Assembly: GCF_000975115.1 (NCBI RefSeq)
Contig: NZ_BBRE01000004.1
Coordinates: forward strand, 1 to 64,000
Length of the DNA: 64,000 nucleotides
Origin: Demequina oxidasica
GTDB lineage: Bacteria > Actinomycetota > Actinomycetes > Actinomycetales > Demequinaceae
Direction: 5' to 3'
Shown here piece after piece: positions 1 through 64,000 of the stretch. Made by a program: the position numbers and the translations under genes. The notes beneath the pieces are model-generated. The model was not told the DNA's origin. It was given only the letters and a program-made list of their open reading frames with translations, and did no database searches. Position 1 is the first letter of the stretch. Every line of letters begins with the position of its first letter.

Positions 1-70
1 CAATGTCCCTTATACGGCAACACCACTAAGGTGTTCCGGAGTACTTTTGAAACCTCAAGATCGGAGCATG

Positions 71-1399
71 ATGGCCAACGAGGAAAAGGATCGCCCAGCG
101 GACGACCGCGAGAAGCGGGCGTCACGTCCACCTACTGGCAATTCAAGGCCCGCGGAAACGAGCAGGTCAAAGGGATACACGCGTCCGAGCCGGGATGACA
201 GCATCCGGCCACCACGCTCCTCGGACTCGCGTCCCCCACGCACCGATCGAGGCAACTCTTCCTCGTCGCGTCCACTGAACAGTTCTTCCCGCCCGCCGTC
301 TGACGGTGCTGGCGGTAACCGGGGCGCGTCCGGTTCCACCGGTGGTGATTCTCGTGGTTACCAGGGTCGTCCTGACCGTGCAGGGTCCGCCCGGCCTGAC
401 CGTGGTGATTCTCGTGGTTACCAGGGCCGCCCCGACCGTGCCGGTAGCGACCGGCCTCCTCAGCGCACTGGGTATTTGGGCAAGGGCGCGCCTAAGCACA
501 AGGGCGCCGACCGTCGCGACGACGATGACCGCGCTCCTCGCAACGAGGGTCTAGTGCGCAAGGCGCCTATCGCCCCTGACATCCCCGATGAGATCACTTT
601 TGACCTGCTCGACAAGACCGCTCGCGCGAGCCTGCGGACGCTGAGCAAGGATAACGCCGAGGATGTCGGTCGCCACCTGGTCATGGCCGGCAGGCTCATC
701 GACATTGACCCCGAGCGGGCCTACCAGCACGCGCAGGTCGCGGTGGCGCGTGGTGGTCGCGTAGACATCTGCCGCGAGGCAGCGGCTCTGACGGCGTATG
801 CCACCGGCCGATATGCCGACGCGTTGCGCGAGTTCCGTACCGTGCGTCGGCTGAACGGTTCAAGCGAGCACCTGCCACTGATGGCGGACTGTGAGCGTGG
901 GCTTGGCAGGCCCGAGCGCGCTATTGCGCTCGCTCAGGAACCGGAGGCGAAGAAGCTCTCCGCAGAGGCTTCGGTTGAGTTGCAGATCGTGATCGCCGGT
1001 GCGCGGATGGATATGGGTAACGCCGAGGCCGCGCTCATGACTCTGGCGCGTATCTCCACCAAAGACTCGCAAGCGCGCGTGCGCATTTCGGAGGCCAAGG
1101 TGGCGGTGCTGCGGGCACTGGACCGCAACACCGAAGCCGACGAACTCGAGGCGACCCTTCCTGCAGAAGGGGCTGACGAGCCGACCTGGGCTGACGAGGT
1201 GTACCTCTACGACACAGAGGAACTCCCGGAGCCCGTCGAGTATGTGGCACCGGTTGAGAGCGCCGGCGAGGACGATGCCAGCGTCACTCCAGCATCGGGA
1301 GATGCCAATGGAGCCGACACCATGACCGTAGTTGCAGACGACGAGTCGGCAGGCACTCATAAGGACACGAACGTCCCTGAGGAGCCAAAGAATGTCTGA
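71..1399 (+). CDS. TPR-like protein with disordered Arg/Ser/Gly-rich N-terminus
   Basis: The first ~170 residues are low-complexity, rich in Arg, Pro, Ser, Gly and Asp, and probably disordered. They contain a 20-residue unit present twice. The rest is helical with a tetratricopeptide-like pattern (for example around ARASLRTLSKDNAEDVGRHL and the AYQHAQVA and YADALREF segments), followed by an acidic tail. Its position just upstream of a HAD phosphatase, a ~56-aa protein and tlyA matches Rv1691, a TPR protein of unknown role in M. tuberculosis. I chose the ATG at 71 (GGAG 4 nt upstream); a TTG at 47 with GGAG 5 nt upstream is a real alternative that adds 8 residues. Function is unknown; a scaffold role is inference. 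Confidence 0.8.
   Translation: MANEEKDRPADDREKRASRPPTGNSRPAETSRSKGYTRPSRDDSIRPPRSSDSRPPRTDRGNSSSSRPLNSSSRPPSDGAGGNRGASGSTGGDSRGYQGRPDRAGSARPDRGDSRGYQGRPDRAGSDRPPQRTGYLGKGAPKHKGADRRDDDDRAPRNEGLVRKAPIAPDIPDEITFDLLDKTARASLRTLSKDNAEDVGRHLVMAGRLIDIDPERAYQHAQVAVARGGRVDICREAAALTAYATGRYADALREFRTVRRLNGSSEHLPLMADCERGLGRPERAIALAQEPEAKKLSAEASVELQIVIAGARMDMGNAEAALMTLARISTKDSQARVRISEAKVAVLRALDRNTEADELEATLPAEGADEPTWADEVYLYDTEELPEPVEYVAPVESAGEDDASVTPASGDANGADTMTVVADDESAGTHKDTNVPEEPKNV
341..460 (+). repeat. Two tandem copies of a 60-bp in-frame repeat
   Basis: Bases 341-400 and 401-460 are related 60-bp units inside the disordered N-terminus of the first gene. The first ~26 bases are nearly identical, then they diverge mostly at third positions. 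They encode two copies of a unit beginning GDSRGYQGRPDRAG. This looks like recent expansion by slippage or unequal crossing-over. Confidence 0.8.
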
Positions 1400-2405
1400 C
1401 GCCACATTGCATGGCACCACCAAGCCACTCCAAGAGTTCTTTGATGTAGCACTCGTCGATCTGGATGGAGTCGCCTACAAGGGACCTGACGCGATCCCGT
1501 CCGCGCCACCGGCGTTGGCCGAGGCCCGCGGAGCTGGCCTGCAGCTGATCTTTGTGACGAACAACGCGAGCCGCGAGCCCGAGGAGGTCTCGGGTCAGCT
1601 GACCAACCTTGGCATTCCGACGGAGGTTGAGGAAGTCATGACCGCCGCCCAGGCTGGCGCGATCATGCTGACCGAGCATGTCGCTAAGGGCTCGCGCGTG
1701 CTGGTGATTGGCGGTAAAGGCCTGCGTACTGCCGTCTCCGCTGCCGGCTTCGAGGTGGTCGACAGTGCGGACGATGCTCCCGCTGCAGTGATCCAGGGAT
1801 ACGCACCTGAGATTGGCTGGAGGGATTTCGCGGAGGCGACCTACGCCATCCACGGGGGCGCACGTTTCTTCGCGACCAACTTGGATATGACGCTTCCGAC
1901 CAACCGTGGCATGGCTCCCGGCAATGGCGCCCTGGTCAGCGTTGTCGCCACTGCAACCGGAGTGACCCCCCTCGCTGCTGGCAAACCGGAGCCAGCGATG
2001 TTCCACATGGCGGCCGCGCGGACCGGCGCTCAGCGTCCGCTTGCCATCGGCGATCGACTCGACACGGATCTAAAAGGTGCGCGTGCGGCAAACATCCCCG
2101 GACTCATGGTTCTGACCGGCGTGAACGATGCTCGAGATGCGCTTTTGGCGCCCGCGGATCAGCGGCCCAGCTTCATTGGGGCAGATCTCACTTGCTTGGC
2201 TGAGGCACATCCGGAGCCCAGTGTTTCCGGCGAGTGGGTCCATGTGGGCGAGGCCCGAGCCCGCGTGACCGAGGGCCACCTCCTCGTAGACGGCGGCACC
2301 GGCATCGATCGTGTGCGCGCCGCATGCGTCGCGGCATGGGCAGCGGCCGATGCCGGTCACAAGGTCGTGGTTGAGACCTTGCCCCACCTGGGAGTAACCT
2401 TCTGA
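1392..2405 (+). CDS. HAD-IIA family phosphatase (NagD/glycerol-3-phosphate phosphatase type)
   Basis: A HAD-superfamily phosphohydrolase of 337 aa. Motif I is VDLDGVAYKG near residue 22 (nucleophile and acid/base Asp), motif II is FVTNNASR, motif III is the Lys of GKPEPAMFH, and motif IV is IGDRLDTDLKGA. The threonine/asparagine-rich motif II and the C2-type cap between motifs II and III place it with NagD/phosphoglycolate/glycerol-3-phosphate phosphatases. The syntenic M. tuberculosis gene, Rv1692, has been described as a glycerol-3-phosphate phosphatase; transfer of that substrate is inference. The start is the ATG at 1392 with GGAG 7 nt upstream, overlapping the preceding stop by 8 nt, so the two genes are probably translationally coupled. 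A C-terminal ~70-residue extension follows the HAD core. Confidence 0.9.
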   Translation: MSDATLHGTTKPLQEFFDVALVDLDGVAYKGPDAIPSAPPALAEARGAGLQLIFVTNNASREPEEVSGQLTNLGIPTEVEEVMTAAQAGAIMLTEHVAKGSRVLVIGGKGLRTAVSAAGFEVVDSADDAPAAVIQGYAPEIGWRDFAEATYAIHGGARFFATNLDMTLPTNRGMAPGNGALVSVVATATGVTPLAAGKPEPAMFHMAAARTGAQRPLAIGDRLDTDLKGARAANIPGLMVLTGVNDARDALLAPADQRPSFIGADLTCLAEAHPEPSVSGEWVHVGEARARVTEGHLLVDGGTGIDRVRAACVAAWAAADAGHKVVVETLPHLGVTF

Positions 2406-2407
2406 AC

Positions 2408-2578
2408 ATGGCTGACATCAATGATTCCCGCACCACGCTGGGACAGGTCGAGTACCCCGCCGAAGTCCGTGAGGCACTCAAGGCAGTAACTGAGTTGCCT
2501 GAGGACCTCGACGAGCAGGCGGAGTTTTACGACAAGGTACAAGACGCCCTTGCCTCGCGGCTCCGCGAGGACTCCTAA
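2408..2578 (+). CDS. Small conserved protein upstream of tlyA
   Basis: An ATG at 2408 opens 56 codons ending in TAA at 2576-2578. The product is acidic and helical, beginning MADINDSRTTLGQVEYPAEV. It fits the 58-residue-class protein (Rv1693) found between the HAD phosphatase and tlyA in mycobacteria, which has no known function. It starts 2 nt after the HAD stop and ends 7 nt before the tlyA start, so it is evidently part of the same transcript. Its size, spacing and lack of overlapping alternatives make it a credible gene. Confidence 0.8.
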   Translation: MADINDSRTTLGQVEYPAEVREALKAVTELPEDLDEQAEFYDKVQDALASRLREDS

Positions 2579-2585
2579 GCACTCG

Positions 2586-3446
2586 ATGCGCCTCGACCTC
2601 GCGGTCGTGGCTCGCGGCTTGGCTCGTTCGCGAACCCACGCCCAGACCCTCATTGCGGCCGGATCAATTTTGGTCGACGGTGCTGTCGCTTCCAAGCCCG
2701 CGCTGACTATCCGCGACGGCGTGGTGATCGAGCTTGCAGGCCCTAGCGACCACTACGTCTCCCGCGCCGCGCACAAGTTGATTGGTGCTTTGGACGAGTG
2801 CGCGCCGCTCGGCTTTGACGTTGCTGGCCGGGTGGCCCTCGATGCTGGCGCGTCCACGGGCGGCTTCACGCAGGTGTTGCTAGAGCGCTCGGTCGCCCAT
2901 GTGACGGCAATCGACGTGGGCCATGACCAACTTGCTGCCCCGATTCGCGCTGATGACCGCGTGACCGTGGTCGAGGGCGTTAACGTCCGCGAACTCGAAC
3001 CAGGAAGCCTGCGCGACGACACCAACGTGGTGGTCGCTGATCTGTCATTCATTTCACTCACCATGGTGATCCCCGCGCTGGTGAGAGCGGTGGAGCCCGT
3101 CTCGGACTTTGTCCTGATGGTGAAGCCTCAGTTCGAGGTGGGGCGCCAGAAGCTGGGTAAGAACGGCGTCGTCACCGACCAAGTCGATCGCGCCGATGCC
3201 GTGGCTGGGGTGGTTGCGGCCATGCGCTCCGCAGGGCTCACCATCCACCACGTGTCCCGCAGCGCGCTCCCGGGTCCACACGGCAATGTGGAATTCTTCG
3301 TGTGGGGCTCCTCGGCATGGCAGGCTGGGGATGTCGGACATGCCAGCGACAATGAACTGGCCGACGTGACCGGCGCCCGCGAGCGTCCGGTTCTTGATGA
3401 CAGTGCCGCCGCGGCGGCCATTGACCGCGAAGTAGCGAAGGGGTAG
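2586..3446 (+). CDS. tlyA: TlyA-family rRNA (cytidine-2'-O)-methyltransferase
   Basis: A 286-aa protein. Residues 1-60 form an S4 RNA-binding domain (MRLDLAVVARGLARSRTHAQ), followed by an FtsJ-like Rossmann methyltransferase domain with the SAM motif LDAGASTGGFTQVLL near residue 85 and VVADLSFISL further on. TlyA methylates C1409 of 16S rRNA and C1920 of 23S rRNA in mycobacteria, and its loss gives capreomycin/viomycin resistance. I place the start at ATG 2586 because the family begins with this exact MRLD pattern; upstream in-frame codons would run through the small gene before it. The stop overlaps the GTG/ATG start region of nadK, indicating an operon. A C-terminal ~40-residue acidic tail is present. 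Confidence 0.93.
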   Translation: MRLDLAVVARGLARSRTHAQTLIAAGSILVDGAVASKPALTIRDGVVIELAGPSDHYVSRAAHKLIGALDECAPLGFDVAGRVALDAGASTGGFTQVLLERSVAHVTAIDVGHDQLAAPIRADDRVTVVEGVNVRELEPGSLRDDTNVVVADLSFISLTMVIPALVRAVEPVSDFVLMVKPQFEVGRQKLGKNGVVTDQVDRADAVAGVVAAMRSAGLTIHHVSRSALPGPHGNVEFFVWGSSAWQAGDVGHASDNELADVTGARERPVLDDSAAAAAIDREVAKG

Positions 3447-3448
3447 TG

Positions 3449-4324
3449 ATGACACGCCGCATCCTCATTGTGGTCAATCCGCACCGAACCGAGACGGTCG
3501 AGGCGGGTCAGATCGCCGCGCGCGCACTCGAGGCTGAAGGAGTCGAGCCGTGCTTCGACTTCAACCCTGACGTAAGTGCACCTATCGAGGCCGCCATCGT
3601 GCTCGGCGGCGACGGCACTATGCTGCACGCCGCACACGTCACGCACGGCACCAAGATCCCGTTGCTTGGGGTCAACCTTGGCCGCGTGGGATTTCTCGCG
3701 GAACTCGAGCGAGACGATGTCGCGCATGCGGCTACCCGACTCGCCTCAGGCGACTATCACGTTGAGGAGCGCCGCACCCTTCAGGTGACCGTTATCGACC
3801 CTGACGGCGCTCGTCATGAGGGCTGGGCTCTCAACGAGGCCACCCTGGAACGCACCGACCTGCATTCGACTCTGGAGGTTGCGGTGGAGGTCGACGGCCG
3901 GCCGCTATCAACCTTTGGATGCGACGGAGTGATTGTCTCGACCGCTACCGGGTCCACTGCGCATGCCTTCTCTGCCGGGGGTCCGGTAATGTGGCCAAAC
4001 GTGGATGCGCTGCTGTTCGTGCCGCTGTCCGCCCACGCGCTCTTCGCGAGGCCGTTGGTGGTCGGCCCGGACTCCTACTTCGCTGTCGAGGTCATGGAGG
4101 GCACTGCCTCTCCAGGCAACGTGATTCTGGACGGTTCGCGAGGCATCGATGTGCCCCGCGGGGGCCGGCTCGAGGTACGCCGAGGCGATGAGACAGTGCT
4201 GCTGGCACGCACCAATGACGCCCCATTCACCGAGCGTCTTGTCAAGAAGTTCTCACTACCCACCAACGGGTGGCGCGGCGAGCGCCCGTCACGCGCGAAC
4301 ACGCCCCCTGACGAGGACGGCTAG
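3449..4324 (+). CDS. nadK: NAD kinase
   Basis: Phosphorylates NAD to NADP using ATP or polyphosphate. The diagnostic GGDGT motif is at residues 53-57, followed by the glycine-rich NLGRVGFLAE and the NE of ALNEATLER, which bind NAD; a second Gly-rich region is VIVSTATGSTAHAFSAGG. The length of 291 aa is normal for the family. The start is ATG 3449 (GTG 3446 directly before it is an alternative that overlaps the tlyA stop). It is followed after 2 nt by recN, as in most actinobacteria, so tlyA-nadK-recN form one transcript. Confidence 0.95.
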   Translation: MTRRILIVVNPHRTETVEAGQIAARALEAEGVEPCFDFNPDVSAPIEAAIVLGGDGTMLHAAHVTHGTKIPLLGVNLGRVGFLAELERDDVAHAATRLASGDYHVEERRTLQVTVIDPDGARHEGWALNEATLERTDLHSTLEVAVEVDGRPLSTFGCDGVIVSTATGSTAHAFSAGGPVMWPNVDALLFVPLSAHALFARPLVVGPDSYFAVEVMEGTASPGNVILDGSRGIDVPRGGRLEVRRGDETVLLARTNDAPFTERLVKKFSLPTNGWRGERPSRANTPPDEDG

Positions 4325-4326
4325 CG

Positions 4327-6018
4327 GTGCTTCACGAACTGTCTATCGATAACCTCGGAGTCATCCAGTCGGCGCGGGTCACCTTTGGTGCCGGCCTGAC
4401 TGTACTCACGGGGGAGACCGGCGCCGGCAAGACCATGGTGTTGACCGGGTTGGGGCTAATTCTGGGCGGCAAGCCAACCCCCTCCGCTGTGCGCACTGGA
4501 GCGGATGAGGCCGTGGCTCAGGCAGTGCTCGATGTCCCCGATGACTCGCGGGCCCGCGCCGCGCTGGCCGATGCCGGGGCTGAGCTTGAGGACGACGGCA
4601 CAGTGATCGTGGCACGCACCGTGAGTGCCACGACGCGTTCACGGGCAATTGTCGCGGGTCGCACCGCCCCCCAAACCCTTCTCGCTGACATCGCATCGGA
4701 TCTCGTCACCGTTCACGGGCAGAGTGACCAGGTGCGCCTGCGGTCCGCGGCACGCCAACGCGCGACGCTCGACGAGTACGCAGGGCCGGAGCAGGTACGC
4801 CTGCTGGAGGACTATCGCGTGGCCTGGGCCGCGTGGGGCGACGCCAAAACGGAACTAGAGCGCATGGAATCAGGCGCCACCCAAGCGCGCGCGGATGTAG
4901 CGAGGCTCCGCGAAGACCTCATTGCAATTGACGCAGTAGGCCCACAGCCAGGCGAGGACGAGGCCCTCACCGCGGAGGCGATGGTGCTCGAGAACGCAGA
5001 GTCGGTTCGCACCGGGGTGGCGAAGGCGGGCCAGGCCATCGACAACGATTCCGACCAGATGTCTCTGGTGGCCGCGATAGAGGCCGCCCGCCGGGCTCTT
5101 GGGGACGCGGCGCGTCACGATCCCGTGCTTGCCGAACACGAGAAGCGGCTGGCTGAGATGAGTTACGCCGCAGCAGACATTTCGAGCGACTTGGTGCACT
5201 ACCTGGACGCGCTCGACGCTGATCCTGGCCGCCTAGAGGCTCTCAACGGGCGCCGCAGCACGCTCGCCTCGCTGGGCCGCCGCATCGGCCGCGATGTGAC
5301 GGGAATCTTGGAGTACGCGGCAGACGCTCGAGAGCGAGTCGCGGAGGACGATGCGTGGGACGAGACGCTGATCCAGCGGCGCGAGGAGGTCGAGCGCACC
5401 AAAGCCACTGTCGTTGAGCTCGCAGGCAAGCTCTCGCAAGCAAGGACGCGCGCATCGACGGCGTTGGCAGAGGCCGTCAATAGTGAACTTGGGCAGCTCG
5501 CCATGCCCGACGCGCGTTTTGAAATTGACGTCGAGCCAGTCGAGCCCGGGCCTTCGGGCGCCGATGCCATCGTCATGACCCTCGCTGCGCACCCAGGTAC
5601 TGCACCACGGCCAGTGGCTGAGGCGGCATCGGGCGGTGAACTGTCGAGAATCATGCTGGCGATCGAAGTGGCGTTAGCGGATCGTGCTGCGGCGCCCGGG
5701 CACACGTTCGTTTTTGACGAGGTGGACGCGGGAGTCGGCGGACGAGCGGCCGTCGCAGTCGGTAACCGACTCGCAGCGCTCGCCCGCACGCACCAGGTGA
5801 TCGTTGTCACGCACCTCGCCCAAGTGGCGGCCTTCGCGAACACCCACGTCGTGGTGCAGAAGTCGACCGATGGATCCATCACCACCACCGCGGTCGTCGA
5901 GGTCACGGAGGGGGACAGGGTGGCCGAGATCGCGCGCCTGCTGTCTGGTCAGGAAGACTCGGCTACGGCACGCGCCCACGCGCTTGAGCTGCTGGAGGCA
6001 TCCGCCGTGGCACGATGA
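4327..6018 (+). CDS. recN: DNA repair protein RecN
   Basis: An SMC-like ATPase acting in double-strand-break repair. Walker A GETGAGKT lies at residues 29-36, the centre is a long Ala/Glu/Arg-rich coiled coil, and the C-terminal half carries the signature ASGGELSRIMLAIEVAL and Walker B FVFDEVDAGVGGRAA, followed by VVTHLAQVAAF. At 563 aa it is full length. The GTG start at 4327 lies 2 nt after the nadK stop. No LexA box is seen just upstream, so it is probably read through from tlyA-nadK. Confidence 0.95.
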   Translation: MLHELSIDNLGVIQSARVTFGAGLTVLTGETGAGKTMVLTGLGLILGGKPTPSAVRTGADEAVAQAVLDVPDDSRARAALADAGAELEDDGTVIVARTVSATTRSRAIVAGRTAPQTLLADIASDLVTVHGQSDQVRLRSAARQRATLDEYAGPEQVRLLEDYRVAWAAWGDAKTELERMESGATQARADVARLREDLIAIDAVGPQPGEDEALTAEAMVLENAESVRTGVAKAGQAIDNDSDQMSLVAAIEAARRALGDAARHDPVLAEHEKRLAEMSYAAADISSDLVHYLDALDADPGRLEALNGRRSTLASLGRRIGRDVTGILEYAADARERVAEDDAWDETLIQRREEVERTKATVVELAGKLSQARTRASTALAEAVNSELGQLAMPDARFEIDVEPVEPGPSGADAIVMTLAAHPGTAPRPVAEAASGGELSRIMLAIEVALADRAAAPGHTFVFDEVDAGVGGRAAVAVGNRLAALARTHQVIVVTHLAQVAAFANTHVVVQKSTDGSITTTAVVEVTEGDRVAEIARLLSGQEDSATARAHALELLEASAVAR

Positions 6019-6022
6019 TGCC

Positions 6023-7183
6023 ATGAGTAAATTCTCGCGCCGAAACGAGTCCGCGGGCAGTGATTCCCCGCTAAACGGAACGGCCCGCGTGGATCATTCG
6101 ATTACTGCTCTGACGCGGCGATTGCGTCGTGGCGACATCGCGGTGATCGACGTCCTCGACCTCGACGAGCGCACTGCGTCCCAACTGGCGGCCTGTCGCC
6201 CTTCCGCCGTGATCAACGCGCAGGAGTCTATTTCCGGTCGCTACCCGAACGGCGGACCTACGGTGCTGGCCGCTGCTTCGATTCCGCTGATCGACAAGGC
6301 TGGCGCCGACGTCATGAACATCCGCGACGGTTCGCGCATTCGCATTGATGGCGACGCGGTGTTCCGTGGTGACACGCAGCTGGCCACCGGGGCCATCCTC
6401 ACCGACGAAGCCCTTGAAATCGCGCTTACTGACGCGGCCCAAAACATGCACGTGCAGCTCTCGGCGTTCACCGCGAATGCGATGGACTACGTAGAGCGTG
6501 ACTCTGCACTGCTCTTGGACGGCCGGGGCTTGCCAGCTGTCGACGTGGACCTTGAAGGACGTCACGTGATGATCGTGACCGGCGGGATGCTCTACGCCAA
6601 GCAGCTCAAGGACATCCGCACCTACTTGCGCGAACGTAAGCCCGTCATCATCGCCATTGGTGACTCTGCAGACACCGCCATGGAGCACGCGTACGCGGCC
6701 AAGATCATCGTCGGCAACGTCGAGTCGGTTTCCGAGCGGGCCATGCGTGCCGCGGCCACGGTGGTCGTTCACGATCCGGCTGGGGCCGATGCGGGGATGA
6801 CGCGCGCCGATGCCCTCGGAGTCTCGCGCACCACGTCCGACGCGGGCATCGCTAGCAGCGACCTTGCGGTGTTGCTGGCCCACGCCCAGGGCGCCGAGGT
6901 CATTGTGACCGTCGGCATGGAGACCCGACTTATCGACTATCTGCAGGGTTCTAGCGACCTCAACGCGGGCACGTTCCTGACCCGGCTGCAAGCCGGCGGG
7001 GGACTGGTGGACGCACGCACGCTCGCGCAGGTCTACCGGCACCGTTACTCGCGCTGGACCGTGTTTGGTCTGGTGGTGGCCGGATTTGCTGCCCTCGCTC
7101 TGGCGCTGGCCGCCACTCCGGGTGGTCGATCATGGGTCTCCTCTGCATGGGACACCGTGTCCACCTGGTTGGGTCTGTCGTGA
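6023..7183 (+). CDS. steA: SteA-family putative cytokinetic ring protein
   Basis: A 386-aa protein with a long soluble region and a single C-terminal membrane segment (VFGLVVAGFAALALALAATP, about residues 350-370). It matches the family of C. glutamicum SteA and M. tuberculosis Rv1697, which lies between recN and steB/mctB; SteA and SteB form a membrane complex at the division septum in C. glutamicum and affect cell-wall hydrolase control. The N-terminal part resembles a thiamin pyrophosphokinase-like fold, but I see no proof of that activity. The ATG at 6023 is 4 nt after the recN stop. Its stop overlaps the GTG of the next gene in a GTGA junction, so the two are coupled. Confidence 0.85.
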   Translation: MSKFSRRNESAGSDSPLNGTARVDHSITALTRRLRRGDIAVIDVLDLDERTASQLAACRPSAVINAQESISGRYPNGGPTVLAAASIPLIDKAGADVMNIRDGSRIRIDGDAVFRGDTQLATGAILTDEALEIALTDAAQNMHVQLSAFTANAMDYVERDSALLLDGRGLPAVDVDLEGRHVMIVTGGMLYAKQLKDIRTYLRERKPVIIAIGDSADTAMEHAYAAKIIVGNVESVSERAMRAAATVVVHDPAGADAGMTRADALGVSRTTSDAGIASSDLAVLLAHAQGAEVIVTVGMETRLIDYLQGSSDLNAGTFLTRLQAGGGLVDARTLAQVYRHRYSRWTVFGLVVAGFAALALALAATPGGRSWVSSAWDTVSTWLGLS

Positions 7184-8142
7184 AGCACGACCGCCGCGGA
7201 TGGGTAGTCCCCGTCGTGGTGGCAATGTTCGCGATGGCCATCGGATTAGTGCTTGGATCCGGTCCGCTGCGCACCGCGCTCATCGGCTCGCTGGGCGCTC
7301 AGGTGGACTCGCTGGAGGAAGAGGTTGCGGCCGCCGAGCTTGAGGCTGACCGTGCGAACGTCACCAATGACTATGGCGACGATTGGGTCGCCGGTACGGC
7401 GCCCCAACTTCTAGGCAGCACCCTGGCCGGAGGCAACGTCGCTTTCATCTCCGTCGACGACGCGGACGCCGATGCTGTGAGTGCCGCGCAGGGCTACGTG
7501 AGGGAGGCGGGAGGCTCAGTGGTGGCATCAGTCACCATCGAATCACTGTGGACGGACCCCAATCAGTCTGCTTTCCGTGCCGCACTCGCACCTCAACTCG
7601 CCCCGTCCATCTCCGGGCTCGACGGCACCGAGAGCGTGGACGAGTTGTTCGCGCAGGCGCTCGCGCAGTCCTTGCTCCCCCCTGTGTCCGGCGGTGACGA
7701 GGGGGAACTAGAGGTGCCGCCGGACGCCGCCGCGCAGGACCACGCTCAGGTGCTGTGGACGCTGCTCACCGACGCGGACCTGGTGTCAGGCACGCGCGAC
7801 GGATTAGCGAACGCGGTGGTCATGGTGGCGGGGGAGACGCCGGCTGGCGAGGATGAGACGAGCCTGCAGGCCACGGCGAACATCACGCTCGCCAGCGTGG
7901 TGACCCAGTTCGACGTGGCCGTGGTTGCCGCCAATGGGCCCGATGTCGATGGAGACTTGGTGTCGGACGTGCTTGCGGATACCGATGGTCTGGCGCAACG
8001 AATCTCAACCGTGTCGTGGATACAGACCTCGTTCAGCCAAGTAACCGTAGCGCTCGCGTTGCGAGAGCAATTCGACGGCTGGGTGGGGCATTACGGCCCA
8101 GGCGAGGACTCCGCGGCCGCGCCGCCGCCCATCGGCGAATAG
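7180..8142 (+). CDS. steB: SteB/MctB-family membrane-anchored protein
   Basis: A 320-aa protein with one N-terminal membrane segment (WVVPVVVAMFAMAIGLVLG, about residues 7-25), a short coiled coil (LEEEVAAAELEADRANV) and an extracytoplasmic remainder. The family is annotated either as copper transporter MctB (Rv1698) or as SteB, the partner of SteA. The gene order recN-steA-steB-pyrG supports the family call. Which function applies here (copper efflux or division-site complex) cannot be told from sequence. GTG start at 7180, overlapping steA by 4 nt. Confidence 0.82.
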   Translation: MKHDRRGWVVPVVVAMFAMAIGLVLGSGPLRTALIGSLGAQVDSLEEEVAAAELEADRANVTNDYGDDWVAGTAPQLLGSTLAGGNVAFISVDDADADAVSAAQGYVREAGGSVVASVTIESLWTDPNQSAFRAALAPQLAPSISGLDGTESVDELFAQALAQSLLPPVSGGDEGELEVPPDAAAQDHAQVLWTLLTDADLVSGTRDGLANAVVMVAGETPAGEDETSLQATANITLASVVTQFDVAVVAANGPDVDGDLVSDVLADTDGLAQRISTVSWIQTSFSQVTVALALREQFDGWVGHYGPGEDSAAAPPPIGE

Positions 8143-8321
8143 GACGGTTCTCGGGGCGACGGAGGGGATGTTGGATCCGACACGCCCAGCGCGACACGCC
8201 CGGTGTGGACCTGGGGGGCGAGGACAACCCGGACCAGTTCTGAGAAGTTTTGTGCGGCGAGCGACGTTTTTGGCGCGGCTTGGGTCTCGCGCAGGGCTGT
8301 GCGGTGATAGCGTTGAAGCCC

Positions 8322-10022
8322 GTGGAGAGAACTAGATTTTCGTCCGGATCGGACCATGTCACCCGTCACATCTTTGTTACGGGAGGCGTTGTTTCCTCCC
8401 TCGGAAAGGGTCTGACGGCGTCAAGCCTCGGACGACTTCTCCGGTCCCGTGGGTTGCGGGTGACGATGCAGAAGCTCGACCCGTACCTCAACGTGGACCC
8501 GGGCACGATGAACCCGTTCCAGCACGGCGAGGTCTTTGTGACCGACGACGGTGCCGAGATGGATCTGGACATTGGCCATTACGAGCGCTTCCTCGACGTC
8601 AACTTGGCGGCATCCTCGAACGTAACTACCGGTCAGGTGTACTCGCAGGTGATCGCCAAGGAGCGTCGCGGCGAGTACCTAGGCGACACCGTTCAGGTCA
8701 TCCCGCACATCACGGATGAGATCAAGCGTCGCATGCGCGCACAAGCCAGCCCTGAGGTCGACGTCATCATCACCGAAGTCGGCGGTACCGTAGGCGACAT
8801 CGAGTCGCAGCCGTTCCTTGAGGCTGCGCGTCAGGTGCGCCACGAGGTGGGCCGCGACCACGTGTTCTTCCTGCACATCTCACTGGTGCCGTACATCGGC
8901 CCCTCTGGTGAACTGAAGACCAAGCCCACGCAGCACTCCGTGGCAGCTCTTCGCAGCATCGGCATCCAGCCCGACGCGATCGTTTGTCGCTCGGACCGTG
9001 ACATCCCGCAGTCGGTCAAGAACAAGATAGCGCTGATGTGTGACGTCGAAGACCAGGCCGTCGTGACCTGCAAGGACGCGCCCAGCATCTACGACATTCC
9101 TAAGGTGTTGCACTCCGAGGGCCTCGACGCCTACGTGGTGCGCCGCCTTGACCTGCCTTTCCACGACGTCCAATGGGGCGCGTGGGACGACCTGTTGCGC
9201 CGCGTGCACTTCCCCAAGCACGAGGTGTCCGTGGCGCTGGTCGGCAAGTACATCGACCTTCCTGACGCGTACCTGTCGGTGAGCGAGGCACTTCGTGCCG
9301 GCGGTTTCCAGCACGATGCCCGCGTGAACATCCGCTGGGTGGCGTCCGATCGCTGTGCGACCCCTGAGGGTGCACGGGAGGCGCTTGGCGACGTTGATGC
9401 GGTACTGGTTCCCGGCGGATTTGGCGTTCGTGGCATCGAAGGAAAGCTCGGAGCACTCAAGTTCGCACGCGAGAACAAGATTCCCACACTCGGAATCTGT
9501 CTCGGCATGCAGTGCATGGTGATTGAATACGCGCGTCACGTCGTTGGCCTCGAGGGAGCCTCGAGCTCCGAATTCGACGACAACCCCGCGCATCCCGTGG
9601 TCGCGACCATGGAGGAGCAGCTGGAGATCGTCGACGGCAAGGGAGACCTGGGCGGCACCATGCGTCTGGGGGAGTACCAGGCCGTGTTGACGCCCGGATC
9701 GGTAGTCGCCGAGACATACGGCAAGACCACCGTGGGCGAGCGTCACCGTCACCGCTACGAGGTCAACAACGCGTACCGCGAGCAGCTCGAAGACGCGGGC
9801 CTAGTGGTGTCGGGTCAATCGCCTGACAGCTCGCTGGTCGAGTTCGTCGAACTTCCGCGCGACACACACCCGTACTACGTGTCGACGCAAGCTCACCCCG
9901 AGTTCCTGTCTCGCCCCACCAAGGCACACCCGCTGTTCGCGGGTCTCATCGGCGCCGCCATCACTCAGCAGGCCGAGGCCAAGGCTGCGGACGATGCCGT
10001 GGTCGCCGACCAGAACGCCTAA
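8322..10022 (+). CDS. pyrG: CTP synthase
   Basis: Converts UTP to CTP with glutamine as nitrogen donor. The N-terminal synthetase domain starts with [15 protein letters not shown] (P-loop), then [20 protein letters not shown]; the C-terminal glutamine amidotransferase domain has the nucleophile loop [15 protein letters not shown] and the catalytic HPEF near the end. The start is uncertain: no ATG lies close, and GTG 8322 is the last in-frame start before the conserved block, giving 566 aa; TTG 8313 and GTG 8304 are alternatives. There is no Shine-Dalgarno. A TAGCGT hexamer ends 8 nt before GTG 8322, so a leaderless or near-leaderless mRNA is possible. It is separated from steB by 179 nt. Confidence 0.93.
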
Positions 10023-10033
10023 GGGTTCGCTAG

Positions 10034-10663
10034 ATGGAGTCCGATGGCTTCCGCTTGGCCGACAGGCGCTCCCCGCGCCCGGTCATCGCCACATCGACGG
10101 TCTTTGAGGGTCGCGTCTGGAACGTCGACTCGGATGACATCGACCTAGGGGAGGCTGGTCGCGTCACACGGGACTACGTGGCTCACCCGGGCGCCGTGGC
10201 GATCTTCGCGCTCAACGAGCGCGGTGAGGTCTACCTGGTCCACCAGTACCGTCACCCCGTCCGGAGCGAACTGTGGGAGCCCCCGGCGGGTCTGCTTGAC
10301 GTCGAGGGAGAGGCGCTACAGGCCGCCGCCGCGCGCGAGCTCTACGAGGAGGCGGATCTCCGCGCTGCGACGTGGCATACCCTCATCGATTTCTACACGT
10401 CCCCGGGGGGTAGCTCCGAGGCGATTCGCGTGTTCCTCGCGCGTGATATCTCCGAGGTGCCCCTCGCTGAGCGTCACGTCCGCGAGGACGAGGAGGCCGA
10501 CATGGGCGGCCGGTGGGTGCCGCTCGACGAGGTGCTGAAGGCCATCACGCTGGGCGACGTAGCCTGCCCGCCGCTGCTCGTGGGCGCTTTCGCGCTCGAT
10601 GCCGCGCGTCGTGATGGATGGGCCACCTTGCGCCCGGCTGACGCGCCTTGGATTCGCGAGTAA
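10034..10663 (+). CDS. NUDIX hydrolase, ADP-ribose pyrophosphatase type
   Basis: A 209-aa NUDIX hydrolase lying 11 nt after pyrG, the same position as Rv1700 (an ADP-ribose pyrophosphatase) in M. tuberculosis. The NUDIX box is present around residues 85-110 (PAGLLDVEGE through RELYEEADL); the usual glycine after the EE pair is replaced by Asp, leaving the metal-binding Glu residues intact. The flanking WEPPAG and FYTSPGGSSE motifs are typical of ADP-ribose/ADP-sugar pyrophosphatases. Cytoplasmic, probably cotranscribed with pyrG. Confidence 0.9.
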   Translation: MESDGFRLADRRSPRPVIATSTVFEGRVWNVDSDDIDLGEAGRVTRDYVAHPGAVAIFALNERGEVYLVHQYRHPVRSELWEPPAGLLDVEGEALQAAAARELYEEADLRAATWHTLIDFYTSPGGSSEAIRVFLARDISEVPLAERHVREDEEADMGGRWVPLDEVLKAITLGDVACPPLLVGAFALDAARRDGWATLRPADAPWIRE

Positions 10664-10733
10664 CGCAAGCAAGGCGCGCCCTGGCGCAGATCTTTGAGTT
10701 TTGAGCCCGTCGTGATCGGGTGTTCGAGTATGG

Positions 10734-11792
10734 CTAGGAGTCGCGCGCACGAAGTCCCATGAGTTTGCCTTTGCCGATCACATGGCCCTCTGCGGCGTCC
10801 ACCAGCTGGTCGTACGTGAAGCTGGTTTCCAGAGCGAGTTCCTCGTCCAAGGCCCAGACTTCAAAGACGTATTCGTGGTCTCCTCCACCCAATGGGCAGG
10901 GGCCCATGTACTCACTGTGAGAGAGCCCGTTTCGCCCCGTGACGCTGCCCTCCGGCGAGGGCTCGCCCGCCGCTATTCCTGTTGAGTCTGCGGGAATGTT
11001 GGCAAGGATCCAATGCACGAAGTCGTTGTGCGAGGAATCCCTCATTGTCAGGGCGTAGCTGGCGGCGCCGCCCGGCACCTGGTCCCAACTGAACTCGGGA
11101 TTGCGGTTCTCTCCGGTGCAGGCGCCACCGAAGGCGTGAGCAGTCACGGCGTCCGGAATCATTGCGCCGTCAGAAAAGTCGATGCTGGAAAGGTTCAGAT
11201 CTTCGACTTCTGGTTCGGGGTCGCCGGCTACCGTGCCGCGTACTGTTGCGCTGGCGAGGATCGTGTCCCCGGCGACATCCTCGAGTTGCCCAGTGCCCAA
11301 GCCCTCCTGGTCGAACTTGCTGCTCAACGCGTAGACGGTCGTCGCGATGGTGTGAGTCTCGCCCACCTCGGGGCACGGCGAGATGCGGCTACGTCCTCCC
11401 ATCGAGGCGACGGCTGTGACTGCACCAAGTGACTCGGCCTCGCCGTGCTTGACTTCGCGAATCTCACCATCGATGTCATACGCACCCCAGTAATAAAACG
11501 GGCGAGTCTCGTTCTCCATCACGATGGCGAATGACTCCGTCCCTGCAGGCGGTTCCGTCCACTCGAGTGCGATTGACTCTCCCGGGCCATCACACCAGTA
11601 CAAGGCCGCACCGATGATCGTGGGGTTCAGGGTTCCGTCGGGGGACAGGTCGGAACTGGTGACGGAGAACGTGCTCACCGGAGCGCCGCTCGCCTCGGTT
11701 TGGCCCGATGGCTGCTCGTCGGGTGCGCATGATGAAAGAGCGGTGGCGGCGAACACAGAGATTGATAGGGCCTTGAGCCGAAGTGTGGGCAT
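10734..11792 (-). CDS. Lipoprotein with two tandem PEBP (YbhB/YbcL-like) domains
   Basis: A secreted lipoprotein of 352 aa: signal peptide residues 1-20 with lipobox ALSSC (modified Cys at 21). Two domains resembling phosphatidylethanolamine-binding protein/Raf-kinase-inhibitor-like proteins follow, at about 50-190 (ALEWTEPPAGTESFAIVMEN ... RISPCPEVGETHTIATTVYAL) and 200-345 (FSWDQVPGGAASYALTMRD ... FVHWILANIP ... MGPCPLGGGDHEYVFEVWAL). Bacterial members are usually single-domain, so the tandem arrangement is unusual. The start is fixed by AAAGGAG 8 nt upstream of ATG 11792. It is divergent from a TetR regulator with an operator-like palindrome between them, so it is the likely regulatory target. 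Ligand unknown. Confidence 0.78.
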   Translation of the reverse strand: MPTLRLKALSISVFAATALSSCAPDEQPSGQTEASGAPVSTFSVTSSDLSPDGTLNPTIIGAALYWCDGPGESIALEWTEPPAGTESFAIVMENETRPFYYWGAYDIDGEIREVKHGEAESLGAVTAVASMGGRSRISPCPEVGETHTIATTVYALSSKFDQEGLGTGQLEDVAGDTILASATVRGTVAGDPEPEVEDLNLSSIDFSDGAMIPDAVTAHAFGGACTGENRNPEFSWDQVPGGAASYALTMRDSSHNDFVHWILANIPADSTGIAAGEPSPEGSVTGRNGLSHSEYMGPCPLGGGDHEYVFEVWALDEELALETSFTYDQLVDAAEGHVIGKGKLMGLRARDS

Positions 11793-11862
11793 TGGGCTTC
11801 TCCTTTGAAGTGAGACGTTGAGGGGGCACACGGGGATGCCTGCCGGCGACTCACCCCATGCT

Positions 11863-11889
11863 GTAACTAAGTTACGGAAACAAAGTTAC
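11863..11889. promoter_or_regulatory. Two tandem palindromic operator-like sites between the PEBP lipoprotein gene and tetR
   Basis: GTAACTAAGTTAC at 11863-11875 is a perfect inverted repeat around a central A. GAAACAAAGTTAC at 11877-11889 matches it at 11 of 13 positions, one base further on. The pair lies in the 122-nt divergent intergenic region and is the likely binding site of the adjacent TetR-family protein. Binding is inference. Confidence 0.65.
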
Positions 11890-11914
11890 ACCACACCCGT
11901 TACGGTGGGTGTCT

Positions 11915-12520
11915 ATGAGCGACACATCCGTTGGCCGAGAGTCGATTCTGGACGCGGCTCGCGCCGTAGTGATCGACCAAGGGGCTTCGGGGTTGACCGT
12001 GCGCGCCGTGACTCAACGGGCCGGTTGCTCAACCACCGGTATCTATACGTATTTTGGTGGCAAGCAAGGTCTTCTCGATGCCCTTTACGCGGAGGCCTTC
12101 GCTGAGTTTCACCTGGCACTGTATATCAACGCAGTGCCAGGCAACGAAGTGGCTAGGGCGCATCACGCCATGCGCGCCTACCGGGATTGGGCACTTGCCA
12201 ATGCCTCGCGCTACCTGTTGATCTTTGCCTTCCGCGCGAGCGGCTACACGCCGTCGCCGGAGCTGGTCGAGTCGACGCAGCCGACGTTCGAGGCGCTCGT
12301 CGACCTGTTCAGCGAACTCGTGCGCGTGGGTGCCCTGGAGGGGGATGCACGCGCCATTGCCACCCATCTGTGGGCGACCCAGCATGGATATGTGATGCTC
12401 GAATTGACTGGTCCAGGAACGCTCACCGACGACCCTGTCGCTGCGTATCAGGAGGGTGTCAGCGCGGCACTGCGGGGCTACAACGCCGCTCCAGGAGTAG
12501 TTCCAGCCGCATCAAGGTAG
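11915..12520 (+). CDS. TetR/AcrR family transcriptional regulator
   Basis: 201 aa. An N-terminal TetR helix-turn-helix spans about residues 8-55 (ESILDAARAVVIDQG, then TVRAVTQRAGCSTTGIYTYF and GGKQGLLDAL), followed by a helical ligand-binding/dimerisation domain with a WHG-type C-terminus (HLWATQHGYVMLEL). I chose ATG 11915; a GTG at 11909 is in frame. A TACGGT hexamer ends 8 nt before the ATG, with no Shine-Dalgarno, so a near-leaderless transcript is possible. It is divergent from the PEBP lipoprotein gene and probably controls both through the palindromes between them. Ligand unknown. Confidence 0.88.
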   Translation: MSDTSVGRESILDAARAVVIDQGASGLTVRAVTQRAGCSTTGIYTYFGGKQGLLDALYAEAFAEFHLALYINAVPGNEVARAHHAMRAYRDWALANASRYLLIFAFRASGYTPSPELVESTQPTFEALVDLFSELVRVGALEGDARAIATHLWATQHGYVMLELTGPGTLTDDPVAAYQEGVSAALRGYNAAPGVVPAASR

Positions 12521-12794
12521 GCCCCGGTGCCGTCAGGTGCCCAACCCCACTCCAGCTCAAGATGCTCGCTCGCGGCCTGGGCGCTGTCCGCCCCATGCGG
12601 TCGCAGTGGCGGAATCGCCAAGCTCGTCACCGTCGGCGCTCGAGCTGGCGCGGAACTGCATTCGGCAAACACACACCTACGGCGCTAGCAGCCACTACCA
12701 CTGAGATACTCAGCCGCACCCCGCGGGAACGTCCGCACCCTACTTCGGGTCTGGGCAAAGCGTTTGTGCGGTGCCGCGCGGCTTAGACGGCAGT
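12521..12794. other. Gene-free stretch between tetR and ctaA
   Basis: These 274 bases separate the 3' ends of two convergent genes and show no convincing CDS. A minus-strand reading frame of about 64 codons (12478-12672) overlaps the end of tetR, lacks a ribosome site and resembles nothing I know; it may be the remnant of an old gene. No strong terminator hairpin is seen. Confidence 0.5.
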
Positions 12795-13736
12795 TTAGGG
12801 TACGGACGTAGCCGAAGACGGGGTGCCTTTCAAAAGATAATTGGCGGCCGACTGGGCGGCGACCAGCAGGCCGATCCCCAGCATGTGCACGCCTACGAGC
12901 AACTCGGGGAGGCCGGTGAAGTACTGGGTGACCCCCACGAAGCCCTGCGCGAGCGTCATCGTGACCAGGACGAGCCATGCCTTGCGGACCTCGTCTCTCT
13001 CGCCGATGCTGCGGTCGTCACGCACCCGCGCGACCATCCAGACGATGGCGGCAAGGTAGAGCACCACCGCATAGCCGTGGATTTGGGCAATGATGGCGGG
13101 ATCCAGCGCGAGACGCTCGGTGGCGTTCGCATCTCCCGAGTGAGGGCCGGCACCGGTGGTGAGGACTCCAAGAACGACGACAATCATGAGCAGAACACGC
13201 GAGGCGCTTAGGATGCCGGAAATGGGTCGACCATTGCGCCGCGGTGCATCTCGCACCTTCAGGCCGATCTGCACAGAGATCCACACCAGACCCGCGGAGA
13301 TGAACATGTGCAGGCCCACGAGCAGGGGGTTCAGGTGTAGAAGGACCACGATGCCACCCAAGACGGCCTGCGCGATGATACCGAGACCCGGCACCAGCCC
13401 TAGCCACTTGAATTGGGGGCGTGCGCGCCAGATCGCGATGGCGAGCAGCAGCGCGATGATCGCCAGAACGAAGGTTAGTAGCCGATTGCCGAACTCGATG
13501 AAGCCGTGGATGCCCGCCGCTGCGTGGTATTCGGGAGTGAATGAACCCGGCTCACAGTGAGGCCAGTCAGAGCAGCCGAGTCCGGATTCGGTAAGTCGCA
13601 CCAGTCCACCCGTCACGATGATGCCGATCTGTGCCGCGATGTTGGCCATCGCGAGTCCATGGACGTAATTGCCGAGGAATCCGGTGGTGGCGCGAGAGCC
13701 GCGAGTGATGGGTTTAGCAATGGTGGAGAGATTCAC
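12795..13736 (-). CDS. ctaA: Heme A synthase (COX15/CtaA)
   Basis: An eight-helix membrane protein of 313 aa that converts heme O to heme A for cytochrome aa3 oxidase. The first loop carries the GGLVRLTESGLGCSDWPHC signature with the paired cysteines found in Bacillus-type CtaA, followed by HAAAGIHGFIEFGNRL and, in the second half, LLVGLHMFISAGL and IAQIHGYAVVLYL, which supply the heme-ligand histidines. The start is GTG at 13736: there is no Shine-Dalgarno, but TAGGAT (minus strand, 13743-13748) ends exactly 6 nt upstream, implying a leaderless mRNA. SURF1, another oxidase assembly factor, lies 12 kb away at 26 kb. Confidence 0.93.
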   Translation of the reverse strand: MNLSTIAKPITRGSRATTGFLGNYVHGLAMANIAAQIGIIVTGGLVRLTESGLGCSDWPHCEPGSFTPEYHAAAGIHGFIEFGNRLLTFVLAIIALLLAIAIWRARPQFKWLGLVPGLGIIAQAVLGGIVVLLHLNPLLVGLHMFISAGLVWISVQIGLKVRDAPRRNGRPISGILSASRVLLMIVVVLGVLTTGAGPHSGDANATERLALDPAIIAQIHGYAVVLYLAAIVWMVARVRDDRSIGERDEVRKAWLVLVTMTLAQGFVGVTQYFTGLPELLVGVHMLGIGLLVAAQSAANYLLKGTPSSATSVP

Positions 13737-13807
13737 CCGTTCATCCTAGGCTGTCGAGACCTAGTGAAGGTCTGACCGCGAAGTAGTCGGTGGCCGCGGT
13801 TGGTTCC

Positions 13808-14368
13808 TTAAGAGAGACCGCCCGTGAGCGCGAGAACGACGACCACCACTGCGCCAACGACAAGGCCACAACCCGTCATGATGGCGACCCACTTGCCGAA
13901 CGTGGCTACCTTGGGCTGACGCTCGGTCCACCCCAGTGCGACGGCCGGTTCGCGAACGGCGGAGTGAAGAACTCGGGTGTCTTGACGCTGAGTACTCACC
14001 CTGCCAATCGTGCCATCGTCTTTGAGTCCCACTGCCTCAACCATCCGCATTGCGTGTTGGCGGCCCCGGAAGCGGGACGTCGTACGGCTCAGGGTCGCGA
14101 GGCTACTGCGGCTCACTATTCCTACATCGGTCATGGTGAAGGTGCGTGCGGCGGAGTCGCATCGCACCTCGACACGAAAAGTGGAGTCAATCTGCAGGAG
14201 AACTCCCTTGAAGGTGAGTTGCTCGCGGTAGACCACATCGAAGCCGGCTTCCAACGCGGTGACCTCCAGTTCAGCAGGGGCAGCCTTCGCTACGGCGTTG
14301 CGGAACTGGTTGATCGCACTATCTTGCTGACTCGCCACGGAGTCGTAAGAGTCGTAGGAGTCGGTCAT
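13808..14368 (-). CDS. Unrecognised protein with C-terminal membrane anchor
   Basis: 186 aa, family not recognised. The N-terminus is Ser/Asp/Tyr-rich (MTDSYDSYDSVASQQDS), the middle (about 25-110) looks like a small globular alpha/beta domain, and residues ~158-183 form one membrane helix (WVAIMTGCGLVVGAVVVVVLALTG), giving a tail-anchored or bitopic protein facing the cytoplasm. The start at 14368 is supported by TATGGT (minus strand, 14375-14380) ending 6 nt upstream, the leaderless pattern. It stands divergent from sufR and upstream of ctaA; a role in cofactor/respiratory maturation is only a guess from location. Confidence 0.7.
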   Translation of the reverse strand: MTDSYDSYDSVASQQDSAINQFRNAVAKAAPAELEVTALEAGFDVVYREQLTFKGVLLQIDSTFRVEVRCDSAARTFTMTDVGIVSRSSLATLSRTTSRFRGRQHAMRMVEAVGLKDDGTIGRVSTQRQDTRVLHSAVREPAVALGWTERQPKVATFGKWVAIMTGCGLVVGAVVVVVLALTGGLS

Positions 14369-14535
14369 GCGTACACCATAGGTGAAGTTCCGGCCCGCAG
14401 GTGGTCGCGCGGGGACATGTGGGTAAGGGGCGCCTTGCTTGCGTGGAACAGATTAAGCAACGACAATGTTATCTATTGCGCAGCCCTCTTTGTGGGCGCG
14501 TATCCCAGTGCCGAACGGCGACCGGAGGAGGCTTC

Positions 14536-15192
14536 ATGAGCACTGACACCACGCGTGACCGTGTACTCGGCCTGATAGCGTCAGCCGGCCCCATCACCGC
14601 GGCAACGCTCGCGAACGAGCTCGGCGTCACGCCCGCTGGCGTGCGCCGTCACCTGACCTCGTTGACCGAGGCCGGATTTATCACCGAGCACGACCAGCCG
14701 GGCCCAGTGAATCGGGGGCGCGGGCGACCCTCGCGTTCCTACGTTGCGACGAACGAGGGTCAGCAGGCCCTCGCATCGGCGTATACCGGCGTCGCGGTTG
14801 ACGCTCTCGCCTTCATGCGAGAGCACGGTGGGCTCGACGAGTTCGTGGAGAAGAAGTCGCTTGAGCTCGAGGAGACGCTCGCGGCATCGGTTCCTGCTGA
14901 CGGCACCCTGGGGGAGCGCGTAGATGCACTCTCGCGGGCGCTGGGTGATCAGGGCTATGCCACGTCGGTGCGCCCCGGCCCCGGTGGCTACACCGTCCAG
15001 TTGTGCCAGGGTCACTGCCCTGTGCAATCCATCGCTGAGGCCGCACCAGAGTGGTGCGAGGCCGAAGCCCGCGCGTTTTCACGAATATTAGACGTCCACG
15101 TGCAACGCCTGTCCACCCTGGCAGGTGGCGCGCACGTGTGCACCACAACCATCCCGCTCGCAGTCGCGGGCACGAAGGAAGGATCACAATGA
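14536..15192 (+). CDS. sufR: Fe-S-sensing transcriptional regulator SufR
   Basis: A 218-aa winged-helix DNA-binding protein that represses the suf operon when it carries a Fe-S cluster. The HTH is at about residues 8-55 ([21 protein letters not shown]), and the C-terminal part holds Cys157, Cys161, Cys174 and Cys202, the likely cluster ligands. GGAGGAG sits 5 nt before ATG 14536. Its stop codon overlaps the sufB start (ATGA), so it is the first gene of the operon and autoregulated by inference, as in M. tuberculosis Rv1460-Rv1466. Confidence 0.92.
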
Positions 15193-16634
15193 GCGCTCCT
15201 ACGGAGAATGCCCCCGGAACCGGGGAACTTACTCAGGATGAGGCCATCGCCTCGCTGGGTAACTACGCGTTCGGCTGGCACGATGAGGACGGCGCGGGCA
15301 CGAATGCTCGACGCGGTCTGAACGAGGAAGTGGTTCGCAACATCTCGGCTCTTAAGGATGAGCCTGAGTGGATGCTGGAACTGCGCCTCAAGGGCCTGCG
15401 ACTGTTCGGCAAGAAGCCGATGCCGACCTGGGGTGCAGACCTCACCGGAATTGACTTCGACAACATCAAGTACTTTGTGCGCTCCACGGAGCGTCAGGCC
15501 ACGTCGTGGGAGGACCTGCCCGACGACATCAAGAACACGTACGACCGCCTGGGCATCCCCGAGGCAGAGAAGCAGCAGCTGGTTGCCGGCGTTGCGGCTC
15601 AGTACGAGTCCGAGGTGGTCTACCACCAGATTCGTGAGGACCTCGAGGAGCAGGGCGTCCTCTTCCTCGACACCGACACCGCGTTGCGCGACCACCCCGA
15701 GATCTTCGAGCAGTACTTCGGCACGGTCATTCCGGTAGGCGACAACAAGTTCGCCGCGCTGAACACGGCCGTGTGGTCCGGTGGCTCGTTCGTTTACGTC
15801 CCCCCGGGCGTCCACGTCGACATCCCGCTGCAGGCTTACTTCCGTATCAACACGGAGAACATGGGCCAGTTCGAGCGCACCCTGATCATTGCTGACGAGG
15901 GCTCCTCGGTGCACTACGTCGAGGGTTGCACCGCGCCGGTGTACTCCTCCGACTCACTGCACTCCGCCGTGGTCGAGATCATCGTGAAGAAGAACGCGCG
16001 TGTTCGCTACACGACCATCCAGAACTGGTCCAACAACGTCTACAACCTCGTCACCAAGCGTGCCGTGGCTGAAGAGGGCGCGACCATGGAGTGGGTCGAT
16101 GGCAACATCGGCTCCAAGGTCACCATGAAGTACCCGGCCATCTACCTGATGGGCGAGCACGCCCACGGTGAGACGCTGTCCGTCGCCTTCTCCGGCGAGG
16201 GCCAGCACCAGGATGCTGGTTCCAAGATGGTGCACGCAGCCCCTAACACCACGTCCAACGTGGTGTCTAAGTCGGTGGCACGTGGCGGTGGACGCTCGTC
16301 CTACCGCGGACTGGTCCAGGTGCTCGAGGGTGCCAAGGGTTCCAAGTCCAACGTGCTGTGCGATGCACTGCTCGTGGACCAGATTTCCCGCTCAGACACG
16401 TACCCCTACGTCGACGTCCGCGAGGACGACGTCTCGATGGGTCACGAGGCCACGGTCTCGCGCGTCAGCGAGGAGCAGCTGTTCTACCTCATGTCTCGCG
16501 GCATGAATGAGTTCGAGGCAATGGCCATGATCGTGCGCGGGTTCGTCGAGCCCATCGCGCGCGAGTTGCCCATGGAGTACGCCCTCGAGCTTAACCGCCT
16601 CATTGAACTTCAGATGGAAGGATCCGTCGGTTGA
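15189..16634 (+). CDS. sufB: Fe-S cluster scaffold subunit SufB
   Basis: 481 aa, the core scaffold of the SufBCD complex on which Fe-S clusters are built in the cytoplasm. Recognisable family blocks include [40 protein letters not shown] (with the conserved Cys) and the C-terminal [20 protein letters not shown]. No intein is present, in contrast to mycobacterial SufB. ATG 15189 overlaps the sufR stop, preceded by AAGGAAGGA. The frame runs on into sufD with a 4-nt TTGA overlap. Confidence 0.96.
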
Positions 16635-17833
16635 CCACCACTGACTTGACCACAGACCACTCACGCGCGACCGCAGACGAGGCTCACTCGCACGGACTCG
16701 CGTCCACCCCGCCCAATGCGTCGCGAGCCGACCGACCCAAGTCGTTCGAGCTTGACGTGTTCCCCGTGCCCAGTGGGCGCGAGGAGCAGTGGCGGTTCTC
16801 CGCTGTGCGTGACCTCGCGCCGCTGTTCGTCGACCAGCCCGTGGACGGTTCGCTGGCCTGGAGCATTGACGCGCTTCCTGCCGGCGTCAGGTTGACCGAA
16901 GTTTCGGTCGCCGACGCTCGCGAGCGTTCGGTTTCCGAACCGGGTGACCGTGCCTCAGCCATCGCAGCTGCGCACTCGGGAGGCGCCCGCGCGCTGACCG
17001 TGGCGCCCGGTAGCGTTATCGACAAGCCCATCACCATCACGATGCACGGCGACGGTTCCGAGGCCCGCGGTCACCTGCTGGTCGAGGTGGGTGCCAACGC
17101 CGAGGTGTCGGTCGTCATCGAGCGCACCGGCAGCGCCACCTACTCGGAGTTCATCTCCGTGGACGTGGGCCAGAATGCCGGCCTCAACCTGGTGTTGCTG
17201 CAGACTTGGGAAGACGACGCCGTGCACTCGGGCGAGGTTCACGCCAAGCTCTCGCGCGACGCCCGCCTGCGCGGCTCAGTCGTGACCCTGGGCGGCAAGG
17301 TTGTTCGCCTGAACACCACCGCATCGCTCGCAGGCGAGGGCTCCTCTGTAGATCTGTTCGGCCTGTACTTCGCCGACTCGGGTCAGCACCAGGAGCACCA
17401 GCTGTTTGTGGACCACATGGTTCCCAACTGCCGCTCGCGGGTGACGTACAAGGGTGCCCTTGCCGGCGCATCGGCCCGCACCGTGTGGATCGGCGACGTG
17501 CTGATTCGCAAGGAGGCCGAGGGTACTGACACGTACGAGCTCAACCGCAACCTGGTCCTCACCGACGGTGCGCGCGCGGACTCGGTGCCTAACCTCGAGA
17601 TCGAGACCGGACTGATCGACGGCGCGGGACACGCGTCAGCGACGGGCCGATTTGATGAGGAGCAGATGTTCTACCTGCGCTCACGCGGTATCTCGGAGTC
17701 AGAGGCACGCAAGCTCGTGGTGCGCGGATTCTTTGCCGACCTGATTCAGGAGATCGGTGTCCCCGAGGTCGAGAAGGGCCTCATGAACGCGATCGAGCTC
17801 GAGCTCGACATGGTGGAGGCCGACGATGAGTAG
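16631..17833 (+). CDS. sufD: Fe-S cluster assembly protein SufD
   Basis: 400 aa, partner of SufB in the SufBC2D complex. The N-terminus is variable; the C-terminal beta-helix part has [32 protein letters not shown] and the terminal [20 protein letters not shown], homologous to the SufB end. It uses a TTG start at 16631 in a TTGA overlap with sufB, and GGAAGGA lies 7 nt upstream, which supports this start. Expression is therefore coupled to sufB. Confidence 0.95.
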
Positions 17834-18179
17834 CCAGATCGTTTTGAGTCTGGACGACCTTGCCCCTGGCAAGGCGACCACGGTCCACGTGACCAACGAG
17901 GCGGGCACCTCCGTGCCCGTCGCGCTGGTGCGCGAGTCTGCTGGTGACGTCTACGCCATCGGCGACACCTGCACACACGGCGAGGTCTCGCTGGGTGAGG
18001 GTGACGTTGAGGGTGACGAGGTCGAGTGCTGGGCCCACGGTGGCCGTTTCAGCATCAAGACCGGCGAAGCAACTGAACTTCCGGCCATGGAGCCGGTTCC
18101 CGTCTATTCCGTGTCAATCGTTGACGGCAACATCGTCGTCGACGTAGACGCCCCCGTACCTGCCCTGAAGGAGAACTAA
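17826..18179 (+). CDS. Rieske-type [2Fe-2S] ferredoxin in the suf operon
   Basis: 117 aa. It has the Rieske ligand pairs C-T-H in GDTCTHGEVSLGEG and C-W-A-H in VECWAHGGRFSIKTG, which hold a [2Fe-2S] cluster with two Cys and two His. Such a ferredoxin (often annotated as a non-heme iron oxygenase ferredoxin subunit) is typical between sufD and sufC in actinobacteria; it may supply electrons during cluster assembly, which is inference. ATG 17826 overlaps the end of sufD by 8 nt, and sufC follows with no gap. Confidence 0.92.
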   Translation: MSSQIVLSLDDLAPGKATTVHVTNEAGTSVPVALVRESAGDVYAIGDTCTHGEVSLGEGDVEGDEVECWAHGGRFSIKTGEATELPAMEPVPVYSVSIVDGNIVVDVDAPVPALKEN

Positions 18180-18935
18180 ATGTCAACACTCGTCATCACC
18201 GACCTGCACGTCAGCGTCGAGACCCCAGAAGGCACCAAGGAAATTCTCCGCGGTGTAGACCTCACCATCGACTCCGGTCACGTGCACGCCATCATGGGCC
18301 CCAATGGCTCCGGCAAGTCCACGCTGGCCTACTCGATCGCTGGCCACCCCAAGTACACGATCACCTCGGGCACCGTGACGCTCGACGGCGAGGACGTGCT
18401 TGAGATGAGCGTCGACGAGCGCGCCAAGGCAGGAATCTTCTTGGCCATGCAGTACCCCGTCGAGGTTCCCGGCGTGTCCGTGTCGAACTTCCTGCGCACC
18501 GCCAAGACCGCGATCGACGGCGAGGCTCCCAAGCTGCGCACCTGGGTCAAGGACGTCAAGAGCTCCATGGCTGACCTGCGCATGGACCCCGCGTTCGCTG
18601 AGCGCAACGTCAATGAGGGCTTCTCCGGTGGAGAAAAGAAGCGCCACGAGATCCTTCAGATGGAGCTTCTTGAGCCCAAGATTGCCATCCTTGACGAGAC
18701 CGACTCCGGACTCGACGTCGACGCGTTGCGCATCGTCTCGGAGGGCGTCAACCGCGTCAAGGACAAGACCAACGTAGGTGTTCTGCTGATCACGCACTAC
18801 ACCCGCATCCTTAACTACATCACGCCGGACTTCGTCCACGTGTTTGTGGATGGTCGTGTTGCCGAGCAGGGCGGCCCCGAGCTCGCCGAGCGCCTCGAGG
18901 CCGAGGGCTACGACCGTTACCTGACTAAGGCGTAA
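18180..18935 (+). CDS. sufC: Fe-S cluster assembly ATPase SufC
   Basis: 251 aa ABC-type ATPase that drives the SufBCD scaffold. Walker A is GPNGSGKST around residue 40, the signature is NEGFSGGEKKRHEILQM, Walker B is IAILDETDSGLDVD and the switch His lies in LLITHYTRILNYI. The SufC-specific LDETDSGLDVD is diagnostic compared with transporter ATPases. ATG 18180 immediately follows the TAA of the Rieske gene. Confidence 0.97.
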   Translation: MSTLVITDLHVSVETPEGTKEILRGVDLTIDSGHVHAIMGPNGSGKSTLAYSIAGHPKYTITSGTVTLDGEDVLEMSVDERAKAGIFLAMQYPVEVPGVSVSNFLRTAKTAIDGEAPKLRTWVKDVKSSMADLRMDPAFAERNVNEGFSGGEKKRHEILQMELLEPKIAILDETDSGLDVDALRIVSEGVNRVKDKTNVGVLLITHYTRILNYITPDFVHVFVDGRVAEQGGPELAERLEAEGYDRYLTKA

Positions 18936-18944
18936 CACAAGCCG

Positions 18945-20225
18945 ATGCCGTTGCTCCCGGACCTGCGCCCCGACTTCCCGCTCCTCGCACGCACAGTGCG
19001 GAACGGGAAGCCGTTGGTGTACCTGGATTCGGGAGCGACGGCGCAGAAGCCCCACGCGGTGCTCAACGCCGAGGCGGACTTCTACCAGTTCCACAATGGC
19101 GCGGTTCAGCGCGGTGCTCACCTGCTGGCGGAGGAGGCGACGGACATGTACGAGTCCGCCCGCGCCCAGGTCGCAGAGTTTGTAGGTGCCGAGCCTGACG
19201 AGATCGTCTGGACGGAGAACGCCACGCACGCCATCAACCTGGTGGCGAACGGGATGGCCAACGCGTCCGTGGGCATCGGCGGCACTGAGTCCGCCCGCTT
19301 CCGGGTGGGTCCTGGGGACGAGATTGTGGTGACCCAGACAGAGCACCACGCGAACCTCATCCCGTGGCAAATGCTGGCGGCCAAGACCGGCGCCACGCTG
19401 CGCTGGATCGACGTGGACGACGACGGCCGCATGATTCTCGACAATCTGGAGTCAGTGGTGACAGAGCGCTGCAAGGTGCTCGCCTTCACGCATGCCAGCA
19501 ACGTCACGGGGATCGTTTCTCGCGTGGACGTGCTAGTCGCGCGCGCCAAGGCTGTGGGCGCGCTGACCGTGCTCGACGCCTGCCAGTCCGTTCCTCATCT
19601 GCCCGTCGACGCCAAAGCACTCGACGTGGATTTCCTGGTGATGAGCGCACACAAGATGCTCGGTCCCACAGGCATCGGCGCGCTCTACGGCCGCAAGGAG
19701 CTGCTCGACACGCTCCCGCCGTCGCAGTTCGGAGGCTCCACCGTCAAGGTGGTCACGATGGACACCACCACGTGGCTGGACTCACCGCATCGGTTCGAGG
19801 CGGGCACGCAGCCCATCGCCCAGGCCATCGGTATGGGCGCGGCCGTGAAGTACCTGAGCGACCTGGGAATGGAGGCGGTCGAGGCTCACGAACAAGAGTT
19901 GGCGACGAGGCTTCGCCAGGGCGTGGCCGACCTCCCGGGCGTCCGCTTGCTGGGTCCCGTCACGGCCGATGCTGAGGCCGGGGACATGCTTGCCATTGCG
20001 GCTTTCGTGGTGGACGGCGTCCACACGCACGACGTAGGTCAGGTGCTGGACGACCGCGGCATTGCCGTGCGAGTGGGGCATCACTGCAACCAGCCGTTGC
20101 ACCGCCACTTTGGAATTGCCGGCTCGACCCGAGCATCGGCGCACGTATACACGCAACCCGAGGACATTGACGCGTTGATCGCGGCCCTCGCGGACGTACG
20201 AACATTCTTTGGAGTAGCAGCATGA
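18945..20225 (+). CDS. sufS: SufS-type cysteine desulfurase
   Basis: A PLP enzyme of 426 aa that releases sulfur from cysteine as a persulfide for cluster assembly. The PLP-binding lysine is Lys237 in MSAHKMLGPTGIGALYG, and the persulfide-forming cysteine is Cys381 in VRVGHHCNQPLHRHFG, the group II (SufS) type. It pairs with SufU encoded next. The ATG at 18945 is 9 nt after sufC, and the stop overlaps sufU in ATGA. Confidence 0.96.
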   Translation: MPLLPDLRPDFPLLARTVRNGKPLVYLDSGATAQKPHAVLNAEADFYQFHNGAVQRGAHLLAEEATDMYESARAQVAEFVGAEPDEIVWTENATHAINLVANGMANASVGIGGTESARFRVGPGDEIVVTQTEHHANLIPWQMLAAKTGATLRWIDVDDDGRMILDNLESVVTERCKVLAFTHASNVTGIVSRVDVLVARAKAVGALTVLDACQSVPHLPVDAKALDVDFLVMSAHKMLGPTGIGALYGRKELLDTLPPSQFGGSTVKVVTMDTTTWLDSPHRFEAGTQPIAQAIGMGAAVKYLSDLGMEAVEAHEQELATRLRQGVADLPGVRLLGPVTADAEAGDMLAIAAFVVDGVHTHDVGQVLDDRGIAVRVGHHCNQPLHRHFGIAGSTRASAHVYTQPEDIDALIAALADVRTFFGVAA

Positions 20226-20686
20226 GCGCACTAGAACAGATGTATCAGCAGGTGATCATGGATCACGCGCGCGAGGCGCACGGGCGTGGGCTCGTGGACC
20301 TTGGCCTGCCGCACACGGGGGAGTCTCACCAGGTCAATACCACCTGCGGCGACGAGGTACGCCTGCGCGTAGTCCTCGACGACGACACCATCAAGTCGAT
20401 TAGCTGGGAGGGTTCCGGCTGCTCGATCTCGCAGGCCTCGATCTCCATGCTGACGGAGTTGATCGAAGGCGAGGACCTGGAGATGGCGGATGAGACTATT
20501 GACGCCTTCAAGGCGCTGATGCATGCCAAGGGACAGGGACTCGACGAGCAGCGCGAGGACATGCTCGGCGACGCCACCGCCTTTGTGGGCGTGGGCAAGT
20601 ACCCTGCCCGGATTAAGTGTGCGCTCCTGGGCTGGATGGCCCTTAAGGACGCAATCATTCAGGCTCAGAAGGGAGCCCCAGCATGA
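20222..20686 (+). CDS. sufU: Sulfur-transfer protein SufU
   Basis: 154 aa. Receives persulfide sulfur from SufS by a zinc-ligand swap. Zinc ligands are Cys42 and Asp44 (NTTCGDEVRL), Cys67 (GSGCSISQAS) and Cys133 (RIKCALLGW). The insertion between the second and third cysteines distinguishes SufU from IscU. It overlaps sufS and sufT by 4 nt each, showing tight coupling. Confidence 0.95.
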   Translation: MSALEQMYQQVIMDHAREAHGRGLVDLGLPHTGESHQVNTTCGDEVRLRVVLDDDTIKSISWEGSGCSISQASISMLTELIEGEDLEMADETIDAFKALMHAKGQGLDEQREDMLGDATAFVGVGKYPARIKCALLGWMALKDAIIQAQKGAPA

Positions 20687-21012
20687 CCGAAACTACGCAA
20701 GCACCGTCTAACGCGGCCGATGTCGAGGAGGCTATGTACGACGTGATCGACCCCGAGTTGGGCATCAACGTCGTAGACCTCGGACTCATCTACGGCGTCT
20801 CGATCGACGAGAACCGCCACGCGGTCATCGACATGACGCTCACGTCGGCGGCCTGCCCGCTGACCGACGTTCTCGAGGATCAGACCGGCCAGGCGCTCGA
20901 GGGAATTGTCGACGGCTTCCGGATCAATTGGGTATGGATGCCGCCGTGGGGCCCGGACAAGATCACCGACGACGGCCGCGAGCAGTTGCGCGCGCTCGGC
21001 TTCAACGTCTGA
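20683..21012 (+). CDS. sufT: SufT/MIP18-family (DUF59) Fe-S assembly factor
   Basis: 109 aa with the DUF59 core YDVIDPELGINVVDLGLIYG and the conserved cysteine in TSAACPLTDVLEDQ. Proteins of this type help deliver or mature Fe-S clusters (SufT). It is the last gene of the operon, overlapping sufU by 4 nt (ATGA). A convergent gene follows after 100 nt. Confidence 0.93.
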   Translation: MTETTQAPSNAADVEEAMYDVIDPELGINVVDLGLIYGVSIDENRHAVIDMTLTSAACPLTDVLEDQTGQALEGIVDGFRINWVWMPPWGPDKITDDGREQLRALGFNV

Positions 21013-21091
21013 CAGGCCTTCCTGCACCCACCATCGTCCCCACCACCACGGCGGTGAGCAACACCATGGGGACCCCTGTGCGGTGGGCGGA

Positions 21092-21109
21092 ACTGCCGTC
21101 AGCGGCAGT
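21092..21109. terminator. Short hairpin between convergent sufT and metallopeptidase genes
   Basis: ACTGCCG, loop TCAG, CGGCAGT form a perfect 7-bp stem in the intergenic region between two 3' ends. There is no clear U-tract, so it is at best a weak bidirectional terminator. Confidence 0.35.
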
Positions 21110-21114
21110 GGTCG

Positions 21115-22011
21115 TTAGCTGAAGACGTTAAAGGTGTCACAACGAGCGGGATCTCCCGTGGAGTATCCCAGTTCGAACTGGTCCTGGCGCTGCTGGCTGG
21201 TGCCGTGCGTGAAGCTGTCCGGATCCACTGACCCCTGGGCAGCCTCCTGGATAGAGTCATCTCCGACGGCTGCGGCCGCCGACATGGCGTCGGCGACGTC
21301 GGTGGGTGTGAGGGGCTGCAAGAAGGGAGTGCCCGACTCGTCCGCGACGGTGGACGCGTGCCCGGCCCACACGCCGGCGAAGCAGTCCGCCATGAGTTCG
21401 ACCTTGACGCTGTCGGAGTCAGTGCCGGTGTCCACGCGCTGCGCGACGTCGAACACACCCAACTGGTTCTCTATGTGATGACCGTACTCGTGCGCAAGCA
21501 CGTATAGCTCAGCGAGCGGACCGTCCGACGAGCCGTAATCATCGGCCAGTACCTGGTAAAACACGACATCGAGATAGATGGTCTGGTCGGACGGGCAGTA
21601 GAACGGCCCTGTGGACGAGGTGGCCTGACCGCAGGCAGTCGATGTCGCCCCGTCAAAAGCAACGATGCCCGGGTAGTCGAGTTCGACACCATAGTCGGCT
21701 AGCGCGGCGCCCCAGTACGCATCCAGCGAGTTGACTCCTCCAGCAACCCGGCAGTCGGAGCTTTGGTTCGCATCTGCGCCGGTTTCGCATTCATCCTGAT
21801 ATTGCTGCTGAATGGCTGGGTCCTGCCCAGCGCCACCCGCGAGCTCTCCCGTCGTCAAGGCGGCAGGGTCCCCGCCCAGTAGCAGGAACGCAACCAGCAC
21901 GACGAGTCCGAGCCCACCGCCGCCGATGGCAATTCCACTTCCGCGTCTTACCGAGCGGCCGCGGCGCTGCACGCGCGAGGAATCAATGCGCGAACCTTCG
22001 TTGAACGTCAT
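21115..22011 (-). CDS. YpfJ-family neutral zinc metallopeptidase
   Basis: 298 aa. The N-terminal ~28 residues are basic, then one membrane helix (GLGLVVLVAFLLLGG, about 33-47) anchors a putative extracytoplasmic protease. The zinc-binding HEYGHH motif (HExxH) is at residues 174-178, and a later Glu in VKVELMADCFAGVWAGH supplies the third ligand. This matches the putative neutral zinc metallopeptidase family (YpfJ); substrates are unknown. The start at 22011 is set by AAAGGAG on the minus strand, rather than a longer upstream reading. Confidence 0.9.
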   Translation of the reverse strand: MTFNEGSRIDSSRVQRRGRSVRRGSGIAIGGGGLGLVVLVAFLLLGGDPAALTTGELAGGAGQDPAIQQQYQDECETGADANQSSDCRVAGGVNSLDAYWGAALADYGVELDYPGIVAFDGATSTACGQATSSTGPFYCPSDQTIYLDVVFYQVLADDYGSSDGPLAELYVLAHEYGHHIENQLGVFDVAQRVDTGTDSDSVKVELMADCFAGVWAGHASTVADESGTPFLQPLTPTDVADAMSAAAAVGDDSIQEAAQGSVDPDSFTHGTSQQRQDQFELGYSTGDPARCDTFNVFS

Positions 22012-22030
22012 TGGCGCTCCTTTGCGACAA

Positions 22031-22834
22031 CTATGAGGCGGAGGTGTTTCCCTCAGGCGCGGTGGTTGGTCCGGCGACATCATTGGCAGGTTTAGTTGTG
22101 GAATAGGTGACCAGGGGAGTCTCGCTGGTCTCTGCATCGGCCGTCGCCTGCGCCGCCGCGTGTTCCTTGGCCGCGGCCTTTTCGCTGCGGCGATCCCTGC
22201 GGGGCTTCTTCTCGGTGCGTTCCGGCTTGGCCTCCTCCGCGATGCCGCGGGCGTGAAGTGCCTGACCTAACTGCAGCGCAAAGCCCACGGTCCGGGTAGC
22301 GCCGGGGATCAGGACGGCCCGGGGGTCACGTTCGAGGCCTCGTGCGCGGGCGGCGGTGCGGGCGTCAATAAAGATGCGGGCGGCTTCGGGGATAGCACGC
22401 AACGTGAGTGCAAACATCAGGCCGATGGTCTCTGGCGGCAGGATACGCCCGAACGGGCGGACCATGCGGGATACCAGGTCAAGCATCGACTCCATGGGCG
22501 TCGAGCAACTGATGGCGAGTGCGAGGGCAGCGATGGCGGTCAGGTCAGCTGCGACGTCAATCGCACGCTCAACCTCGCCGCGCCACAACTGGAAACTGAC
22601 GGTCAACACGGCGACCACCATGATGATGCCCATGGCGCGCAGGGTGGCCTTGGCGGGGGGAGCGGTGCTGACGAGGAGCAGCAGGCAGGCGCACATGATG
22701 CCGACGCTCGTGACGGGGTCGTCCACCATCATCGTGACGATAACGGTCAGTAGGAGCATCAGGGACTTCAGCCCGGCAGACGCCTTGTGAAGCGGCGTCG
22801 TGCCGGGGCGATAGATCCCCAGGAGTGAAATCAC
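22031..22834 (-). CDS. bioN: ECF transporter T component (BioN-like)
   Basis: 267 aa integral membrane protein with about five helices and a long charged C-terminal tail (AEEAKPERTEKKPRRDRRSEK). The coupling-helix motif ARARGLERDP fits the ECF T component, which links the ATPase to the substrate-binding S component. GTG 22834 overlaps the stop of the ATPase gene (GTGA). With bioM and bioY upstream, the substrate is most likely biotin. Confidence 0.88.
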   Translation of the reverse strand: MISLLGIYRPGTTPLHKASAGLKSLMLLLTVIVTMMVDDPVTSVGIMCACLLLLVSTAPPAKATLRAMGIIMVVAVLTVSFQLWRGEVERAIDVAADLTAIAALALAISCSTPMESMLDLVSRMVRPFGRILPPETIGLMFALTLRAIPEAARIFIDARTAARARGLERDPRAVLIPGATRTVGFALQLGQALHARGIAEEAKPERTEKKPRRDRRSEKAAAKEHAAAQATADAETSETPLVTYSTTKPANDVAGPTTAPEGNTSAS

Positions 22835-23538
22835 GCGTCCGCCGTACGAGTGGGGCGGCCGAACATGAGGTCGCGATAGAACTTGACTGCTTCCGCGGGG
22901 TCGCCATCGAACGCCACGGCTCCCGAGTCGATCACGATCGTACGGTGGGCACGCGATGCGGCGTCGAGGTCGTGTGTGACCTCGATGACTTGCAGTGGCA
23001 GGGTGCGTAGGAGGGCACCCACGTGGGCGCGCCAGCGCAGGTCGAGCAGGGTAGTGGGCTCATCCGCGACGATCACTTCGGGGGTGACAGCCAACACGCC
23101 GGCAAGTGCCAGCAGTTGACGCTGCCCGCCCGACAGGGCGTTGACCGATACGTCACCCTTGCCACCCAGTCCGATCTCCTCGAGGGCGGTCAGCGCCGCC
23201 TCGGTGCGCTCGGACTTGTCGTCGATGATCCGGCGCAGCGAGAGTGTGACGTCTTCGACGGCGGTTGGCATGATGAGCTGCGAGGTGGGGTCGGTGAAGA
23301 GGTAGCCCACCTTGCGACGAACCTTCGCGCCCTGCTTCACGGTGTCGAGCCCGTCGACCTCGACCGTGCCCGTGATGGGCAGGACAAGGCCATTGATGAG
23401 GCGTGCAAGCGTGGACTTGCCCGAACCGTTCGCCCCGATGATGCTGATGCGCTCTTCGGTCAGGGTGAGCGTGGTGGGTTCCAGAATCGACACACCGGAA
23501 TCGGGCGCGGTAACGGCCGCGGCCTTGAATTCGATCAT
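22831..23538 (-). CDS. bioM: ECF transporter ATPase (BioM-like)
   Basis: 235 aa ABC ATPase: Walker A GANGSGKST near residue 36, Q-loop region FTDPTSQLIMPT (ECF-type), signature ALSGGQRQLLALAGVL, Walker B VIVADEPTTLLDLR, switch His VTHDLD. It energises biotin import with bioN and bioY. TAGCCT (minus strand, 23545-23550), which includes the bioY stop codon, ends 6 nt before ATG 23538, so an internal leaderless promoter is possible in addition to readthrough from bioY. Confidence 0.9.
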   Translation of the reverse strand: MIEFKAAAVTAPDSGVSILEPTTLTLTEERISIIGANGSGKSTLARLINGLVLPITGTVEVDGLDTVKQGAKVRRKVGYLFTDPTSQLIMPTAVEDVTLSLRRIIDDKSERTEAALTALEEIGLGGKGDVSVNALSGGQRQLLALAGVLAVTPEVIVADEPTTLLDLRWRAHVGALLRTLPLQVIEVTHDLDAASRAHRTIVIDSGAVAFDGDPAEAVKFYRDLMFGRPTRTADA

Positions 23539-23547
23539 GCCTTAAGG

Positions 23548-24258
23548 CTAGACGGTCGTGGCGCTTTCGCGGTTCGCATCTAAGTCTTCGTCCGTGAGGG
23601 TCGCGACCGGGACTTCATCGATGCGCTTGCTTGCCTTCGCCTTGGTGCCAAGCACCCAGGGGTAGGCGCGGTGGATGGCAGCCGCAACAGCGGCCGCGAT
23701 GACGACCTTGACCAGGTCGCCGGGAAGGAAGGGCACGGTACCTACGGTGAGGCCCGTGACGCAGCCGGAGGCGAAGTCGCCTACGCCCTCGCAGCCGGCA
23801 GGCAGGGTCAACATGTTGATGCCTAGCTTGTTGGACAGCACCGGAATGCCGAATGCGTAGATCACCGGCAGCGACACCAGGCCTGCGCCCAGGAGGGACA
23901 TGAAGTTCAGCGCGTTGCGGCGACGTAGTGCGCGCACAATGAGGCCCACGGGGATCGTGGCGATGAGCATGCCAACCAGGTAACCCCAACTAGGGCGGGC
24001 GAAAATCTCGAAGCCCGCGACGCCGTTCGCGAAGATGGGGGCACCCACCAGGCCCACCGCGATGTAGAGGCCCACGGCAGCGAGTCCACGCCAGGGGCCG
24101 AGCACCATGGCAGCGAGGACGGTTGCGAAGGTCTGCAGTGAGATCGGCACGCCCGAGATGAGCGTGATTTCCGGCACGGCGGTCGAGACCGCGATGAGTC
24201 CGGCGAACACTGCAATGAGGGCAACGTTAGTGCCCGTAAAATACTTGTGTAGCGACAT
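23548..24258 (-). CDS. bioY: Biotin transporter substrate-binding subunit BioY
   Basis: 236 aa, six predicted helices, the S component that binds biotin. The BioY pattern is clear in PISLQTFATVLAAMVLGPWR, VGLPI-type loop VGLVGAPIFANGVAGFEIF and the FARPSWGYLVGM block. The start at 24258 has AAGGAGG 6 nt upstream; earlier in-frame codons are less likely. It is the first gene of a bioY-bioM-bioN operon. A 10-bp direct repeat flanks its promoter region (24299-24362). Confidence 0.92.
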   Translation of the reverse strand: MSLHKYFTGTNVALIAVFAGLIAVSTAVPEITLISGVPISLQTFATVLAAMVLGPWRGLAAVGLYIAVGLVGAPIFANGVAGFEIFARPSWGYLVGMLIATIPVGLIVRALRRRNALNFMSLLGAGLVSLPVIYAFGIPVLSNKLGINMLTLPAGCEGVGDFASGCVTGLTVGTVPFLPGDLVKVVIAAAVAAAIHRAYPWVLGTKAKASKRIDEVPVATLTDEDLDANRESATTV

Positions 24259-24298
24259 GGCGCCTCCTTGGTTGGCTTCTGGCGGAAACACTACCTGT

Positions 24299-24362
24299 CC
24301 TACAAAGAAAAGGGCCCCGTAGCCCCGATTCCTGGCAAAATGCTGTGGATTGCCTACAAAGA
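24299..24362. repeat. Direct repeat CCTACAAAGA in the bioY/ABC-F divergent region
   Basis: CCTACAAAGA occurs at 24299-24308 and 24353-24362, 54 bp apart, in the only divergent intergenic region of the biotin genes. On the bioY strand the first copy lies 6 nt upstream of a possible -10 element TAGTGT (24288-24293). It could be a regulator site; no known biotin operator is recognised. Confidence 0.35.
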
Positions 24363-24389
24363 TCGGTGCGGGCCGGCAAGGAGATTTCC

Positions 24390-25988
24390 GTGATTGTGGC
24401 TAATGGCCTCGAAATGCGCATTGGCGCGCGGGTGCTTCTGCACCCCGCCAGCTTCCAGATTGCCCCCGGCGACAGGGTCGGACTCGTGGGTCGAAACGGC
24501 GCCGGCAAGACCACTCTCACCAAGATTCTGGCCGGCGAGGGCCAGCCCACGGGCGGCACCGTGACCCACAAGGGCACCTTTGGCTACCTCCCGCAGGACC
24601 CCCGCACCGGAGACCTCGAGCAGCACGCGATGGATCGCATCCTCGAGGCCCGCGACCTCGCGACAGTGATGAGGAAGCTGCGTGCCGCCGAGGAGGGCAT
24701 GGCAAGCGAGGACCCCGCCGTCCACGAGAAGGCCATGAACAAGTACCCCCGCATTGAGGAGGAGTTCCGCGCCGCGGGTGGTTACGCCGCCGAGTCTGAA
24801 GCCGCTCGCATTGCTGCGAACCTCGGCCTTGACGAGCGTGTGCTGAGCCAGCCCATCGGCACCCTGTCCGGTGGCCAGCGCCGTCGTGTGGAGCTCTCGC
24901 GCATCCTGTTCTCCGATGCCCAGACGCTGCTGCTTGACGAGCCCACCAACCACCTCGACGCCGACTCGATCGTGTGGCTACGTGGCTTCCTGTCCAACTT
25001 CAGCGGCGGGCTCGTGGTCATCTCTCACGATGTCGAGCTGCTGCGCAAGACCGTCAACAAGGTGTTCCACTTGGACGCGAACCGCGGCGAGATGGATCAG
25101 TACAGCCTGAACTGGGACCTCTACCTCAAGCAGCGCGAGACCGACGAGCGTAGCCGCCGCCGCGAGCGCGACAACGCTGAGAAGAAGGCCACCGTGCTCA
25201 TGGCGCAGGCGGACAAGATGCGCGCCAAGGCGAGCAAGGCTACGGCCGCGCAGAACATGGCCAAGCGCGCCCAGAAGCTACTCGACGGGCTTGACGACGT
25301 GCGCGTGCAGGACAAGGTCGCCGCGCTACGCTTCCCCGCTCCGTCACCGTGTGGCAAGACGCCACTGCGCGCCTGGGAGCTGTCCAAGTCCTACGGCTCA
25401 CTGGAAATCTTCACCGACGTGGAGCTCGCCATTGACCGCGGCTCGCGCGTGGTGATTTTGGGGCTCAACGGTGCGGGTAAGACCACGTTGCTGCGCTTGT
25501 TGTCTGGGGTCGAGAAGCCCGACACCGGAATCATCGAAGCCGGCCACGGGCTCAAACTCGGCTACTTCGCACAAGAGCACGACACCCTGGACATGAGCCA
25601 GACGGTGCTGGAGAACATGAAGCACGCCTCCCCGGACCTCAGCGACGCTGACGTGCGCAAGGTGCTCGGATCGTTCCTGTTCTCAGGCGACGACGCGCAC
25701 AAGCCCACCAAGGTGCTGTCCGGTGGCGAGAAGACTCGTCTCGCGCTCGCAACCCTGGTGGTCAGCAAGGCAAACGTGCTGCTTCTTGACGAGCCCACTA
25801 ACAACCTCGACCCCGCCTCGCGCGCCGAAATCCTGGGAGCGCTCGCGAACTATGAGGGCGCAGTCGTGATGGTCACGCACGATGAGGGCGCCGTAGATGC
25901 GCTCGAGCCCGAGCGGGTGTTGCTGCTGCCCGACGCGGTCGAGGACCTCTGGAACGCCACCTACCGCGACCTGATCGCGCTGGCCTAG
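24390..25988 (+). CDS. ABC-F family ATP-binding protein
   Basis: 532 aa with two ABC domains in one chain and no membrane segment. First P-loop GRNGAGKTT with signature TLSGGQRRRVELSRIL; second GLNGAGKTT with VLSGGEKTRLALATLV. The charged helical linker between them (RERDNAEKKATVLMAQADKM) is the ABC-F interdomain linker that reaches into the ribosome. Members act on translation, either housekeeping (EttA-like) or antibiotic resistance; this cannot be separated here. GTG 24390 is chosen because AAGGAG sits 6 nt upstream and the conserved N-terminus starts there. Its stop overlaps the stop of surf1 on the other strand. Confidence 0.9.
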   Translation: MIVANGLEMRIGARVLLHPASFQIAPGDRVGLVGRNGAGKTTLTKILAGEGQPTGGTVTHKGTFGYLPQDPRTGDLEQHAMDRILEARDLATVMRKLRAAEEGMASEDPAVHEKAMNKYPRIEEEFRAAGGYAAESEAARIAANLGLDERVLSQPIGTLSGGQRRRVELSRILFSDAQTLLLDEPTNHLDADSIVWLRGFLSNFSGGLVVISHDVELLRKTVNKVFHLDANRGEMDQYSLNWDLYLKQRETDERSRRRERDNAEKKATVLMAQADKMRAKASKATAAQNMAKRAQKLLDGLDDVRVQDKVAALRFPAPSPCGKTPLRAWELSKSYGSLEIFTDVELAIDRGSRVVILGLNGAGKTTLLRLLSGVEKPDTGIIEAGHGLKLGYFAQEHDTLDMSQTVLENMKHASPDLSDADVRKVLGSFLFSGDDAHKPTKVLSGGEKTRLALATLVVSKANVLLLDEPTNNLDPASRAEILGALANYEGAVVMVTHDEGAVDALEPERVLLLPDAVEDLWNATYRDLIALA

Positions 25989-26884
25989 AGCGCGTCTTCG
26001 ATTTCCTCGTCGCTGAGCCTGCGCTTGCGACGTCCACGGCCGGCCGATGCCGGGGCGGGGGAGGAGGCCGCGCCACCGTCTTGCGCAGGGGTTGGGCTCG
26101 CGCCGTTGGCGGCGTCAGCCTCAGCATCGGCGTCGGTGGGTTCCTCGTCGGGGCCCGCGAACTCACGGCGGATCATGATGATCGCGCCGACGGGCGCCAT
26201 GGCCGCGAGCACCCACCACTGCCACGCGTAGGACAGGTGTGGCCCGGTGCTGAGCGATGGCAGGGGAGTTTGATCACCCACGACGACCTCGGCACAGCCG
26301 GAGTCGATGCACACCTCGCGCAGCATCCCGTACCCGGGCACAGGGTCGTAGGTGGGGGAAGGCACCTGCTCCGGAGTCACCCGCGTGGCGCCGTCGCCGC
26401 GCTTGCCGTCGTCGTCCTCCCACGACCTCGTGATGACCGTGATAGTCGTCTCCTCGGTCGGGTAGGGAACGTCGGCGGTGTCTACGCCCGCGGCAGGCAG
26501 CGGAATCCAGCCAAGGTTGATGAGCATGGACCGCCCGTCGGTGGTGTCAAACCACGCGAGGTACTGCCACGTCGGGATGCTGTCGACCGGGCGGTTGCGC
26601 AGCACCGTGGTCGAGTCTTCCTCGAAGTGCCCCACCAGTACGGCCTCGCGCCACTGCGTGTGCGGCGGCAGGTCCGTCGAACCGGGAGGGATGAGCTCGT
26701 TCAGCGGCTTCGGTTCCTCTTCGAGGCCGAGGTTGTACTGATGCAACGCCTCGTTGCGCACTTCGTAGCGGTGATACTGCCAGCGACCAAGGAAGATGGC
26801 AGCCACGCTCACGAGCAGTGACACGAGAATGATTCCGGTGATGCGCACCCACGGCGCATACTCGCGAGAATCTGATGACGTCAC
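25985..26884 (-). CDS. SURF1-family cytochrome oxidase assembly protein
   Basis: 299 aa with two membrane helices, one near the N-terminus (ITGIILVSLLVSVAAIFLG) and one late (WWVLAAMAPVGAIIMI), flanking an extracytoplasmic domain. Family marks are LGRWQYHR after the first helix and WQYLAWFDTTDGRSMLINLG. It assists heme A insertion into cytochrome aa3 oxidase, consistent with ctaA at 13 kb. The Ala/Pro-rich C-terminal tail ends in a basic segment. GTG 26884 is supported by TACCAT (minus strand, 26891-26896) ending 6 nt upstream, the leaderless pattern; no Shine-Dalgarno is present. Confidence 0.88.
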   Translation of the reverse strand: MTSSDSREYAPWVRITGIILVSLLVSVAAIFLGRWQYHRYEVRNEALHQYNLGLEEEPKPLNELIPPGSTDLPPHTQWREAVLVGHFEEDSTTVLRNRPVDSIPTWQYLAWFDTTDGRSMLINLGWIPLPAAGVDTADVPYPTEETTITVITRSWEDDDGKRGDGATRVTPEQVPSPTYDPVPGYGMLREVCIDSGCAEVVVGDQTPLPSLSTGPHLSYAWQWWVLAAMAPVGAIIMIRREFAGPDEEPTDADAEADAANGASPTPAQDGGAASSPAPASAGRGRRKRRLSDEEIEDAL

Positions 26885-27017
26885 CTGACGATGGTAATCG
26901 CGTCGGGAGCCTGCTCCGTCCGGGTCCCGCCACACCACACCGTCCGTTGCGGTGGAGCGTTGTGTAGACCGGCGGTGCTGTTTCCGCCCGTGGGTGGCTT
27001 CCGCTACGGTTGCGGCT

Positions 27018-27722
27018 ATGACTCGACACGTAGTGGTGACCGGCGCGGCCCGCGGAATTGGCAGGGCGATCGCGGAAGCATTTGTGGAGGCGGGAGACAC
27101 CGTCAGCACGATCTACCGCGGCGGAGACCTTCCCGAGGGCGTCACGGGCGCCATCGCGGACATGACGGACACGGATGCCGTGAACGCCGCGTTCGACGAA
27201 CTCGAGGCCAAGCACGGCCGCGTGCGGGTGCTCGTCGCCAACGCCGGAATCACCAAGGACGGCCTGCTCATGCGCATGAGCGACGAGGACTTCGAGTCCG
27301 TCATCGACGTCAACCTCACCGGCACGTTCCGCTGCGTGCGCCGCGCGTCGCAGTCGATGATCCGGGAGAAGTACGGCCGCATCGTCCTTGTGGGTTCCGT
27401 CGTGGCACTGCTGGGCAACCCCGGCCAGGTCAACTACTCCGCGTCCAAGTCCGCGCTCGTGGGCATGGCTCGCTCCATCACGCGTGAGCTCGGCGCTCGC
27501 GGCATCACCGCAAACGTGATCGCACCAGGCTTCATCACCACCGCGATGACCGCTGAGCTGGGCGACGACGTCGTCAAGCAGTATGAGGCCAACATCCCCG
27601 CCAAGCGTTTTGGCTCGACGGACGAGGTCGCCTCGGCGGCGAGGTTCCTGGCGTCGGACGATGCTGGATACATCTCTGGCGCGGTCATCCCCGTTGATGG
27701 CGGGCTGGGCATGGGTCACTAG
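27018..27722 (+). CDS. fabG: 3-oxoacyl-[acyl-carrier-protein] reductase
   Basis: 234 aa short-chain dehydrogenase. The NADP motif TGAARGIGRAIAEA is at residues 8-21, NAG at ANAGITKDGLL, catalytic Ser in LVGSVVALLGNPGQ, and Tyr/Lys in YSASKSALVG. It reduces beta-ketoacyl-ACP in fatty acid elongation. As in mycobacteria (fabG1-inhA), it is followed by the enoyl reductase. ATG 27018 lies 7 nt after TACGGT (27005-27010) with no Shine-Dalgarno, so the mRNA is probably leaderless. Confidence 0.93.
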   Translation: MTRHVVVTGAARGIGRAIAEAFVEAGDTVSTIYRGGDLPEGVTGAIADMTDTDAVNAAFDELEAKHGRVRVLVANAGITKDGLLMRMSDEDFESVIDVNLTGTFRCVRRASQSMIREKYGRIVLVGSVVALLGNPGQVNYSASKSALVGMARSITRELGARGITANVIAPGFITTAMTAELGDDVVKQYEANIPAKRFGSTDEVASAARFLASDDAGYISGAVIPVDGGLGMGH

Positions 27723-27798
27723 GACCCTTGCCCCACTTCACTTTCACGACAGCGCGCTAGGCTCGAGACCTAAGCGCCACCACACGGAGGAAACACTG

Positions 27799-28566
27799 AT
27801 GGGCATGCTTGACGGTAAGAACATTCTGGTCACCGGGGTGCTGACGGAGGGCTCGATCGCCTTCTCGGTCGCGCGTCTGTGCCAGGAGCAGGGTGCGACG
27901 GTAGTGCTGACCGGCATGGGCCGCTCGCTCAAGATCACCCAGGCCATGGGCCGCCGGCTTCCGCAGGAGGCCCTCGTAGTCGAACTGGACGTTACTAACC
28001 CCGAGCACCTCGAGCAGCTTGCGGACAACGTGCGCGAGCACGTCCCGCACCTCGACGGGGTGGTTCACTCGATCGGCTTCGCGCCGCAGTCCGTGATGGG
28101 CGGAAACTTCATGGCCGCCGAGTGGGACGACGTGGCTACCGCGATGCAGATCTCCGCGTACTCGCTCAAGTCGCTCGCTGTCGCCACTGCACCGCTGATG
28201 TCGGAAGGTGGATCCATTGTGGGGCTGACCTTTGACGGCCGCTTCGCGTGGCCCGTGTACGACTGGATGGGAGTCGCGAAGGCGGCCTTCGAGGCTACCT
28301 CGCGCTACGTCGCCCGTGACCTAGGCCCCAAGGGCATCCGTTGCAACCTCGTCTCCGCCGGCCCCATCAAGACTACGGCCGCGAAGCACATCCCCGGCTT
28401 TGACCAGATGGAGAGCAAGTGGGGCGAGCGCGCGCCGCTCGGCTGGGACTCCGAAGACCCCGAGCCCACCGCACGCACCGTGACCGCGTTGCTGACGGAT
28501 TGGTTCCCCAAGACCACCGGCGAGATGATTCACGTCGACGGTGGCGTACACGCGATGGGACAGTAA
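27799..28566 (+). CDS. fabI: Enoyl-[acyl-carrier-protein] reductase (InhA/FabI type)
   Basis: 255 aa. It has the InhA-like N-terminus GKNILVTGVLTEGSIAFSVA, the catalytic Tyr-x6-Lys in VYDWMGVAKAAFEA and NLVSAGPIKTTAAKHIPGF in the substrate loop. It catalyses the last reduction in each elongation cycle; family members are the target of isoniazid and triclosan. GGAGG lies 8 nt before ATG 27799; an ATG at 27805 is a less well spaced alternative. 76 nt separate it from fabG, and it may have its own promoter there. Confidence 0.94.
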   Translation: MGMLDGKNILVTGVLTEGSIAFSVARLCQEQGATVVLTGMGRSLKITQAMGRRLPQEALVVELDVTNPEHLEQLADNVREHVPHLDGVVHSIGFAPQSVMGGNFMAAEWDDVATAMQISAYSLKSLAVATAPLMSEGGSIVGLTFDGRFAWPVYDWMGVAKAAFEATSRYVARDLGPKGIRCNLVSAGPIKTTAAKHIPGFDQMESKWGERAPLGWDSEDPEPTARTVTALLTDWFPKTTGEMIHVDGGVHAMGQ

Positions 28567-28571
28567 TTACC

Positions 28572-29084
28572 ATGCCTACTTTGCTACTGATTCGTCACGC
28601 CAAGGCCGAGCCGCCTTCGGACAACCTGCAGGACCACGAACGCTCGCTGACGTTGCCCGGTCGCTCCTCAGCGACCAAGTTGGGCGAGGTGCTGCTTGAG
28701 GCCGGACTCGTCCCCGACGTCGTCCTGGTGTCCTCGGCAGTACGCACCCAGCAGACCTGGAAGCTCATGAGCTCCTCGCTGGAGACTGCGGATGTGCGCG
28801 TCGAGGAGGAGCTGTACGAGACTCACGTGGGTGGCGTGCAGGAGTTGCTCGCAGCGCTTGAGGGCGAGCCCAACATCGTCGCCATCGTTGGTCACGAGCC
28901 CACGATGTCCGCTACGGCCGCTCATTTTGCGGGACCGGACTCCGACACGCCTTCGCTCCAGCGCATCGCGCAGGGCCTGCCCACGGGCAACGCGGCCACG
29001 CTGGTTTTCGAAGGCACGTGGGCGTCGTTGGACACGAGTGCCGCAAACCTCAACGGCATCTACGCCACCCGCGCGCTGTACTAG
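28572..29084 (+). CDS. sixA: SixA-like phosphohistidine phosphatase
   Basis: 170 aa histidine-phosphatase-superfamily protein. The catalytic RH is in LLLIRHAKAEPP near the N-terminus; the second arginine is in SSAVRTQQTW, and the second His is in AIVGHEPTMSA. The RHA variant and short length fit SixA, which removes phosphate from histidine in phosphotransfer proteins; the substrate here is unknown. It starts 5 nt after the fabI stop with no clear Shine-Dalgarno, so it is probably cotranscribed. Confidence 0.87.
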   Translation: MPTLLLIRHAKAEPPSDNLQDHERSLTLPGRSSATKLGEVLLEAGLVPDVVLVSSAVRTQQTWKLMSSSLETADVRVEEELYETHVGGVQELLAALEGEPNIVAIVGHEPTMSATAAHFAGPDSDTPSLQRIAQGLPTGNAATLVFEGTWASLDTSAANLNGIYATRALY

Positions 29085-29119
29085 GCGCTACTCCTTAGCC
29101 CGAACCGACGGGATCCCGC

Positions 29120-29671
29120 ATGCCTACCGAGCATCAGAGTCTTGACGGCTATCTCTCCGACTTCATCGCGCGTCAGCACGTGTTCTTTGTGGCGACCGCT
29201 GCCGCAGACGGACACGTCAACGTGTCCCCCAAGGGCGGCACCGACATGTTGCGAGTGGTCGACGGTAGGACCGTGGCCTACCTGGACCTCACCGGCTCAG
29301 GAATCGAGACGATCGCGCACGTACGGCTAGTGAACCGCATCACGCTGATGTGGTGCGCCTTTGAGGGCAAGCCCAACATCGTGCGCGTGCACGGGAGCGC
29401 TCGGGTGATTCCCAAGGGTCACGCGGAGTGGGAACACGCCTACGCGCAATTCCCCGACAACCCCGGTGCCCGCGCGGTGATCGTGGTGACGGCCGATCGC
29501 ATCAGCGATTCGTGCGGCATGGCTGTCCCCTTCATGACCTTTGAATCAGATCGCGATGCGCTCGACCGTTGGGCGAGCTCGCGAGATGATGACGCCATGA
29601 ATGAGTACTGGGGTCGCAAGAACTCACGCAGCATCGACGGCTTTGAGGGCCTGGTCCTGCAGGACGACTAG
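29120..29671 (+). CDS. Pyridoxamine 5'-phosphate oxidase family protein
   Basis: 183 aa, split-barrel flavin-binding fold of the PPOX class: FFVATAAADGHVNVSPKGGT, then VAYLDLTGSGIETIAHV and RITLMWCAFEGKPNIVRVHG. These are the marks of the uncharacterised branch rather than true PdxH, so a role in vitamin B6 synthesis should not be assumed. ATG 29120 has only a weak ribosome site. The stop overlaps the stop of serB in a CTAG junction on opposite strands. Confidence 0.85.
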   Translation: MPTEHQSLDGYLSDFIARQHVFFVATAAADGHVNVSPKGGTDMLRVVDGRTVAYLDLTGSGIETIAHVRLVNRITLMWCAFEGKPNIVRVHGSARVIPKGHAEWEHAYAQFPDNPGARAVIVVTADRISDSCGMAVPFMTFESDRDALDRWASSRDDDAMNEYWGRKNSRSIDGFEGLVLQDD

Positions 29672-30300
29672 CGCTCGATGACCTCGAGCGCGGCATCGAG
29701 CCGCGGGGAGTTCAGCGCCACATCGGCCTGCTGCTGAACGATGGGCTTGGCATTGAACGCGATGCCCAAGCCGGCGACCTTCATCATCGCCAGGTCGTTG
29801 GCGCCGTCGCCAATGGCGACGGTCGAGCTCAAGTCGACCCCGGCATCGGCGGCAAATTCCTTAAGCGCCTCGGCCTTGGCCTCGCGGTCAATGACCGGTC
29901 CGTGCGTGCGGCCGGTCAGCAGCCCATCCTCGTCAACCTCGAGCCCGTTGGCGCGCGTCAGCGTAATGCCGATGCGTGCGCCCAAGGGCTCCACGATCTC
30001 GCGGAATCCACCGGAGACCAGGGCGACGAGCCAGCCCTCTCCCTGCAGGGTGGCGACGAGGTTCTCTGCGCCGGGGGTGAACTCCACCTCGGCGAGCACG
30101 TCGGCACACACCGTTGCCGGCAGGCCTTTGAGCGTCGCGACGCGGGCGGCGAGGGACTGACCGAAGTCGAGCTCACCGCGCATGGCGGCCTCGGTCACTC
30201 GCGCCACCTCCTCGCGCGTTCCCGCGCGTTCTGCGATGAGTTCAATTACTTCGGCGGTGATCAGCGTGGAGTCAACATCCAACACGCAGAGTCGGGTCAT
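29668..30300 (-). CDS. serB: Phosphoserine phosphatase
   Basis: 210 aa HAD hydrolase, last step of serine biosynthesis. Motif [11 protein letters not shown] (nucleophile Asp) at residues 5-14, SGGFREIV for motif II, and [21 protein letters not shown] for motif IV. It lacks the N-terminal ACT domains found in mycobacterial SerB2, so it is the minimal form. Its ATG overlaps the glgC stop (ATGA), so it is translated from the glgC transcript, an uncommon pairing of serine and glycogen metabolism. Confidence 0.9.
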
Positions 30301-31538
30301 GCCTTGACCACAGTGCCCTTGCTGACGACGGTGAGCCCGGACTCGGTGACGGTGAAGCCGCGGGCGATGTCGGTCTCGCGGTCAATTCCGATGCGAGCAC
30401 CCTCCTCGATGATCACGTTCTTGTCGATGATCGCGCGGTGCACCTGGGCGTGACGATTGACGATGACGTGGTCGAGCAGGATCGAGTCGGACACACTCGA
30501 CCAGGAGTGCAGGCGCACGCCGGGCGAGAGTACCGAGCCGGTGACGGTGGCGCCGGACACGATGACGCCGGGGGAGATGACGGAGTCCGCGGCGTGGCCA
30601 AGGCGTCCCTCCTCGGAGTGGATGAACTTGGCAGGGGGCTCGGTGATGAGCCCCTGATGCAGCGGCCACTTGGAGTTGTAGACGTTGAAGATGGGCATCA
30701 CGGCGATGAGATCCATGTGCGCGTCGTAGTACGAGTCCATGGTTCCGACATCGCGCCAGTAGTCGCGGTCGCGGTCGGTGGAGCCTGCGACGTCGTTGTT
30801 CTGGAAGTCGTAGAACGCACACGTGCCCTTGTTGACGAAGTAGGGCACGATGTCGCCGCCCATGTCGTGCTTGGAGTCGTCGTTGTCGGTGTCCGAGGTC
30901 AGGGCCTCGAGTAGTGCATCCGCGTTGGCCACGTAGTTACCCATGGAGGCAAGCACCTCGCCGGGGCTGTCGGGCAGGCCCTCGGGGTTCTGGGGCTTCT
31001 CGAGGAAGGCGTTGATCATGCCCGGCTTGTCCTTGTCGACGTCGATGACGCCAAACTCGCTGGCAAGCGCGATGGGTTGGCGGATGCCGGCCACGGAAAA
31101 TTCTGCGCCGGAGGCGATGTGCTCGTCGACCATCTGCGAGAAGTCCATGCGGTAGACGTGGTCGGCCCCCACGATGACCACGATGTCGGGACGCTCGTCC
31201 TCGATGATGTTGACGCACTGGTAGATGGCGTCGGCGCTACCTAGGTACCAGTGCTTGCCGCGACGCTGCTGCGCGGGCACGGGAGCCACGTAGTTGCCGA
31301 GTAGCGGCGACATGCGCCAGGTGCGGGCAATGTGGCGGTCCAGCGAGTGCGACTTGTACTGAGTGAGCACCACAACGTGCAAATACCCGGAGTTGACCAG
31401 GTTGCTCAGTGCGAAGTCCACGAGGCGGTAAGTGCCGCCGAAGGGGACTGCAGGCTTAGCGCGGGCAGCGGTCAGGGGCATCAGGCGCTTGCCCTCGCCT
31501 CCGGCCAGGACGATGGCAAGTACCTTGGGATCTGACAT
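30297..31538 (-). CDS. glgC: Glucose-1-phosphate adenylyltransferase
   Basis: 413 aa. Makes ADP-glucose for alpha-glucan synthesis. The N-terminal nucleotidyltransferase has [20 protein letters not shown], then [18 protein letters not shown], and the C-terminal left-handed beta-helix begins about residue 300. The start at 31538 is supported by TAGGCT (minus strand, 31545-31550) ending 6 nt upstream with no Shine-Dalgarno, so it is probably leaderless. It is divergent from glgA, 72 nt away. Confidence 0.95.
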
Positions 31539-31610
31539 ATTGCCAGCCTACTGTGGTCTTGCCGCGTGTGAAAGGGGCGCGCGCAACTTAGACGCACTAG
31601 CGTGGGAGTC

Positions 31611-32813
31611 ATGCGCACTGACATCCTCACTCGTGAATACCCGCCCCACATCTACGGAGGCGCTGGAGTCCACGTCACCGAGCTTGCCGCTGTACTGCGA
31701 GAGCACATCGACGTGGAGGTGCGAGCCTTTGACGGAGAGCGTGACGAGCCACACGTGACGGGTTACTCGGCACTGGGCGGGGGCGTGGGTGATGCGTCGC
31801 TCGACGTCCTTGCGCACAACTTGCCCATGGCCAACGACTGCGCGGGCGCCGACCTGGTTCACTCGCACACCTGGTATGCGAACATGGCGGGTCACCTTGC
31901 GGCCCGCCTGCATGGCATCCCGCACGTTCTGAGCGCTCACTCCCTCGAGCCGCTGCGCCCATGGAAGGCCGAGCAGCTCGGTGGCGGCTACGCGGTGTCC
32001 TCCTGGATCGAGAAGACGGCCTACGAGGCCGCCGATGGCGTGATCGCGGTCAGTGGCGGCATGCGCAACGACATCTTGCGCTGCTACCCGACTATCGACC
32101 CGGACAAGGTGCGCGTGGTGCACAACGGCATCGACGTCGACGCCTGGGCGGCACCCGGTACAGACGAAGAGAAGGCCGCGGCCGATGCCGTGGTCAAGCA
32201 CTGGGGGATCGACAAGGATCGCCCGGCACTGGTTTTTGTGGGGCGCATCACTCGTCAGAAGGGCTTGCCGTACTTCCTGCGGGCCGTCGAGCAGCTTCCC
32301 CCGGAGATTCAGGTGGTGCTGTGTGCTGGCGCTCCCGACACCAAGGAGATCGCCGCCGAGGTTTCTGGTGCGGTCGCCAAGCTCCAAGAGACCCGCGACG
32401 GCGTGATCTGGATCGAGAAGCACCTACCGCGCGCAGAGCTCGTCGCCGTGCTCGACGCGTGCACGGCCTTCGTCTGCCCGTCGGTCTACGAGCCCCTCGG
32501 CATCGTCAACCTTGAGGCGATGGCCGTAGGACTGCCCGTCGTCGCATCGGCTACCGGGGGAATCCCCGAGGTGGTGGTGCACGGCGAGACCGGAATCTTG
32601 GTGCCAATCGACCAGGTGACTGACGGCACCGGAACGCCGCTGCGTCCGGACGAGTTCGTGAGCGACCTTGCGGCCGCGCTGACCGATTCCGTGTCCGACG
32701 TTGAGCGTGCCAAGCGGTGGGGGCGGGCGGGACGCGAGCGCGCGACCAATGACTTCTCCTGGGAGACCATCGGCGAGCGAACTCTGGGCGTGTACCGAGA
32801 GATCCTCGGATAG
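31611..32813 (+). CDS. glgA: GT4 glycogen synthase/maltose-1-phosphate synthase (GlgA/GlgM, actinobacterial type)
   Basis: 400 aa GT-B glycosyltransferase starting MRTDILTREYPPHIYGGAGV, the pattern of the Corynebacterium/Mycobacterium family (Rv1212c). In mycobacteria this enzyme mainly joins ADP-glucose and glucose-1-phosphate to maltose-1-phosphate (GlgM); older annotation is glycogen synthase. The E-x7-E retaining motif is CPSVYEPLGIVNLEAMA. ATG 31611 aligns with the family start and lies 7 nt after TAGCGT (31598-31603), the leaderless pattern. It is divergent from glgC, which makes its substrate. Confidence 0.93.
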   Translation: MRTDILTREYPPHIYGGAGVHVTELAAVLREHIDVEVRAFDGERDEPHVTGYSALGGGVGDASLDVLAHNLPMANDCAGADLVHSHTWYANMAGHLAARLHGIPHVLSAHSLEPLRPWKAEQLGGGYAVSSWIEKTAYEAADGVIAVSGGMRNDILRCYPTIDPDKVRVVHNGIDVDAWAAPGTDEEKAAADAVVKHWGIDKDRPALVFVGRITRQKGLPYFLRAVEQLPPEIQVVLCAGAPDTKEIAAEVSGAVAKLQETRDGVIWIEKHLPRAELVAVLDACTAFVCPSVYEPLGIVNLEAMAVGLPVVASATGGIPEVVVHGETGILVPIDQVTDGTGTPLRPDEFVSDLAAALTDSVSDVERAKRWGRAGRERATNDFSWETIGERTLGVYREILG

Positions 32814-32822
32814 GCTCGGATC

Positions 32823-33608
32823 ATGACTGAGGTACTGCGCATCGAGGGTGTTTCGCTACGGCGTGACGACAACGAAATCCTGCACGACGTCTCGTGGACG
32901 GTGAACGCCGACGAGCGCTGGGTAATCCTCGGACCTAACGGTGCAGGCAAGACCACGCTGATGTCGCTTGCTGCCGCACAGATGTTCCCCACCTCGGGTT
33001 CCGTGACGGTCCTGGGTGAGCACCTTGGAGATACCGACACCACTGAGTTGCGCGTGCGCATTGGCCTGTCCAGTGCGGCGCTGGCCGACCGGATTCCCTC
33101 CCACGAGACCGTCCGCAACGTCGTCATCACGGCCGCTTATGGCGTGACCGGTCGCTGGCGTGAGGAGTATGAAGGCATTGACGAGGAGCGCGCGGATGCG
33201 CTGCTGGGCGCCTTCGGCATGAGTGGCTTCGCCGGGCGCCAGTACGGCACCCTGAGTGAGGGCGAGCGCAAGCGCGCCCAGATCGCGCGGGCTCTCATGG
33301 TCGACCCAGAGTTGTTGCTGCTCGACGAGCCTTCCGCGGGCCTTGACCTAGGCGGGCGCGAGGAGTTGCTCGTTGCCCTCACCGAACTGGCCGGTGACCA
33401 CCGTTCGCCGGCAATGATCATGGTGACGCACCACGTCGAGGAGATTCCTGTGGGCTTCACGCACGTGTCGCTCATCCGTGACGGCAAGATTGCCGCGGCC
33501 GGACCAATTGCGGAGACGCTGACGTCGGAGAACCTGTCCTCGCTCTATGACATGTCCGTGGATCTGCGCGAGGACGGCGGGCGCTATTCCGCGCGACGCG
33601 CCTCCTAA
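32823..33608 (+). CDS. ABC transporter-like ATP-binding protein
   Basis: 261 aa. Walker A GPNGAGKTTLMSL around residue 39, signature TLSEGERKRAQIARAL, Walker B LLLLDEPSAGLDLGGREE, switch VTHHVEEIP. No permease gene is nearby, so whether it energises a transporter is unknown; the closest families are stand-alone ATPases of the ModF/YjeE-neighbour type, and I do not assign a substrate. TAGGCT (32811-32816), which includes the glgA stop codon, ends 6 nt before ATG 32823, suggesting its own leaderless promoter. Confidence 0.88.
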   Translation: MTEVLRIEGVSLRRDDNEILHDVSWTVNADERWVILGPNGAGKTTLMSLAAAQMFPTSGSVTVLGEHLGDTDTTELRVRIGLSSAALADRIPSHETVRNVVITAAYGVTGRWREEYEGIDEERADALLGAFGMSGFAGRQYGTLSEGERKRAQIARALMVDPELLLLDEPSAGLDLGGREELLVALTELAGDHRSPAMIMVTHHVEEIPVGFTHVSLIRDGKIAAAGPIAETLTSENLSSLYDMSVDLREDGGRYSARRAS

Positions 33609-33743
33609 CCCCAGGCGTTGCTGGTTGTAAAGCCAGCCGCAGCATCGTGCGGTGGGATGACCTGTCGCAGACCGCTGAGTCATACCGTGGGACGATAGCC
33701 CAGGTAGGCGCCGCTTGGTAGCCTTCCTACAAGGAGGTATGCC

Positions 33744-34178
33744 ATGCAATGGTTATGGTGGTTTGTTGGGGCAATGGCCCTGGGAATTGTCGAAGTTTTT
33801 ACGCTTGATCTGACGTTCGCGATGCTCGCGGGCGGCGCTCTCGCGGCAGGCGGAGTCGCCCTATTCGGCGTCGAATGGTGGGTCTCTGCAATCGTCTTCG
33901 CCGTGGTGTCAGCGCTGCTGTTCGTCTTGCTGCGTCCGTACCTCATCACCGTGTTGCGCATCAAGAGCCCCCTGGTCGAGATGAACTCGAACGCGCTGGT
34001 TGGCCGTGAGGCCCGCACCATTGATGAGGTCACCGAGACGTCAGGGCGAGTCAAGCTCAATGGCGAGGTATGGAGCGCCCGCACGCCGGACGACGCACCC
34101 GTCATTCCCGAAGGTTCCGAGGTCACAGTGGTGGCCATCAGTGGCGCGACGGCAATCGTCGCACCAGAGAAGGAGTAA
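33744..34178 (+). CDS. NfeD family membrane protein
   Basis: 144 aa. Three or so membrane segments in the first 75 residues (WLWWFVGAMALGIVEVFTL, MLAGGALAAGGVALFG, AIVFAVVSALLFVLLRPY), then a soluble OB-fold domain (LVGREARTIDEVTETSGRVK ... EGSEVTVVAISGATAIV) typical of NfeD. NfeD proteins pair with SPFH proteins in membrane organisation, and the SPFH gene follows after 3 nt; the pair corresponds to Rv1487-Rv1488. A strong AAGGAGG lies 6 nt before ATG 33744. Confidence 0.9.
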   Translation: MQWLWWFVGAMALGIVEVFTLDLTFAMLAGGALAAGGVALFGVEWWVSAIVFAVVSALLFVLLRPYLITVLRIKSPLVEMNSNALVGREARTIDEVTETSGRVKLNGEVWSARTPDDAPVIPEGSEVTVVAISGATAIVAPEKE

Positions 34179-34181
34179 GAC

Positions 34182-35252
34182 ATGGATAACACTGGCCAGA
34201 TTGTTGGGCTCGTTGCCGTGATTGTGCTGGCGATCTTCGTAATCGTCACCATTGCCAAGGCAATCGTCGTAGTTCGCCAGACACAGTCGTACATCGTGGA
34301 GCGACTGGGTCGCTACTCGCGCACCATGGATGCTGGATTGCACTTCCTCGTGCCGTTCGTTGACAAGGTTCGCCACAAGGTTGACCGCCGCGAGCTCGTG
34401 TACTCGTTCCCGCCTCAGTCCGTGATTACCTCGGACAACCTCGTGGTCGACATCGACTCCGTCATCTACTTCCAGGTGACCGATGCTCGTGCCGCTGTGT
34501 ACGAGATTGCGAACTACATCACTGGTGTGGAGCAGCTCACCACCACGACGCTGCGTAACATCGTCGGAACCATGGACCTCGAGCAGACGCTCACCAGCCG
34601 TGACCAGATCAACGGTCAGCTGCGCGGCATCCTGGATGAGGCCACCGGCAAGTGGGGTATTCGTGTCAACCGCGTCGAGCTGAAGGCCATCGAGCCGCCC
34701 ATGTCCATCAAGGACTCCATGGAGAAGCAGATGCGTGCCGAGCGTGACCGTCGTGCTGCGATCCTTACGGCCGAGGGTGTCAAGCAGTCCGCGATTCTGA
34801 CCGCCGAGGGTGAGAAGCAGTCCGCGATCCTCACCGCAGAAGGTGACGCACAGTCCAAGATTCTGCGTGCCGAGGGTGAAGCCCGCGCCATTCTCCAGGT
34901 GTTCGACGCCATCCACCAGGGTGACGCCGACTCCAAGCTGCTCGCGTACCAGTACCTGCAGATGCTTCCGGAGATCGCCAAGACCGAGTCCAACAAGATC
35001 TGGTTTGTGCCCACCGAATTCACGGGTGCGCTTAAGGCAGTGTCTGCCGGATTCGGCTACGAGGACGGCGCCGAGCCCCTCAAGGCCTCGCCGGATCGTA
35101 AGCCCAGCAACATCACGTCCGCTCTGGCGGACCCGCGTGAGGCGCTCGCCGCAGCACGCCGTGAGGTTGAGGACGCCACGGCCGACGCGACCGATGCTGG
35201 AACTAAGTCGGGTCGCCGTATGGACCCGAATGCAGAAAAGGGCCAGAACTAG
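34182..35252 (+). CDS. SPFH/Band 7 (stomatin-like) protein
   Basis: 356 aa. An N-terminal membrane helix (IVGLVAVIVLAIFVIVTIAKA) is followed by the SPFH domain (about 30-190, with YIVERLGRYSRTMDAGLHFL and VVDIDSVIYFQVTD) and a helical region made of four 11-residue repeats ending near 240. It forms large membrane-bound oligomers that organise membrane microdomains with NfeD. The C-terminus is disordered and charged. Cotranscribed with the NfeD gene 3 nt upstream. Confidence 0.93.
   Translation: MDNTGQIVGLVAVIVLAIFVIVTIAKAIVVVRQTQSYIVERLGRYSRTMDAGLHFLVPFVDKVRHKVDRRELVYSFPPQSVITSDNLVVDIDSVIYFQVTDARAAVYEIANYITGVEQLTTTTLRNIVGTMDLEQTLTSRDQINGQLRGILDEATGKWGIRVNRVELKAIEPPMSIKDSMEKQMRAERDRRAAILTAEGVKQSAILTAEGEKQSAILTAEGDAQSKILRAEGEARAILQVFDAIHQGDADSKLLAYQYLQMLPEIAKTESNKIWFVPTEFTGALKAVSAGFGYEDGAEPLKASPDRKPSNITSALADPREALAAARREVEDATADATDAGTKSGRRMDPNAEKGQN
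34758..34889 (+). repeat. Four 33-bp in-frame repeats in the SPFH gene
   Basis: Units encoding AILTAEGVKQS, AILTAEGEKQS, AILTAEGDAQS and a degenerate KILRAEGEARA follow each other. Hendecad repeats of this kind build the coiled coil of SPFH proteins. The DNA copies retain close similarity. Confidence 0.8.
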
Positions 35253-35275
35253 CGGCCGATGCTGTAGTCAGTTTC

Positions 35276-35310
35276 AGAAGCCCCGGCGGGTTTTGCCCGC
35301 CGGGGCTTCT
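35276..35310. terminator. Perfect 15-bp hairpin after the SPFH gene
   Basis: AGAAGCCCCGGCGGG, a 5-nt loop (TTTTG) and its exact complement end 24 nt after the SPFH stop. The stem is very stable, but no U-tract follows on the plus strand. It is probably the terminator of the nfeD-SPFH operon. Confidence 0.75.
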
Positions 35311-35372
35311 GCGCGTCCGGGGCTGACCGTGCTCGACACCGAGCGGCGCCGCTCACCTGGGACAATGGGCGC

Positions 35373-36182
35373 ATGCCTGTCATCCCCATTGAAGTAGCCG
35401 ACGACCCGCGCCTGAGCGACTATCGCGGGCTCACCGACGTGGCGCTGCGCCGCTCACTCGAAGCTGAGCGCGGGCTGTACATGGCCGAGGGGGCCAAGGT
35501 GATTGCGCGTGCCGTGCGTGCCGGGCACTCTCCGCGCTCGCTGCTGATGACGCCCAAGTGGGTGGACGGCATCGTCGAGGCGCTGGGAGCGGCCGCGACC
35601 GACGTGACGCTGTATGTGGCGCCGGACGACGTGCTCGAGGAGGTGACCGGGTACCAGGTGCACCGTGGCGCCCTGGCGGCGATGCATCGGCCGGTGTTGC
35701 CTTCTGTTGCCAATTTGGTGCGAGACGCCAGGCGAGTGGTGGTGCTCGAGGGAATCGTGGACCACACCAACGTGGGGGCGATCTTCCGCTCGGTCGCGGG
35801 GATTGGCGCAGATGCAGTCATCGTGTCTCCCACCTGCGCAGATCCGCTGTACCGCCGCAGCGTGAAGGTGTCGATGGGGACCGTGTTTCAGGTCCCGTGG
35901 ACGCGGGCCGAGAGCTGGCCCGGTGTGCTCGACGAACTGCGCGAAGCAGGCTTCGTGGTGGCCGGCATGGCGCTCGAGGAGGGTGCGGTGGCGCTCGACG
36001 AGTTTGCTGCTCGGGCCGACGAGCGCGTGGCGCTGGTGATGGGTACCGAGGGTGACGGCATGACCCGCGCGGCGCTGGCCCACGTCGACGTGCCCGTGGT
36101 GATCCCCATGGCCGGGGGAGTGGATTCGCTGAACGTGGCCGCGGCATCGGCCGTCGCGCTGTGGGAACTGCGCGTCCGCTAA
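35373..36182 (+). CDS. TrmH/SpoU family RNA methyltransferase
   Basis: 269 aa. The N-terminal RNA-binding domain (about 1-110) is followed by the SPOUT knot: VVVLEGIVDHTNVGAIFRSV, ALVMGTEGDGMTRAAL and VVIPMAGGVDSLNVAAASAV, the three SpoU motifs. It 2'-O-methylates ribose in rRNA or tRNA; the exact nucleotide cannot be stated. ATG 35373 lacks a Shine-Dalgarno; GACAAT ends 6 nt upstream, close to the leaderless pattern seen elsewhere. Confidence 0.92.
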   Translation: MPVIPIEVADDPRLSDYRGLTDVALRRSLEAERGLYMAEGAKVIARAVRAGHSPRSLLMTPKWVDGIVEALGAAATDVTLYVAPDDVLEEVTGYQVHRGALAAMHRPVLPSVANLVRDARRVVVLEGIVDHTNVGAIFRSVAGIGADAVIVSPTCADPLYRRSVKVSMGTVFQVPWTRAESWPGVLDELREAGFVVAGMALEEGAVALDEFAARADERVALVMGTEGDGMTRAALAHVDVPVVIPMAGGVDSLNVAAASAVALWELRVR

Positions 36183-36236
36183 CACTCAAGACGTGGCCGT
36201 GGCGGTGCGCCACGTCGACTTTCCGAAAGGCTCAAC

Positions 36237-36623
36237 ATGAATCTGAAGCGGGCGGCGCGCGGTGCGGCTGCGCTGGACGCGGGGGCAATCCTGGTCTTCG
36301 CGGTGGTCGGGCGCGCGACCCACGACGAGGGCATCCTTGGTGGCAACGGGCTCGGGCTGCTTGGCACGTTGTGGCCGTTCCTTGTGGGAGCCGCCGCTGG
36401 CTGGGTGCTGGCTAAGGCGTGGCGCAAGCCGTGCGCGTGGTGGCCCACCGGCGTGATCGTCTGGGCGTCCGCGCTCGTTGGCGGCATGCTGTTGCGAGCG
36501 GTCAGCGGTCAGGGGGTGGCGGTCTCGTTCATGATCGTCGCAGCGTTGTTCCTCGCCACGACCATCATCGGCTGGCGCGTGGTGGCCGGTGTAGTTTCGG
36601 AGCGGCGCGGGCTCAAGGGCTAA
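36237..36623 (+). CDS. DUF3054 family membrane protein
   Basis: 128 aa with four membrane segments (LDAGAILVFAVVGRATHD, LWPFLVGAAAGWVLAKAW, WPTGVIVWASALVGGMLL, FMIVAALFLATTIIGWRVV). These match the DUF3054 family common in actinobacteria; no function is known. AAAGG lies upstream of ATG 36237. It is convergent with the MarR gene. Confidence 0.87.
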   Translation: MNLKRAARGAAALDAGAILVFAVVGRATHDEGILGGNGLGLLGTLWPFLVGAAAGWVLAKAWRKPCAWWPTGVIVWASALVGGMLLRAVSGQGVAVSFMIVAALFLATTIIGWRVVAGVVSERRGLKG

Positions 36624-36645
36624 TTTGTCGGCGCCGGAATCGGCG

Positions 36646-37104
36646 TCATGCGCCGGTGCTGTCGTCGCGCAGCGAGTCGGTCATGCTTTGAAGGATGCGG
36701 AAGGCGGTCGACTGCTCTTCGTCGGTGAGGCCAGCGAGCATTTGGACCTCAACCTGCCGGACTGCCGCGGTTGCCTCGGCGAGGGCCTCGCGGCCCGCCG
36801 GGGTGAGTTGAGTGGGGAGGGCCCTCCCCGCAGGCGGCTCGGCGGGCCTCGATACCTGGCCTTCACGCTCGAGGGTCTGGAGCAGCACGTTCATTGACTG
36901 TCGGGTCACGAAGCTGCCTCGTGCGAGTTCCGAATTCGACAAGCCCGGTCGCTGAGAGAGCAATTCGAGGCAGGAGTAATGCGTCACTGTCATCCCGAGG
37001 GGTCGCAGTGCCTCGACCATGGCCGCGCGGAGTGAGCTCGATGCTTGTTTCAGCAGGTAGCCCAGTGAAGTCTCAAGGTTGACGCCGGCACTATCTTGAC
37101 TCAT
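36646..37104 (-). CDS. MarR family transcriptional regulator
   Basis: 152 aa winged-helix regulator. HTH around residues 50-75 (PGLSNSELARGSFVTRQSMN) with wing EREGQVSRPAEPPAGRALPT. It is divergent from a VOC-family gene; two TGTCA-N6-TGACA sites lie between, one overlapping its own start codon, which predicts repression of both genes. Ligand unknown. Confidence 0.88.
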   Translation of the reverse strand: MSQDSAGVNLETSLGYLLKQASSSLRAAMVEALRPLGMTVTHYSCLELLSQRPGLSNSELARGSFVTRQSMNVLLQTLEREGQVSRPAEPPAGRALPTQLTPAGREALAEATAAVRQVEVQMLAGLTDEEQSTAFRILQSMTDSLRDDSTGA

Positions 37105-37147
37105 GTCAATATTCTGACATACAGTGCCTCTTGTCAGTTAACTGACA
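37103..37147. promoter_or_regulatory. Two TGTCA-N6-TGACA operators in the marR-VOC divergent region
   Basis: TGTCAATATTCTGACA (37104-37119) and TGTCAGTTAACTGACA (37132-37147, a perfect 16-bp palindrome) share both half-sites and the 6-nt spacing, with centres 28 bp apart. The first overlaps the marR start codon. They are probable MarR operators. Confidence 0.75.
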
Positions 37148-37167
37148 CCAATCTAAGGAGTAGCAAC

Positions 37168-37536
37168 GTGCCCGCCATCGGACCCGATTTCATCTCACTT
37201 CAATCACGCGACCTTGACGTTGCGCAGGCATTCTACGAGCAGTACCTCGGGCTGGTGCGGTCCAAAGTGGGGCCTCCCCATGCGGTGGTGTTTGAAACTA
37301 AGCCGATCGCCTTCGCGCTCCGAGACGTTGTTCCGGGAACCGATCTGGCGGCGGCTAGTCAGCCGGGGGTAGGCGTAGCGATCTGGCTTCACGCGACGAA
37401 CGTACAGGCCATCCACGATGCGATCGCCGCGGACGGTCACACGATCATCGCAGCACCCATTGATGGCCCCTTCGGCCGGACCTTCACCTTTGCTGACCCG
37501 GATGGTTATCACGTGACTCTTCACGACCGGGACTGA
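37168..37536 (+). CDS. VOC (glyoxalase/dioxygenase-like) family protein
   Basis: 122 aa vicinal-oxygen-chelate fold, DFISLQSRDLDVAQAFYEQYLGL at the start and TFADPDGYHVTLHD at the end; metal-ligand positions are not all evident. Members include glyoxalases, resistance proteins and dioxygenases, and the activity is not predictable. GTG 37168 has AAGGAG 7 nt upstream. It is regulated with marR through the shared operators. Confidence 0.85.
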   Translation: MPAIGPDFISLQSRDLDVAQAFYEQYLGLVRSKVGPPHAVVFETKPIAFALRDVVPGTDLAAASQPGVGVAIWLHATNVQAIHDAIAADGHTIIAAPIDGPFGRTFTFADPDGYHVTLHDRD

Positions 37537-37587
37537 AGTGCGCTAGCAACTTCGACAATGGGGTCCTACTGTGCACATTGCCTCCGA

Positions 37588-40326
37588 CTAACCAGCGCCG
37601 TTGACAGTCACCACGTGACTCTCGTTGTCATAGGTGAACGTCACGGTCGAGTCCGCACTCAGCGACAGCGGGATGTTCGCGCCGTCAGGCACACCGTCCA
37701 CTCCATAGTTCAGGTCCCACGCGCGGTCGATCGCGATCTTGTACTCGTAGTCGCCCGCGGGCAGGTCCACGGTAATGGACCACGTCGCGGACTCCGGATC
37801 CAGAGTGAGTTGCGCCTGGTCGCACGCCGGCGCCCAGTCCTCGCCGCAACCCATGGCCGAGTTCAGCGAACCGGGGAGGGCCACCTCGTCAGGTTGCGCG
37901 AGCGCTCCCGCCCGGGTGGACAACGCCAACGACTGCGTGGCGACGCCGCTCTGCGTCGCGGTCGCTCGGTACAGCACGTCCGCTCCCGCGTCGAGCTCGG
38001 ACGCGTCGTCAATCACTGTGTAGACCGGCGCTGACGTGTCCGTGCCGATCGGCTCCCAGTCGCCGCCGTCGACCTGGCGCTCGAACGTGACCGAGGTGCC
38101 GGGGCGGTCGGGAATGACGGTCGCGCTAATCACCGGGGCTGCGCCCAGCGTCGAGCCGATCTCGGGGGAGGTGATGTCAACGTCGGGAGCTGCGACCTGC
38201 GCGGTGATCGCGTCGGACATTGAGGTATTCTCCGCGTTGTCCGCGACAACGGCCACGTAATCGACCTCGGTGCCCGGCGCGAGCGACGAGACATCCTGGT
38301 AGACCACGTAGGGCGAGTTGTCATCCGTGCCGATGTACTCCCAGCCGTCCCCCGAGTCGGCCCAGAAGGACACCTCCACATAGGTATCGGAGTCGACGTC
38401 GGCTGCCACGCGCAGGCGGCCGGGGGCATCGGGTGCGGGAGCGGCGTCGGAGATGGTGACGCCCGGCGCGGCGTCCGATGCTGGGATTGGCTTTGCCGCC
38501 TGATAAACCACGGCGGACATCGCCGGGACCACAAAGCCAACCTGACCGTTCGCGTCGGACGTCACCACGGCATCGGCGCCGTAAATGCCCGCAAAGTCGG
38601 TGGACGGTGACCAGGTCGGCACCTCGGCCGAGCGTTCCTGGTCGGAGTTGTTGACCGCGACCAGGTACTCGACGCCTTGCTCACGGTCCAGGCGCGAGAA
38701 CGCGTAGATGCCGGCGCCGGGGTCGGCGTAGCGATTCTGTTGGACGCCGTTGCGCAGCGCCGGGTGCTCCTTGGTCAGCGCCGCGAGGTCAGCGATGGTG
38801 GCGTAAAGCGGGTGGGCGGTGTCGTAGGTGTCCTCGGCCTGGGTCGCGTCGGTGCCGATCAGGTCCTGGGACACGTACTCGTCGATCTGGGTGGCGAACA
38901 TCGGCTGACGCGACTGGATGTCGCCGCCCTCGCCGGTGAAGCCCTGCTCGTCGCCGTAGTAGATGACCGGGTTGCCGCGCGTCAGGTACATCAGCTGGTG
39001 GGCGAGGGTGTCGCGGGCGAGGGCCTCGTCGTCCGCGATGCCCGGGTTGTCCGCCTCGATGAAGCTGCCGATGCGGCCCATGTCGTGATTGCCCAGGAAG
39101 GTGGGCAGCTGATACGCGTTCGAGTCCGCGTCCGTGTACCAGTCGTCGTCCGCGTAGAAGTCGGCCAGCGCCTGCGCGCCGCCCCCGGTCGAGGCGAACG
39201 TGCGCGCCGCGTCCTGGAACGGGAAGTCGAGCACGGCCTGCATGTTGTCCGCGGTGGTGAAGGTCGACGTGTACGGCCGCGAGGTGTCGAACACCTCGCC
39301 GAACATGAAGAAGTCCTCCTTGCCCTGGTCGTGCGCGAACTGCAGCACCTCGGGCCCGAACCGCTGCCAGAAGCCGTCGTCCACGTGGCGCATGGTGTCG
39401 ATGCGGAAGCCGTCGATGCCGAAGTCCTCGATCCACGTGCTGTAGATGTCGATCATGCCGTCCACCACCACGGGGTTCTCCGTCAATAGGTCGTCGAGTC
39501 CGAAGAAGTCGCCATACTGGCTGTCCTCCCCGGTAAAGGTGGTGTTTCCGCGGTTGTGATAGAGCGTGACGTCGTTCAGCCACGAGGGGGTCTTGGCGTC
39601 TTCCTCGCCCGGCTCGAGCACGGGAATGTACGGGAACGAGGTCTGGGCGTCGAGGGCGGGAAAGTCCTCCGCCGCATCGGCGCCGCCAAAGGCGTAGGCG
39701 CGGTCGTCGAACGGGTTGCCATCGGCGTCGGTGTAGGGCTGCTCGTCCTTGGATACGTACGCCTCGCGGGGGTTGGTCTCGTAGCCGATGACGTCCGCGG
39801 TGTGGTTGGTGATGATGTCGAAGAAGACCTTCATGCCGCGCTCGTGGGCGGCGTCGACCAGGGTCGCGAGGTCCTCGTTGGTGCCCAGGTGCGGATCGAT
39901 GTTCGTGAAGTCCGTGATCCAGTAGCCGTGATAGCCGGCGGAGCCATCCTCGACCTGCACGGCCTTGTTGGTGAAGCTGGGGGTGAGCCAGAGCGCCGTG
40001 GTGCCCAGGCCCTCGATGTAGTCGAGGTTGTCCGTCAGCCCCTTGAGGTCGCCGCCCTGGTAGAAGCCCGCCTGCGTGGGGTCGAAGCCCGAGACCATGG
40101 GGTCCTCTCCCAGGCCGCCGTCGTCGTTGGCGGTGTCGCCGTTGGCGAAGCGGTCCGCCATCACGAAGTAGAAGTTCTGGTCGGTGGCGGCCTCGCGCAG
40201 CGGGGGGACCGCGTGCGGCTCGTTGGGGCTGTCCTGTGCGGTGGCGATGCCGACCACGACGAGTGCGGCCACGGCGATAATCGCGGTGATCGCTAGGGGC
40301 TTCTTGTAACGGGCGGCGGTGCTCAC
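37588..40326 (-). CDS. Secreted GH13 alpha-amylase/pullulanase-type enzyme with C-terminal beta domains
   Basis: 912 aa. An N-terminal membrane/signal segment (residues 9-30) leads to export. The GH13 barrel spans about 50-500, with nucleophile Asp310 (GFRIDTMRH), acid/base Glu344 (FMFGEVFD) and transition-state stabiliser Asp415 (LGNHDMGR). A C-terminal amylase beta domain follows, then two homologous Ig-like modules (both with a YIGTD/PIGTD core, about 640-820) and a last module resembling the pullulanase X25 domain (WSITVDLPAGDYEYKIAID). It cleaves alpha-glucans outside the cell. The start is GTG 40326 with GAAGGAGG upstream. A -35/-10 promoter and two LacI-type operators lie upstream. Confidence 0.9.
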   Translation of the reverse strand: MSTAARYKKPLAITAIIAVAALVVVGIATAQDSPNEPHAVPPLREAATDQNFYFVMADRFANGDTANDDGGLGEDPMVSGFDPTQAGFYQGGDLKGLTDNLDYIEGLGTTALWLTPSFTNKAVQVEDGSAGYHGYWITDFTNIDPHLGTNEDLATLVDAAHERGMKVFFDIITNHTADVIGYETNPREAYVSKDEQPYTDADGNPFDDRAYAFGGADAAEDFPALDAQTSFPYIPVLEPGEEDAKTPSWLNDVTLYHNRGNTTFTGEDSQYGDFFGLDDLLTENPVVVDGMIDIYSTWIEDFGIDGFRIDTMRHVDDGFWQRFGPEVLQFAHDQGKEDFFMFGEVFDTSRPYTSTFTTADNMQAVLDFPFQDAARTFASTGGGAQALADFYADDDWYTDADSNAYQLPTFLGNHDMGRIGSFIEADNPGIADDEALARDTLAHQLMYLTRGNPVIYYGDEQGFTGEGGDIQSRQPMFATQIDEYVSQDLIGTDATQAEDTYDTAHPLYATIADLAALTKEHPALRNGVQQNRYADPGAGIYAFSRLDREQGVEYLVAVNNSDQERSAEVPTWSPSTDFAGIYGADAVVTSDANGQVGFVVPAMSAVVYQAAKPIPASDAAPGVTISDAAPAPDAPGRLRVAADVDSDTYVEVSFWADSGDGWEYIGTDDNSPYVVYQDVSSLAPGTEVDYVAVVADNAENTSMSDAITAQVAAPDVDITSPEIGSTLGAAPVISATVIPDRPGTSVTFERQVDGGDWEPIGTDTSAPVYTVIDDASELDAGADVLYRATATQSGVATQSLALSTRAGALAQPDEVALPGSLNSAMGCGEDWAPACDQAQLTLDPESATWSITVDLPAGDYEYKIAIDRAWDLNYGVDGVPDGANIPLSLSADSTVTFTYDNESHVVTVNGAG

Positions 40327-40358
40327 GTCGATCCTCCTTCATTGCAGGTCTCGCCCGT

Positions 40359-40387
40359 AGCGTATGCGCTTGCATTGGCGTGCGCAA
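40359..40387 (-). promoter_or_regulatory. Amylase promoter with overlapping catabolite-type operator
   Basis: On the minus strand TTGCGC (40382-40387), a 17-bp spacer and TACGCT (40359-40364) form a standard promoter. ATGCAAGCGCATACG (40361-40375) matches 10 of the 11 defined positions of the cre-type consensus WTGNAANCGNWNNCW and covers the spacer and -10. A LacI/GalR-family repressor bound here would block transcription. Confidence 0.6.
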
Positions 40388-40460
40388 CAGAAATCGACTA
40401 CTGCCTTCCCTCAGAGCTCATGCGGACGATGCTTGGGGCGAGTTGCTTTGGTGGCGCACT

Positions 40461-40475
40461 AGCAAACGCTTACAT
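40461..40475 (-). promoter_or_regulatory. Second catabolite-type operator upstream of the amylase gene
   Basis: ATGTAAGCGTTTGCT on the minus strand fits every defined position of WTGNAANCGNWNNCW and lies 100 bp from the promoter-proximal copy, allowing looping by a LacI-family repressor. The rest of 40376-40544 holds no gene. Confidence 0.6.
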
Positions 40476-40544
40476 CGCCGGGCGGGTCCCCACGAGGGAA
40501 GGCTGGGCGGAGGGGCGGGGGTAGTGAGGGGCGCTGCGCGCCGC

Positions 40545-40619
40545 GTCAAACATCGGATGGTCGATACCCTCGAGGAAGCGAACCGTGTCGGATTACTGGG
40601 GTCGCAGAGAATCTAGGTC
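40545..40619 (+). pseudogene. Decayed duplicate fragment of the MerR-controlled thioredoxin-like gene
   Basis: The first 50 bases (40545-40594) match 41171-41220 of the intact gene at 45 of 50 positions, and similarity continues to about 40619. In the shared frame it reads VKHRMVDTLEEANRVGLLGS against VKHQMVDTPEEASRVGFFGS (residues 33-52). No start codon with a ribosome site, no N-terminal Cys motif and no C-terminus remain; a stop follows at 40614. The fragment ends at the 3' end of merR, on the opposite side of merR from the intact copy, and so appears to be a relic of a duplication or rearrangement. Confidence 0.8.
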
Positions 40620-41017
40620 GTCGGCCGCGGGATGACGTGGCAGGTGTCGGTGTCGGTGCAGTCGACGGGATCAAGTTGATCGCTTCGACTGATGAGGCCC
40701 TCCAGCTCCTCTCCCATGATCGCGAGTTCGTTTTGTCGCCTGCGGACGTCGCGGAGCTTGGCCGAGAGCAGGTCCCGCACGTGGGTGCAGGGCGTCACGC
40801 CGTCGCCACGCAGGTCAAGGATGGAGGCGATCTCGACGAGGGTGAAGCCGACGCCCTGACCCGCTCGGATGAATTGGAGTCGGGTGATAACTGAGGGGTC
40901 GTAGGTGCGGTAGCCGCTCGGATCGCGTCGAGGCTCCGGGAGCAGGCCCCTGCGTTCGTAGTAGCGGATCGTCTGGGGCTCAACGCTCACGGCGGCGGCA
41001 ACTTCTCCAATGCGCAT
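40613..41017 (-). CDS. MerR family metal- or thiol-responsive regulator
   Basis: 134 aa. The winged HTH MRIGEVAAAVSVEPQTIRYYERRGLLPEPRR is classic MerR, followed by the dimerisation helix and a C-terminal effector site with Cys77 (DGVTPCTHV), Cys120 and Cys126 (VDCTDTDTCHVI). Three cysteines at these places resemble the Hg/Zn/Cd-responsive group, but the spacing (C-x5-C at the C-terminus) is not that of Hg-MerR, so the inducer is uncertain. It is divergent from a two-gene redox cassette, with a MerR-type promoter between. Confidence 0.9.
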   Translation of the reverse strand: MRIGEVAAAVSVEPQTIRYYERRGLLPEPRRDPSGYRTYDPSVITRLQFIRAGQGVGFTLVEIASILDLRGDGVTPCTHVRDLLSAKLRDVRRRQNELAIMGEELEGLISRSDQLDPVDCTDTDTCHVIPRPTT

Positions 41018-41035
41018 GATCTCGACACTACGCGC

Positions 41036-41067
41036 TTGACCTTATACCCGGGTTCAAGGTTTAGCGT
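41036..41067 (+). promoter_or_regulatory. MerR-type promoter with 20-bp spacer and dyad operator
   Basis: TTGACC (41036-41041), a 20-bp spacer, and TAGCGT (41062-41067). The spacer is a dyad, ACCTT-N12-AAGGT with central ACCCGGGT (41039-41060), just as in zntR/cueR/merR promoters where the regulator untwists an overlong spacer. The ATG of the next gene follows after 7 nt, so the transcript is probably leaderless. Confidence 0.8.
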
Positions 41068-41074
41068 GACTCGT

Positions 41075-41374
41075 ATGGACGTCACCCTGCTCTACTTTGA
41101 AGGATGCCCCAACTGGAAGGTTGCGGACGAGAGGTTGCGCCTCGTCGCGGCCGATCGTCCCGGCATCGTCGTCAAACACCAGATGGTCGACACCCCCGAG
41201 GAAGCGAGCCGTGTCGGATTCTTCGGTTCGCCGAGCATTCAGGTCAACGGTGTCGACGCGTTCGCGGAGCCAGGTGCACGGGTCGGCATGACGTGCCGCC
41301 TGTATTCGACCCCAGATGGATACCGGGGCGCTCCGACGTTTGACCAACTCCGCGCGGCACTCGCCGATGCGTGA
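41075..41374 (+). CDS. Thioredoxin-fold small protein, MerR regulated
   Basis: 99 aa beginning MDVTLLYFEGCPNW. The strand followed by a Cys at a thioredoxin-like position (Cys11) and a cis-Pro-like GSPS near residue 52 suggest a thioredoxin fold with a single N-terminal cysteine; a second Cys is at 74. Such proteins appear in databases as thioredoxin-like, DF-family, or (without evidence) alkylmercury lyase. It is far too short to be MerB. It sits under the MerR promoter and 46 nt before a disulfide reductase that could reduce it; that partnership is inference. Confidence 0.8.
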   Translation: MDVTLLYFEGCPNWKVADERLRLVAADRPGIVVKHQMVDTPEEASRVGFFGSPSIQVNGVDAFAEPGARVGMTCRLYSTPDGYRGAPTFDQLRAALADA

Positions 41375-41420
41375 CCTTGGCGTGACCGCGGCGCCGGCTT
41401 CAACTAAAGGAGAGTCAAAT

Positions 41421-42773
41421 ATGAACGGCAAATACGATCTGATCGTCATCGGCGCGGGCATGGCAGGCATCGCCGCCGCGAACAAGTGCGCAAGCCAGGG
41501 ATGGAAGGTCGCAATCGCGGACCCTCTCCCGTATGGCGGGACATGCGCGCTGCGGGGGTGCGACCCTAAGAAGATCCTGCGGCGTGGCGCCGAGATCGTC
41601 GACGCCGCTCGTCTCATGCGGGGTAAGGGCATCGAGGACGACGGTCTGTCGATCAACTGGTCCGACCTCATGACGCACAAGCATGGTTTTACCGATCCTC
41701 TCCCGCAGCGCATGGAAGATGGCCTGATGGGCAACGGCGTCGAAACTCTCCACGGGCACGCACGCTTCACCGGCGCCCGCCAGATCGAAATCGACGGAAC
41801 CAGTTATGAAGCCGAGCGCTTCCTCGTCGCGACTGGGGCGCGGCCGAGGACGCTGGAATTTCCCGGCCACGAGCACCTCATCGACAGCACCGAGTTCCTG
41901 AATCTTGACGCCCTCCCCGAGCGGGTCCTGTTCATCGGTGGCGGCTTCATCTCGTTCGAGTTCGCTCACATCGTCGCCCGCACGGGGAGTTCCGCGGTGA
42001 TCGTCGACCGCGGCTCACGCCCGTTGAAGAGCTTCGACCCGGACCTTGTGGAACTCCTCGTCGATCGCGGTCGGGAGGTCGGCGTCGACCTGCGACGCGA
42101 GACGCACGTCGTGGCCGTCGAGCGGGCGGATCGGGGCTTCCGAGTCACCGTCGAACGCGACGGGGCCTCCGAAACAATCGAGGCTGACCTCGTGGTGCAC
42201 GGCGCGGGACGCGTGGCTGACCTCGCAGGGCTAGATCTAGATTCCGCCGGGGTCCAGTGGGGCGAACGAGGGGTAAGTGTGGGCGGTCACCTGCAAAGCA
42301 CCACCAACCCGGCCGTTTGGGCCGCGGGAGATTCGGCGGACACCGCCGGGATGCCGCTGACTCCAGTCGCCGTGTCCGAGGCAAAGGTCGCCGCGTCCAA
42401 CATGATCAAGGGCACCACTTCCACCCCGGACTACGTCGGCATTCCCTCTGCGGTCTTCACCATCCCGGAACTCACCCGCGTTGGCATGCTCGAAGCCGAA
42501 GCTCGCGAGCAGGGGATCGATTTGGAGGTTCGCTACTCCGACACGAGCGGCTGGTATTCGAACTATCGGATCGGCGAAGGCACCGCTGCCGCCAAAATTC
42601 TGGTCGACAGGTCGAGCGACCGCGTGGTGGGAGCGCACCTGATTGGACCCGAGTATGGCGAACTGATCAATACCTTCGGGATGGCCATCAAGCTCGGCCT
42701 GACCACCCGTCAACTCAAATCCGCGACGGCGGCTTACCCCACCGTCGGATCCGACCTCGGCTCCATGCTCTAG
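41421..42773 (+). CDS. Atypical FAD-dependent pyridine nucleotide-disulfide oxidoreductase
   Basis: 450 aa. FAD motif GAGMAGIAAA (11-20), redox pair Cys42/Cys47 in YGGTCALRGCDPKK, NAD(P) motif LFIGGGFISFEFA near 170, and the second FAD motif VWAAGDSADTAGMPLTPVA. The redox loop differs from the GGTCLNVGC type of mercuric/lipoamide/mycothione reductases, the C-terminal vicinal cysteines of MerA are absent, and the usual HPT motif is YPT (Tyr439). It probably uses NAD(P)H to reduce a disulfide or other thiol-bound substrate, possibly of its small neighbour. The ATG at 41421 has AAAGGAG upstream. I would not call it merA. Confidence 0.85.
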   Translation: MNGKYDLIVIGAGMAGIAAANKCASQGWKVAIADPLPYGGTCALRGCDPKKILRRGAEIVDAARLMRGKGIEDDGLSINWSDLMTHKHGFTDPLPQRMEDGLMGNGVETLHGHARFTGARQIEIDGTSYEAERFLVATGARPRTLEFPGHEHLIDSTEFLNLDALPERVLFIGGGFISFEFAHIVARTGSSAVIVDRGSRPLKSFDPDLVELLVDRGREVGVDLRRETHVVAVERADRGFRVTVERDGASETIEADLVVHGAGRVADLAGLDLDSAGVQWGERGVSVGGHLQSTTNPAVWAAGDSADTAGMPLTPVAVSEAKVAASNMIKGTTSTPDYVGIPSAVFTIPELTRVGMLEAEAREQGIDLEVRYSDTSGWYSNYRIGEGTAAAKILVDRSSDRVVGAHLIGPEYGELINTFGMAIKLGLTTRQLKSATAAYPTVGSDLGSML

Positions 42774-43068
42774 ATCCGAGACGTCCGCGCCGGCGCGAAA
42801 ACGCGTCCCCTATTCGGACAACCTCAGGTTCGGGCCTCGTTTTGGGGCGAGCAGCGGACGATGCGGCCCACGGGCTGGACCGTTGCGGAGCCTTCGCCTT
42901 TGCGTGACTTATACCTTGCCGACGGCGCGCCCATTTCGCGGCGACGGGGGCTGCCCTTTCTCGTTTGACAGTGCGCCGATGTCGGCGTTCAATGCGATAA
43001 TCGAACAAGTGTTCGAATGGTGTCGTCGTTGAGATGGCGCCGTCGCAGGTGAAGCGAGGTGAGGCGTG
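42774..43068. other. Intergenic region with SOS promoter
   Basis: The first ~185 bases show no gene or strong hairpin. The last part carries the promoter of the imu operon, with TTGACA (42965-42970), an extended -10 TGCGATAAT ending at 43001 and the LexA box. Confidence 0.6.
43001..43016. promoter_or_regulatory. lexA box: LexA (SOS) box
   Basis: TCGAACAAGTGTTCGA is a perfect fit to the Gram-positive/actinobacterial LexA site (CGAACRNRYGTTYG) with full dyad ends. It overlaps the extended -10 region and lies 53 nt before imuA, so the operon should be DNA-damage inducible. Confidence 0.9.
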
Positions 43069-43758
43069 ATGAGTGGGGACAGCACCGAGACGCGCCTTGC
43101 CCGAGCGCGAGCCGCACTGGGGGCCGTCCACCAGAAGGTGGGCGTGGAACGGGTGCCCGACGAGGCGCCCGCGTTGCCGCTGGCCGAGGCGCTCGGGGCG
43201 CTCCTTCCCCAGGGGTTGCGGCGCGGCCAGGTGGTGAGCGTCGAGGGTGCGACTTCGCTGATGCTCGCGCTGGGCGCGGCCGCATCGGCTGCCGGGTCGT
43301 GGACCGCGATCGTGGGCCTGCCCAGGGTGGGCGTGGTGGCGGCCGCGCGGCGGGGGATCGAGCTGTCGCGCCTCGCGCTCATGCCGCACCCGGGGGTTCA
43401 GGCCGCGCAGGTGGTGGGCGCGTGCGTGGACGGCATGGACGTGGTGATGCTCGGGCCCCGACTGGCGCTGTCGCACGCGGACCGGCGCCGGCTCGCCTCG
43501 CGGGCACGGGAGCGCGGCAGCGTGCTGATTGTTGCGGGGCAGTGGGATGGAGCGAACGTTTCCCTGAAAGTCGAGAGCAGCCGATGGCGCGGGCTCGGCT
43601 CAGGCGACGGGCGGTTGCGTGAGCGTGAGATGACGGTGGTGGTGTCGGGTCGTTCGCAGGGGTCGCGGCGGCGCGTGAACGTCACCCTCGACGTCGACCC
43701 CGGTGTGGCGTGGGCCCGTCCCGGTGCACGCACCGTCATTGATGAGGAGGTCGCGTGA
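43069..43758 (+). CDS. imuA: ImuA-type mutasome accessory protein
   Basis: 229 aa, RecA-fold-like protein without a clear Walker A. It lies first in the three-gene LexA-controlled cassette, as imuA' does in mycobacteria. In M. tuberculosis ImuA' works with ImuB and DnaE2 in damage-tolerant, mutagenic synthesis. The GAGG just upstream and the ATG at 43069 (GTG 43066 alternative) set the start, and the stop overlaps imuB by 4 nt. Confidence 0.82.
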   Translation: MSGDSTETRLARARAALGAVHQKVGVERVPDEAPALPLAEALGALLPQGLRRGQVVSVEGATSLMLALGAAASAAGSWTAIVGLPRVGVVAAARRGIELSRLALMPHPGVQAAQVVGACVDGMDVVMLGPRLALSHADRRRLASRARERGSVLIVAGQWDGANVSLKVESSRWRGLGSGDGRLREREMTVVVSGRSQGSRRRVNVTLDVDPGVAWARPGARTVIDEEVA

Positions 43759-45461
43759 GTACCCGGGCGGATGTTCCGCGCGGAGTAGGTCAGGCCACCG
43801 TCTCCACGGTGCGTCGTGCTGTCCTGTGGGTCCCGGACTGGCCCGTAGCCGCGGCGATGACCGCGGCGGGGCTGGGCTCCGAGGTGCCGGCCGCGGTCCT
43901 GCACGGGCGTGGCATGGTCGCGGTCTCGGCCGCGGCGCGTGCGGCAGGGGTGAAGCGGGGGATGCGCAAGCGGCTCGCGCAACGCGCCTGCCCCGAGCTG
44001 GAGATCCTGCCGTACGACGAGGGCCGGGACTCGCGCGAATTCGAGGCGGTCGCCGCGGCCGCCGAACGCGTGGTGGCGGGGGTGGAGGTCTCCCGGCCCG
44101 GCCTACTGATGATTCCTGCCGATGGTGCCGCGCGCTTTCACGGCTCGGAGGAGGCGCTGGCCGAGGCGCTCGTGAGTTCCATTGCTGACTACGCCGGGTA
44201 CGAGTGCTCGGTGGGCGCCGCGGACGGGTTGCTCGCCGCGATCGTCGCTGCCCGGAACTCGGCGCTGGTGCCGGTTGGTGGATCCGCCGACTACCTCGCC
44301 TCGCTGCCGATCGACACCTTGGTGCTGGCGGCCATGGAGCGGCAACACCGGGAAGCAGTAGAGGACCTGGCCGGCGTGCTGAGCAGGCTGGGTCTGTATT
44401 CGCTGCACGACTTCACGGCGCTGCCCAGCGCGGACGTGCTGGCGCGGTTCGGCCCGGCGGGGATGTGGGCCTACCGGATTGGCCGCGGCGAGGACGTGCG
44501 GCCACCGGTGCTGCGCCGCAGCGAGGACGACATCGCGGTGGAATACGTGTTCGAGGAGCCGGCCCAGCGGGTCGAGCAGCTCGCCCTGGTTGCCGCGCAC
44601 GTGGCTGGTCAGCTGGATGCGGCGCTGCTGGAGGCCGGGGTGCGGTGCGGGCGGGTGTGCATTGCGGCCCGCACCGAGCGTGGCGACTCGCTGGAGCGGG
44701 TGTGGCGCACCGATGTGGGCAGCCGGTCCGGCGCGTTCGCCAAGCACATGGCGGACCGCGTGCGCTGGCAACTCGAGGGCTGGCTGTCCGGTACCTCGCA
44801 GGGACCCGAGCCCGCGCCCCTGGTCTCCCTGACGGTCACGGCCCAGGACGTCATCACCTTAGGTAGTGAGCAGGCTTACTTGTGGGGTGGAGTCTCCGGC
44901 GCCGATGCTCGTGCTCACCGCACGCTCGAGAGGATCCAGGGTCTGATCGGGGCAGACGGCGTGCTGTCCGTGCGCGAGCAGGGTGGACGCGACCCGCGGG
45001 ACCGGGTCCTCGCGCTGCCGTGGGGACAGGAGTCCACGCCCAGCCGGCGCATCGAACACCCGTGGCCGGGCCGCATCCCCGACCCCGCGCCTGCGACGGT
45101 GCTGGTGAGCTCGCAGCCGCTGGCGCTGCTGGACGCCGGCGGTCAGCCGGTCACGGTCAACCGCCGCCTGGGCATGAGCGCGCCACCCACGTGGGTACGC
45201 CTGCCCGTCGACCCTCGTGACGAGAGGATGGCCGCCGCTCGCAGACACCCGTCATCGGGACACGTGGGCGACGTGGGCGAACCCTCGTGGGGGCTGCCCC
45301 AGCCCATCGAGTCGTGGGCCGGGCCTTGGCCTGTCGTGGAGCGCTGGTGGGCGCCGGATTCGACGCGCGGCGCTTACGTGCAGATCGCGGTGCGAGAAGG
45401 GCCGGCGGTGCTCGCTTCCTTCTCCGGCGGTGCCTGGGCGCTGGAGGCGGTCTATGACTAA
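43755..45461 (+). CDS. imuB: ImuB, Y-family polymerase-like protein
   Basis: 568 aa, DinB-like in order (palm/finger/thumb and little finger) but catalytically inactive: the first palm motif reads AVLWVPDWPVAAAM, and the S-I-D-E block is replaced by LLMIPADGAARFHG. ImuB is the hub that contacts the beta clamp and DnaE2. GTG 43755 overlaps imuA (GTGA). The C-terminal ~150 residues carry the low-complexity part typical of ImuB. Confidence 0.92.
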   Translation: MSTRADVPRGVGQATVSTVRRAVLWVPDWPVAAAMTAAGLGSEVPAAVLHGRGMVAVSAAARAAGVKRGMRKRLAQRACPELEILPYDEGRDSREFEAVAAAAERVVAGVEVSRPGLLMIPADGAARFHGSEEALAEALVSSIADYAGYECSVGAADGLLAAIVAARNSALVPVGGSADYLASLPIDTLVLAAMERQHREAVEDLAGVLSRLGLYSLHDFTALPSADVLARFGPAGMWAYRIGRGEDVRPPVLRRSEDDIAVEYVFEEPAQRVEQLALVAAHVAGQLDAALLEAGVRCGRVCIAARTERGDSLERVWRTDVGSRSGAFAKHMADRVRWQLEGWLSGTSQGPEPAPLVSLTVTAQDVITLGSEQAYLWGGVSGADARAHRTLERIQGLIGADGVLSVREQGGRDPRDRVLALPWGQESTPSRRIEHPWPGRIPDPAPATVLVSSQPLALLDAGGQPVTVNRRLGMSAPPTWVRLPVDPRDERMAAARRHPSSGHVGDVGEPSWGLPQPIESWAGPWPVVERWWAPDSTRGAYVQIAVREGPAVLASFSGGAWALEAVYD

Positions 45462-45497
45462 TTCGGCGGGGGCCTTTACTGGAAACGCGGTGCGCCC

Positions 45498-48400
45498 ATG
45501 ACTGACATCACCGATTACGCGGAGCTGCATGCACACAGCGCGTTCAGCTTCCTCGACGGTGCGAGCCAGCCCGAGGAGATGGTCGCGGAGGCAGGCAGGC
45601 TGGGACTTAGCGCACTGGCCATCACGGACCACGACGGCCTCTACGGCGCCGTGCGCTTCGCGAATGCCGCCCGAGCCATCGGCATGCCCACCGTGTTCGG
45701 GGCCGAACTGCACCTGCCAGTGGCCGACGTGCGCGGGGGAGCGCCGGTCCTTGAGGCGCCTACCGGCAAGCCGGATCCCCGCTCGAGTCACCTGGTGGTG
45801 CTCGCACGCGGGCCGGCGGGCTACGCGCGGCTCAGCCACGCCATCGGCATGGCGCACTTGGCCACCGCCGAGAAGGGCCTGGCCAGGTACACCCTCGAGT
45901 CGCTCGCGGAGACCGGCGACGGCGAGTTCCTGGTCCTGACCGGCTGCCGCAAGGGCAACGTGCGGCGCGCGCTGTCTGGGATGGGGGTGCCCGGCGCCCA
46001 GGGCGCACTGGGCGGGGGAGTCTCCGCGCAGGGATTCGCCGCCGCACGTCGCGAGGTGGACACGCTGGCGGGACTCTTTGGGCGTGACAACGTGGCCGTG
46101 GAGATCACGGACAACGGCGACCCGCTGGACTCCGAGCGCAACGATGCCCTGAGCGACCTGGCCTTTGACGCCAACCTGCCGCTGGTCGCGACCACCAACG
46201 CGCACTACGCGAACCCGCGTGGCGCAGAGTTGGCGACGGCGCTGTCGGCGGTCCGGGCGCGGTCCTCGCTCGACGACATGGACGGCTGGCTGCCTTCGTC
46301 CTCCGGACTGCACCTGCGTAGCGGTGCGGAGATGCTGTACCGGCACAGGCGCTCACCCCAGGCGGTGACAACGGCTGCGAAGCTGGCCGCCGAGTGCGCG
46401 TTCGACCTCAAACTGGTGGCTCCCAAGCTGCCGCCGTACCCGGTGCCGGACGGCCACACGGAGGCCTCGTGGCTGCGCGAGTTGGTGCTGCGAGGCGCGC
46501 ACGCGCGCTACGGGCCGCGCGGCGACGAGAGGGTGCCGGGGGCCTGGAAGCAGCTTGAGCACGAGCTCAACGTGATCGAGGCGCTAGACTTCCCCGGCTA
46601 CTTCCTCATAGTCCACGACATCGTCAGCTTCTGCCGCGAGTCGGACATCCTGTGCCAGGGGCGTGGGTCGGCCGCCAACAGTGCGGTCTGCTTCGCGCTA
46701 GGGGTCACCGCGGTGGACGCTGTGACCCACGGGCTGCTGTTCGAGCGGTTCCTCGCGCCCGAGCGTGATGGGCCGCCGGACATCGACGTGGACATCGAGT
46801 CGGACCGCCGCGAGGAGGTCATCCAGTACGTGTTCCGGCGCTTTGGGCGCATCAACGCCGCGATGGTCGCCAACGTGATCCAGTACCGGCCGCGTTCCGC
46901 GGTACGCGATGCCGCCAAGGCGCTCGGCTACGACGTTGGCCAGCAGGACGCGTGGTCCAAGAGCATCGACCGATGGGGCGACCTGCGCGTCTCGCCCGAG
47001 AAGCAGGAGCAGCAGGCCGTAGTCACCCGCGACTCGGTCTGGCCCGAGCCGGCCGCCGAGCCGCGCGCGCGTTCGCGTCCCGAGGCGGCTGAGGCTCGAA
47101 GCGCGGCCTGGCCGGATCTGAACATGGACGACCAGTCGCCCAACAAGAACCCACCGCAGGACCTCGACCACATTCCCGACCCAGTGCTGGATCTTGCGCA
47201 GCAGTTCATGCGCTTGCCCCGGCACCTGGGCATCCACCCGGGAGGCATGGTGCTGTGCGACCGGCCGGTGATCGACGTCTGCCCCGTGGAGTGGGCGCGC
47301 ATGCCCGGGCGCACCGTGTTGCAGTGGGACAAGGACGACTGCGCCGACGCGGGTCTGGTGAAGTTCGACCTGCTGGGCCTGGGCATGCTGTCCGCACTGA
47401 GGTACGCCTTTGAATTCATCCGCGAGCACACCGGGCAGGAGCTGGGTCTGCACTCGTTGCCGCAGGAGGACCCCGAGGTGTACGACCTGCTATGCGCCGC
47501 GGACACGGTAGGGGTGTTCCAGGTGGAGTCGCGCGCGCAGATGGCGACCCTGCCGCGCCTGCGTCCGCGCCGCTTCTACGACATCGTGATCGAAGTCGCG
47601 TTGATTCGCCCCGGTCCCATCCAGGGTGGCTCGGTGCACCCTTACATCAACCGTGCGCGCGGCCGCGAGGAGGTCACCTACCTGCATCCGCTGCTCAAGC
47701 CCGCGCTCGAGAAGACCCTGGGCATCCCGCTATTCCAGGAGCAGCTGATGCAGATGGCCATGGATGCGGCCGGGTTCGACGGCTCGCTCGCGGACCAGCT
47801 GCGCCGCGCCATGGGCTCCAAGCGCAGCCCCGAGCGCATGGAGGCGCTGCGGGCCAAGTTCATGGTGGGCGCGAATGGACGCGGGATCTCGGCGGACGTC
47901 GCGGTGCAGATCTTCGACAAGCTCAAGGCGTTCAGCGACTTTGGGTTCCCCGAGTCGCACTCGTACTCCTTCGCGTACCTGGTCTACGCCTCCAGCTGGC
48001 TCAAGGTGCACCAACCGGCTGCGTTCTACGCAGGGCTGCTCGCGGCGCAGCCGATGGGGTTTTATTCGCCGCAGTCGCTCGCGGCAGATGCCCGCCGCCA
48101 CGGGCAGACGGTGTTGCGACCCTGCGTAAGCCGTTCCCACGTGCTGGCGAGGGTGGAGCGGCTGGCGACCCCAGCATCGGCGCCGAGCGAACGCCGCGAG
48201 GACCTCGCGGCACTCGCCCATGTGGAGCCCACCCTGGCCGTGCGCATGGGGCTGACCTCGGTGCGGGGTCTTGGCACCGAGGCCGCACAAGCGATCGTCG
48301 ACGCACGGGTACAGGGGCCGTTCGAGTCGCTCACGGACATGGCGCGGCGGGTACGAGTGCCTCCCAAGGGCGTGAAGGGCGACGCGGGCATCGCCCCCGG

Positions 48401-49001
48401 CATGGGCCTGTCGACAGCACGAGGTTTATCAACAGCGCAGTGGGAGGCGCTGGCGACCGGGGGTGCGCTGGAGACGCTCGGAGTGAGCCGCAGGGAGGGG
48501 CTGTGGGCGGCCGGAGCGCTGGCCCGCGAGGGGCCGGACACCCTGCCGGACGTGACAACAGGAGTGGCGGCACCGATGCTGCCCGGAATGAGTGAGGTGG
48601 AGGAAGCAGTGGCTGACGTATGGGCATCGGGTGTGTCGACGGAGAGTTATCCGACCGTCTTTGTGAGAGAGGGGCTGGAGCGCAACGGGGTGCTGACCGT
48701 GGATGAGGTCCTGCACCACGACGCGGAGCGCCGCATCTCGGTGGCCGGGGTGGTGACGCACCGACAGCGACCGGGAACCGCGAAGGGGGTGACGTTCATC
48801 TCGCTCGAGGATGAGACGGGATTCCTCAACGTGATCTGCTCTGTGGGGGTATGGAAGAGATTCCAGGCCGTCGCGAGACGTTCGCCCGCGCTCGTGATCC
48901 GCGGCCGCATCGAGCGGGCAGACGGTGCCACCAACCTGGTCGCGGAGCACCTGGCGCCGCTGAGCCTCAAGGTGCCGGCCAAGAGTCGTGACTTTAGGTG
49001 A
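45498..49001 (+). CDS. dnaE2: Error-prone DNA polymerase III alpha subunit DnaE2
   Basis: 1167 aa C-family polymerase. The PHP domain starts AELHAHSAFSFLDGASQPEE, the palm has the catalytic PDIDVDIES at about residue 430, then ALIRPGPIQGGSVHPYINR and the C-terminal OB-fold. It is normal length for DnaE2 and shorter than DnaE1, with an extra disordered Glu/Arg/Pro-rich segment near residues 505-550. As the last gene of the LexA-boxed operon it performs translesion synthesis and is the main source of damage-induced mutagenesis in mycobacteria. The ATG at 45498 follows imuB by 36 nt without a strong ribosome site. Confidence 0.96.
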   Translation: MTDITDYAELHAHSAFSFLDGASQPEEMVAEAGRLGLSALAITDHDGLYGAVRFANAARAIGMPTVFGAELHLPVADVRGGAPVLEAPTGKPDPRSSHLVVLARGPAGYARLSHAIGMAHLATAEKGLARYTLESLAETGDGEFLVLTGCRKGNVRRALSGMGVPGAQGALGGGVSAQGFAAARREVDTLAGLFGRDNVAVEITDNGDPLDSERNDALSDLAFDANLPLVATTNAHYANPRGAELATALSAVRARSSLDDMDGWLPSSSGLHLRSGAEMLYRHRRSPQAVTTAAKLAAECAFDLKLVAPKLPPYPVPDGHTEASWLRELVLRGAHARYGPRGDERVPGAWKQLEHELNVIEALDFPGYFLIVHDIVSFCRESDILCQGRGSAANSAVCFALGVTAVDAVTHGLLFERFLAPERDGPPDIDVDIESDRREEVIQYVFRRFGRINAAMVANVIQYRPRSAVRDAAKALGYDVGQQDAWSKSIDRWGDLRVSPEKQEQQAVVTRDSVWPEPAAEPRARSRPEAAEARSAAWPDLNMDDQSPNKNPPQDLDHIPDPVLDLAQQFMRLPRHLGIHPGGMVLCDRPVIDVCPVEWARMPGRTVLQWDKDDCADAGLVKFDLLGLGMLSALRYAFEFIREHTGQELGLHSLPQEDPEVYDLLCAADTVGVFQVESRAQMATLPRLRPRRFYDIVIEVALIRPGPIQGGSVHPYINRARGREEVTYLHPLLKPALEKTLGIPLFQEQLMQMAMDAAGFDGSLADQLRRAMGSKRSPERMEALRAKFMVGANGRGISADVAVQIFDKLKAFSDFGFPESHSYSFAYLVYASSWLKVHQPAAFYAGLLAAQPMGFYSPQSLAADARRHGQTVLRPCVSRSHVLARVERLATPASAPSERREDLAALAHVEPTLAVRMGLTSVRGLGTEAAQAIVDARVQGPFESLTDMARRVRVPPKGVKGDAGIAPGMGLSTARGLSTAQWEALATGGALETLGVSRREGLWAAGALAREGPDTLPDVTTGVAAPMLPGMSEVEEAVADVWASGVSTESYPTVFVREGLERNGVLTVDEVLHHDAERRISVAGVVTHRQRPGTAKGVTFISLEDETGFLNVICSVGVWKRFQAVARRSPALVIRGRIERADGATNLVAEHLAPLSLKVPAKSRDFR

Positions 49002-49022
49002 TTCCGTACCCCGAGTGGTTTC

Positions 49023-49049
49023 TTGGACGCCCTTTTGCCGTGCTACGAT
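49023..49049 (+). promoter_or_regulatory. Probable tRNA-Leu promoter
   Basis: TTGGAC (49023-49028), 15 nt, then extended -10 TGCTACGAT with TACGAT at 49044-49049, 43 nt before the mature tRNA 5' end. Confidence 0.45.
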
Positions 49050-49092
49050 TACCGTCGCATTGAGGCACTGGAAACAGAATCTCGATCCACCT

Positions 49093-49179
49093 GTCCGGGT
49101 GGCGGAATTGGCAGACGCGCTAGCTTGAGGTGCTAGTGCCCGCAAGGGCGTGGGGGTTCAAGTCCCCCCTCGGACACCA
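49093..49179 (+). tRNA. tRNA-Leu (anticodon GAG)
   Basis: Cloverleaf of 87 nt with long variable arm. Acceptor stem GTCCGGG pairs with CTCGGAC; the anticodon stem CTAGC/GCTAG closes the loop TTGAGGT (GAG); T loop GGTTCAAGTCC; CCA is encoded (49177-49179). It decodes CTC and CTT. A terminator follows after 2 nt. Confidence 0.97.
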
Positions 49180-49181
49180 GC

Positions 49182-49214
49182 AGGGCCGGAGCGAAAGCTC
49201 CGGCCCTTTTTGTT
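49182..49214 (+). terminator. Intrinsic terminator of tRNA-Leu
   Basis: AGGGCCGGAGC, tetraloop GAAA (a GNRA loop) and GCTCCGGCCCT, then TTTTTGTTT. Perfect 11-bp stem followed by a U-tract. Confidence 0.93.
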
Positions 49215-49256
49215 TGCCCCAATCCCGGTTGAATGTCTCGTTCCGGTAACGGTCCG

Positions 49257-49282
49257 GGAATAGCCAGGGGGGATACGAGGTT
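49257..49282 (+). promoter_or_regulatory. Possible SigR/SigH-type promoter
   Basis: GGAAT (49257-49261), exactly 18 nt, then GTT (49280-49282): the consensus of actinobacterial thiol-stress sigma factors (SigR/SigH). It is 48 nt upstream of the small membrane protein gene. Short motif, so chance is not excluded. Confidence 0.35.
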
Positions 49283-49329
49283 GACCAGTACGACAGAGCA
49301 GTATCCGAACGAAATAAAGGGGGCTCACA

Positions 49330-49473
49330 ATGCTCTACGCACTACTTTGGATCTTGGCCGTGGTTCTGGTTGTTCTCGGAATCATGCGACTCATTAAGAA
49401 GGACATCCTGTGGGGCATCGTCCTCATCGTTGTCGGACTGCTAGTAGGACCTGGTGGCGTCAGTATTTTCTGA
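49330..49473 (+). CDS. GPGG-motif small membrane protein
   Basis: 47 aa, MLYALLWILAVVLVVLGIMR then KKDILWGIVLIVVGLLVGPGG. Two membrane helices separated by IKKD, ending in the GPGG motif, as in a family of small actinobacterial membrane proteins of unknown role. AAAGGGGG lies 6-7 nt before ATG 49330. It is flanked by terminators on both sides and so is a single-gene unit. Confidence 0.87.
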   Translation: MLYALLWILAVVLVVLGIMRLIKKDILWGIVLIVVGLLVGPGGVSIF

Positions 49474-49495
49474 CCTCAGCACCAGTACTTCTCGC

Positions 49496-49528
49496 AAAGG
49501 ACCCGAGCCATATTGGCTCGGGTCCTTT
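49496..49528. terminator. Intrinsic hairpin after the GPGG gene
   Basis: AAAGGACCCGAGCC, loop ATATT and its exact complement GGCTCGGGTCCTTT form a 14-bp stem 22 nt after the stop. Confidence 0.85.
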
Positions 49529-49558
49529 GCCTTTCCACGGCGGCGATAACCTGGTTCC

Positions 49559-50860
49559 ATGACTGCCTCGCGCGACGTCGTTCGCATCTGCCAAGACCTG
49601 ATCCGCATCGACACCTCGAATTACGGTGACGAGGACGGGCCAGGAGAGCGAGAGGCCGCTGACTACGTCGCCGCATTCCTGAGGGACCTGGGACTCGACC
49701 CCGTCATCCGTGAGGCCGAGCCCGGCCGTGCCTCGCTGACGTGCCTCTGGGAGGGCGCGGACCGCGCGCGCCCGGCGCTGGTGGTTCACGGCCACCTAGA
49801 CGTGGTGCCCGCGTTCGCCGACGATTGGTCGGTCGATCCGTTCGGTGCCGAGATTAAGGACGGCATGGTCTGGGGTCGCGGAGCCGTGGACATGAAGAAC
49901 ATGGACGCGATGATTCTTGCCTCCGTCGCGAACATGATCGACGCCGGCATTAAGCCCGCACGCGACATCGTGATCGCGTTCTTCGCAGACGAGGAACACG
50001 GGGGAGCCCGTGGCGCAAAGTGGATGGTGGAGAACCACCCGGACGACTTCCGCGGTGCCAGCGAGGCCATCAGCGAGGTGGGGGGCTTCTCCACGTACGT
50101 GAACGGCCGTCGTGCCTACCTGGTCCAGACCGCAGAGAAGGGCATTCAGTGGCTGCGCCTCGTCGCGGACGGCCAGCAGGGACACGGCAGCCTGATCCAC
50201 TCCGACAACGCGGTGACGCACCTCGCGGGAGCCCTGGCACGCATTGGGCAACACGAGTGGCCGCTCGAGATGTCTCCCACCGTGGAGCAACTCCTACGTG
50301 GGATCGCCGACCTCACGGACGTTGAGTTTGAGCCTACCGAGGAGTGCGTCGCCAAGCTGATCGACGGCCTTGGCGCGAACGCGCGCATGATCGCCGCGAC
50401 CGTCCGCAACACCTCGAACCCCACCATGATGGACGCCGGCTATAAGACCAACGTGATTCCTGACACCGCCACGGGCTTTGTCGACTCGCGCTACCTACCA
50501 GGCCACCAGGAGAGCGTCCTGCGCACCATCGAGGAACTCGCCGGCACACACGTCAAGGTGGAGAACTACATCACCGAGCGCTCACTCGAGGTGCCGTTCG
50601 ATGTACCGCTCGTCGACAAGATGATCGCGGCTCTCGGTGTCGAGGACCCGGACGCGCCCGTGTTGCCGTACGCCCTCATGGGCGGCACCGACAACAAGCA
50701 CCTCGCGGCCATCGGCATCGCCGGCTACGGGTTCGCGCCATTGCAGTTACCCGAGGACCTCGACTTCCCGTCGCTCTTCCATGGCATCGACGAGCGCATC
50801 CCGGTGGAGAGTCTGCACTTTGGCGAGCGCGTGCTGACCACGTTCCTTAAGGACTGCTAG
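49559..50860 (+). CDS. M20 family metallopeptidase
   Basis: 433 aa. Zinc ligands and catalytic residues in VVHGHLDVVP (His79, Asp81), GAVDMKNMDA (Asp111) and FFADEEHGGARG (Glu pair); a dimerisation domain sits in the middle. It may be a dipeptidase, carboxypeptidase or deacylase; the substrate is unknown. ATG 49559 lies 6 nt after TAACCT (49547-49552) with no ribosome site, so it is probably leaderless. Confidence 0.92.
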   Translation: MTASRDVVRICQDLIRIDTSNYGDEDGPGEREAADYVAAFLRDLGLDPVIREAEPGRASLTCLWEGADRARPALVVHGHLDVVPAFADDWSVDPFGAEIKDGMVWGRGAVDMKNMDAMILASVANMIDAGIKPARDIVIAFFADEEHGGARGAKWMVENHPDDFRGASEAISEVGGFSTYVNGRRAYLVQTAEKGIQWLRLVADGQQGHGSLIHSDNAVTHLAGALARIGQHEWPLEMSPTVEQLLRGIADLTDVEFEPTEECVAKLIDGLGANARMIAATVRNTSNPTMMDAGYKTNVIPDTATGFVDSRYLPGHQESVLRTIEELAGTHVKVENYITERSLEVPFDVPLVDKMIAALGVEDPDAPVLPYALMGGTDNKHLAAIGIAGYGFAPLQLPEDLDFPSLFHGIDERIPVESLHFGERVLTTFLKDC

Positions 50861-50921
50861 CGCGACCTACAGCTACCTCCGTATCCAGCCAGCCACGGCA
50901 TCGGCCGTGAGGGCGTGGGTA

Positions 50922-51179
50922 CTAGTAGGCGTCGGTGCGCTGAAGCCTGATCACCCTGCGACGTAGCCACACGCGGCGGGCGCCGCCGGTGTAGAGCACT
51001 GATCGGGCGAGCTCCCACTGGCCGTATTCGGCCTGTTCGGTAAGGATGCCGCGTGCCTCGGAGTAGGAGACATCCCGAGCGATGTCGACCACTCGCCACT
51101 CAAAATGGCGGTTGGGCGAATCGCGCGTGCGGCGCGGCGACACCACGTGGGCGTCCGTGCGAGTTGAAGGTTCTTTCAT
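50922..51179 (-). CDS. DUF5703 family small protein
   Basis: 85 aa, basic; the core is YSEARGILTEQAEYGQWELA followed by RSVLYTGGARRVWLRRRVIR. It fits the DUF5703 family widespread in actinobacteria, without known function. The start at 51179 is chosen because GGGAGG lies 4 nt upstream; ATGs at 51182 and 51191 are alternatives. Confidence 0.82.
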   Translation of the reverse strand: MKEPSTRTDAHVVSPRRTRDSPNRHFEWRVVDIARDVSYSEARGILTEQAEYGQWELARSVLYTGGARRVWLRRRVIRLQRTDAY

Positions 51180-51221
51180 CATCCCTCCCATTTAATCGGT
51201 TCCGCGGGTACCGTCATAACC

Positions 51222-51572
51222 ATGAGCACACAAGCGCGCGAGGCTCTGCGACTTCTGGTCGCAGCGATGGAGACACACCTGGACGCAGTCGCGACTCGTC
51301 GCAGTCCGGTCGATGCCGCGGCCGACGATGCGTACGATGCCGTGGCCGAGGCCTTCGAGGTATATGAGGAGGCGCTCGACGTCGAGTTCGCGGAGTCGCT
51401 GCCGCTGGTGCTTGAGGATGACGACCAGTACGACGACGATGAGGACGACGACGAAGGCGATGAGGACGACGATGCTGACGCCACCGGCGACGATGGCGAA
51501 GAGATCGATCCCCACGCCGAGGAAGACGAAGACGACCTGGACGATGACCTCGACGAGTTCGACCTGAGGTAG
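51222..51572 (+). CDS. Acidic protein with Asp/Glu-rich tail
   Basis: 116 aa. Residues 1-60 are helical (MSTQAREALRLLVAAMETHL...), and residues 66-116 are nearly all Asp and Glu, very acidic. No family recognised. TACCGT (51209-51214) ends 7 nt before ATG 51222, the leaderless pattern. It is divergent from the DUF5703 gene, 42 nt apart. The tail suggests a nucleic-acid mimic or cation-binding protein, which is speculative. Confidence 0.75.
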   Translation: MSTQAREALRLLVAAMETHLDAVATRRSPVDAAADDAYDAVAEAFEVYEEALDVEFAESLPLVLEDDDQYDDDEDDDEGDEDDDADATGDDGEEIDPHAEEDEDDLDDDLDEFDLR

Positions 51573-51639
51573 AGCGCGGCACGGGGGAGGGTGTGCACTT
51601 CAACCACCTTCCCCTCCTGCTGGCCCTTGCGGCTCGCGC

Positions 51640-52602
51640 CTAGCGTCGTTCTGGGTATCCCAACTGTGGAGCCGTGACTTCGTCTAGCACGTCGACAATC
51701 GCAGCGGGGACGCGGTTGCGCGTCGCGTTGAGCGATAGCTCCAGTTGCTCCGCAGTGCGAGCGCCCACGACTGCGGAGGCGATGTGTGGCTGCGCGAGCA
51801 CCCACCCGAGCGCGAGCTCCTGGGCGGTCGCGCCGAGTCCCTCAGCGGCAGTGGTGAGCGCGTCGACAACCGCCGTGGAGTGGTCGTTCAGGTACGGGTC
51901 AACGAATCCTGCGAGGTGCTCGGATGCGGCGCGGGAGTCGGCAGGGATTGACGAGCGGTACTTGCCGGTCAGGACTCCGCGGCCCAAGGGAGACCAGGCC
52001 ATGACGCCCATGCCGACCTCCACTGCTGCTGGCACCACTTCGCGCTCGATTCCGCGTTGGAGAAGCGAGTACTCGACCTGCGTTGCGGCGATCGACGGAC
52101 GACCCGTCGCCAGAGTACCGATGCGGGCAGTGGCCCAGCCCGGGAAGTTGGAGACCCCGACGTAGCGCGCTCGGCCGGAATTTACCGCGATCTCGAGGGC
52201 GTGAAGCGTTTCCTCGAGGGGCGTGCGGGAGTCATACGCGTGCACGAGCCAGAGGTCGACGTGATCGGTGCCCATGCGTACGAGCGAATCGTCCAGGGTG
52301 TCCAGCATCGTGTCGCGAGACGCGTCCACGAAACCGCCCGATGCGGTGCGACGGATGCCGGCTTTGGTGCAGATCTGGAGATCTCGGCGCGCCACGGTGC
52401 CGCCCAACATCGCGCCGATGAGGGCTTCGGAGCCGCCCTCCGCGTAAGAGGCGGCGGTATCGACAAGCGTGCCTCCAGCATCGAGGAACGCGTCCAACTG
52501 GCCGCCCGCCTCGTCTGCGTTCGTGTCGCGGCTCCAGGTCATGGTGCCGAGCGCGAGCTCCGACACCTCAAGGCCGCTGGTTCCGACTCGATTGCGCTGC
52601 AT
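51640..52602 (-). CDS. Aldo/keto reductase
   Basis: 320 aa NADP-dependent TIM barrel. The tetrad is visible as Asp and Tyr in DTAASYAEGGSE, Lys in QICTKAG and His in LWLVHAYDSRT. The substrate is unknown. The ATG at 52602 lies 7 nt after TAAGTT (minus strand, 52610-52615), supporting a leaderless transcript. It is divergent from uppP. Confidence 0.92.
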   Translation of the reverse strand: MQRNRVGTSGLEVSELALGTMTWSRDTNADEAGGQLDAFLDAGGTLVDTAASYAEGGSEALIGAMLGGTVARRDLQICTKAGIRRTASGGFVDASRDTMLDTLDDSLVRMGTDHVDLWLVHAYDSRTPLEETLHALEIAVNSGRARYVGVSNFPGWATARIGTLATGRPSIAATQVEYSLLQRGIEREVVPAAVEVGMGVMAWSPLGRGVLTGKYRSSIPADSRAASEHLAGFVDPYLNDHSTAVVDALTTAAEGLGATAQELALGWVLAQPHIASAVVGARTAEQLELSLNATRNRVPAAIVDVLDEVTAPQLGYPERR

Positions 52603-52667
52603 GTGTGCGAACTTACCGCGCGCGTGGCGACGGTCGTAGGCGGCGCGCGGGTATTACTGTTGCGATT

Positions 52668-53528
52668 ATGAATTGGTGGGAATCGATCGTCCTCGGAATC
52701 GTCCAGGGCCTGACGGAGTTCTTGCCGATCTCCTCCAGCGCCCACATCCGGGCCATCGGTCCGCTGTTGCCCAGTGGCGGCGACCCAGGTGCGGCCTTTA
52801 CCGCCATCATTCAGATTGGTACTGAGGCCGCGGTGCTGCTGTTTTTCCGCAAGGACATCGTGCGGATCATCAGCGCGTGGATTAACGCGTTGCGCGGCAG
52901 GGACGGCTCTGACCGGCGCGCGCGCCTGGGTGCACACAACCCGGATGCGCGCTTGGGGTGGTGGGTCATCATCGGCTCGTTCCCCATCGTGGTACTTGGC
53001 CTGCTGTTCCAGACTCAAATCGAGACCACTCTGCGCAACCTCTATCTCACTGCGATCACGCTCGCACTGTTTGGCCTGGTACTCGGCTGGGCAGACAAGG
53101 TTGGAGCCAAGAAACGAGAATTGTCCGAGCTCACGGGCAAAGACGCGGTCCTGCTTGGGCTGGCGCAGGCGGCAGCCCTCATACCCGGAGTCTCGCGCTC
53201 GGGCGGCACCATCTCGATGGGTCTGTTCCTGGGGCTCACCCGCGAGGCGGCCGCACGGTATTCATTCCTGTTGGCAATCCCCGCGGTCCTCGGTTCGGGG
53301 CTCTATCAGGCGGCCAGTAACTACCAGGAGATCACCGCGACCGGCGGAGTGGGCTGGGCTAACACCATCTTGGCTGCCGTCGTCGCATTCGTTGTGGGAT
53401 ACATCGTGATCGTGTGGTTCCTTAAGTTGATCACGAACCACTCGTTTATGCCGTTCGTGGTCTACCGGTTGGGCTTTGCCGCGGTCATCGTGGCGCTGCT
53501 CGCCACGGGCACGATCGCCGCGACCTAG
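52668..53528 (+). CDS. uppP: Undecaprenyl-diphosphatase
   Basis: 286 aa, about eight membrane helices, recycles undecaprenyl pyrophosphate for cell-wall synthesis; overproduction gives bacitracin resistance. The active-site motifs are QGLTEFLPISSSAH (residues ~14-27) and PGVSRSGGTISMGLFLG. Start at ATG 52668, 7 nt after TACTGT (52655-52660), again the leaderless pattern. It is convergent with the PAC2 gene, 11 nt apart. Confidence 0.95.
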   Translation: MNWWESIVLGIVQGLTEFLPISSSAHIRAIGPLLPSGGDPGAAFTAIIQIGTEAAVLLFFRKDIVRIISAWINALRGRDGSDRRARLGAHNPDARLGWWVIIGSFPIVVLGLLFQTQIETTLRNLYLTAITLALFGLVLGWADKVGAKKRELSELTGKDAVLLGLAQAAALIPGVSRSGGTISMGLFLGLTREAAARYSFLLAIPAVLGSGLYQAASNYQEITATGGVGWANTILAAVVAFVVGYIVIVWFLKLITNHSFMPFVVYRLGFAAVIVALLATGTIAAT

Positions 53529-53539
53529 CCGGTTCGGAA

Positions 53540-54403
53540 CTACTTGTTGGGTCCGCCATCGCGTCGGCGGAGGAACTGCTCGAACTCGGCGGCGATGGCG
53601 TCTCCAGAGGCCTCGGGAAGGCTAGTCTCGTCCATCAATTCCTCGAGTTGCTTGACGTGCTCAGCCACCTCCTCGTCCTCCTCGGCGAGTTCGTCCGCGC
53701 CGCGCTGCCAGGCCTCGGCCTCGTACGGCAAGTCCGCGAGGTCGATCGGCTCGCCAATGAAACGCTCCAACTGACCCAGCAACGCCATGGTGCCCTTGGG
53801 GCTGGGCGGGTGACCCACGTAGTGGGGAATGCCGACCCACATCGACAGCACTCGGATCCCGCGCAGGCTCGCCTCGTGTCCCAGCACGCCAAGAATGCCA
53901 GTGGGGCCGTCGTAGTCAGACCGCTCCAGGTCAAAGCGCTGGCGCGCCTCGGCGTCCTCGCTGGTAACGAACGTGGGAAGCGGGCGTGTGTGTGGAGCGT
54001 CGACCAGCAGCGCGCCGCACGTGATTAACGTCGTTACGCCTAGATCCGCCGCGTGGTCCAGGATCTCACCCGCAAAGCCGCGCCACCGCATGGATGGCTC
54101 GATGCCGCGCACGAGTGCGAGTTTGCGGTCCGAGTCCCAAGGGCCCGACGTAGTAGAGACGATGGTGCCGGGCCACGACACCACTCGGTCTCCTGACGGC
54201 AGCCGCGAGATGGTCGGTCGATTCACCTGGAAGTCGTGATATTTCTCGGAGTCGAGGGTCGCGTACTCGCCTGCGTTCCACCCCTGTACGAGGTGGTCAA
54301 GCGCGGCAGAGGCCGCCGACCCAGCATCATTCCAGCCCTCGAAGGCGGCGATCATGATCGACTCGTTGCGACCAAGCGTCAATGGGTCATTCTCGCTACT
54401 CAT
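53540..54403 (-). CDS. PAC2 family protein
   Basis: 287 aa. It has the fold pattern of the proteasome-assembly-chaperone 2 family (FEGWNDAGSAASAALDHL ... GALLVDAPHTRPLPTF ... GILGVLGHEASLRGIRVLSMWVGIPHYVG). The bacterial function is unclear; the M. tuberculosis homologue (Rv2125) sits in the same extended neighbourhood. The C-terminal ~70 residues are acidic and helical. TAGGCT (minus strand, 54410-54415) lies 6 nt before the ATG. Confidence 0.9.
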   Translation of the reverse strand: MSSENDPLTLGRNESIMIAAFEGWNDAGSAASAALDHLVQGWNAGEYATLDSEKYHDFQVNRPTISRLPSGDRVVSWPGTIVSTTSGPWDSDRKLALVRGIEPSMRWRGFAGEILDHAADLGVTTLITCGALLVDAPHTRPLPTFVTSEDAEARQRFDLERSDYDGPTGILGVLGHEASLRGIRVLSMWVGIPHYVGHPPSPKGTMALLGQLERFIGEPIDLADLPYEAEAWQRGADELAEEDEEVAEHVKQLEELMDETSLPEASGDAIAAEFEQFLRRRDGGPNK

Positions 54404-54409
54404 GCGCCC

Positions 54410-54419
54410 AGCCTAGACT
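54410..54419. promoter_or_regulatory. Overlapping divergent -10 elements (PAC2 and HAD genes)
   Basis: TAGGCT on the minus strand (54410-54415) and TAGACT on the plus strand (54414-54419) overlap by two bases. Each points to a start codon, 6 nt away for PAC2 and 9 nt for the HAD gene. The two polymerases cannot bind at once, so the genes may exclude each other. Confidence 0.5.
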
Positions 54420-54428
54420 TAAGCGCCT

Positions 54429-55121
54429 ATGAACTCTTCACCCGTGCGCCCTGCCGCCGTCCTCTGGGATCTCGATGGCACCCTTATTGACTCCGAGCCC
54501 TACTGGATCGCTGCAGAAAAAGAACTCGCGTCGCGATTCGGAGTTGAGTGGACTGACCAGGATGGATTGCAGCTGGTCGGCAACCCGCTGACGGTCTCCG
54601 CGCGGGTTCTACAGGAACACGGCGTCGACATGAGCGTCAAGGACATCATCGAGTACCTGTTGCGCCGCGTCACCGATGACGTGCGCGCGCACACCCCTTG
54701 GCAGCAGGACGCTCGTGAGTTGCTCGACCTGGTGGTGAGCGCAGGCATTCCGTGCGCTCTGGTCACCATGTCTTATTCGTCGTTGGCTAAGGCGGCGATC
54801 ACGCGGATTCCCGATGCTTTTGCGGCCGTGGTGACCGGCGACGAGGTCACGCACGGAAAACCTCACCCCGAGTCGTTCCTCCTGGCGGCGGAGCGCCTCG
54901 GTGTCCCGATCTCCGACTGCGTGGCTATCGAGGACTCGCCGTCGGGTGTCGCGGCGGCCCACGCCTCGGGAGCGCACACGATCGCTGTGAGGCGTCTTAC
55001 GCCCTTGACAGACGCGCGCCCCGGCCTCAGCCGCGTGCGAAGCCTTCACGGCATCGGCCTAGACGAATTGGCCGAGATTGCGGGTGGCCGCATGATCGAC
55101 CAACTCGGTTCGGACAACTAG
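54429..55121 (+). CDS. HAD family hydrolase (beta-phosphoglucomutase-like)
   Basis: 230 aa. Motif I WDLDGTLIDSEPYW at residues 10-23, motif III with GKPHPESFLLAAERLG, motif IV IEDSPSGVAAAHASG. The cap is alpha-helical (type C1), as in phosphatases and phosphoglucomutases. The substrate is unknown. It ends 2 nt before the stop of the convergent nuclease gene. Confidence 0.9.
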   Translation: MNSSPVRPAAVLWDLDGTLIDSEPYWIAAEKELASRFGVEWTDQDGLQLVGNPLTVSARVLQEHGVDMSVKDIIEYLLRRVTDDVRAHTPWQQDARELLDLVVSAGIPCALVTMSYSSLAKAAITRIPDAFAAVVTGDEVTHGKPHPESFLLAAERLGVPISDCVAIEDSPSGVAAAHASGAHTIAVRRLTPLTDARPGLSRVRSLHGIGLDELAEIAGGRMIDQLGSDN

Positions 55122-55123
55122 CG

Positions 55124-56050
55124 TCAGCCTGTTGCGTCGACCTTGACGCCGAGCGAGCGTTCCACCGCCGCGGCATCCAGCGGGGGAGGCGTGCCGCCGA
55201 ATTCGGGGCACAGCGACTGGAAGTTGCACCAACCGCACAGTTTGGACTTCTTGGGCCTGAACTGACCCGCGCGTGCGGCAGCCGAGATGTCGTTCCACAG
55301 TTCACGAATCTCAAACTCAACCTTCTCCAGGTCACCGGCGTCCGGGCGCAGCTCAATGGTGCCGCCGTCACGCAGGAATAGCAGTTGCAGCAGCGCGGGG
55401 CGGCGTCCCCGGAGCCGCTCCACGAGCAGCGCGTAGAACCGCATTTGGAAGTGCTCCTTGGTCGAGTACTGCGGCAGCGGCTTCTTGCCTGTCTTGTAGT
55501 CGATGAGCCGGATGGCGCCATCAGGCGCGACATCCACTCGGTCGATGAAGCCGCGCAACAGCGGGCCGTCCTCGAGCTGAAACTCGACGAACTCCTCGCG
55601 TGCCGCTGGCTCGAGTCGTTGCGGGTTCTCGAGCCTGAAATATGTAGCGAGCCGTTCGTTGCCGGTCGCGAACCAGGTCCTGAGCGCGGCATCGTCAGCG
55701 TGCAGCTCTGCCAGGTCGGCCTGCTTGGCGAGCATCTCCTGCCACTTGGGCTCCACCATCGCCGATGCCGCCTCCAGGGTGCGTTCACCCGCGGGAAGGT
55801 CGTAGAGGTCCTCGAGCACGGCGTGCACCAGCGTTCCTAGCGTGGCCGCCGGCGAGGGCGGTTCAGGCACCTTGTCGACCAGGCGCAGGCGGAACATCAG
55901 CGGGCACTGACGAAAGTCGCCGGCGCGCGAGGGCGACAGTGCCGGCTTGCGCGGGCCTCTGCCACGCGCGGACTTGGCGGGGGCGGTCACGGCCACGATC
56001 GCATCGGCTTCATGGTGCTCGGTGCCGGTCGGTTTTGTGGTGTCACTCAT
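55124..56050 (-). CDS. RecB-like PD-(D/E)XK nuclease with Fe-S cluster motif
   Basis: 308 aa. The motifs GTLVHAVLEDL, GFIDRVDVAPDG and IRLIDYKTGKK define the RecB-type nuclease (Cas4/AddB-like). Cys residues are at FRQCPLMF and C-x2-C-x5-C (KLCGWCNFQSLCPEF), the four-cysteine arrangement that staples a [4Fe-4S] cluster in AddB and Cas4. It corresponds to the RecB-family exonuclease (Rv2119) next to trmI in M. tuberculosis. Start at 56050: TACTGT on the minus strand (56057-56062) ends 6 nt upstream; upstream in-frame residues look non-coding. Confidence 0.9.
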   Translation of the reverse strand: MSDTTKPTGTEHHEADAIVAVTAPAKSARGRGPRKPALSPSRAGDFRQCPLMFRLRLVDKVPEPPSPAATLGTLVHAVLEDLYDLPAGERTLEAASAMVEPKWQEMLAKQADLAELHADDAALRTWFATGNERLATYFRLENPQRLEPAAREEFVEFQLEDGPLLRGFIDRVDVAPDGAIRLIDYKTGKKPLPQYSTKEHFQMRFYALLVERLRGRRPALLQLLFLRDGGTIELRPDAGDLEKVEFEIRELWNDISAAARAGQFRPKKSKLCGWCNFQSLCPEFGGTPPPLDAAAVERSLGVKVDATG

Positions 56051-56170
56051 GCCACCACAGTAGGACGGCGAGGTGACATCCGGGCTGAGGCCGCCCGGAG
56101 AACTCGGGCCAGGGTCGCCGAAGATCGAGCGGGAGACTGAATAGGCCCCGCGACCATCTACGGTGGACAC

Positions 56171-57280
56171 ATGGCAGATCAGAATCAGGGCACCCGCGGT
56201 ATCTCCTTTGGTCGGGTGCTCGGCGCGCGTGTCGTGGTCCAGCCCTCGACCCTCGTGATGCTCGTGATCCTCGCGTTCCTGCTGAGTTCGTCCGACGACG
56301 GCATCACCCGGCGCGGCTTCACGATTGGCCTGATTCTGGCCGCCGCGCTCATCGTCTCCGTGTTCCTCCACGAGGTCGCCCACGCAATCGCCGCCCGCGC
56401 GTTCAATCGCGATGTTCACGAGATTGTCCTCACGCTGTGGGGTGGCCACACCTCGTTCGACTCGCGCAATCTCACCCCCCTCGTCAATGGCGTGGTCTCA
56501 CTCGCGGGTCCCTTCGCCAATCTCTTGATCGCCGGCGTGGTCGCTCTCGAGTTGCAGGTCACCACGCCGGGCGGACTCCTGGGCGCTGCGCTGTGGTGGG
56601 TGGTGTGGGCCAACCTGCTGCTCGCCGCTTTCAACGCGCTTCCCGGAATTCCGATGGACGGCGGCCGCGTTTTGGAGGCAATCGTCTGGGGCGCCACCAA
56701 AAACCGTAACCGCGGCACCATGGTCGCCGCCTGGGCCGGCCGCGTCGTCGCGATCGGCGTCCTCGTGTTCGCGATTGGCGTGCCCTTCCTGCGCGGCTAC
56801 ACGCCCAGCATCTTCAGCATGCTGTGGGGTGTCCTGATCTTTGGCTTGCTCTGGCCTGCGGCATCGAACGCCCTTAAGGCGGCCAAGACCATGTCCCGGG
56901 TGGACAGCATCGGCGCCCGGTCGCTCATGGTGACGGCCGTCCCCATCCCGTTCGCCGCCACCGTCCACGAAGCCGCGGAGCTCGCCGCCCGCGCCGGAGC
57001 CCTCGAAGTGGTCGTTCTCGCGGCGGACCGCGCGCCGGCGGGGCACTTCCCGGTGTCACTCATCGATGCCGTGCCGGAGTCCGAGCGCGCACACACGCAC
57101 TTGCAGTCCGTCACCATGCCCATGCCGCGCGGGGCGGAGATGAGCCCGGACCTCCAGGGTCGCGAGTTCGTCAACTTCTTGCAGCAGTGGTGGGGCAAGA
57201 CCGAGGTGTGGGCCGTCGTCGAACACGGCCACGTCATCGGCGTCGTGCGAGCCCAGGACGTGCAGGGAGCCCTGCAGTAA
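56171..57280 (+). CDS. Site-2 protease family (M50) metalloprotease
   Basis: 369 aa intramembrane zinc protease. HEVAH at residues 67-71 (HExxH), second metal motif NALPGIPMDGGRVLEA near 160, several helices, and a C-terminal soluble part that resembles a CBS-type domain (SLMVTAVPIPFAAT...). It cuts transmembrane substrates such as anti-sigma factors; target unknown. TACGGT (56159-56164) ends 6 nt before ATG 56171, so leaderless. The next gene starts after 19 nt. Confidence 0.92.
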   Translation: MADQNQGTRGISFGRVLGARVVVQPSTLVMLVILAFLLSSSDDGITRRGFTIGLILAAALIVSVFLHEVAHAIAARAFNRDVHEIVLTLWGGHTSFDSRNLTPLVNGVVSLAGPFANLLIAGVVALELQVTTPGGLLGAALWWVVWANLLLAAFNALPGIPMDGGRVLEAIVWGATKNRNRGTMVAAWAGRVVAIGVLVFAIGVPFLRGYTPSIFSMLWGVLIFGLLWPAASNALKAAKTMSRVDSIGARSLMVTAVPIPFAATVHEAAELAARAGALEVVVLAADRAPAGHFPVSLIDAVPESERAHTHLQSVTMPMPRGAEMSPDLQGREFVNFLQQWWGKTEVWAVVEHGHVIGVVRAQDVQGALQ

Positions 57281-57299
57281 CGCGCCCTAGACTGGGCGC

Positions 57300-58334
57300 A
57301 TGACTTCACCGACCTCAGCGCCCACCGGCGCCGACCAGCGCCGCGGACCCCTCCGCGTAGGCGACCGCGTCCAATTGACCGATGCCAAGGGACGCCACCA
57401 CACCATCACCCTCATCGCGGGTAAGACTTTTCATACGCACCGCGGCCAGTTCACGCACGACGATCTGATCGGTCAGCCCGAAGGCACCGTGATCCGCAAC
57501 ACCGCCGGGGTGGACTACCTGGTGCTGCGCCCGCTGCTCAGCGACCTGGTGCTATCCATGCCGCGCGGAGCCGCCGTGATCTACCCCAAGGACGCCGGCC
57601 AGATCATTCAGATGGCTGACATCTACCCGGGGGCGCGCGTAGTCGAGGCCGGCGTGGGCTCCGGCGCGCTCACCATGTCGCTCCTGCGTGCAGTGGGCGA
57701 CGGCGGAGAGCTGATCTCGATCGAGCGTCGCGAGGACTTCGCGGACATCGCCCGGGCCAACGTCGAATCCCACTTTGGTGGTCCGCACCCCGCGTGGCGC
57801 TTGGAGATCGGCGACTTCGCTGACCAGGTGGCATTGGTCGCCGAGCCCGGCACCGTGGACCGCGTCATCCTCGACATGCTCGCACCGTGGGAAAACATCG
57901 AGGCCGCGGCTGATGCGCTGGCTCCCGGCGGCGTGTTCCTCGCCTACGTCGCGACGGCCACTCAGATGTCTCGCCTCGCGGAGGACCTGCGCGACCACGG
58001 CGGCTTCACCGAGCCGCACGCGTGGGAGAACCTGCTGCGCACCTGGCACCTCGAGGGCTTGTCCGTACGCCCCGATCACCGCATGATTGGCCACACCGGC
58101 TTCCTGATGACCGCCCGCCGCATGGCTCCCGGCGTGGACGCCCCGCTGCGTCACCGCCGCCCCGCCAAGGGCGCCTACCCGACCGCGGATGCCGAATGGA
58201 CGCCCGAGGATCTGGGCGAGCGCCCTGTGAGTGAGAAGAAGATCCGCAAGGTGCGCCGCGGCGCGCTCGACGCGACGCCCACGACAGACGCGACGACCGA
58301 TGCTGAGACGACTATGGCAGGAGAGGACAGCTGA
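57300..58334 (+). CDS. trmI: tRNA (adenine-58-N1)-methyltransferase TrmI
   Basis: 344 aa. A beta-barrel N-terminal domain is followed by the SAM-binding GVGSGALTMSLLRAVGD motif and VILDMLAPWEN, as in Rv2118c. It methylates A58 of tRNA. TAGACT (57288-57293) ends 6 nt before ATG 57300 (leaderless pattern). Its stop overlaps the ARC start (TGATG), as in mycobacterial trmI-mpa. A C-terminal tail of about 60 residues is disordered. Confidence 0.94.
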   Translation: MTSPTSAPTGADQRRGPLRVGDRVQLTDAKGRHHTITLIAGKTFHTHRGQFTHDDLIGQPEGTVIRNTAGVDYLVLRPLLSDLVLSMPRGAAVIYPKDAGQIIQMADIYPGARVVEAGVGSGALTMSLLRAVGDGGELISIERREDFADIARANVESHFGGPHPAWRLEIGDFADQVALVAEPGTVDRVILDMLAPWENIEAAADALAPGGVFLAYVATATQMSRLAEDLRDHGGFTEPHAWENLLRTWHLEGLSVRPDHRMIGHTGFLMTARRMAPGVDAPLRHRRPAKGAYPTADAEWTPEDLGERPVSEKKIRKVRRGALDATPTTDATTDAETTMAGEDS

Positions 58335-59743
58335 TGGTGGCAGAGGGCCAGGACAAGCTCGCGACCGCCGAGCGTCAGAACCGTGAACTGCAGCGCCTGC
58401 TGACCTTGGCGCGCGACCAGCTGGGCGAGATGAAGGTCAAGCTCGCCGAGGCATCGGCGCCGCCGCAGACGTTCGCCACCTTCGTGAAGTGGGCGGGTGA
58501 GCACGCGGACATCGTCTCGAGTGGCCGCCGCATGCGCGTCACCGTGCTGCCGTCACTGGGCAAGAACCTGGAGCCAGGGGACGAGGTGCTGCTCAACGCC
58601 ATGATGGTGGTGGTCGGTACCGCGGAGCCCGAGCGCGCCGGCCAGGCGGCGATTGTCCGCGAGGTGATCGATGCGGACCGCGTGTTGGTGGTCTCGCGTG
58701 GCGAGGACGAGCGCATTGTCATCATGATCGGCGGCGACGCCCGCTCGCGCGTGTCCGAGGGTGACACCGTCATCATCGACCCGCGCACCGGCTTTGCCTC
58801 GGAGAAGGTGGACCGCAGCGGTGTCGAGGCGCTCATGCTCGAAGAGGTGCCTGACGTGGACTACCGCGCGATCGGTGGCCTGGGCGCGCAGATCGAGCGC
58901 ATCCGCGACGCGATCGAATTGCCTATCCGTCATCCCGAGCTGTACATCGAACATGACTTGCGCCCGCCGCGTGGGCTGCTGCTGTACGGCCCTCCGGGCT
59001 GCGGCAAGACGTTGATCGCCAAGGCCGTCGCACACTCGTTGGGTGAGGCCGTGGGCGCGGACCGTTCCTACTTCCTTTCCGTCAAGGGCCCGGAGCTCCT
59101 CAACAAGTACGTGGGCGAGACCGAGCGGTACATTCGCACCATCTTTGAGCGCGCCCGTTCCAAGGCGTCCTCCGGCGCTCCCGTGGTGGTGTTCTTTGAC
59201 GAGATGGATGCACTGTTCCGTTCGCGTGGCTCCGGCGTGAGCTCCGACATGGAAACCACCATCGTCCCTCAGCTCCTCACCGAGCTGGACGGAGTCGAGG
59301 GGCTCAGCAACGTGATTGTGATCGGAGCCTCCAACCGTGAGGACATGATCGATCCGGCCATCCTGCGCCCCGGCCGCCTAGACGTAAAGATAGAGGTCTC
59401 GCGACCCGGCCCTGCGTCCGCGGCCGACATCTTCAGCAAGTACCTGACCGCATCGGTGCCGATGGCCCCCAGCGAACTCGCCCAGCACGGCGACGATGCT
59501 GTGGCGACGGCGCGCGCGCTCAACGCCGTGGCGGTCGACACGCTGTTCGCCCACCCGGACACCCCCGAGTACGTCTCGGGTGCGCTGATCCGCAACGTCG
59601 TGGACCGCGCAAAGACGGGGGCCATCAAGTCGCTGATCTCCGGCGGCGAGCGCGGCATCACCGCGGCTCACTTACGCCAGGCGTGCGACCAGGAACTGGT
59701 CGAGGCGCGTGCCGTAGCAGCTGGCTCGCTGGCGGGGGAGTAG
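58334..59743 (+). CDS. arc: ARC/Mpa AAA+ ATPase, short C-terminus lacking the proteasome-docking tail
   Basis: 469 aa, against about 520-610 usual for the family. Order: N-terminal coiled coil (about 7-40) that binds Pup, OB domains (50-165), AAA+ domain with Walker A GPPGCGKT (219-226) and Walker B VVFFDEMD (285-292). The protein ends ...ACDQELVEARAVAAGSLAGE, just after the AAA small subdomain; mycobacterial Mpa carries about 50 more residues ending in GQYL that docks on the 20S core. The sequence after the stop is dop in another frame, so no frameshift is evident. It probably unfolds pupylated substrates without a proteasome. Confidence 0.93.
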   Translation: MVAEGQDKLATAERQNRELQRLLTLARDQLGEMKVKLAEASAPPQTFATFVKWAGEHADIVSSGRRMRVTVLPSLGKNLEPGDEVLLNAMMVVVGTAEPERAGQAAIVREVIDADRVLVVSRGEDERIVIMIGGDARSRVSEGDTVIIDPRTGFASEKVDRSGVEALMLEEVPDVDYRAIGGLGAQIERIRDAIELPIRHPELYIEHDLRPPRGLLLYGPPGCGKTLIAKAVAHSLGEAVGADRSYFLSVKGPELLNKYVGETERYIRTIFERARSKASSGAPVVVFFDEMDALFRSRGSGVSSDMETTIVPQLLTELDGVEGLSNVIVIGASNREDMIDPAILRPGRLDVKIEVSRPGPASAADIFSKYLTASVPMAPSELAQHGDDAVATARALNAVAVDTLFAHPDTPEYVSGALIRNVVDRAKTGAIKSLISGGERGITAAHLRQACDQELVEARAVAAGSLAGE

Positions 59744-59746
59744 CCC

Positions 59747-61306
59747 GTGGAGGTGGAGGACGCAGCAGGTGGACTCGGTGCCGCACGCGTGATGGGGATC
59801 GAGACCGAATACGGCATCACCAACCCGGACCGCTCCGGCGCCAACCCCATTCTGATGTCCTCACGACTGGTGCAGGCCTGCCGTGCGTGGGCAGGGCAGT
59901 CCACCACCCGGTGGGACTACGGCGGCGAGGATCCACTGCAGGATCAGCGCGGTATGCGGAGATCGCGGGCGTCCGCGACCTCGGACATGCTGACCGACGC
60001 CACGGAGTATGACGAGGCGGTGCAGGCCGTCACGCTGCGCAGGCGCCGCGGCTCGTGGGAGGACCCCGCGCACCTCAACGCGGTTCTCGCCAACGGCGCG
60101 CGCTTCTACGTGGATCATGCGCATCCCGAGTACTCGGGCCCCGAGGTGAGCAACGCGCGCGACGCCGTGTTGTGGGACCGCGCCGGCGACGCGATCGCGC
60201 TCGCGGCCACGGTCGAGTACGAGCGTGAGGAGGATGAGCGGGTCGCGCTGTACAAGAACAACGTGGACGGCAAAGGAGCGAGCTACGGCACGCACGAGAA
60301 TTTCCTGATCCGCCGCGACACTGACTTTGACGACGTCATCAACCACCTCACCCCGCACCTGGTCACCCGCCAGATATTCGCTGGCGCCGGCCGCGTCGGG
60401 ATCGGACAGCGTGGCGAAGTTGCCGGCTTCCAGATGTCCCAGCGCGCCGACTACATGGAAGCGGAGGTGGGCCTCGAGACCACGTTGCGCCGGCCCATCA
60501 TCAACACCCGTGACGAGCCGCACGCGGAGCGCAGCAAGTGGCGCCGCCTGCACGTGATCATCGGCGACGCCAACTGCATGGATGTGCCCATCCTGCTCAA
60601 GACCGGCACTACGGCGCTGGTGTTAGCCGCCATCGAGGCGGCAGACACGCGCCTGGGTGCCTGCGAACTGCGCGAGCCGGTGGGCGACGTCCAGCGAGTG
60701 TCGCGAGACCTGACGCTGCGTGCCCCACTGGAGCTAGCATCGGGCGAAACGGCCACGGCGCTGCAGATTCAGCGCGCCCTGTTGGAAATCTGCCGCACCT
60801 ACGTCGCGAGCGCCACTGACGCGTATGTGATTACTCGGTGGGAAAGCGTGCTCGACCTGCTGGACCGCGACATCTTTTCCGCCGCTCGCGAGGTGGAGTG
60901 GGTCGCCAAACTGCAACTGCTGGGCCGCATGCGCTCAAAGTACGCTCCCGTCGACGAACTGGGAGGGGTGCAGGAAGTGCCATGGGACGATGCGCGCCTC
61001 GCGGCAGCGGACGTGCAGTGGAGCCAGCTCGGCACGGGACTCGCTGCACGCCTCGAGCGTGCCGGATCCTTCGAGCGGGTGGTGTCCGACGAGGACGTCG
61101 CCGCGGCAATGCGCACTGCGCCCCGCGACACCCGGGCACGCCTGCGTGGAGACATGGTGGCCGCCCGACCGGACCTTCTCGACGCGGCCGGATGGTCCTC
61201 CGTGGTCCTCGACCGCGAGACCGAGCACGGCGACCTCGAGGTGGTCCACCTGGACGACCCGCTCGCCACCACGCACGCCCTTCTCGACTCCCTGATCGGG
61301 GGATAG
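59747..61306 (+). CDS. dop: Depupylase/deamidase Dop
   Basis: 519 aa, carboxylate-amine ligase fold related to glutamine synthetase. The N-terminal ATP-site motif is ARVMGIETEYGITNPDRSGAN, followed by the longer loop with LYKNNVDGKGASYGTHENFL. It removes Pup from substrates and, in organisms whose Pup ends in Gln, deamidates it. Here Pup already ends in Glu, so only depupylation is needed. GTG 59747 has GGGGAG upstream, 3 nt after the ARC stop. Confidence 0.94.
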   Translation: MEVEDAAGGLGAARVMGIETEYGITNPDRSGANPILMSSRLVQACRAWAGQSTTRWDYGGEDPLQDQRGMRRSRASATSDMLTDATEYDEAVQAVTLRRRRGSWEDPAHLNAVLANGARFYVDHAHPEYSGPEVSNARDAVLWDRAGDAIALAATVEYEREEDERVALYKNNVDGKGASYGTHENFLIRRDTDFDDVINHLTPHLVTRQIFAGAGRVGIGQRGEVAGFQMSQRADYMEAEVGLETTLRRPIINTRDEPHAERSKWRRLHVIIGDANCMDVPILLKTGTTALVLAAIEAADTRLGACELREPVGDVQRVSRDLTLRAPLELASGETATALQIQRALLEICRTYVASATDAYVITRWESVLDLLDRDIFSAAREVEWVAKLQLLGRMRSKYAPVDELGGVQEVPWDDARLAAADVQWSQLGTGLAARLERAGSFERVVSDEDVAAAMRTAPRDTRARLRGDMVAARPDLLDAAGWSSVVLDRETEHGDLEVVHLDDPLATTHALLDSLIGG

Positions 61307-61309
61307 ACT
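61304..61309 (+). promoter_or_regulatory. -10 element of pup
   Basis: TAGACT ends 6 nt before the pup ATG at 61316, within the 3' end of dop. There is no ribosome binding site, so pup may be transcribed independently as a leaderless mRNA, allowing more Pup than the enzymes. Confidence 0.6.
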
Positions 61310-61315
61310 CGGAAC

Positions 61316-61495
61316 ATGCCTCAGACTCACTCATCCAGCCAGTCCCACGAGGACGACGTTCCCGACGCACCCGCAGCGCCTACCCAGGTCGCCAGCACCG
61401 ATGCGCTCGACGACCTGCTCGACGAGATCGATGGCTCGCTGCAGGTTAATGCGGAGCAGTTCGTACGTTCCTTTGTGCAAAAGGGCGGCGAGTAG
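61316..61495 (+). CDS. pup: Prokaryotic ubiquitin-like protein Pup, ending in Gly-Gly-Glu
   Basis: 59 aa, MPQTHSSSQSHEDDVPDAPA at the start, disordered and acidic, C-terminal half with the helical LDDLLDEIDGSL and NAEQFVRSFVQKGGE. Pup is attached through its terminal Glu side chain to lysines on substrates by PafA. Most mycobacterial/streptomycete Pups end in GGQ and must be deamidated; this one is encoded as GGE and is ready for ligation. The next gene is pafA, 23 nt on, with no prcB/prcA between. Confidence 0.96.
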   Translation: MPQTHSSSQSHEDDVPDAPAAPTQVASTDALDDLLDEIDGSLQVNAEQFVRSFVQKGGE

Positions 61496-61518
61496 GCCCG
61501 CCGGGCTCCGCCTCGGCC

Positions 61519-62943
61519 ATGATCTCCACGGATATCCCCGCGCCCCTAGACGTCGACCCCGCCCGCCGCATCTTTGGGCTCGAGACCGAATTCGGTCTGC
61601 ACCTCGACTCCGCAACGTCTCGCTCCGTCACGCCCGAGGAGGTTGCTGGTCACCTCTTCCACTCCGTGGTGCAGTGGGGCCGCTCCTCTAACGTGTTCCT
61701 GCCCAATGCCTCACGGCTGTACATCGACGTGGGCGCGCACCCCGAGTACGCGACCGCCGAATGCGACTCGTTGACTGACCTGATCGCGGCCGACAAGGCC
61801 GGCGAACGGATCGTGCACAACCTGATTGCAGGGGGCGAGGAGCGGTTGCGAGCGGCGGGCATCGACGGCACCATTCACCTGTACAAGAACAACGTGGACT
61901 CGGCCGGCAATAGCTACGGCTGCCACGAGAACTACTTGGTGCGTCGCCGCTCGGACTTCAGGGCCTTCGCCTCGAATCTGCTGCCGTTCCTCATCTCTCG
62001 TCAGATCGTGACGGGAGCCGGTTGCATCACCCGCACGCCCCAAGGCGCCCACTTCTCATTCTCCCCGCGCGCGGATCACATGTGGGAGGGGATGAGTTCG
62101 GCGACCACGCGCTCGCGGCCCATGATCAACACCCGGGACGAACCACACGCCAACGCCGAGTTGTACCGACGCATGCACATCATCGTGGGTGACTCTACGA
62201 TGGCGGAGCCCACCGCGCTGTTAAAGGTAGGCGCCACCGACTTGGTCCTGCGCATCATGGAGGCCCGTGCGGAATTCCCGCAGCTGGCATTGGCGCATGA
62301 GATGCAGGCGATTCGCGACATCGCACACGACCTCACCGGTCAGGCGACTGTTGAGCTGACCGACGGGCGCATGCTCACCGCGGTTCAGTTGCAACAAACC
62401 TACCTCGACGCGGTGCGCGCTCACGTGGGCGGGATCATCGCCCCCACCGCGGAGGTGGAGTCCATCCTGGACCTGTGGCAACGGGGGATCGACGCGGTGC
62501 GAACGCAGGATTTCACGCTGGTAGAGACCGAACTGGACTGGGCCATCAAGTACCGGGTGGTGAAGCGCTACCAGCGCAAGCTCGAGTGCGAACTCGACGA
62601 TCCACGCCTCGCGCGCCTCGAGATGGCGTTCCACGACATCTCTCCGCAGCGCGGCCTGTTTTACCGGTTGCAGAGCCAGGGTCTGGTGCGGCGCATCATC
62701 ACAGACGAGCAAATCGACCTTGCGGTCACGAACGCCCCCGCGACAACTCGTGCCCGCCTGCGAGGGCTCTTCGTTTCCGCGGCGCTCGCCGCCGGACGTG
62801 ACTTCACCGTGGACTGGGTACACCTCAAGATCACTGGTAGCGACGGCCGCACTGTGCTCCTCAAGGATCCGTTCAGGAACGAGGACGAGCGCGTAGACGT
62901 TCTGTTGGGGATGCTTGGTGCGCCCGCAGCGCCAGTAGAATAA
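61519..62943 (+). CDS. pafA: Pup-protein ligase PafA
   Basis: 474 aa, the same fold as Dop. Motifs: ARRIFGLETEFGLHLDS, the GAHPEYATAECDSLTDL block, LYKNNVDSAGNSYGCHENYL and SRPMINTRDEPHANAEL. It couples the gamma-carboxylate of Pup Glu to substrate lysines with ATP. ATG 61519 has no clear Shine-Dalgarno, being close behind pup. In mycobacteria the prcB and prcA genes lie between pup and pafA, but here they do not. Confidence 0.95.
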   Translation: MISTDIPAPLDVDPARRIFGLETEFGLHLDSATSRSVTPEEVAGHLFHSVVQWGRSSNVFLPNASRLYIDVGAHPEYATAECDSLTDLIAADKAGERIVHNLIAGGEERLRAAGIDGTIHLYKNNVDSAGNSYGCHENYLVRRRSDFRAFASNLLPFLISRQIVTGAGCITRTPQGAHFSFSPRADHMWEGMSSATTRSRPMINTRDEPHANAELYRRMHIIVGDSTMAEPTALLKVGATDLVLRIMEARAEFPQLALAHEMQAIRDIAHDLTGQATVELTDGRMLTAVQLQQTYLDAVRAHVGGIIAPTAEVESILDLWQRGIDAVRTQDFTLVETELDWAIKYRVVKRYQRKLECELDDPRLARLEMAFHDISPQRGLFYRLQSQGLVRRIITDEQIDLAVTNAPATTRARLRGLFVSAALAAGRDFTVDWVHLKITGSDGRTVLLKDPFRNEDERVDVLLGMLGAPAAPVE

Positions 62944-62969
62944 ACGCTTACCCCCCGGAAAGGACGCGC

Positions 62970-63884
62970 ATGCGCCGCCTCGTTGCCTTGACCCTTGCCG
63001 CCGCACTGGCGCTGGCAGGGTGCTCGTCGGCTTCCTCTGAGGATCCGTCGGCCACGGCATCGGCTACGGGACAGATCGAAGCGATCGCCATTGGCTCGTC
63101 GGACTCACTCGCGCCCACACTGGACTTTGTCCCTGGACTCACGTACCCCAAGCCCGAATACCGGGTCGAGTGGGAGGGCGATGGGGAACCATTGCAAGAG
63201 GGGCAGCCGTTGCTGCTGGACATCTACGGCGAGTCGCTCCAGGACCACACACAGCTCATCAATACGTATGACGGACTACCGCGATCATTCCTGCTCGCGC
63301 CCGAGGTGGTGGGAGACGACCTGTATGACGTCCTCAAGACCGTCAACGTGGGTGCGCGCATTCTTCAAGTCTCGCCCGCGGGTGCTGACGATGAGGGGAA
63401 GCCGCCCGTGGCGATCGTGGTGGATGTTCTGCCTATCCGGGCCCAGGGCACCACGAGCGCCGTCGACCCCAACATGCCCGAGGTCACGCTGAGCGCTACC
63501 GGTGAGCCGACCATCTCCATTCCCGACACCGACCCGCCGGGCGACGTGACGTCGGCGGTGTTGATTCAGGGCACTGGGCCGCAGATCACCTCCGGTTCCT
63601 TCGTTACCGTCAACTACGTTGGCGTGCACTGGGACAAGGGTAGTAACGCCGAGGAATCCTGGGAGGCGGGGGACATCTTCGAGTCCTCGTGGCCATCGGA
63701 AAACGCCCCGTTCGAGACCCAAATCGGGGTGGGCCAGGTCATCGCGGGCTGGGATCAGTCGCTGATTGACGTCGAGGCCGGATCCCAGGTGGAGATCGTG
63801 GTGCCGCCCGAGGCAGGCTATCCGGACATGGGTACCCTTGTCTTTGTTGTTGACGTGCTCGATGTGTGGAATCCGGGGATCTAA
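62970..63884 (+). CDS. FKBP-type peptidyl-prolyl isomerase lipoprotein
   Basis: 304 aa. Signal peptide with lipobox LAGC (modified Cys at 18), [20 protein letters not shown], then a long N-terminal region and a C-terminal FKBP domain ([10 protein letters not shown] ... [20 protein letters not shown] ... VFVVDVLDV). It probably folds secreted proteins. GGAAAGGA lies upstream of the ATG at 62970. Its stop overlaps the hisF start. Confidence 0.9.
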
Positions 63885-64000
63885 TGGCTGTATCAATTCG
63901 CATCATTCCCTGCCTCGACGTCGATGCCGGTCGCGTGGTCAAGGGCGTGAACTTCGAGAACCTTCGCGACGCGGGCGACCCCGTCGAGCTCGCTGCGACC
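63884..64000 (+). CDS. hisF: Imidazole glycerol phosphate synthase cyclase subunit HisF, cut by the window end
   Basis: The first 39 residues, [20 protein letters not shown] then [19 protein letters not shown], carry the HisF start with catalytic Asp ([12 protein letters not shown]). The ATG at 63884 overlaps the FKBP stop by one base. The rest lies outside the window. It makes the histidine precursor IGP together with HisH. Confidence 0.92.

Follow-up and report, generated by a model that had tools for sequence, protein, structure and literature searches.

Loss of the proteasome-docking domain of ARC in Demequinaceae suggests a role for the Pup tag in dismantling or regulating proteins

Direct reading of the sequence combined with profile searches reveals an unbroken run of five forward-strand genes, trmI-arc-dop-pup-pafA, at positions 57300-62943 of the window (the whole 64,000-nucleotide stretch of Demequina oxidasica DNA analysed here), in the complete order that the initial annotation had given. 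The upstream neighbour in this run encodes a TrmI-like tRNA methyltransferase (57300..58334; PF14801, 96.2 bits; PF08704, 74.5 bits), whose stop codon is overlapped by one base by the ATG of arc at 58334, the very position from which the initial annotation had counted the Pup locus. The arc gene (58334..59743) codes for an AAA ATPase homologous to Mpa (TIGR03689, 605 bits against a cut-off of 505; also PF17758, PF16450 and PF00004), and is followed by dop, encoding the depupylase/deamidase (59747..61306; TIGR03688, 556 bits, cut-off 492), pup, encoding a 59-residue protein of the PupE form that ends in VQKGGE (61316..61495; PF05639, 60.6 bits, and TIGR03687, 63.3 bits, both over cut-off), and pafA, encoding the Pup-protein ligase (61519..62943; TIGR03686, 658 bits, cut-off 551). 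Chance open reading frames can be ruled out, given that ARC, Dop, Pup and PafA exceed the NCBIfam cut-offs and TrmI the Pfam cut-offs; TrmI has nothing over cut-off in NCBIfam. The order and strand of arc, dop, pup and pafA are identical in all 34 Demequinaceae loci that hold the four genes (L001-L035 minus L034, which is cut off), with 0.8 kb separating dop from pup in L029. The run itself contains no protease gene. Directly upstream of trmI lies a gene for an M50 family peptidase (56171-57280; PF02163, 63 bits), which is present at 33 of the 35 Demequinaceae loci L001-L035, the two in which it was not seen (L010 and L019) being those whose contig starts inside trmI or a little ahead of it.

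By the NCBIfam models ARC/Mpa, Dop, Pup and PafA are orthologous to their counterparts in the mycobacterial Pup-proteasome system; unlike mycobacteria, which possess Mpa, Dop, Pup, PrcB, PrcA and PafA, Demequina shows no match for PrcB/PrcA or for Bpa. A profile search with PF00227 (20S) gave no match in its own genome (2.62 Mb in 8 contigs, 99.25% complete) and none across the 47 Demequinaceae genomes surveyed, among them the single-contig G004, G022, G034 and G037. This profile matches in 166 of the 297 sampled genomes of the order and finds both subunits of G208, one of them at just 28.7 bits. The bacterial 20S alpha model TIGR03691 likewise returned nothing over its cut-off in the 47 family genomes, in a survey in which no control genome exceeded the cut-off either, and nothing in the genome of D. 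oxidasica at E-values up to 10; it scores PrcA of two relatives at 194 and 274 bits. Hence prcA or prcB genes elsewhere, which the initial annotation had named as the finding that would contradict it, were detected neither in this genome nor in the family. Bpa/PafE (PF10759) was found in none of the 47 Demequinaceae genomes in a search in which the control genomes were silent as well; in a further comparison it was present in 20 of 25 20S-bearing genomes and in none of the 21 20S-less genomes tested, that of D. oxidasica included.

The layout of the locus agrees with these searches. The pup stop codon ends at 61495 and the pafA ATG stands at 61519, so that the coordinates bear out the 23-nt gap (61496..61518, forward strand), free of prcB/prcA, to which the initial annotation had drawn attention. 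It is at this site that prcB-prcA is found in 20S-bearing relatives, as in L197 and L198. Among the loci whose stretch held both pup and pafA, the spacing between the pup stop and the first aligned residue of PafA amounts to 7-58 nt in 35/35 Demequinaceae pairs and -4 to 128 nt in 69/69 pairs from other 20S-less genomes, against 1434-2145 nt in 27/27 pairs from 20S-bearing genomes. Thus, the 20S genes are missing exactly at the position that prcBA occupies in the relatives.

The alignment of ARC to Mpa spans Mpa residues 67-557 of 609, the N-terminal segment aligning from residue 67 and being followed by a pair of OB domains and a single AAA domain. Intact motifs are Walker A (GPPGCGKT), the pore loop of the aromatic-hydrophobic-Gly type (KYVGE) and Walker B (FFDEMD), and in all 36 Demequinaceae ARCs Walker A and pore loop 1 are identical and the Walker B core FFDEM is kept. 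In contrast to mycobacterial Mpa, the Demequina protein has no GQYL motif, no β-grasp hairpin and no tail. A gap in the alignment at the T410/P411 junction (59561..59566, forward strand) marks the deletion of an 18-residue stretch that in Mpa includes the ANGDK hairpin touching the 20S gate. At the end of arc (..ARAVAAGSLAGE, stop; 59705..59743, forward strand) the alignment stops at Mpa residue 557, and ARC lacks the remainder of the β-grasp together with the GQYL tail, a stretch that in Mpa comprises about 50 residues. The deletion of both β-grasp parts, the hairpin as well as the GQYL-bearing C-terminal half, is seen in 36/36 Demequinaceae ARCs: their hairpin segment measures 8-9 residues and their C-terminal tail 19-21 residues, as against 26 and 50-83 residues, respectively, in the 42 ARCs from 20S-bearing genomes. 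Judged from sequence, both of the contacts with the 20S particle are gone in this family. As GQYL is missing also in 4 of the 42 ARCs from 20S-bearing genomes, its absence alone is no proof against a working proteasome. Furthermore, the final residues vary across Demequinaceae (AGE, AGA, REG, ELG, GEY), which indicates that these ARCs share no C-terminal docking motif.

The remaining components retain their characteristic features. The catalytic aspartate of PafA, D70, aligns to D64 of C. glutamicum PafA in the solved structure 4b0t; 4bjr has an Asn at this position. Alignment to the solved Dop 4b0r indicates that the catalytic aspartate D123 is retained, as is the Dop-loop region, which measures 52-57 residues wherever both anchors could be located, in 36 of 37 Demequinaceae Dop reads (the motif filters being too narrow outside Demequinaceae, the figures are limited to this family). 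Pup keeps its N-terminal tail and conserved C-terminal half, as seen in alignment to the solved 3m9d, 7px9 and 3m91. Given that it ends in Glu, Dop should not be needed for its activation, and the retention and conservation of Dop therefore point to depupylation as the role for which Dop is selected. GGE endings occur at 9 of 36 Demequinaceae loci (L069 and L071 counted; L034 and the window, which also has GGE, left out), 19 of 69 other 20S-less loci and 4 of 34 20S-bearing loci, Pup not having been seen within the fetched stretch at 18 of 157 loci. The Q/E ending changes 19 times over the whole gene tree, and since its states are clumped on that tree we make no claim for the GGE-ending Pup as a marker of 20S-less genomes.

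Between the window and L001 the dN/dS values are 0.034 for arc, 0.075 for dop, 0.040 for pup and 0.028 for pafA, with the neighbouring trmI at 0.038 as a yardstick; the four pathway genes are under strong purifying selection. These values bear on the idea that the pathway is a decaying relic of a system that has lost its protease. The disappearance of the 20S genes and the domain loss in ARC would be in keeping with decay; however, constraint between close species similar to that on trmI, the presence of Pup in 47/47 family genomes and the preserved catalytic motifs of PafA, Dop and ARC make it very improbable, and we reject it on the dN/dS values. That 20S genes do exist, in unassembled sequence or in a form too diverged for detection, might be entertained for a draft genome that falls short of full completeness. 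Yet it is extremely improbable, and likewise rejected, in light of the family-wide PF00227 negatives that include single-contig genomes, the accompanying TIGR03691 negatives and the ability of PF00227 to pick up subunits as weak as that of G208; the lack of a Bpa match also speaks against it.

We accordingly regard it as quite probable that Demequina has a complete and functional Pup-tagging locus from which the 20S proteasome was lost in an ancestor, and in which the tag is reversible and a stand-alone ARC unfoldase disassembles or remodels tagged proteins. The observed basis for this is the gene content, the lack of a 20S match, the loss of the docking parts, the conserved catalytic and pore motifs and the purifying selection. 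After the loss of the 20S genes in an ancestor of Demequina, PafA would ligate the already Glu-ended Pup to lysines of targets, from which Dop could remove it. The N-terminal helices of ARC would bind Pup, and ARC would then thread the loose Pup N-terminus into its pore and pull. The target would thus be unfolded, extracted from its complex or disassembled, and, given that both docking contacts are lost and no 20S was found, presumably released rather than degraded by a docked 20S particle. Once unfolded by ARC, proteins could still be degraded by another protease such as ClpP, FtsH or Lon. The initial annotation had suggested a reversible tag or disassembly in place of degradation: the loss of docking contacts, the lack of a Bpa match and the strong conservation of the four genes fit such a non-degradative role and lend that suggestion partial support, while for Demequina itself we infer the enzymatic activities, the unfolding, the targets and the release instead of degradation.

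The intact pore loop and ATPase motifs of ARC indicate that threading of proteins is probably possible, and ARC might accordingly feed another protease, either ClpP or an unrecognised one docking on the new exit face, with Pup remaining a degradation tag. Genomes of this kind usually encode further compartmental proteases, and the M50 peptidase gene lies next to trmI at nearly all family loci. M50 peptidases, however, are intramembrane enzymes and not chambers; moreover, the five-gene run encodes no protease, both known 20S-docking contacts are gone and the ARC C-terminus offers no shared docking motif, so that we consider this quite unlikely. Alternatively, Pup might be a purely reversible regulatory tag and ARC might act on something other than pupylated proteins. 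The conservation of Dop alongside a Pup that should not need it for activation would favor this. Nevertheless, it appears rather unlikely, in view of the constant order and strand of the four genes across the family loci and the retention of both the tail and the conserved half of Pup.

The proteasome-free Pup locus as such is already known and is ordinary in the order. Reviews (PMC3511204, PMC8223512) describe 20S loss with pup beside pafA, ARC without the docking motif and the absence of Bpa. Across the order we sampled 297 genomes; Pup ligase/Dop genes occur in 269, 166 of these with a 20S proteasome and 103 without a 20S match. Thus, such pupylation, described in the initial annotation as known in a few actinobacteria, is not confined to so narrow a set. 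The other 20S-less Pup loci of the order (families f3, f4 and f11 and parts of f6, f9 and f17) resemble those of Demequina in lacking a 20S match, in retaining ARC (76/76 genomes searched) and in having pup adjoin pafA in all pairs surveyed. They differ in that the ARC hairpin segment is at least 24 residues in 76 of 78 ARCs, and exactly 26 in 70; outside Demequinaceae, complete double loss among 20S-less loci is seen only in L191 and partial loss in L189. Hence, disappearance of the 20S need not entail that of the β-grasp parts. What is new here is the anatomy of the docking-domain deletion. We tentatively propose, as a reading with somewhat less than even chances, that ARC of Demequinaceae was rebuilt as a free-standing disassembly motor by excision of the channel-exit β-grasp collar that docks the 20S in Mpa, and that the β-grasp kept by most other 20S-less relatives serves a second purpose, such as exit gating or binding of another partner. 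If so, Demequinaceae have dispensed with this second purpose; the relatives in any case raise the question of what the domain does where there is no proteasome to dock.

A midpoint-rooted FastTree phylogeny of ARC, Dop and PafA (150 tips, PafA in 131), which is a pathway tree rather than a species tree and has several weakly supported nodes, implies 9 changes of the 20S state by Fitch parsimony, or 11 losses if it was never regained. The proteasome-free arrangement has probably arisen repeatedly in the order. In the tree, Demequinaceae (f1) group with f4 and with most members of f3, all of them lacking the 20S, and the loss in Demequinaceae is therefore either their own or shared with those families.

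The Pup of Corynebacterium glutamicum ends in Glu, and K78 is the pupylation site of its ferritin. The disassembly of this ferritin by the proteasome-free Pup system, as described in two articles (PMC8223512, PMC12288473), is by analogy the nearest precedent for Demequina. According to the literature (PMC3511204, PMC12288473), C. glutamicum has the same four genes (ARC, Dop, Pup, PafA), with pup directly before pafA and no 20S, and its ATPase is also without the C-terminal docking motif. However, C. glutamicum ARC retains the β-hairpin, with the sequence IDGSV (PMC8755798), whereas Demequina ARC has lost both the hairpin and the C-terminal β-grasp half. The functional work that we found cited on proteasome-free pupylation concerns this one organism, and Demequinaceae, as a family with a naturally minimal ARC, offer a clean system for testing the roles of Pup and ARC without a protease. 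The genome of D. oxidasica encodes two PF00210 proteins, one a ferritin of the BfrB type and the other Dps-like, which, as a guess from gene presence, are the obvious candidate targets.

The Pup locus of the window consists of five genes in one direction, namely trmI (57300-58334), which scores above Pfam cut-offs, and arc (58334-59743), dop (59747-61306), pup (61316-61495) and pafA (61519-62943), each above its NCBIfam cut-off; these coordinates bear out the gap of 23 nt between pup and pafA given in the initial annotation. The organism is close to D. aurantiaca, its Dop being 95% identical to that of locus L001. Directly upstream of trmI is a gene for an M50 family peptidase (PF02163; 56171-57280, + strand), which occupies the same position in 33 of 35 Demequinaceae loci. 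Among the loci of relatives, a single Demequina locus (L029) has about 0.8 kb separating dop from pup, and that of D. litorisediminis (L069) shows arc, dop and pafA each in several frames, probably through sequencing errors (these sequences are given uncorrected).

A genome-wide search for prcA and prcB, proposed in the initial annotation, was negative: the proteasome family profile PF00227, which also matches genomes with HslV only, has no match in the D. oxidasica genome or in any of the 47 Demequinaceae genomes, all of which possess Pup. As to its sensitivity, PF00227 matches 166 of the 297 genomes in an even sampling of the order and detects both subunits in G104 and in G208 (weakest score 28.7 bits), where TIGR03690 and TIGR03691 confirm all four subunits. 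With TIGR03691 (bacterial 20S alpha) no Demequinaceae genome exceeded the cut-off (0/47), the control genomes also all remaining below it; the best stray match had an E of 0.05, and D. oxidasica had none. The same genome, devoid of a 20S match, encodes near the Pup locus a member of the PAC2 family (PF09754, 182 bits; 53540-54403, - strand). This family is related to the chaperones that assemble the eukaryotic 20S, and its actinobacterial relatives are discussed in a section of PMC4255298.

The initial observation is thus correct, but the arrangement is already known. The Pup_ligase family, which covers both PafA and Dop, is found in 269 of the 297 genomes, and since all 166 20S-bearing genomes fall within this set, 103 genomes combine the tagging genes with absence of a 20S match. 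Hence the 'few actinobacteria' of the initial annotation understate the case. By family these are 24 Demequinaceae (f1), 23 f3, 17 f4, 8 f6, 1 f9, 20 f11, 7 f17 and 3 f20 genomes, the last being 67-90% complete, so that 20S absences there may be false. Outside f1 and f20, ARC is present in all 76. Neither Pup ligase/Dop nor 20S is matched in 28 genomes; of the 20 listed among these, 16 belong to f19 and 4 to f4. We found no earlier report of a proteasome-less Pup locus in Demequinaceae, nor any literature naming Demequina together with pupylation.

One feature of this known arrangement is unusual, namely an ARC without docking elements in all 36 Demequinaceae sequences read. According to a portion of PMC8755798, Mpa contacts the 20S core through its C-terminal GQYL and through a β-hairpin (501-505, ANGDK) of the β-grasp domain, the hairpin sequence being non-conserved in 20S-less species. 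In the window ARC, which aligns to residues 67 to 557 of the 609 of solved Mpa, the hairpin itself is missing instead, an 18-residue gap removing the stretch with ANGDK. In an alignment of 156 ARC sequences, all 42 read from 20S-bearing genomes have a hairpin segment of 26 residues and a C-tail of 50-83 residues, and 38 end in G[QPH]YL (the exceptions being two each from f7 and f11). The Demequinaceae ARCs have a segment of 8-9 residues, a C-tail of 19-21 and no YL ending (36/36), with Walker A and pore loop 1 identical throughout and the motor parts intact. The segment is at least 24 residues long in 76 of 78 other 20S-less ARCs; the Demequinaceae pattern recurs only in L191 (segment 6, C-tail 20) and is approached by L189 (17 and 20). 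The available text of PMC8755798, PMC12288473 and PMC3511204 contains no description of complete loss of the β-grasp domain, which does not prove it unpublished. Two f7 loci, L237 and L238 (G052, G114; 2 of 23 20S-bearing f7 genomes read), have 20S and Bpa and an ARC ending in PDLL or SSLI, not GQYL.

The pup-pafA spacing, counted between the stop codon of pup and the point where the PafA alignment begins, ranges from 7 to 58 nt among 35 Demequinaceae pairs; for 69 pairs of other genomes lacking 20S the range is -4 to 128 nt, and for 27 pairs of 20S-bearing genomes it is 1434-2145 nt. This pattern, and the location of prcB and prcA exactly between pup and pafA in L197 (G208) and L198 (G104), both f11, fits secondary loss of the 20S, the view taken in part of the review PMC8223512. 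The activator Bpa (PF10759) is matched in 20 of 25 20S-bearing genomes tested, in none of 21 20S-less ones and in none of 47 Demequinaceae genomes, a run whose own controls were also silent. This absence agrees with what a part of PMC8223512 reports. The review also assigns Bpa to all species that bear 20S, from which G054, G067, G125, G104 and G208 depart, though two of them are 94-95% complete and a profile miss is possible. L197 and L198 retain prcB-prcA, yet their ARCs lack GQYL and Bpa is unmatched; the proteasome may here be in the course of loss, the activators having gone first. In G208 the beta subunit clears the TIGR03690 cut-off by just 7 bits, and its congener G242 has no PF00227 match. 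ARCs of the 20S-less L121 (G271, f9), L124, L125 and L128 (f3, g63) still end in YL (GTYL, RDYL), as would be consistent with a 20S lost recently. Two f3 genomes of genus g21, G213 (L119, L133) and G187 (L129, L140), each carry both ARC and pup in duplicate, along with four PF03136 matches; the grouping of L119 ARC/Dop with f17 in the pathway gene tree suggests transfer.

Decay of the pathway is ruled out by dN/dS against L001 (Nei-Gojobori: arc 0.034, dop 0.075, pup 0.040, pafA 0.028; trmI 0.038) together with PafA and Dop catalytic aspartates that align with those of solved enzymes; judged by these signatures, the pathway is maintained. Five more distant comparisons gave 0.13-0.26 for arc, dop, pup and pafA and 0.07-0.23 for trmI, rough ratios given the large synonymous change. 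Passages of PMC8755798 and PMC3511204 describe PafA attaching Pup via its C-terminal glutamate, Dop taking it off, and Mpa/ARC binding Pup by its coiled coils and threading the Pup N-terminus. The window Pup ends in GGE, a form (PupE as against PupQ) that, according to a passage of PMC3511204, should not need deamidation; this ending also occurs in 9 of 36 Pups of the fetched Demequinaceae loci, both endings being present in the family and the E-form in five separate places in the tree. As Dop is conserved also where deamidation is superfluous, it is probably retained for depupylation. In C. glutamicum, which lacks 20S, pupylated ferritin is dismantled and its iron freed, as related in parts of PMC8223512 and PMC12288473, and by analogy disassembly of tagged proteins is the best supported reading for Demequina. 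Candidate Pup targets in the D. oxidasica genome are a single BfrB-type ferritin (L247, matching BfrB 3qd8 with an E of 2.4e-57) and a single Dps-like protein.
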